From Candidatus Poribacteria bacterium (GTDB lineage Bacteria; Poribacteria; WGA-4E; WGA-3G): 6,318 nucleotides of DNA. Positions 1 to 6,318 of this stretch are shown here, in pieces. Under the pieces are notes generated by a model that did not search any database, was not told the DNA's origin, and saw only the letters and a list, made by a program, of their open reading frames with translations. The stretch covers positions 1 through 6,318 of the forward strand of contig JAPPMR010000960.1 of NCBI GenBank assembly GCA_028818995.1, given 5' to 3'. Positions within the stretch are counted from its first letter, which is position 1, and every line of letters begins with the position of its first letter. Position numbers and translations under genes: made by a program.

Positions 1-200
1 GTATTACTGCGAGCTGCCTACAACCCGGCAACACTTATGTAGAACGGATTCAGAACCACCCATTTCCCCCATCTGAACCGATGATGGAGGTTGACGAACT
101 TGCGAAAGCTGCTGTTCTCATGGCAACACTGCCACCCAATATCAATATGTTAGAGGCGACAGTTCTACCTGTGGGACAACTCTATGTTGGGCGTGGTTAA
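1..200 (+). CDS. Short-chain dehydrogenase/reductase (SDR), C-terminal 65 residues only
   Basis: The 3' end of a gene that begins before the window; the reading frame starts at base 3 and stops with TAA at 198-200. The visible 65 residues begin ITASCLQPGNTYVERI and end QLYVGRG. In classical SDR enzymes the 'PG' segment follows the last Rossmann-fold strand and is followed by a threonine-containing substrate/cofactor loop. The later stretch MMEVDELAKAAVLMATLP matches the usual 'pedvA.avlflaslP' helix, and EATVLPVGQ is the usual final strand. These enzymes are cytosolic NAD(P)-dependent oxidoreductases. The cofactor-binding and catalytic Tyr-x-x-x-Lys parts lie outside the window, so the substrate cannot be named. 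The next gene is on the same strand after 59 bases, so co-transcription is possible. Confidence 0.75.
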   Translation, partial: ITASCLQPGNTYVERIQNHPFPPSEPMMEVDELAKAAVLMATLPPNINMLEATVLPVGQLYVGRG

Positions 201-208
201 CGTTTAGC

Positions 209-226
209 AACTAAACCGGTTTTGTT
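209..226. promoter_or_regulatory. 18-base near-perfect palindrome between SDR and PhyH genes
   Basis: AACTAAACC is followed directly by GGTTTTGTT, giving an inverted repeat with a single T/T mismatch and no spacer, centred on CCGG. It sits just after the SDR stop codon and 33 bases before the PhyH start. A palindrome without a loop suits a dimeric DNA-binding protein better than an RNA terminator. The role is inferred from symmetry alone. Confidence 0.25.
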
Positions 227-259
227 AATGCTCTGTGTTGAAACGCATTGGAGAAAATC

Positions 260-1483
260 ATGAAGGTAAATCGAAACCAATTTATGGAAGAAGGATACCT
301 CGTTTTGCGGGAAGTAATCCCTCCAAACGAACTGGATGCGCTTCGGGAAAGTTACGAGCTAATGGTTTCACGACAGCGCGACATCTGGAAAAAAGAACGA
401 CAGCCTGATGATCCACCGGGAGGCGCTTGGGAGACTGCAGCACAACCGCGTTTGAATCTCGGACGTGAACCACTTGCTGGACTTGTTGATGAAAAAACAG
501 CGAGCGCAGTTGAAATTTGGGCACACGAAAACATGCAAGGTGTCAGTAGTGAATTACTCGGTGTTGAGGATGCTGGTGTTACTGAAATGATGCTCATGTG
601 TAATCCAGTAAGTGATCGCGGACCTGCCGCTTGGCATCGTGACCATCACCCGATTGATACGGCACCGCTACAAGGCTATCTTGATGATATTTTAGAAACG
701 GGTCCGCGCTACGTGCAGTGGAATCTTTCGCTTTACGATGACAGTGTGTTATGGGTTATTCCGGGTAGCCACCTGCGAGTGAATACAGAACAGGAAAACG
801 AACAATTGTTGGCAGATCCGCGACTGCCTTTGCCCAATGGAGTGCAAACACATCTCAATGCAGGTGACGGAGTGGTTTATATTTTGCCAATCTTACATTG
901 GGGAAGTAACTACAGTCAGAAAATGCGCCGCACGATACATGGCGGGTTTTCATACTTTACACACTACCCAAACCTTGATTACATGGAGTATCTGTCACCA
1001 CAAGTGCAAGAGATGTTTGATCGGTGGGATAAACGCAGTCACCAGATGCAAATGTGGACCGAATACGCACTTCAGTCTGTGATTGAAAAGAATGCCACCG
1101 CCTATCACACAGCACTTGAAAAGTTACATCCAGATAGAGATGAGAAAGGAAAATTGTTATCTACAGTCTTTTTATGTAAAGCTGCGTGTTTTGTTGCGCT
1201 GGCACATGGGTGTGAACTTGAAGACATCCCCGAAGATCTCCGAAACCGTGGAAAAGGTTTTCATTCCATCACGCTTAATTGGGGACCGCCCTTTGCCGAG
1301 GAACGTTTCACACAGGAGGAGGCGGTTGTCTTGTGGGAAAGGTTTAAGCCTCTTGACGCACTCCTGAAAACGGATGAAGAACATTTTTTACCCGGTTTCC
1401 AATCAGGACCAATGCGGTACTACTTTAATGAGATGCCACCGAATTATAGCGTTTCAGATTTCATTGCGAGTTGGCAAGAGTAG
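260..1483 (+). CDS. Phytanoyl-CoA dioxygenase (PhyH) family protein
   Basis: A 407-residue Fe(II)/2-oxoglutarate-dependent oxygenase-like protein, probably cytosolic because no signal peptide is seen. The start is taken as ATG at 260, since GGAG at 250-253 lies 6 bases upstream; the in-frame TTG at 248 overlaps this Shine-Dalgarno and is rejected. The N-terminus has the family's typical 'F.eeGYlvlr.vi...eld.lr' opening (residues 8-32). Putative iron ligands are the HxD pair in WHRDHH (H126, D128) and the distal His of LHWGSN (H213). The conserved PGSH is at 168-171 and the arginines of MRRTIHGG (R223/R224) are candidates for 2-oxoglutarate binding. The region beyond about residue 240 is poorly conserved and may be a lineage-specific helical tail. 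The substrate is unknown: the family covers phytanoyl-CoA, ectoine and many secondary metabolites. The gene ends convergently with the isomerase gene, 18 bases apart. Confidence 0.85.
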   Translation: MKVNRNQFMEEGYLVLREVIPPNELDALRESYELMVSRQRDIWKKERQPDDPPGGAWETAAQPRLNLGREPLAGLVDEKTASAVEIWAHENMQGVSSELLGVEDAGVTEMMLMCNPVSDRGPAAWHRDHHPIDTAPLQGYLDDILETGPRYVQWNLSLYDDSVLWVIPGSHLRVNTEQENEQLLADPRLPLPNGVQTHLNAGDGVVYILPILHWGSNYSQKMRRTIHGGFSYFTHYPNLDYMEYLSPQVQEMFDRWDKRSHQMQMWTEYALQSVIEKNATAYHTALEKLHPDRDEKGKLLSTVFLCKAACFVALAHGCELEDIPEDLRNRGKGFHSITLNWGPPFAEERFTQEEAVVLWERFKPLDALLKTDEEHFLPGFQSGPMRYYFNEMPPNYSVSDFIASWQE

Positions 1484-1501
1484 AAGTAATTCCGTTTCTC
1501 A

Positions 1502-2296
1502 CTACAGTCGCAAACCTAACATCCCGCTGAGATAGAAATATGCCTCTTCAGTATAGCGAGGTAGGTTTTCTGGGTCTTCTACCTCCAGTTCCAAAGTGAG
1601 ATCGCCTTGATAGTTGACTTCTTGAAGCGTCCCGATAATCTGCTGAAGGTTAAGTTCACCGCGCCCGATGCCGACAGATACAGCACCAATATGGTCTTTG
1701 AGATGCACTGCATAGATACGCGAACCAAACTGACGAATAGCGGCAAGCGTGTCTACCCCAGATGTATGGAAATGTCCTGTATCAATACAGACTCCTACCC
1801 GTTCATCAGGAATAGCATCCAACACTCGTTGAAAATCCTCAGGTTGTTCAAGGACATTTCCGTGATGCGGTTCAAGCGTCAATTTGATGTGACTTTCTGC
1901 TGGGATTCGTGCTAACACCTCGCGTACACATGAAATAACTCTGTCTAATGCACCATGTTCAGTTCTGCGTTGTGCGCCGCTGGTTGTCAGATGTGTTGCA
2001 TTGAGTTGTTCCGCGATGTCTACACACTTTGCTATTGCTTCAGCACGGGCTTCCACATCGGCATTATCGTTACCGCCCCAACCGGGAGGATAGAGTCCTG
2101 CACACTTCATACCGGATTTGTCAATTTCCTCTTTCATGCTATCTACGTCAAATGCGTGGGCAGCATCAACGCTCCAGATAAGCGGTCCGTGAATCTCCAT
2201 AGCGCGATAGCCAATCTTTGGCGCGTATTTCAAGGTTGCTGCTACTTCATCTTCAGCATAGCCTCGGTAGCAGATAGAGGCACAAACTATGTCCAT
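1502..2296 (-). CDS. Xylose isomerase-like TIM-barrel protein (sugar phosphate isomerase/epimerase family)
   Basis: A 264-residue protein of the AP endonuclease 2/xylose isomerase-like superfamily (AP_endonuc_2), which includes sugar epimerases, inosose dehydratases and hydroxypyruvate isomerases. The start ATG (2294-2296) is preceded on the minus strand by AAGGA (2303-2307) with 6 bases of spacing. Putative divalent-metal ligands are all present: E142 in LTLEPHHG, D172 and H175 in CIDTGHFH, H198 in AVHLKDH and E236 in LTLELE. GIGRGELN (209-216) is the usual loop before the last helices. The length is normal for the family and no signal peptide is seen, so the protein is probably a cytosolic metal-dependent isomerase or epimerase. 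The exact substrate cannot be deduced. It is transcribed divergently from the YjbQ gene and ends against the PhyH gene. Confidence 0.85.
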   Translation of the reverse strand: MDIVCASICYRGYAEDEVAATLKYAPKIGYRAMEIHGPLIWSVDAAHAFDVDSMKEEIDKSGMKCAGLYPPGWGGNDNADVEARAEAIAKCVDIAEQLNATHLTTSGAQRRTEHGALDRVISCVREVLARIPAESHIKLTLEPHHGNVLEQPEDFQRVLDAIPDERVGVCIDTGHFHTSGVDTLAAIRQFGSRIYAVHLKDHIGAVSVGIGRGELNLQQIIGTLQEVNYQGDLTLELEVEDPENLPRYTEEAYFYLSGMLGLRL

Positions 2297-2326
2297 AAAA
2301 ATTCCTTATTTTGCACAAGATGTGGT

Positions 2327-2332
2327 ATTATA
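2327..2332 (-). promoter_or_regulatory. Candidate -10 element of the TIM-barrel gene
   Basis: On the minus strand this reads TATAAT, a perfect match to the sigma70 -10 consensus, 30 bases before the ATG. No convincing -35 hexamer lies 16-18 bases upstream (TCTAAA is at the 17-base position). In AT-rich intergenic DNA a lone -10 hexamer is weak evidence. Confidence 0.3.
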
Positions 2333-2371
2333 AATTTCAAAATGGTAGATTTAGAATTATATATGCATTCT

Positions 2372-2407
2372 GTCCCAGCGAGGTTAGGAAACCTCGCCTA
2401 CCGGGAC
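2372..2407. repeat. Palindromic intergenic repeat (nested hairpin), possible core of a MITE/REP-like element
   Basis: An inner stem of 8 perfect base pairs, GCGAGGTT (2378-2385) with AACCTCGC (2390-2397), closes a 4-base AGGA loop. An outer 5-bp stem, GTCCC (2372-2376) with GGGAC (2403-2407), encloses it. The unpaired bases are A on the left and CTACC on the right, so the two arms read GTCCC-A-GCGAGGTT and GTCCCGGTAGGCGAGGTT. The GC-rich block stands out sharply from its AT-rich surroundings. Its design resembles mobile palindromic repeats scattered between genes. It lies between divergent genes, so a terminator role is unlikely. Further flanks ATGGTAGATTTA (2342-2353) and TAATTTACCAT (2428-2438) are roughly inverted and might mark the ends of a unit of about 97 bp. 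Confidence 0.65.
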
Positions 2408-2496
2408 GTAAATATCTATTCTTTTCATAATTTACCATAATTATTCAAAAGTGTAATTCAGAACTTGTTTACGACACAAAAATTGGAGCGACACAA

Positions 2497-2907
2497 ATGA
2501 TCCAGCAAATTGAAATCACTTTACCTGAATATCCACGCGGTTTCCACCTTATCACAGATGAAATTATGAAATCGCTTGGCGAGTTACCGAAAACAGGTAT
2601 TCTTCACCTTTTTATTAAGCATACATCCGCAGGATTAACCATCAATGAAAATGACGATCCAACGGTGCGTGAAGACTTTGCCAATAGTTTTGATCGTCTC
2701 GTAAAGGAGCGTGAACCTTTCTATAAACACACCATAGAAGGCGATGATGATATGCCTGCGCATATCAAAGCGTCGCTTGTTGGCTTTGCCGTATCTATCC
2801 CGATTACTGACCATCGCCTGAATTTAGGTATCTGGCAGGGTGTCTATCTGTGCGAATTCCGCAATCGGGGTGGAAGACGAAACCTAACAGCGACGCTTTA
2901 TTCATAG
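2497..2907 (+). CDS. yjbQ: YjbQ/UPF0047 family protein (secondary thiamine-phosphate synthase-type enzyme)
   Basis: A 136-residue single-domain protein of normal length for the family. The ATG is preceded by GGAG (2485-2488) with 8 bases of spacing. Family hallmarks occur in order: GILHLFIKHTSAGLTINEN (34-52), DPTVREDF (54-61), H78, EGDDDMPAHIK (81-91), LGIWQGVYLCEFR (110-122) and a final GGRR (125-128). The conserved His/Asp/Glu cluster (H42, H78, D83-D85, H89, E120) forms the putative metal site and active site of the family. Escherichia coli YjbQ has been reported to have a weak thiamine-phosphate synthase activity, hence the name 'secondary' enzyme; the physiological role remains unsettled. 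It is likely cytosolic. No thiamine gene is nearby, and it appears to be transcribed alone. Confidence 0.93.
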   Translation: MIQQIEITLPEYPRGFHLITDEIMKSLGELPKTGILHLFIKHTSAGLTINENDDPTVREDFANSFDRLVKEREPFYKHTIEGDDDMPAHIKASLVGFAVSIPITDHRLNLGIWQGVYLCEFRNRGGRRNLTATLYS

Positions 2908-2933
2908 TCCATTTGCCAGCGTTAGCAGATGGA
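2908..2933. terminator. Bidirectional hairpin terminator between convergent yjbQ and GH32 genes
   Basis: TCCATTTGC (2908-2916) pairs with GCAGATGGA (2925-2933), giving 9 pairs including one G-T, around an 8-base loop. The hairpin occupies exactly the whole gap between the yjbQ stop codon and the GH32 stop codon. Neither side has a clear T-run, so it is not a textbook intrinsic terminator, but position and symmetry suit a shared 3'-end structure for both transcripts. Confidence 0.6.
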
Positions 2934-4280
2934 TTATACCCAAGACGATTTGAGTTCATGCACTTTTAACGATACGAGTGTAGCTGAACCACCTTCCGCA
3001 TAAATCCCAATGTCCGCGTTTTCAAGGTCTGGAAGGAAATAGGAGGTCATTGAGAGTACTCCGGCATTACCGAATGCCTCTATAGAGATGCGATCAGCCA
3101 AAATCTGCAACTGGATTTTACCATCTTGTGGTGCAAGAGGACCACTCCTTTCAAGGAATGTCAGCTGCTTTTCAGTAACATCGTATCGCACATCTTGACC
3201 ACGAATATTGAAACCTACAGCAGAAGCATCATTCAGTTCTATCTCCGCACGAATGTCAAACAACTCGCCTGTTAACCCTGCAAGTAAATTTTCTTCAGGA
3301 TTAAGTGTGACGTTGCTCCAAGCATGCGTATAATCATGGATATTTTCGATTTCTGCCACAGGTTCGCGATACATACAGATACCTTCTGGTGTCGTCCGAA
3401 GTGTCAACACGCATGGAAAACTCATCTGTTGATTAAATGGCATCTCTGGTGGATTACTGCCATTCATCCATGCAATTTGGATACGGCGACCATCGGAATC
3501 CGGAATATCGCTCCATGTTTGCGCTGCGTAAAAGTTCGCGCCGTAGTCTGCCCGTTGGGATTCGCCATCTGGCATGAAAGTTGTGCCATCAAAATCACCG
3601 ACATAATATTTTCCACCGGCACCCCAGAAAACCCATTTGGTATTCTCAGGATCACCATCAACAGGAAGTTCAAAGATATCTGGGCATTCTCCATCTGGAA
3701 TCTTAATGTCGGAGAGGCGTTCCCACTCTTTTAGGTTTGTAGAGCCAAAAAAAGTGAAATCATTGCCATCAAGAAAAAGCGTCATCACCCATTTTTGCGT
3801 AGGTTCGTGCCAGATTACCTTCGGATCACGGTTGCTTGCAACAATATGTTCAATGACAGGATTGCCTTCATATTTTGTCCAACTCCGCCCGCGGTCGTTG
3901 CTATAGGCGATGCTTTGTGTAAACGGCACTTTCTCTGGGGCATGGCTACCAGCAGACGTATAAAAGACAACCAGCACTGCCTCGTCGCCTTCTTGGAAAC
4001 CTGCTGTATTGTTATAGTCCACAACACCGGAACCTGAGAAAATTGTGCCGAGTTCATCGGGATGAATTGCATGCGGCAGTTGTTTCCAATGAACAAGATC
4101 AGGGCTAACTGCATGCCCCCATGTCATATTGCCCCAATTGATGCCGAATGGATTGTGTTGAAAGAAGAGATGGTACTCTCCTTTGTAATAAATCAATCCG
4201 TTTGGGTCGTTGGTCCAGTTAGTTTTCGGTGTGAAGTGGAACTGTGGACGATACGTTTCCTTGTAAGCAGTTTGAATCAT
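2934..4280 (-). CDS. Glycoside hydrolase family 32 enzyme (beta-fructosidase: levanase/inulinase/invertase type)
   Basis: A 448-residue protein predicted to hydrolyse beta-fructofuranoside bonds in sucrose, levan or inulin. The start is ATG at 4278-4280, with AAAGGA (4288-4293) 7 bases upstream; an in-frame GTG 42 bases earlier (4322) lacks this support. The five-bladed propeller motifs are all present: WTNDPNG (22-28, nucleophile D25), FFQHNP (39-44), WGHAVSPDLVHW (54-65), FSGSGV (81-86), RDPKV (151-155, transition-state stabiliser D152) and ECPD (198-201, acid/base E198). The C-terminal beta-sandwich shows RISIEAFGNAGVLSMTSYF (397-415). There is no signal peptide, so the enzyme is probably cytosolic and would act on short imported fructosides. 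No transporter or fructokinase is adjacent. The stop is TAA. The gene has its own promoter (4373-4401). Confidence 0.93.
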   Translation of the reverse strand: MIQTAYKETYRPQFHFTPKTNWTNDPNGLIYYKGEYHLFFQHNPFGINWGNMTWGHAVSPDLVHWKQLPHAIHPDELGTIFSGSGVVDYNNTAGFQEGDEAVLVVFYTSAGSHAPEKVPFTQSIAYSNDRGRSWTKYEGNPVIEHIVASNRDPKVIWHEPTQKWVMTLFLDGNDFTFFGSTNLKEWERLSDIKIPDGECPDIFELPVDGDPENTKWVFWGAGGKYYVGDFDGTTFMPDGESQRADYGANFYAAQTWSDIPDSDGRRIQIAWMNGSNPPEMPFNQQMSFPCVLTLRTTPEGICMYREPVAEIENIHDYTHAWSNVTLNPEENLLAGLTGELFDIRAEIELNDASAVGFNIRGQDVRYDVTEKQLTFLERSGPLAPQDGKIQLQILADRISIEAFGNAGVLSMTSYFLPDLENADIGIYAEGGSATLVSLKVHELKSSWV

Positions 4281-4372
4281 TGTCTGTTCCTTTCTGATGT
4301 ATGTAGTGTGCCTCGTGGACACAAATAACGTAATGATTTATGTTCAATCTCTAATCTATTGCCTTAAGGGTG

Positions 4373-4401
4373 ATTCTATACATGTTTTTCTATTTTGTCA
4401 A
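4373..4401 (-). promoter_or_regulatory. Sigma70-type promoter of the GH32 gene
   Basis: On the minus strand, TTGACA (4396-4401, perfect -35 consensus) is followed by 17 bases and then TAGAAT (4373-4378, 5 of 6 matches to the -10 consensus). Transcription would start near 4366, at the CCTTAAGG palindrome, which could serve as part of an operator. This is the best promoter in the window. Confidence 0.7.
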
Positions 4402-4462
4402 GAATGCTTTGTTTAATATCAATGAACATTTTATTGTCTTAAAATTACAAATTTTTGTAGAA

Positions 4463-4485
4463 TTAGGCAACCGTTTTGCACCTAA
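4463..4485. repeat. Small imperfect hairpin in the divergent promoter region
   Basis: TTAGG-CAA (4463-4470) can pair with TTG (4476-4478) and, after a CA bulge, CCTAA (4481-4485), around a CCGTT loop: 8 base pairs in all. It lies upstream of both genes and is more GC-rich than its surroundings. It could be a remnant of a dispersed palindromic repeat or a regulator site. No other copy is present in the window. Confidence 0.3.
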
Positions 4486-4517
4486 CCCGCGTCACTATAT
4501 TGTAAATAAAAAGATAC

Positions 4518-4533
4518 CTCTTTTTTGAAAGAG
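4518..4533. other. Short perfect inverted repeat CTCTTT/AAAGAG
   Basis: CTCTTT (4518-4523) and AAAGAG (4528-4533) flank a 4-base TTTG spacer, about 50 bases upstream of the candidate -10 of the selenoprotein gene. It could be an operator for that promoter. At 6 bp it could also be chance in AT-rich DNA. Confidence 0.2.
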
Positions 4534-4584
4534 ATAATCTAAGTATTTCGCTTTTTCATTAACCTTTGGGCGAATCGTGAGATA

Positions 4585-4590
4585 TATAAT
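4585..4590 (+). promoter_or_regulatory. Candidate -10 element of the selenoprotein gene
   Basis: TATAAT, a perfect -10 hexamer, lies 42 bases before the ATG and would give a leader of about 35 bases carrying the AAGGAG ribosome binding site (4620-4625). No good -35 is found at 16-18 bases (ACCTTT is at the 17-base position), so the promoter may depend on an activator or be misassigned. Confidence 0.4.
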
Positions 4591-4632
4591 CTAAAATCAA
4601 ATCTTGATATGATAGAAATAAGGAGATTTTAA

Positions 4633-6318
4633 ATGAAAACCTTAATTTGGAGTTGCTTTGTTTTAGTTTTGATAACCGGGCAACTTCACGCGGATGAGAA
4701 TTTAACGGATAACAACAAGATTATGCTCACCCTTGATAGTGGGCAAGAAGTACACATAAAGGGCTTTATTGCCCCAGTTGAATACACACAAGATAATTTC
4801 CATGTAACCTGGGATACATTGGCAAATCTGCGGGTTGCCGAGCCAGAGAAGCAGTATCCCGAAACCGTTTTCCGCGCTTTTCTGCCGAACCAAACAGTTT
4901 CCATTGGTAAACTCTGGCAGATAAAGGAGGAGGGTGTTCTCACACTGCTTCGGCAATTGCATCCAAATCCGCATCTGGACATGCACATTAATATGGGGGA
5001 TTCCCGTGGTTTATGGGCATGCTTGCGCGCTTACAACGATAGGTTTGCCGACATTGTGTTTCGGATTCATGCCGAGTTCAAGTTGAAAGATGGGTGGTTT
5101 ACGCCCTCACAGTTCGCGGGACATCTTGTGATTGACCGAATCGGAAAGAAGGTAGCGTTTTTTGAGATGCGGGTTCCTGAAGCACTGATAAATTTTGATG
5201 TCAATAAGCAACATGAAGGTGCACAAAGTTTTGGAACGGACATGGGTTATTGTCCGCAAATAGAGCTTGGTGGCGGAACACAAGATATTTTACAAAACGC
5301 TAAATTTACAGAGGCTATCACTCTGGAAGAAGCAGAACGTCTTTTAAAATTACGTTTCTATAAGTCGCAACAAATTAACTGGGTATCAATAGACGAAGCA
5401 TTAAAAATGTCACCTGCACATCAGAAGCCTGTTCATGCGATTTCAATAAACGGACCGCTTGATGACGAATCGTGCTGAGGGAGCGGCAAAAGCTTGAGGG
5501 CAGTTGTCCTCTCCGATGACCGAGTCGTAAAATTCCTGAACGAAAATTTCATCAACACGTGGGTGTTCAATGCGGACTTAGGACGTTCCCTCAGTTTACA
5601 AGATCCTATTGCTAAGCGGCGCAAGCGAGAATCCAAGACGTTTGATACTACGCACGCGTTGGCACAAGCAATCATGAAGGGATGGAATGAGTATTCCCCC
5701 GCGGATTGTTTAGTTATCTCGTCTGAGTTTGAATTGATGGGTAGCCTACCGGTCAATGAGTTGCTTACTGTACAAGATCCTGCTGAGAATTACCTGACGT
5801 TTCTCCAGGACTCCTTAGCGAGAAAAACACCTGGTCTGAGCGGAGGTGTCGCGAAACCTTCATCTAAAACTGATTCAGAAGACCTCCGCAACTTAGATAG
5901 TCCAGTCACGGGAAGTTTGAAAGTAACACTCACTGATGAAAAACCCGAGCAGCAAGTCCTTAACATTTTCCGAACTTCAAAAGAGGGTTTTCAAGATTAT
6001 ACTGTCGTTGAAATTGACGCAACAGCGTTTAAAAATGGCGGCACACTCTTACTCAATATCTTGGTTGGGAATGCTGAATCTATGGGTTCGTTTGATCTAT
6101 ATGATGCCAAGACAGAGTTACCAAAAACGGGTATGCCTAAAGGTGCACTTGCCTCCGCATGGGATATTCGACCTGGTAAAAGTAAAACAATCAAGTATGA
6201 TTTTGAGCAGGGTCAAGCCTTTAAGTTAGGTGCTACTGGTAGTTGGTTCAGTGAAGAGGGGAGCATTAACGCTTTTCTTTTACGAATCTCTGTAGAGACG
6301 GAACTCGGAAAAGAAGAC
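4633..6318 (+). CDS. selN: Selenoprotein N (SelN/SELENON)-like exported oxidoreductase with in-frame TGA = selenocysteine; 3' end beyond window
   Basis: ATG at 4633 follows AAGGAG (4620-4625) by 7 bases. The frame has one TGA (5476-5478, codon 282) and is otherwise open for 562 codons to the window edge. Residues 1-20 are a Sec signal peptide (positive K2, hydrophobic core, probable cleavage after LHA), so the protein should act outside the cytoplasm. Matches to animal SelN, recalled from memory, run throughout: IVFRIHAEFKL (141-151), WFTPSQFAGHLVI (155-167), DMGYCPQIEL (203-212), then LDDESCUGSGKSLR (276-289) and FLNENFINTW (301-310). The region 265-400 resembles a thioredoxin/UAS-like fold, with SCUG as the redox dyad C281-U282. 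Animal SelN is an ER membrane-associated redox protein linked to calcium-pump control. No clear EF-hand is seen here. Residues about 405-562 are an extra beta-rich extension. A truncated 281-residue product ending ...DESC is the alternative if TGA is a true stop. Confidence 0.88.
5476..5478 (+). other. In-frame TGA read as selenocysteine (Sec282, SCUG motif)
   Basis: The codon context TCG-TGC-TGA-GGG encodes Ser-Cys-Sec-Gly, the SCUG active site known from selenoprotein N and similar to the GCUG tail of animal thioredoxin reductase. Coding character continues unbroken downstream in the same frame with family-specific conservation (GSGKSLR). The other four complete or partial genes with visible stops use TAA or TAG and contain no in-frame TGA, so a general reassignment of TGA is not supported. 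Confidence 0.88.
5479..5514 (+). promoter_or_regulatory. Putative bacterial SECIS element
   Basis: Just after the TGA, GAGGGC (5496-5501) pairs with GUCCUC (5506-5511), 6 pairs including one G-U, closing the 4-base loop AGUU (5502-5505). GGA (5480-5482) with UCC (5512-5514) may add a lower stem across an asymmetric internal loop. The loop begins 23 bases after the TGA and has G in its second position, within the usual rules for SelB-binding bSECIS hairpins. It lies inside the coding region (GSGKSLRAVVLS), as bacterial SECIS elements do. Confidence 0.65.

What the first reader, a model, noticed from the sequence alone, without database searches (positions are those of the whole stretch)
4633..6318. 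Bacterial selenoprotein N homologue with the SCUG active site encoded through an in-frame TGA
Seen: a single TGA at codon 282 in an otherwise open 562-codon frame, placed exactly at the Sec position of a SCUGSG motif. Established: SelN is best known as an animal ER selenoprotein with an SCUG redox dyad. Residues on both sides (FRIHAEF, WFTPSQF, GYCPQIEL, LDDESC, GSGKSLR, LNENFINTW) match what I recall of human SelN, so homology spans the central and catalytic regions and not just a generic thioredoxin motif. Inference: a functional prokaryotic SelN, ancestral to or transferred from/to animals. Sponge-associated lineages such as Poribacteria make transfer worth testing. Bacterial SelN-like proteins may already have been reported; I cannot check this.
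Basis: partly seen in the sequence, partly recalled or inferred. Interest (0 to 1): 0.95.

Follow-up and report, generated by a model that had tools for sequence, protein, structure and literature searches.

The report
Bacterial version of animal selenoprotein N
Poribacteria carry families of genes related to selenoprotein N, a protein thought specific to animals whose loss causes muscle disease in people, and nearly all copies read here have a stop codon in the active site that is predicted to be read as selenocysteine, which makes the chemistry and origin of this protein testable in bacterial genes.

Summary
Frame 4633-6318 is open for 562 codons except for one TGA at codon 282, inside SC-TGA-GSG. 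The read-through protein matches a named vertebrate selenoprotein N (coelacanth: 130 bits, 30% over 297 residues, both sides of the site).

It is one of a large family. 64 of 84 genomes of the phylum match; 302 other relatives searched do not. Four genomes hold 8-13 intact copies each. In 167 of 169 copies that reach the site it is TGA, never cysteine. Downstream codons are frozen (Arg AGR 167 of 167). A hairpin meeting the published bacterial SECIS model follows in 176 of 189 copies, against 0-18 of 188-189 at control offsets. SelA, SelB, tRNA-Sec and SelD occur in 3 of 3 genomes tested.

The protein lacks the animal EF-hand. It has a DsbH-like thioredoxin fold and an extra beta-sandwich. It is inferred to be an exported selenol-thiol oxidoreductase. 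A 2026 inventory of 119 prokaryotic selenoprotein families does not list it. Descent or transfer between animals and Poribacteria is unresolved; selenium incorporation and activity are untested.

The parts
4621..4625 (+). AGGAG, ribosome-binding-site-like, 7 bases before the ATG
   Evidence: read from the sequence; not tested
4633..6318 (+). selN-like gene, 562 codons with in-frame TGA at codon 282; by the 97% relative the stop lies just past the window end
4633..4692 (+). N-terminal hydrophobic segment, likely export signal (residues 1-20)
   Evidence: read from the sequence; no signal-peptide program was run
4720..5340 (+). N-terminal SelN domain (about residues 30-236), holds FRIHAEF and WFTPSQF; no good PDB fold match found
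5368..5826 (+). thioredoxin-like domain (residues 246-398)
5473..5478 (+). active-site pair: Cys281 codon TGC and predicted Sec282 codon TGA
5496..5511 (+). predicted bacterial SECIS hairpin GAGGGC-AGTT-GTCCTC, apical loop 5502-5505
   Evidence: -8.9 kcal/mol for +15 to +45; codon freezing and compensatory changes. Folded as 48 bases from the UGA, this window prefers a longer alternative hairpin
5899..6297 (+). C-terminal beta-sandwich (residues 423-555), beyond the match to vertebrate SelN; also on ECF sigma factors next to some selN genes

Best explanation
The gene at 4633-6318 encodes a Poribacterial relative of animal selenoprotein N whose in-frame TGA at codon 282 is predicted to be decoded as selenocysteine. 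Shown by calls: homology to vertebrate SelN across the N-terminal domain, the SCUG site and the first part of the thioredoxin-like domain; the TGA kept in nearly all family members read; a constrained hairpin whose loop starts 23 bases after the UGA; and the decoding machinery in related genomes. Predicted: SelB bound to this hairpin brings Sec-tRNA-Sec to the UGA. Inferred: the protein is exported, and the Cys281-Sec282 pair just before the first helix of the DsbH-like domain cycles between a selenolate-thiol and a selenenylsulfide form to reduce disulfides of envelope proteins. Inferred: the N-terminal SelN domain holds the partner and the C-terminal beta-sandwich targets it. At least two architectures exist: multi-copy, often tandem genes with the C-terminal domain, and a syntenic copy of about 390 residues without it, seen in each of four genomes compared.
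Against: No experiment shows selenium in any of these proteins. 13 of 189 copies miss the bSECIS criteria: 11 with fold energy above -7.5 (-5.0 to -7.3), two with another fold. Folded as 48 bases from the UGA, the window and 2 of the 8 other examples printed prefer a longer alternative hairpin. Pair +23/+32 is not standard in 17 of 145. In 3 of 64 SelN genomes neither SelB nor a strong tRNA-Sec was found; these may be incomplete assemblies. Some members have Gly, Thr or Ser at the site, so Sec is not kept in every one. 16 of the 20 genomes without SelN matches have SelB too, so machinery alone does not predict SelN. The window's own genome is not held. Export is read from the sequence only, and the short form starts without an evident signal peptide, so location may differ between copies.
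Confidence: 0.85

Rival explanations
1. The TGA is a true stop: the locus is a pseudogene or makes two separate proteins, as public protein predictions have it.
For: Of 244 aligned pieces from 240 listed public relatives, 135 end just before the site and 93 start after it.
Against: 167 of 169 copies keep the TGA at one exact codon, downstream residues and codons are conserved, and the frame continues into matching SelN residues.
Confidence: 0.03
2. TGA is reassigned to an ordinary amino acid (Gly or Trp) in this lineage.
For: 16 public pieces span the site, with Gly in 13, Trp in 2 and Thr in 1.
Against: All 187 in-frame TGAs in the aligned cores fall in one column. tRNA-Sec with anticodon tca and SelB are present. 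The one Gly copy read at DNA level has GGC, not TGA. The Trp records fit a gene caller using code 4 (inference).
Confidence: 0.01
3. It is a Sec protein of this family, but its main job is peroxide or selenium/metal handling rather than disulfide reduction.
For: Adjacent Cys-Sec pairs occur in varied prokaryotic selenoproteins in Table 1 of PMC13188914. Many copies per genome would suit a scavenging or binding role (inference).
Against: The fold is closest to thiol-disulfide oxidoreductases such as DsbH. Animal SelN is described as a reductase (PMC7474598, passages).
Confidence: 0.25
4. Only the SCUG motif is shared with animal SelN, by convergence within generic thioredoxin folds.
For: The thioredoxin fold is common.
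Against: Similarity covers about 300 residues, mostly before the thioredoxin fold, in a domain with no good PDB match.
Confidence: 0.01

Closest known systems
Animal selenoprotein N (SELENON/SEPN1)
   Same: N-terminal SelN domain, S-C-U-G site and following thioredoxin-like segment align, 30% identity over 297 residues; ER-lumenal in animals, export inferred here
   Different: No EF-hand in the window protein; hairpin directly after the UGA, where animal genes use a 3' UTR SECIS (recalled); extra C-terminal beta-sandwich; many copies per genome
DsbH, AGR2/AGR3 and ER protein 1sen (TXNDC12 by recall)
   Different: They have no selenocysteine (recalled) and lack the N-terminal SelN domain
Known prokaryotic selenoprotein families (119 in PMC13188914, Table 1)
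   Same: UGA read by SelB with a bSECIS hairpin; many are redox-related
   Different: None in the table is SelN. No Cys form was seen here, whereas PMC12013277 (passages) says almost all selenoproteins have Cys homologues
Sec-containing bacterial SelO (PMC12013277, passages)
   Same: A selenoprotein family earlier held to be eukaryotic, then found with Sec in bacteria
   Different: Unrelated protein; thought there to have evolved from Cys forms
PPC/collagen-binding beta-sandwich domains of secreted proteins
   Different: 6-14% identity for the best rows; other beta-sandwiches score nearly as high, so the assignment is loose; here fused to SelN and to ECF sigma factors

Membership tests
Selenoprotein N | Sequence homology over the SelN core, not just the thioredoxin motif | tested here: met
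   130 bits over 297 residues; 40 invariant columns in A1
Selenoprotein N | S-C-U-G active site with UGA for U | tested here: met
   S-C-TGA-G at 5470-5481; TGA in 167 of 169 copies
Selenoprotein N | EF-hand calcium-binding segment (animal form) | tested here: not met
   Pfam finds none in P0001 and only a weak EF-hand match in coelacanth SelN; in A1 that segment has no bacterial counterpart. The claim is therefore a homologue of SelN, not the animal form
Selenoprotein N | Calcium-dependent reductase activity on SERCA | not testable with these tools
   described for animals (PMC7474598 passages)
Bacterial selenoprotein | bSECIS: loop of 3-9 nt with G in first two positions, stem of at least 4 bp, 16-37 nt from UGA, MFE at most -7.5 | tested here: met
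   window: loop AGUU, 6 bp, 23 nt, -8.9 kcal/mol on 31 bases; family 176 of 189; model from PMC13188914; a longer fold competes when the UGA is included
Bacterial selenoprotein | SelA, SelB, tRNA-Sec, SelD in the genome | tested here: inconclusive
   all present in 3 of 3 related genomes incl. the 97% relative; window's own genome not held
Bacterial selenoprotein | Selenium incorporated in the protein | not testable with these tools
   needs 75Se labelling or mass spectrometry
Thioredoxin-like superfamily | Thioredoxin fold with redox residues just before or at the start of helix 1 | tested here: met

The most novel reading that the evidence does not exclude
Selenoprotein N is a bacterial invention: Poribacteria built it into a large family of envelope selenol reductases, and early animals acquired it from a Poribacteria-like sponge symbiont, later adding an EF-hand and an ER anchor to make the calcium-sensing muscle protein.
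Probability: 0.3. Interest if true: 0.96.

Novelty: new variant of a known kind. Interest (0 to 1): 0.86.

Why it matters
Selenoprotein N was described as apparently specific to animals (PMC2375036, passages). A bacterial branch, with its own decoding signal and up to 13 intact copies in the four genomes counted, adds a family to the prokaryotic selenoproteome and gives EF-hand-free forms for structural and enzymatic work on a human disease protein that had no solved structure as of a 2020 paper (PMC7474598). The SelN-specific N-terminal domain has no good match in the PDB here. The distribution seen so far, animals and a phylum known from sponges, makes the origin of SelN a testable question. 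Public databases hold many of these proteins cut at the UGA.

Tried and rejected

Literature: the listings (25 of 121 papers shown; none; 29 of 29; 2 of 2; 6 of 6; 5 of 5; 10 of 12) show no paper on bacterial SelN. Subscription papers and preprints are not held, so an unseen report is possible. PMC12013261 was not held. Papers seen: PMC13188914 (section 7 parts 1-2 of 3, and passages); passages only of PMC2375036, PMC3473315, PMC4807772, PMC5649159, PMC12013277, PMC7474598, PMC12839072, PMC7016017, PMC12879404.

Full report
What is in the sequence. Bases 4633-6318 form a plus-strand frame of 562 codons with one TGA, codon 282 at 5476-5478, between DDESC and GSGKSLR. Under the standard code the frame splits into 281 aa and a 275-aa open piece. 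The close relative L001, Candidatus Poribacteria RHO2_bin_17, is 97% identical over residues 1-562, has the same TGA, and its stop codon follows residue 562 directly. The other genes of the window (PhyH-like, xylose-isomerase-like, YjbQ, GH32) have counterparts in the same order in L001.

Homology to SelN. A search with the recalled sequence found UniRef records named Selenoprotein N, one at 99% and a partial human record at 100%, which supports the recall. Against the coelacanth record P0159 the match is 130 bits, 9e-37, 30% over 297 columns, residues 80-316 of the window protein. A short Poribacterial form matches the same record with 128 bits over 350 columns. Alignment A1 of four bacterial and three vertebrate rows has 40 invariant columns, on both sides of the site. 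The EF-hand segment of vertebrates has no counterpart.

The family. With the window protein as query, 64 of 84 genomes of the phylum match, with up to 26 matches per genome (some of these are matches of the C-terminal domain alone), and nearly every listed row has one TGA inside. With a second subfamily as query, 64 of 386 relatives match; all 64 belong to the 84, and the other 302, unlisted, have none. With alignment A1, genomes G001, G003, G082 and G084 have 8, 13, 12 and 9 intact TGA copies (my tally of rows; six further rows are pieces). Fetched loci show tandem arrays of up to eight genes. A form of about 390 residues without the C-terminal domain sits between the same two neighbours, matched by eye, in 4 of 4 genomes compared.

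The TGA site. The loci came and were mostly chosen from the best rows. After removing duplicate places, 173 domain rows remain; 4 do not reach the site, and of the other 169, 167 have TGA, one TCA and one GGC. Before removal of duplicates, all 187 in-frame TGAs in aligned cores fall in one column. Twenty more loci gave 22 further TGA copies, again in one column; that script listed only TGA-bearing copies, so it has no denominator. No cysteine codon was seen. Of 244 aligned pieces from 240 listed public relatives, 135 end just before the site, 93 start after it, and 16 span it with Gly (13), Trp (2) or Thr (1).

The decoding signal. Codons after the TGA are frozen against the family's own background: Arg+21 AGR in 167 of 167 (25%), Leu+33 CTC in 160 of 167 (18%), Ala+24 GCA in 149 of 151 (37%), Ser+6 AGY in 147 of 147 (20%). 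They build a six-pair hairpin, +20 to +35, with loop mostly AGGU or AGUU; among 145 unique sequences, pair +23/+32 is G-C in 102, A-U in 16, G-U in 10, and not a standard pair in 17. Folding is stronger than synonymous randomisations at the site (mean z -1.43, 140 sequences) and not clearly so at eight other offsets (-0.33 to +0.30); the hairpin forms in 126 of 145 when +15 to +41 is folded, but with 48 bases from the UGA the window and 2 of 8 other printed examples prefer a longer alternative. Applying the bSECIS model printed in PMC13188914 to +15 to +45, 176 of 189 copies pass, against 0 to 18 of 188-189 at eight control offsets; of the 13 failures 11 are above the energy limit and two fold otherwise. 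The short form has a different stem, with loop GGUC by inspection.

The machinery. tRNA-Sec (78 bits; anticodon tca) lies beside SelB in the three genomes tested, and SelA and SelD are over cut-off in the same three; the SelD match has one in-frame TGA in each. Across 84 genomes SelB passes in 75 and the tRNA-Sec family in 74, some of the latter weak. Among the 64 SelN genomes I count SelB in 59 and strong tRNA-Sec in 57; three have neither. Sixteen of 20 genomes without SelN have SelB.

Known or new. A 2007 study says SelN appears to be specific to animals (PMC2375036, passages), and a sponge has it (PMC3473315, passages). The 2026 inventory of 119 prokaryotic families does not list it (PMC13188914 Table 1). 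Listings of searches for bacterial SelN or Poribacteria with selenoprotein show no such report, within an open-licence library. [quoted passage not shown]

Origin. In a tree of 65 sequences, animals (six vertebrates) form one clade (100) on a long branch, and Poribacteria split into two deep clades (97 and 99). There is no third lineage to root the tree, so direction is open. The distribution makes transfer worth testing; it does not show it.

Noticed in passing
L001:7891-9219, 9428-12430, 12455-13684; L003:5050-6396: ECF sigma factors next to selN; those at L001:7891-9219 and L003:5050-6396 end in the SelN C-terminal beta-sandwich, the one at L001:9428-12430 in a BNR/sortilin-like repeat region. 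Possibly regulators of the same envelope function.
   Followed up: partly
L073, L074, L084: Arrays of 7-8 selN genes; in L050, L073 and L074 flanking proteins resemble leuC/leuD (identified by eye).
   Followed up: partly
P0002-P0012, P0014, P0017 (Gly), P0013 (Thr); L053 (G076:C102:42436); L086 (G039:C82:176666): Copies with Gly, Thr or Ser in place of Sec, never Cys. The two read as DNA keep the downstream stem; the GGC copy has lost the G of the loop.
   Followed up: partly
L094, L096, L102, L103: A short SelN form of about 390 residues without C-terminal domain or evident signal peptide, in conserved synteny in 4 of 4 genomes, with a GGUC-type hairpin loop in most.
   Followed up: partly
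L044, L045, L046: The SelD match in each of these three genomes has one in-frame TGA.
   Followed up: no
P0028 and relatives; L002:2578-4599: Some SelN genes end in a further domain (motif KMRKVEGIWLIYD) without a confident Pfam match.
   Followed up: no
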